From NCBI GenBank assembly GCA_002887195.1, contig PJAB01001761.1, positions 1 through 12,370 on the forward strand: DNA of 12,370 nucleotides, in the 5' to 3' direction. The position numbers and the translations under genes are program-made. Shown here piece after piece: positions 1 through 12,370 of this stretch; within the stretch, counting starts at the first letter, position 1, and the number at the start of each line of letters is the position of its first letter. The notes beneath the pieces are model-generated. The model was not told the origin of the DNA and made no database searches. It worked only from the letters and a program-made list of their open reading frames with translations. The DNA is from Chrysochromulina parva. Lineage: Eukaryota; Haptophyta; Prymnesiales; Chrysochromulinaceae.

Positions 1-37
1 TTGGCTTCGGCAGAGCGCTGACCACTCTTCCCGCAGC

Positions 38-47
38 GCCACGTGGC
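38..47. promoter_or_regulatory. Palindromic G-box (GCCACGTGGC)
   Basis: The 10-bp palindrome GCCACGTGGC contains the CACGTG core bound by bHLH and bZIP factors in plants and algae. It lies about 220 bp before the ATG at 264, a plausible promoter distance. A CACGTG core can also occur by chance in GC-rich DNA (one occurs inside the coding region near 5305), so its function is an inference. Confidence 0.25.
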
Positions 48-144
48 CATTGCCTCGACAACCCATGCACGCAGGAGCTCGTCCACGCACGCCTCAGCCA
101 CAATCGCAGTTTCTTGTGAGGTGCAGCAGGAAGGTGTTCATTCA

Positions 145-163
145 CACCATCACGATGATGGTG
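145..163. repeat. Short perfect inverted repeat
   Basis: CACCATCA (145-152) and TGATGGTG (156-163) are perfectly complementary around a 3-nt loop CGA. Outside the arms, TTCA and TGAA could pair further with a small bulge. It lies about 100 bp upstream of the coiled-coil ATG. It could be a dyad binding site or a 5' leader hairpin. Confidence 0.4.
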
Positions 164-263
164 CGATGAACGGCAATTTAAGACCGGTGGCGAGTACCGT
201 AGGTGACGTTTGTGGGGGCTGAGGTTGTGTGTGTGAACACAGCAACGTGACTCAAAACACAGC

Positions 264-3200
264 ATGCTCGTGTCCTTTCTTGGCTTTACCTCGGAGGATT
301 CCCTTCAGCAGAAGCTTGATGATAAAGAGAATGCGCTGCAGGCCCACATAGCCCTCGCTGAGGAGCTCGCCACCGAACTGGATGCACACAAGGAAGTGAA
401 CGCCGAACTGAGGCAGCACGTGCATCAGATGGAGGATGAGCTGGCAGCAGCGCTGGCAAAGGCAGAGGCCGCCTCGGCAAGTGCCGCCTCAGCAAGTGCC
501 GAGGCGGAAGCTGCTGCCCGCCTGTATGCTGCGTCGGAGCAGGATGCCGCAGCCTTGGAGGCAAAGGTGGTAGTGGCAGAGCTGAAGGTGGCCACTCTGT
601 GCGCAGACGGAGCTGAGGCCATCAGCCGGGCAGCGAGCGCGAAAGAGGCGGCAGAGTCAGCCAAGGAAGCAGCATTGTCCGAGCGCCGCGACATGGAAGC
701 AAAGGTCCGTGCGGCTCAAGAATCAGCCAAAGCCGCACGCCAGGAGGCCGACGTGACGATTCGCCAGGCCGCGGAGATCACCGAAGCAGCCGAAGCAGCC
801 AGGCAAATAGCAGGTGCTGCGCGCTCGGCGATGGAGGAGGAGCTCCGGATCGCTCGCAAAGAAATGGCGTTGGCATGCGAGCGAGAGGTGGCGGCAAAGG
901 CAGATGCGCTGGCATCTCGTGCCGAGGCCGCAGAGACGATGCGGCAATCAACACTCGAGGCGAAGCTGGCGGCCGCAGCGCGATTGGACCTCGATACTGC
1001 TTTGAAAGCTGCGCAAGATGAGACGAAGCTGGCGGCCGCATCGCGATTGGGCCTCGAGACCGCCTTGAAAGCTGCGCAAGATGAGGGCATGAAAATGGAA
1101 GCGGCGTTTCAGGCGGCGGTGGGTGAACAGCTCGAGCTCGAAGCCGCGTTGAGAGCCTCGCGAGTCGAGTGCATCGAACTCGAGGGCGCATTGACGGCCG
1201 CGCGAGATGAGAGCTCCAAGCTCGACGCTGCATCGCAAGCAGCGCGGAAGGCATCGAATGCGGCGTTGAAGGCGGCACGAGACGAGGTTGATGCGGCCGT
1301 CGATCGCGCAAATGGCTTGGAGTTGGCCATGGCGAAGGCATTCGCCATGGCAAAGGCCGACGCGGAGCAAGCAGCCAAGGCGGCCAAATTAGTGACGGAG
1401 GCGGCGGTAGCATCCGCGATCTCCGAGGCAAAAGCCGAGGCGAAAGCCGAGGCGGCGCAGGCCGCTCAGACGGAGCTGGATGCAGCCGTAGCGGCGGCAA
1501 CGGACGAGGCCAGAGAAGAGGCCGCGCGGGAGTTGGGGGCGGCGGTGGCGTCGGCGAAGGCCGAGGCGCAGCAAGCTGCGAAGGCGGAGCTGGAGGCGGC
1601 CGCGAAGCAGCTTGATGCGCTCAAGGAGACTTCGAGGGAGCAGCTGCGCAAGCTGCTCGATGAGCGCAAGCATCTCAAGGCCGCGCACGAGGAGGCCCTA
1701 GCAGAGGCCAAGGAGGCAGCCAGGGCAGCACAGGAGATGGCGCTGGCGGCGGCCGAGGAGGCAGCCAAGCGTGCTCAGGAGGACGCGCTGGCGGCGGCCG
1801 AGGCAGCGGCCAATGCGAAGCTGGAGGCGGCCGTGGCGGCGGCTCATGCGGAGCTCGACGCAGCCGTGGCGTATGGAAAGGATGAGGCGCAGCAGGCGGC
1901 AAAGGCTGAGCTGGAGGCGGCGATGGCGGCCGCACATGCGCAACTGGAGGCAGCGGTGGCGGCGGCAGCGGCTGCAGCGCGAGAGGAGACCCTCGCTGAC
2001 CATCAGGGCGCCCAACAGGAATCCCTCAGAGCCGCCGTCGAGGCTGCCAAGGCGGAGGCGGCCAAAGTCCAGGCCGCGGCGGTGGCGGCAGCAGTGGCCG
2101 AGGCGGTGGCGGAGGCGGCGGAGGAGGCGCAAGCCGCACAGGCGGCAGCGGTGGCAGCGGCCGTAGAGGAGGCGATGGCTACGGCGCGCGAGGCTGCCGC
2201 TTTCCCAGTCGCCGTCGGCGCCCCGAGCGCTGCCCCGAGCGCCGCTGTTGAGGCGGCCGCGTCGCCACCCTTATTTGGAAAGGAAGGACTCTCGGAGCAT
2301 CCAAATCAGGAAGGGCACCTCTCGCAGACGAGACCGCCGCCCGATCTGCTTACAGTCAAGGAGCTGCAGGCCCTGCTCCGGCTCAAGCTGGGCGACGACG
2401 CGAAACTGCCCAAGAAGAAGGTCGAGCTGCTCGCCTTGTACATGCGCCATTACGATGGGGCTGTGGAGCGTGCTGACGTGGCCGCTCTCGTCCCGCCTCC
2501 AATGGACTCCTCTAACGGCTCTAACGGCTCTAACGGCTCTAACGGCTCTAACGGCCCGCCTCCAATGGACGCCATGGGGCCGCCGCCCAGCATGCCAGCA
2601 CCTCTGCCGCCGGTGGCGGCAGGACCTGCTGACGCGGACGAGACGCAGCGGCGAGCGACGGAGGCATTGCTTCAAGCCGAAGCAGCTCGCCGGGCATTGC
2701 AAGAGGAGCTGGCAGCAGCACGGGAGGTGGCGGCAGTGGCGGAGAAGCAAGCGGCGGCGGCTGAGGCGGCAGCTGAGGCGGCGCGTGCCGAGGCTGCTGA
2801 CATGGCGAGGCGAGCAGCGGACGCCATCCACGAGGCCGAAGCTGCCCGCCTGGCACTGCAAGATGGGGTCGCGGCGGCTGCCACCGCCGCCCAAGAGATT
2901 GCTCGTGGAGAAGCTGCTCGCCTCGCGTTGCAAGATGAGCTGAGCAGAGCTCGCGAAGCAACGGCCGCGATGGCGGAGCGTGCGGCGGCTGCAGAGGCGG
3001 CCGCTGAGGCGTCGCGGGCGTTGCAAGACGAGTTGGGTAGAGCCCGCGAGGTGGCTGCAGCGGCGGAGGAGCGTGCGGCGGCAGAGGCGGCAGCTGAGGC
3101 GTCGCGGGCGTTGCAAGACGAGTTGGGTAGAGCCCGCAAGGTGGCTGCAGCGGCGGAGGAGCGTGCGGCGGCTGCAGAGGCGGCCGCTGAGGCGTCGCGG

Positions 3201-4034
3201 GCGTTGCAAGACGAGTTGGGTAGAGCTCGCGAGGCGGCTGCAGCGGCGGAGGAGCGTGCGGCGGCTGCAGAGGCGGCCGCTGAGGCGTCGCGAGCCGACG
3301 CTCAGCTCATCTTGCGAAACCAAAAGGATGGGCACGTTGAGGCCACCGCTGCGCGCCTCGCGTTGCAAGACGAGTTGGGTAGAGCTCGCGAGGCGGCTGC
3401 AGCGGCGGAGAAACGAGCGGCGGCGGCGGAGGCGGCCCTCCATCTCCTTGCTGAGTCAGCGGATGCTGTGACGCAGGATTTATCTTTGATTGCACGTCCG
3501 CGTCAAGCTGCCGACACGGCGCGAGTTGGGGAGGCATTGCAAGATGGCGTCGCGGCCGCGGCGGCCGCCGCTAAGGAGCTCACCAAGAATCTCCCGAGCG
3601 CAGCGTTAGGAAGGATCTCGCGCTTCTTTGGTGAGGCAGACGTTGGCAAGGCCAGCTCGTCTCCTCCCACCATCTTGACGCCGACGCCGCCTCGAGATCT
3701 CCCGCCTCCAGATCGGCCAGGGGCGCCATTGGCCAGCCAATTCCCCTCCGCCGCTGCTGCTGCTGACGATGATGGCACGGCACGTGTCACCGCCACCTCC
3801 GAGGCATCGCCTTCAGCCGTTACGTCGCCGGCGCTCGCCGACAATGGAACCGCTCAGCGCTCGATGCAGCGCTCGATGCAGGCCGAGTCGGCTGCATTAC
3901 GGGCGACGTTGGACGCATACGAGGCGCGGCTAGGGAGGAAGCTCAAGAAGAGCGATCTCGCGGCGGACCCTCAGATGGCCTCGACGTACCATCGCTATAT
4001 AGAGCTCCGGCAGAAGTACACGGACACGGTGTGA
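264..4034 (+). CDS. Alanine-rich coiled-coil protein with SAP-like insert
   Basis: This is an uninterrupted 1256-aa frame. The ATG at 264 is the first after an in-frame TGA at 234. Residues about 10-640 are Ala/Glu/Lys-rich heptads typical of a long coiled coil. A Pro/Ala linker follows. Residues about 694-732 (LTVKELQALL... then KKKVELLALY) resemble a SAP or HeH-type helix-extension-helix, a fold often used for nucleic-acid binding. Next come an SNG repeat (about 750-765) and a second coiled coil (about 794-1066) built partly of 31-aa repeats. The last 45 residues (1212-1256: an Ala-Tyr-Glu helix, GRKLKKSDL, then YHRYIELRQKY) resemble the conserved helical motif shared by Sld2/RecQL4 N-termini and FAM13 proteins. 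No signal peptide or membrane segment is visible. A structural or chromatin-associated role is possible but is only inference. The coding potential is strong; the function is unknown. Confidence 0.85.
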   Translation: MLVSFLGFTSEDSLQQKLDDKENALQAHIALAEELATELDAHKEVNAELRQHVHQMEDELAAALAKAEAASASAASASAEAEAAARLYAASEQDAAALEAKVVVAELKVATLCADGAEAISRAASAKEAAESAKEAALSERRDMEAKVRAAQESAKAARQEADVTIRQAAEITEAAEAARQIAGAARSAMEEELRIARKEMALACEREVAAKADALASRAEAAETMRQSTLEAKLAAAARLDLDTALKAAQDETKLAAASRLGLETALKAAQDEGMKMEAAFQAAVGEQLELEAALRASRVECIELEGALTAARDESSKLDAASQAARKASNAALKAARDEVDAAVDRANGLELAMAKAFAMAKADAEQAAKAAKLVTEAAVASAISEAKAEAKAEAAQAAQTELDAAVAAATDEAREEAARELGAAVASAKAEAQQAAKAELEAAAKQLDALKETSREQLRKLLDERKHLKAAHEEALAEAKEAARAAQEMALAAAEEAAKRAQEDALAAAEAAANAKLEAAVAAAHAELDAAVAYGKDEAQQAAKAELEAAMAAAHAQLEAAVAAAAAAAREETLADHQGAQQESLRAAVEAAKAEAAKVQAAAVAAAVAEAVAEAAEEAQAAQAAAVAAAVEEAMATAREAAAFPVAVGAPSAAPSAAVEAAASPPLFGKEGLSEHPNQEGHLSQTRPPPDLLTVKELQALLRLKLGDDAKLPKKKVELLALYMRHYDGAVERADVAALVPPPMDSSNGSNGSNGSNGSNGPPPMDAMGPPPSMPAPLPPVAAGPADADETQRRATEALLQAEAARRALQEELAAAREVAAVAEKQAAAAEAAAEAARAEAADMARRAADAIHEAEAARLALQDGVAAAATAAQEIARGEAARLALQDELSRAREATAAMAERAAAAEAAAEASRALQDELGRAREVAAAAEERAAAEAAAEASRALQDELGRARKVAAAAEERAAAAEAAAEASRALQDELGRAREAAAAAEERAAAAEAAAEASRADAQLILRNQKDGHVEATAARLALQDELGRAREAAAAAEKRAAAAEAALHLLAESADAVTQDLSLIARPRQAADTARVGEALQDGVAAAAAAAKELTKNLPSAALGRISRFFGEADVGKASSSPPTILTPTPPRDLPPPDRPGAPLASQFPSAAAAADDDGTARVTATSEASPSAVTSPALADNGTAQRSMQRSMQAESAALRATLDAYEARLGRKLKKSDLAADPQMASTYHRYIELRQKYTDTV
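961..1086 (+). repeat. 63-bp tandem duplication in coiled coil
   Basis: Two adjacent copies (961-1023 and 1024-1086) encode 21-residue units beginning KLAAA(A/S)RL and ending ALKAAQDE. Twenty-one residues is exactly three heptads, so the duplication keeps the coiled-coil register. The copies differ at only a few positions, suggesting a fairly recent event. Confidence 0.85.
2492..2570 (+). repeat. 9-bp TCTAACGGC array between direct repeats
   Basis: Five copies of TCTAACGGC (2511-2555) encode SNG repeats. They are bracketed by a 16-bp direct repeat, CCCGCCTCCAATGGAC, at 2492-2507 and 2555-2570, encoding PPPMD on both sides. The structure of flank, array and duplicated flank is the same as in the candidate introns of the BROMI-like gene. 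Here the repeat boundaries carry no GT...AG pair, so it remains coding. Confidence 0.85.
2976..3410 (+). repeat. 31-residue coiled-coil repeats (about 93 bp)
   Basis: Repeat units start at 2976, 3069, 3159 and 3252. They encode blocks of the form ERAAAAEAAAEASRALQDEL followed by GRAR(E/K)(V/A)AAAAE. The second unit is one codon shorter. The fourth is split by an insert of about 22 residues (ADAQLILRNQ...EATAARLA) before the LQDELGRAR half resumes. Near-identity at the DNA level shows recent tandem amplification. Confidence 0.85.
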
Positions 4035-4407
4035 ATCGGTCAGCGACGCGATGAGGCGGCCAGCTCTGACTCCAGCACATACGTGTTCGTGCATAACGCG
4101 GGAGAGCGCGGGCGCGGGAGCGCGGGTTCCGTGTCGACCCACAACGGCGGCCACGCAATCCGGAACGCCACGGCCACGCACGCGGCGGCCCACGCGCCAC
4201 GACCACGCGCGTTCGGGCCGTGGCGGCCTCGCTCCGCTGGCGAATAATCGCCAACCGATCGCGGAGCTGATTTGTATACCGCTTGAAGGCGCTCGCACGC
4301 GCGGCGCGCATGTTCGCATGCTGAACCATGCTGTGTCTGTGATTGTATTCATGGACACGGCGCGCCTAGTCACTCAACGATCCTTTTATGCTCCTTTCAT
4401 GCTTCGT
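4035..4407. other. Convergent intergenic spacer
   Basis: This spacer separates the stop of the coiled-coil gene from the stop of the minus-strand gene, so it should hold both 3' ends. It is GC-rich, and open frames crossing it have no recognisable protein character and mostly extend from opposite-strand coding sequence. A small direct repeat of TTCATGCTTC lies around 4397-4415, overlapping the minus-strand stop. No clear polyadenylation signal can be recognised; a CATAAAAG-like word occurs on the minus strand just after that stop. Confidence 0.5.
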
Positions 4408-4980
4408 TCATGCTTCCGCGACGACCGTGTCGCCCTCCCAGACTCCATCAATCGCGCAGTGTGCCGCGGCTACAAAGCGCCGCCCGCGCGCAACGACGAG
4501 CACCAGCTCCTTGGGCTCCTTGGGCAGGAATCTGCGTCCGGCGAAGATCTCGCCCGTGCCGGCATCCGTGACCCAGATTGCGTCGACCACATCCGGCACA
4601 GCGGCCGCCGCCGTGATCTCCACCGACACCTGTCCAGATGCACGGCCAGGCGAGAGAGTCACCATCGGTTTGTGCGACGTTTGGCCTGTGTTCTTCACGC
4701 CGCTGCTCAGCACACGCATCTCGTCGTAGAATTCGGACCTCCTTGAGCCGCCGTACGAGGCCGCGACTGCTCCGAGCGTGACGACCAGGAGCGGCGACCA
4801 ACCATACGGCAGGTCCTTTCGCCAACCGTTCGGATCGTAGAACTGCTTTGTGATGCTATCGCCATTCAAGACCTCGCGCCGGGTCGCGCCGCGTTTGCCG
4901 CTCATAGATACTATACGCGCGCGGGCGTAGCATTCGCAGCCGCCGACAAGGAGGAGCACGACGACGACGCACGAGCGCAT
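4408..4980 (-). CDS. Superoxide reductase-like (desulfoferrodoxin fold) protein, degenerate
   Basis: A 190-aa protein read from the ATG at 4978-4980. An ATG 28 codons further upstream is in frame, but the downstream one begins a good signal peptide (MRSCVVVVLLLVGGCECYA). A basic stretch (KRGATRRE) and a hydrophobic segment (about 61-78) follow, compatible with plastid or thylakoid targeting. Residues about 103-188 match the desulfoferrodoxin iron-binding domain in pattern: HKP at the start, then IWVTD, then GRRFLP, then HCAIDGVWEGDTV, where active enzymes have a C-N-x-H-G-x-W motif. The fold-defining positions and the iron-binding Cys (C175) and first His (H103) appear kept. The two central His positions and the His after the Cys appear replaced (AAAAVPDVVD; D178). 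It is therefore probably not a normal superoxide reductase. A SoxY-like Ig fold is an alternative. It is divergently transcribed from the next gene. Confidence 0.6.
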   Translation of the reverse strand: MRSCVVVVLLLVGGCECYARARIVSMSGKRGATRREVLNGDSITKQFYDPNGWRKDLPYGWSPLLVVTLGAVAASYGGSRRSEFYDEMRVLSSGVKNTGQTSHKPMVTLSPGRASGQVSVEITAAAAVPDVVDAIWVTDAGTGEIFAGRRFLPKEPKELVLVVARGRRFVAAAHCAIDGVWEGDTVVAEA

Positions 4981-5112
4981 TGTGAAATGGGCGTTACAAT
5001 TAAGGAGGGGTTTCGTCCAGACGCCAGATGCCGGAACGTGTGTCAATCGCGTGGTCACGAGCACGTTGGGTGCCGGGTGGTCGACTCCGATTCACACCAT
5101 CGTGGGCACGCC
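4981..5112. promoter_or_regulatory. Divergent promoter interval (132 bp)
   Basis: The two start codons face away from each other across 132 bp, so both promoters and both 5' leaders must overlap here. The interval holds TTCACACCATC (5091-5101), identical to 141-151 upstream of the coiled-coil gene, and CGTGGTCACGAGCACG, which has a CGTG/CACG dyad. There is no TATA box. Bidirectional function is inferred from the geometry only. Confidence 0.45.
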
Positions 5113-8100
5113 ATGGAGCGGGAAGTCCTCGACGACTTAGTCTTGCGCTTCGCGGCGCTCGCGCGCGAGCTATCGCCGCAGCTGCTGGCGCAGCTGCCGG
5201 CGAGCCGCGGACCCGCAGTGGAGCCTCTCGCCGCGCTGCTCGAGCAGTTATTGTACGCGCTTCCGGCGGCGGATGCGCGGCACCACCGCTATCGACTCAT
5301 CCGCCACGTGTGCGAGCGACTTCGTGCGACGCTCGCACCGCTCGTGCCCGAGCTCGAGCCGCTGGGGAGCGTGGATGTCTCCACGTCCGATCCTGCCGAT
5401 GAGTCCAGCCTCGTCACGGCCTGCGTCGAGCACGACGCCTTCCGCCGGCTTTGCGCCATGCTGCACTCGGAGCTCTCGGTGTTGACCAGCCGGCCTGAAT
5501 GGGCTGCGTCCCTGGCTGATGTGCTCGCGGACGATGAGCATGGGCCGCCCTCGAGCAGCGCGTCCGAGGGCAGCGTCGGCGGCGCCGGCACGAACGACGA
5601 CCTCGACCGCTGGCTACACGACGAGATGAATGCCGACCTGCCGCCGTTCTACGAGCTGCCTGGGCTGATCACCGGCTTGTACCGCGCGGACACGGCGCTC
5701 TCCGCCTGGGCGCGGCTGCGCTCCTTCTCCGCGAGCGACCTGCTCGAGTGTGATCAGTGGGAGCTGCTCGTACCCGCGCTCCGCCACGCGCTCTGTGCCC
5801 GTCAGCTCGCGCCTCCAGCCGTGCTCCAGATCGTCGAGATGCATACGAGCCTCTTCGACGACGCGCCGCCGGCGCAGCGTGCGAGCGTGCTGCTCAACGT
5901 GGCGGCGCTCGTGGACTGCATGGGCGGCGGCGGCGGCAGCACATCCGAAGGGGCGTGGGCCACGCCGACCGCCATGCGTTGTGCGCAATTGCTCTGCCGA
6001 GGCCGTTGTGACCTTTCCGACGATGGAGTGGTGCTTGGGGCACTTGAACTCTCGACCTTGCTCGCGACCCTCTTCCGCCTGGCCGCCGCGCCCCCGTCCG
6101 ACGCCGTTCGCCTGCCCTCGGCGCCCGGGTTGGCTGTGGGTGCGCCCGGGGCGAACGCATCGGGTGCGAGCTATGCGGGTACTCCTGTACCGGTACGCTG
6201 TGCGGGCCTTCTTGCAAGCTTGGATCCGTCCGCGAGGTGGCTCTCGCGGCTGCTCTCGCGAAGCCATCTGCTCGTGCCGACGTGGCGTCAGCTCGTCGAC
6301 TCTGGCCTGCTCAAGCAAGCAGAGGCGACTGCGCGGCAGCCGCTGCCGAGAATACCGGCTTCGATCGCCTCCGATTCGCCATCATCTGATCGGCCGTTGA
6401 GCTCGGCGGAGGTGGCGTTGGCCATCTCGCTGCATCACACTTGTGTCCTTGGGATCTCGGTGCGCCAAGCAGTCGGTCTGATGGCGTCTCTGATGGCGTC
6501 TCTGATGGCGTCTCTGATGGCGTCTCTGATTGCGGCTCTGAGTGCGTCTCTGAGTGCGTAGCCAGGTCGGTCAGAGTGCGTCTCTGATCGCGTCCGTCCT
6601 TGCATGCAGGTGCGCCACGCGGTCGGTCTGCAGACGGTGCGCACCTGGGCGGCGGCGGCGAGGTACGAGGCCGGCGCCGGCCCGATGGGAGCAGCGGCGC
6701 GCTGTCATGCGGCGGATGCGGGGTATGACGTGGCATGGGCTGCGGCCACGATCCCGACGCTCCTCGAGCGGATCTCGGAGATCCATACCCAGACCTCGGA
6801 GATGCACTCTCTTTCATCGGAGATCCAATCTCCGATCGCTCCCTCGGAGATGCACTCTCTTTCATCGGAGATCCAATCTCCCTCCGGAGGCAGGCTCGGG
6901 AGTCCTTTTGCGCAGACGGCCCGTGCGCTCGCGGCGGCGGCGCTCAGCGCGGCCCTCGCGAGCCTCTGCCAGCCGCAGTGCCGCGATGCCCTAATTTGGA
7001 CCGATGCGGCGACTTCCGCGCTGCTCGCGCCGCTGCTCGCGTTGGGCGCCGAGTTGAGCGCCGAGGAGGCCTCAGAGCCCAACACGGCGCCGCCACTTCC
7101 GAGCATGCACACGCTCCTGGTCGCGAAGAGCGTGTTGCCTGCTGCCCTCGCGCTCGCTGCCCCTTCCACAGCTGCCCCTTCCACAGCTGCCCCTTCCACA
7201 GCTGCCCCTTCCACAGCTGCCCCTTCCACAGCTGCCCCTTCCACAACTCAAGCCCAACACGGCGCTACCCTTTCCACAACTCAAGCCCAGCCAGATTCGC
7301 TCGTCGCAAGATCACCTTATTTGGCAAGTGCGCTCGCAAGATCGCCTGAAGCGCTCGGCAGCCTTGTGGGGAATCTGGGACGGGCCGTGCTGCGCCTGCT
7401 GAGCTTGCCGCTCCCACCCTCGCCGAATTTCCCCACAGCCACCCTCGCGAGAGCATTTCCCCACAGCCCGCTCCCGCCCTCGCCGACGACGAAGGGGATG
7501 GCCGGCTCGTTGGCTGGCTCATCGGTGGCACCACCACCGGCGGCGGCCCTGCTGGCGCACGAGGTGGGCGCGGGCTGTGCGGAAATGCTCTCGCGCCTTC
7601 TGGTTCCACGCCCAGCCGCGTTCGGCGTACCTGCAATTCGTAACGAACTACGCGCCGTTCTGGGCACCGCCGTCGCTACGGCGTCACAGCCTCGGAGCAT
7701 TTCCCCACAGCCTCGGAGCGAGCCTGGGGCGCGAGAGCACTTCCCCACAGAGAGCATTTCCCCACACGAGCCTGGGGCGCGAGAGCACCAGCTCGTGGCG
7801 GCAGCGCTTCTGATGCAGACGCTCTGTGCCAGCCACCGCGCCGCGAATGAGCTGCCGCCTCCACTCCTGCCGCTCCTCGCGCACAGCCTTCTCCCGCCAT
7901 CAGCAGCCATTCATCCAGCCGTTGAGCTCGTGTCGCTGGCGGCTCCAGCAGGACCATTTCCCCGCAGCCCATCGGACCCATTTCCCCACAGCCCATCGAA
8001 CCCATTTCCCCACAGCCAAACGGACCCAATTCCCCACAGCCCTTCGGACTCGCTCGTGGGACAACGGCAGGCGGCCATTCTGGCGGGGACGCCCCTTGGT

Positions 8101-10371
8101 TTGAGAGCTCTCGGGCGGGCCGGTGTCCTCGAGGCGCGCGCGGCCGCCTTTGTGACGGCTGCGCAGGGAGGGTGGGAGAGCGCAGAGGCGCTGCATCGGG
8201 CGCTGATGCCGGGGGAGGCGTCCCAAATATGGGAGTCGCTCACGGCGCTCACGAGTCTGATCGCCTGGCCGCATGCACCCGCCGCCTGCTCTGAGGCCGG
8301 GGTGCGTCATGGCTTCAGTCGGCCCCTCGCCCGCCTCGCTATGCTGCCCTGGGTCGATGACGTGGCGGTGGTCGGGGTGGCGCCCGTCCCGGCGCCGCCC
8401 GTGCCGAGCGCCGTACCGAGTACTTTGCCCATCCATTACGAGGAGAGCCATGCAGCGGGCGCCGTACCGAGCGCTTCGCCCATCCATTATGAGGAGAGCC
8501 ATGCAGCGGGGCTGCTGCTGCTCAGCGTGCTGGCGGCCGATGCGCGCACGGCATTCGCGCTGCGTCGGCGCTGCGGGCTCGTGAGCCACCTGATACGAGC
8601 CGCCGAGCGCGCCGTGTTGAGCGCCGAGGGGGAGGAGGAAGAGGGGGAGGAGGCAGGGGGGGAGGGCGCACCGCCGGCTGAGTGGCCGGTGGCCTCGAGC
8701 TCAGCCGTTGGTGAATGGGAGTGGGAGCGTCGTCTCTTCGAGACACTCGACGGCCATAGTGCGGCCGGTGCTGGGGGCGGCGGTGCGGGGGGCGGCGGTG
8801 CTGGGGGCGGCGGGGCGGCTGTGGCCGTTCGAGTGCTCGATCTGAACGCGCTGTCCCGAGCGCGCCTCGTGGTGTCGCTCACCCAAATCGGGACTCCCTC
8901 GGAGTGGGAGGTGCCCGACACGGCGCCAACCCCCGCCCACCCGTCGTTGCTCGCCCTCGCTAAGCACGAGGATCATCCGCTCACGCGCCTGCTGCGGAGC
9001 GCGTACCAAGACGGCGCCCAAGACGGCGCCCACCCGCCCGACACGGCGCCCAACCCGACCCAAGGGCAAGGATGCTGGGAACGCGCCGTCGTGGCATTGG
9101 ACGGGTCGTCATCAGCACGCGTGCGCGCCGCCGCAGCGTTGTTCACAGCGCCAAGCGTGCGCGATGTGCTCGTCATCATCTGGGCTGCCCTTGAGGTACG
9201 TGGCCTCACGGCTCTCCCTGCAGACATTCTCGACACGCTCCCGGCCAGCAGCGCGAGCAGCGCGAGTAGCGCGAGCAGCGCGAGCAGCGCGAGCAGCGCG
9301 AGCAGCGCGAGCAGCGCCAGCAACGCCGGCAGCGCCAGCAGCGCCGGCAGCGCCGCCCCCCCTGGCCCCGACCTCACCGTGGGGAGCGGTGAAGGGGCGG
9401 CGCCGTGGTGGGCGGCGCGTGGTGAGTGGGCGTGTGCTGCTCGCCAACTCCTTCGTTATACCCAGCGGATGGGCGCGCCACCGTTTCACACCTCCTCCTC
9501 GTCGTCGTCGTCGTCCGCCGCCGACGCCTCCGCCCTCGATGCCCGACACGGCGCCCCCAGCCTGAGCCTCGATGGCCGACACGGCGCCCTTAGCCTCAAT
9601 CTCGATGCCCAGATTCCCGCCCTTTTGAGCGCGATGGCCGCCACCAACAACGGGCCGGTGCCCGGCACAGCGCCCGCCGCCTTCGACTGGTTCGGGGCGC
9701 TCGTCGGTGCACTGCTCGCCGACACGGCGGCGGCACGCAACGTGCTCACGGCGCTCGCCTCACACGCGGCGGCGCCATATCTCTACCCATCTCGCGAGCA
9801 ATCTCGCGAGCTATCTCGCGAGCTCTCTCCCGAGCACGCGTCGGCCGCAGCGAGGGGCGGCGCGGACGCGTCGTGGTCCGACCCCAGGCTCCCACAGGCA
9901 TTCCCACAGGCATTCCCACAGGCATTCCCACAGGCATTCCACAGGTCCGACCCCAGGCTCCCCTCATGGCGCGGCATGGATGTGCTCGTCGGTCTCGCGG
10001 AGGAGATCGTCGCTGTGGAATTGCCCGAGTTGCATGCGGCCCTCGTGCGCGCGGCGCTCCCGCCCAGCCTGCCCATGGCCCGATGGCTCCACGTCCACTG
10101 GCTCAACGTGGTGCGATGGCGCTCCCTGCTTGCCGCGACGCTCCTCCCTTTGCTCTTGGGCGCCGACTGGCATGCCTACCTGTGCGTGGGTGCGATGCGG
10201 GCAGTGTGGCCCGCCGTCCAGCGGTGCGCGCACCCTTCCGAGGTGCACCTGCTCCTGCTCCAGCCTGTCGAGACCTATGAGGTGCTCAGTGCGACGCCGT
10301 ACCTGCTCGAGCTGCGTGAGCGGCACGCGGAGCGCTGTCTCGCCGCCCTCGCAGATGCCGCCCGTCGGTAA
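5113..10371 (+). CDS. TBC1D32/BROMI-like large protein, spliced
   Basis: One frame runs from 4987 to 10371 and is broken only by TAG at 6559-6561. Removing a GT-AG intron at 6460-6609 (150 nt, phase 0) joins it into about 1702 aa. I chose the ATG at 5113 (MEREVLDDLVLRF) because the 42 codons before it have no protein character. Residues about 162-275 (LPGLITGLYR... WELLVPALRHAL... LFDDAPPAQRAS) look like paired armadillo/HEAT helices as in BROMI N-termini. The last 98 residues (about 1605-1702: RWLHVHWLNVVRW, LLGADWHAYLCVGAMR, YLLELRERHAERC) resemble the end of its degenerate TBC domain. BROMI works with the kinase CDK20/CCRK in ciliary length control. The middle is packed with in-frame low-complexity repeats, making it longer than the animal protein (about 1250 aa). 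Some repeats may be unspliced or optional introns. The homology call comes from pattern memory and is moderate. Confidence 0.6.
6460..6609 (+). other. Intron, GT-AG, 150 nt, phase 0
   Basis: The exon ends ...GGGATCTCG at 6459. The intron opens GTGCGCC and closes with a pyrimidine-rich tail CGTCCGTCCTTGCATGCAG; the next exon restarts GTGCGCC. Splicing removes the only in-frame stop (TAG 6559-6561) and gives ...HTCVLGIS/VRHAVGLQTV... CTGAT, a branch-point-like word, occurs in each 12-bp repeat and again near 6585. The 150-nt length is a multiple of three. No transcript is available, so the exact junctions are inferred, but they are the only choice within the flanking repeat that gives GT and AG together. 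Confidence 0.75.
6481..6552 (+). repeat. 12-bp tandem array ATGGCGTCTCTG inside the intron
   Basis: Four perfect copies of ATGGCGTCTCTG (6481-6528) are followed by two diverged copies (6529-6540 and 6541-6552). Another AGTGCGTCTCTG lies at 6575-6586. The array is open in the gene's frame (MASL repeats), so conceptual translation would wrongly include it as protein. Confidence 0.9.
6794..6881 (+). repeat. 40-bp direct repeat, 48-bp period
   Basis: Two identical 40-bp copies (6794-6833 and 6842-6881) are separated by 8 bp. Each contains GGAGATCCAATCTCC, a 6-bp inverted repeat around a 3-nt loop. In frame they encode SEMHSLSSEIQSP twice. The period is a multiple of three. Confidence 0.9.
7156..7245 (+). 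repeat. 15-bp tandem array GCTGCCCCTTCCACA
   Basis: Six consecutive copies encode APSTA-type repeats. Each junction spells CCCCTTCCACAG, a pyrimidine tract followed by CAG, so the array is also a row of strong-looking 3' splice acceptor sequences. A related half-copy (TTTCCACAACTCAAGCCCA) follows at about 7270. Confidence 0.9.
7407..7486 (+). repeat. 19-bp direct repeat flanking acceptor-like motifs; possible GC-AG intron
   Basis: CCGCTCCCACCCTCGCCGA (7408-7426) returns with one mismatch at 7468-7486, an offset of 60 nt. The sequence between holds two ATTTCCCCACAGCC words. A cut at 7407-7466 would begin GC and end CAG, giving a GC-AG intron of 60 nt that preserves frame. It may equally be simple coding duplication. 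Confidence 0.55.
7685..7788 (+). repeat. Nested 21-bp and 48-bp duplications
   Basis: CACAGCCTCGGAGC occurs at about 7685-7698 and again 21 nt later. CGAGCCTGGGGCGCGAGAGC occurs at 7719-7738 and 7767-7786 (offset 48). TTCCCCACA words sit between the copies. All offsets are multiples of three. Confidence 0.8.
7951..8045 (+). repeat. 24-bp tandem array with TTCCCCACAG cores
   Basis: Four units (7951-7973 one base short, then 7974-7997, 7998-8021 and 8022-8045) each carry (A/T)TTCCCC(A/G)CAGCC. They encode the SDPFPHSP-type repeats. The core again looks like a 3' splice acceptor. No donor-like GT begins a unit. Confidence 0.85.
8408..8509 (+). repeat. 51-bp tandem duplication
   Basis: Two copies (8408-8458 and 8459-8509) encode a 17-residue unit AVPS(T/A)(L/S)PIHYEESHAAG. 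They differ at a handful of sites. Neither copy boundary gives a GT...AG pair, so it is treated as coding. Confidence 0.85.
9247..9354 (+). repeat. 9-bp array AGCAGCGCG (Ser-Ser-Ala)
   Basis: About twelve 9-bp units run from AGCAGCGCG into diverged AGCGCCGGC and AGCGCCAGC forms, encoding SSA/SAG repeats. It is a typical coding minisatellite with degeneration towards its 3' end. Confidence 0.85.
9535..9600 (+). repeat. 33-bp tandem duplication carrying GACACGGCGCC
   Basis: Two 11-residue units (LDARHGAPSLS and LDGRHGALSLN) are followed by a partial third (LDAQIP). The nucleotide core GACACGGCGCC also occurs elsewhere in this gene in a different reading frame (as PDTAP), so it recurs as DNA rather than as a peptide motif. 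Confidence 0.8.
9789..9834 (+). repeat. 12-bp array with CTCGCGAG palindromes
   Basis: CTCGCGAG, a perfect 8-bp palindrome, occurs at 9791-9798, 9803-9810 and 9815-9822, exactly 12 bp apart, with a degenerate fourth copy after it. It encodes SREQ/SREL repeats. Confidence 0.85.
9875..9962 (+). repeat. 19-bp direct repeat around a 12-bp array
   Basis: GGTCCGACCCCAGGCTCCC at 9875-9893 is repeated exactly at 9944-9962. Between them are four copies of CCCACAGGCATT and a shortened end CCACAG. The structure parallels the intron at 6460-6609: direct repeat, 12-bp array, CAG, direct repeat. Confidence 0.9.
9876..9944 (+). other. Candidate in-frame intron, GT-AG, 69 nt, phase 2
   Basis: The stretch opens GTCCGACC and closes CATTCCACAG with a pyrimidine-rich tail; the following exon restarts GTCCGACC. 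Removing it leaves ASWSDPRLPSWRGMD with the frame intact. Keeping it adds 23 residues of PQAF repeats, also without a stop. Sequence alone cannot tell intron from coding repeat. The exact correspondence of GT and AG to the repeat boundaries favours an intron or an optional one. Confidence 0.4.
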
Positions 10372-10792
10372 ATAATCGTAACACCGTGTAGCGCGTCGCG
10401 CGAGGACGACGACTGTCGACCGTCGCGACGTCCGAAAACGAGAAAAGTGCCAGACCGAGCGGGTAATCGCCTTTCAGGCGAGTCTGTTCCATTTGTATTG
10501 ATTGATGATTCTCAACGCGCCTAAAAAATGTCTGTATCGCATTGTACGCCCCCGGCCCCGCAGCGCGACGAGCCGACCGACAGTATGAGCACCCGCACCC
10601 GCCGCGCCGGGCGCGCCAGGCTCGGCGCGTCGGGGGGCCGGGCGGCATGCGCGTGGCTGGCGGGCGGGGCGCCGCGGCGGGGCTGGGAGGCAGGGGGCGG
10701 CGCGCGACCCGACACGCGACAGTAACCGGCATCGCATACATTGCGATGATAGCGTAGGAGCATCAATGCCGTAGTGCGTAGAGATAAGATGT

Positions 10793-10848
10793 AGATGAGT
10801 CCCCGACCACATCAAGGATAAGATGAGTCCCCGACCACATCAAGGATC
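10793..10848. repeat. 28-bp tandem duplication
   Basis: Two adjacent 28-bp copies (10793-10820 and 10821-10848) differ only at the last base. Each contains GATGAGTCCCCGACCACATC. There is no spacer and no third copy, so it is not a CRISPR-type array. Confidence 0.9.
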
Positions 10849-10887
10849 AAGAGATACAGATCTTTCGACCCAAAGGGGTACCCGGTG

Positions 10888-11250
10888 CGAGGGCTACGAC
10901 ACAGGCAGTCAGCATGTCTTACAAGTTACGCGTAATTTGTCATTCTTACAGGTCAACACCCCTCGACATTAAAATGTAAGGACGGGAGTAAGTGCGTGCA
11001 CTCTGCACATCACCAGGTTCACGTCACCAGTACGCCAGCAAGCTGCAACCGTGCAAGGGATTGTGTCGCGACTCGCGTGCGCCGCGCGTGTGTTCTGGTG
11101 TGCATTTGTGTCGTATAAACAGTGTGCATTTGTGTCGTAATCAGTCCCATGTATTACATACGATGAGGAACGAGTACCACACAGCATAATCCATAATGAT
11201 CCTATTTCCAGCCCAGTTCGAGGGCCACATTGCAGTCAGCATGTCTTACA
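10888..11250. repeat. Dispersed direct repeat bracketing about 300 bp
   Basis: GCAGTCAGCATGTCTTACA at 10905-10923 recurs exactly at 11232-11250. In both places a CGAGGGC(T/C)AC block precedes it (from 10888 and 11219). A weaker third copy, CATTCTTACAGGTCA, lies near 10941. The right copy ends 2 bp from the stop of the leucine-rich-repeat gene, so the left copy may be a duplicated 3' flank of a family member. Confidence 0.8.
11098..11139. repeat. 24-bp-period repeat GTGTGCATTTGTGTCGTA
   Basis: The 18-mer GTGTGCATTTGTGTCGTA occurs at 11098-11115 and 11122-11139, spaced 24 bp. It lies within the interval bracketed by the larger direct repeat. No function is evident. Confidence 0.85.
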
Positions 11251-11252
11251 GA

Positions 11253-12370
11253 TCACCCCACATGCACATTTCCATTGTTTTCGATGGCGAAAGCCGGTGC
11301 AAAGCGCAGGATGGTGCTGGGTGGCACTCCGGCGGACCTGAGCATATCGAAGCTTGACATTAAGCTCGACATTCTCAGGTCGAAGCTCGCGGGCAGCGCG
11401 ATTGACGTCAACGAGGAGCAGCCAGAGAAGGCGCCATCACCGAGGCTCGTGAGGCCGGTGGGCAGCGTGATCGACGTCATCGAGGAGCAGTTCTTGAAGG
11501 CGCTCCTACCGATGCTTGTGAGGCCGGCGGGCAGCTCGATCGACGTCAACGAGGAGCAGAGCTGGAAGGCGCACTCACCGAGGCTCGTGAGGCCTGCAGG
11601 CAGCTCGATTGACGTCAACGAGGAGCAGCCATAGAAGGCGTGATCACCGATGCTTGTGAGGCCGGCGGGCAGCTCAATCGACGTCAACGAGCCGCAGAAC
11701 TGGAAGGCGCACCCACCGATGCTCGTGAGGCCTGCAGGCAGCGCGATCGACGTCATCGAGGAGCAGTCATAGAAGGCGAACTCACCGATGCTCGTGAGGC
11801 CGGCAGGCAGCTCGATCGACGTCATCGAGGAGCAGCCCTCGAAGGCGTGCAGACCGAGGCTTGTGAGGCCCACGGGCAGCTCGATCGACGTCAACGAGGA
11901 GCAGCCCCAGAAGGCGTACTCACTGAGGCTCGTGAGGCCGGAGGGCAGCTCGATCGATGTCAACGAGGAGCAGCCCCAGAAGGCGCCCTCACCGATGCTC
12001 GTGAGGCCGGCAGGAAGCGCGATCGACGTCATCGAGGAGCAGGCCTCGAAGGCGCTCCTACCGATGCTCGTGAGGCCGGAGGGCAGCGTGATCGACGTCA
12101 ACGAGGAGCAGCAATTGAAGGTGTCCTCATCGATGCTCGTGAGGCCCGCGGGCAGCTCGATCGACGTCATCGAGGAGCAGCCCCAGAAGGCCCTCTCACT
12201 GAGGCTCGTGATGCCGGCGGGCAGCTCGATCGACGTCAACGAGGAGCACTCATAGAAGGCATACTCACCGATGCTTGTGAGGCCGGCAGGCAGCTCGATT
12301 GACGTCAACGAGGAGCAGCCCCAGTAGGCGCCCTCACCGATGCTCGTAAGGCCGGCGGGCAGCGCGATCG
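11253..12370 (-). CDS. BspA-like leucine-rich repeat protein (LRR_5), 5' end outside the window
   Basis: The minus-strand frame is open to the right edge, so the N-terminus lies outside; a TTG near 12308 is just an internal Leu codon. The visible 371 residues hold 13 complete 23-residue repeats of the form LTSI(E/A/T)LPAGLTSIGxxAFxx followed by CSS, plus partial ones at both ends. This is the BspA/Treponema-type LRR signature in which a short beta strand and a Cys-Ser turn alternate. Variable positions cluster at GE-x-AF-xx, as expected for exposed residues. The array ends in about 40 non-repeat residues (FDLRMSSLMSSFDML... ENNGNVHVG). No membrane segment is seen in this part. Such proteins are abundant in many protists and some bacteria, often at surfaces; the role here is unknown. 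Confidence 0.85.
   Translation of the reverse strand, partial: IALPAGLTSIGEGAYWGCSSLTSIELPAGLTSIGEYAFYECSSLTSIELPAGITSLSERAFWGCSSMTSIELPAGLTSIDEDTFNCCSSLTSITLPSGLTSIGRSAFEACSSMTSIALPAGLTSIGEGAFWGCSSLTSIELPSGLTSLSEYAFWGCSSLTSIELPVGLTSLGLHAFEGCSSMTSIELPAGLTSIGEFAFYDCSSMTSIALPAGLTSIGGCAFQFCGSLTSIELPAGLTSIGDHAFYGCSSLTSIELPAGLTSLGECAFQLCSSLTSIELPAGLTSIGRSAFKNCSSMTSITLPTGLTSLGDGAFSGCSSLTSIALPASFDLRMSSLMSSFDMLRSAGVPPSTILRFAPAFAIENNGNVHVG
11385..12370 (-). repeat. 69-bp tandem array encoding the LRR units
   Basis: A gap-free 69-bp period continues to the window edge with about 14 units. High nucleotide identity between units, including synonymous positions, points to recent expansion or gene conversion. 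Each unit carries ATCGACGTC on the plus strand. The antisense strand is also largely open in two frames because of this periodicity, but those frames are not genes. Confidence 0.9.

Follow-up and report, generated by a model that had tools for sequence, protein, structure and literature searches.

We consider it probable that the genome of Chrysochromulina parva harbors a large introner-like family, in which 5'-truncated intron tails are pasted in front of a GT and a long target duplication of variable length provides the donor. We came to this view from a single predicted intron in the 12,370-nt stretch of DNA analyzed here (the window, contig C1761 of a 45-Mb assembly, which was the genome searched throughout), and from related introns in other genes.

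A predicted intron that opens with a copy of exon sequence

The predicted intron interrupts a BROMI/TBC1D32-like gene (Table 1). Pfam searches with its two unspliced exons gave no match at E 0.001, and the name therefore rests on two homologues: P0001 (1256 aa), retrieved with exon 2 as the query, and P0002 (1458 aa), retrieved with the spliced protein. Both are translations of ENA contigs, genomic or transcript, and were compared as proteins. P0002 matches the Pfam family BROMI_C with 39.5 bits (cut-off 25), while P0001 falls just below the cut-off at 24.6. The start codon of exon 1 was picked to agree with these homologues. When the window gene is spliced from 6459 to 6610, its product is identical to P0001 at 418 of 1202 aligned residues and to P0002 at 557 of 1354, and the alignment runs ungapped for 18 residues before and 12 residues after the predicted junction, which reads LHHTCVLGIS/VRHAVGLQ in the window and LHHVCVLGIALRYAIS and LHHTCFIAICLRQATA in the homologues. 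This gap-free alignment supports the splice model, and the product reading GIS/VRHAVGL in the original prediction fits both homologues. The length of 150 nt preserves the reading frame, and an in-frame TAG lies within the interval at 6559-6561. Retention of the interval, or use of a donor within the left copy of the duplicated segment, would add residues missing from both homologues; we rejected a donor at 6475, within that copy, which would give VRQAV-VRHAVGL where the homologues show a single copy. Judged by these comparisons, the interval is very probably an intron with its donor at 6460 and its acceptor at 6609, as had been predicted when the donor was assigned to the left copy and the acceptor to the right.

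Table 1. Features of the predicted intron and its flanking exons (window positions)
Feature	Position	Strand	Basis
Exon 1, BROMI/TBC1D32-like gene, 449 codons	5113..6459	+	ORF; alignment to P0001 and P0002
Intron, 150 nt, GT...AG, phase 0	6460..6609	+	Removal gives gap-free homologue alignment; in-frame TAG if kept
Exon 2 (ORF listed from 6604)	6610..10371	+	ORF; alignment to P0001 and P0002
X', left copy of exon 2 start, gives donor GT	6460..6480	+	19/21 identical to 6610-6630
12-bp array TCTGATGGCGTC, 6.4 copies	6477..6553	+	Tandem repeat; overlaps last 4 nt of X'
Partial extra copy of the border between X' end and array (AGGTCGGTCAGAGTGCGTC)	6560..6580	+	By eye
Intron tail GTCCTTGCATGCAG with acceptor	6596..6609	+	Ending ATTGCATGCAG recurs in L005
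X, right copy, exon 2 start	6610..6630	+	Identity with 6460-6480

The segment at 6445-6480 had been described as repeated at 6596-6630, and an alignment of the two, with one gap, is identical in 29 of 36 columns (20 of 22 in the core pair 6459-6480 / 6609-6630). This similarity is clear for the downstream half only. The copy of the exon start (X') begins exactly at 6460 and has an ungapped score of 15 over its 21 nt, whereas 40 foreign exon starts tested at the same position scored at most 8, and none of 12,347 other window positions matched at more than 16 of 21 bases, against 19 of 21 here. The downstream half of the duplication is thus beyond chance. By comparison, the agreement of the 15 bases to the left of the junction (GTCCTTGGGATCTCG / CGTCCTTGCATGCAG) was equalled at 1 of 108 other G/GT sites, and of 4119 15-mers sampled from the window, 61 reached its level; we set this upstream half aside as a signal and regard it as probably a chance-level match. 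A possible junction overlap, TCTG, was noted by eye in the intron.

These sequence comparisons suggest that the intron was very probably gained by an event that doubled the exon bases 3' of a G/GT proto-splice site. To that extent the original idea of gain through duplication of such a site holds, but its symmetrical AGGT form is unsupported, because the downstream half alone is clearly duplicated and sequence of the array and tail types is dispersed across the genome. The intron had also been thought to be caught young. Both copies are still readable, but with 2 of 21 bases mismatched and a diverged tail the window copy does not rank with the youngest, as several corresponding copies in other genes are identical over their full length; judged by these differences, it is older than those perfect copies.

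The remainder of the interval is occupied in part by a 12-bp tandem array. The predicted length of exactly 150 nt stands, and the array decays toward 6596. CTGAT motifs within it are possible branch points. Searches with a doubled array unit returned 224 matches at up to 3 mismatches against 1 for the reversed control, on which we rejected a local origin of the array; with array and tail-type sequence dispersed across the genome, a local event alone does not explain it. Elsewhere, array loci fall by eye in introns of other genes, one of them SNF2-like (by eye only). A motif scan of six sampled 10-kb stretches (60 kb, GC 63-66%) found 2 array clusters, so only some introns are marked by arrays. 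The window tail TTGCATGCAG differs from the common tail described below; TGATTGCATGCAGGT has 10 genomic matches, and no foreign tag was recognized in the tail. By its array, layout and exon copy the window intron fits the introner family, its tail differs from the common one, and it is a putative member.

Several other features of the window were observed. Within exon 2, a 51-nt tandem duplication at 8408-8510 encodes two HYEESHAAG copies, one of which is present in both homologues, and in-frame arrays of TTTCCCCACAG-like units at 7425-7770 and 7950-8040 are missing from the homologues. These arrays resemble the ends of introns; they may represent introns that lack stop codons, or else expansions of the coding sequence. 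A 1256-codon ORF at 264-4034, rich in Ala and Glu, contains tandem repeats, 93-bp ones among them, and has no Pfam match at E 0.001. On the minus strand at 11253-12368, a leucine-rich repeat protein of the BspA type (Pfam LRR_5, 361 bits) runs off the contig end.

Recurrent tails and exon echoes across the assembly

As in introners, near-identical intron tails occur at many unrelated loci, in different genes. The tail 18-mer GATKGCSTCCCTCATCAG has 1200 exact matches in the assembly and, when followed by GT, 787, with none for the reversed control in either case; another tail, CATTTCCCCACAGGT, has 7 matches (control 0). At C43:45696-45986, C42:42381-42630, L003 and L007, blocks made up of an intron and the following exon start stand in tandem in copies that are almost identical, which points to frequent local duplication.

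We looked for the window layout at other family acceptors, which were chosen by the tail and the following GT alone, from the first 30 listed places and 20 further regions among the 787 matches. The sampled regions hold 53 distinct sites, and 40 were counted after we dropped sites with identical 50 nt, kept only the last site of any cluster within 300 nt, and removed sites near locus ends. An echo was defined as a repeat of the exon start 30-300 nt upstream with a score of at least 10. By this definition, 22 of the 40 acceptors have an echo, compared with 1 of 1554 cross-site pairs and 2 of 251 shifted starts. First-pass controls at score 10 ran higher (63 of 952 AG/GT sites and 41 of 450 GT sites) because they came from the same repeat-rich loci, which hold further such introns, and we therefore substituted the cross-site pairs and shifted starts. 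The remaining 18 acceptors, without an echo at score 10, may be older, have shorter echoes or be of different origin.

The echoes are locus-specific, matching the start of the intron to that of the downstream exon, as in introners, and are longer than the 3-9 bp reported for target duplications. In 20 of the 22 they span 14-31 nt, and the remaining two, at 65 and 70 nt, lie in tandem blocks; beyond the 40-site sample there are longer ones, of ~44 nt in L012 and ~54 nt, with a gap, in L097. Homology ends no more than 3 nt from the splice border in 16 of the 22 echo introns (one of which, L078, has a near-tail, CCTCATCAA, preceding the left copy), while in the other 6 a CCTCATCAG tail stands before the left copy, giving a tandem block of intron plus X. 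A G precedes the left copy in 18 of the 22 introns, and at many sites X' follows, by eye, coding sequence and not an intron end. Also by eye, a junction overlap, TG, was seen in L045 and extra bases, CCC, in L072. In a different arrangement, the echoes of the L012 first intron (where the echo sits behind an AG) and of L014 lie within a longer intron and not at the donor, as would be expected had a segment crossing an intron-exon border been duplicated; the second intron of L012 opens with a 10-nt echo.

Splicing at these junctions would restore continuous proteins in several genes. Frames were open for 90 nt on both sides in only 13 of the 22 echo introns when spliced and in 2 when unspliced. 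Domain matches span the echo junction in L048 (Fn3-like, 72 residues on 71 profile positions), L080 (glycosyltransferase 8), L015 (PAS), L060 (kinase) and L095 (PDZ), and the motor domain of the kinesin L012 runs through both introns once they are spliced. The USP15-like L072, aligned to 6crn, continues through the junction with two single-residue gaps nearby, while in L046 and L087 the domain matches stop short of the junction and are uninformative. From the gap-free window alignment and the domains that span several junctions, splicing would, as in introners, leave the mRNA unchanged.

Identical tails also tie unrelated genes together. Of five insert tags searched, two have relatives in other genes, and those of L074, L092 and L078 were found in the genome at their home locus only. 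The L072 tag occurs in L095 (C1194:11400-11950) and L096 (C1486:9420-9970) and, with one mismatch, in L097 (C1194:4500-5050). In L097, the first ~54 nt of the intron echo its own exon, and the last 43 nt are common to L095, 9 of them from the L097 exon. The first 26 nt of the L095 intron echo its own exon perfectly, and the last 59 nt of this intron, 13 of which are exon-derived in L095, are repeated in L096; L072 and L095 have 48 nt in common. The simplest direction of copying would be from L097 to L095, and from there to L096 and L072. Members of this group have 5-7 nt in common beyond the AG. A second group, L098 and L045, has 2 nt in common there, and its tag is not firmly tied to an exon.

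How such introns may arise

Under the mechanism we favor, the 3' part of an existing intron, with CTGAT-type units, a pyrimidine stretch and the terminal AG, would be pasted into an exon directly before a GT, mostly after a G, with a variable 5' truncation of the insert. Insertion would double a variable stretch of target downstream of the insertion point; the left duplicate, X', would be kept in the intron and become the donor, the right duplicate, X, would stay exon, and the pasted tail would give the branch point and AG, such that the mRNA would be unchanged. Later, short units, and often entire blocks of intron plus X, would multiply by local tandem duplication. Speaking against this account are the 18 of 40 acceptors that lack an echo at score 10, the uncommon tail of the window copy, the three of five tags found at home only, the inner echoes of L012 and L014, and the number of echo introns with open spliced frames, no more than 13 of 22. 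The machinery might be reverse transcription that is primed at a nick and copies intron-containing RNA, or it might be DNA template switching at a staggered break, as the fixed AG end, variable 5' truncation, GT at the left edge and variable right edge resemble what either would leave. LINE retrotransposition is a case of nick-primed copying. These edges do not decide the mechanism, since tail-based sampling and selection for exact splicing partly impose the fixed AG and GT. More tentatively, and with confidence slightly short of even, we suggest that introns reproduce by their tails alone, that the recipient gives the 5' splice site through a long variable duplication, and that an exon stamp from the template gene can persist. 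On this reading, the 5-7 nt beyond the AG common to source and recipient in the chain from L097 hint that copying is primed by pairing at the AG/GT border.

A final layout identical to that of the window would also result if an existing intron-exon border were duplicated in tandem, the exon copy becoming the donor and the old intron providing branch point and acceptor, as for the potato RdRp intron (PMC4974935). There too, the new intron begins with an exon copy that gives the donor, and branch site and acceptor derive from an existing intron. The doubled blocks of intron plus exon start at C43, C42, L003 and L007 agree with this explanation, as do the echoes within longer introns in L012 and L014. 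An existing intron just upstream of the exon copy is present in L012 but absent in the window, where conserved coding sequence precedes X', as it does by eye at many echo sites, and the potato case is a local duplication, whereas tails common to unrelated genes require movement. We therefore regard border duplication as unlikely. A cut-and-paste, MITE-like DNA transposon introner with target duplication, a mode known for other introners (PMC9860276), seems to us less likely again. Inverted-looking insert ends (TGATGAG...CTCATCA), seen by eye in L055 only, agree with it; against it, echo length varies (14-31 nt in 20 of 22, compared with the reported 3-9 bp), and the inserts have variable 5' ends and carry exon pieces of another member.

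Still less probable is the Rogers model (1989, per PMC4974935), in which an exonic AGGT segment undergoes symmetrical tandem duplication and the array grows later between the copies. It would place both splice sites at the same point of the repeat, as found here, and the 29 of 36 matching columns and the GTCCTTG common to the upstream sides agree with it. That model, however, requires both sides to be doubled, and the upstream match in the window is near chance level (1/108, 61/4119); 16 of the 22 echo introns also lose homology no farther than 3 nt from the border, and array and tail sequence is genome-dispersed. We give very little credence to the remaining explanation, that there is no intron and the interval is an in-frame coding minisatellite. 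The array is in frame and 150 is divisible by 3, but the in-frame TAG, the lack of the segment in both homologues and the similar arrays that break conserved domains at other loci speak against it.

Relation to known intron gains

The origin of introns is a long-standing question, and sources of new introns have rarely been identified (PMC4974935). The family we propose shares with the introners of Fig. 2B in PMC9860276 dispersed, near-identical introns, a carried acceptor, a donor from the duplicated target and an unchanged mRNA. It differs in that the duplication there is 4 bp, while here it is mostly 14-31 nt and variable, and in that the inserts here have lost 5' sequence and can include pieces of an exon from another member. 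Earlier introner families have target duplications of 3-9 bp, according to the summary in the same paper. Introner family 5 of Chrysochromulina sp., shown in its Fig. 2C, also consists of introners with a target duplication, but this is 4 bp, and the element brings the 5' splice site while co-opting the 3' site, opposite to the arrangement here. Neointrons of Daphnia pulex are attributed to staggered double-strand breaks (PMC4202315); their repeats, as given there, are 4-12 bp, whereas ours are longer (21 nt in the window) and the filler belongs to a dispersed intron family. Single repeats of such length are not unprecedented, as direct repeats of 4-30 bp (mean 11.4) are reported near the borders of all 213 introns examined in PMC11782384. 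In the open-licence literature, including the consulted portions of PMC9860276, PMC4202315, PMC7789003, PMC11782384 and PMC4974935, we found no description of dispersed introns whose target duplications are long and variable and whose inserts carry pieces of exon.

One lesson is that where a segment around a single intron is duplicated, a dispersed intron family can have left that footprint. For individual introns one can read where the insert landed, which target was duplicated, where the insert was truncated and, in some cases, which relative was its source or sister, and since DNA transposition, nick-primed reverse transcription and break repair predict different outcomes, a genome-wide count of these features could discriminate among them. 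If copying by tails is correct, insertion before any GT can yield a working intron, and if the stamp chains from L097 to L095 and on to L096 and L072 are true, a genealogy of intron gain would be readable from one genome.
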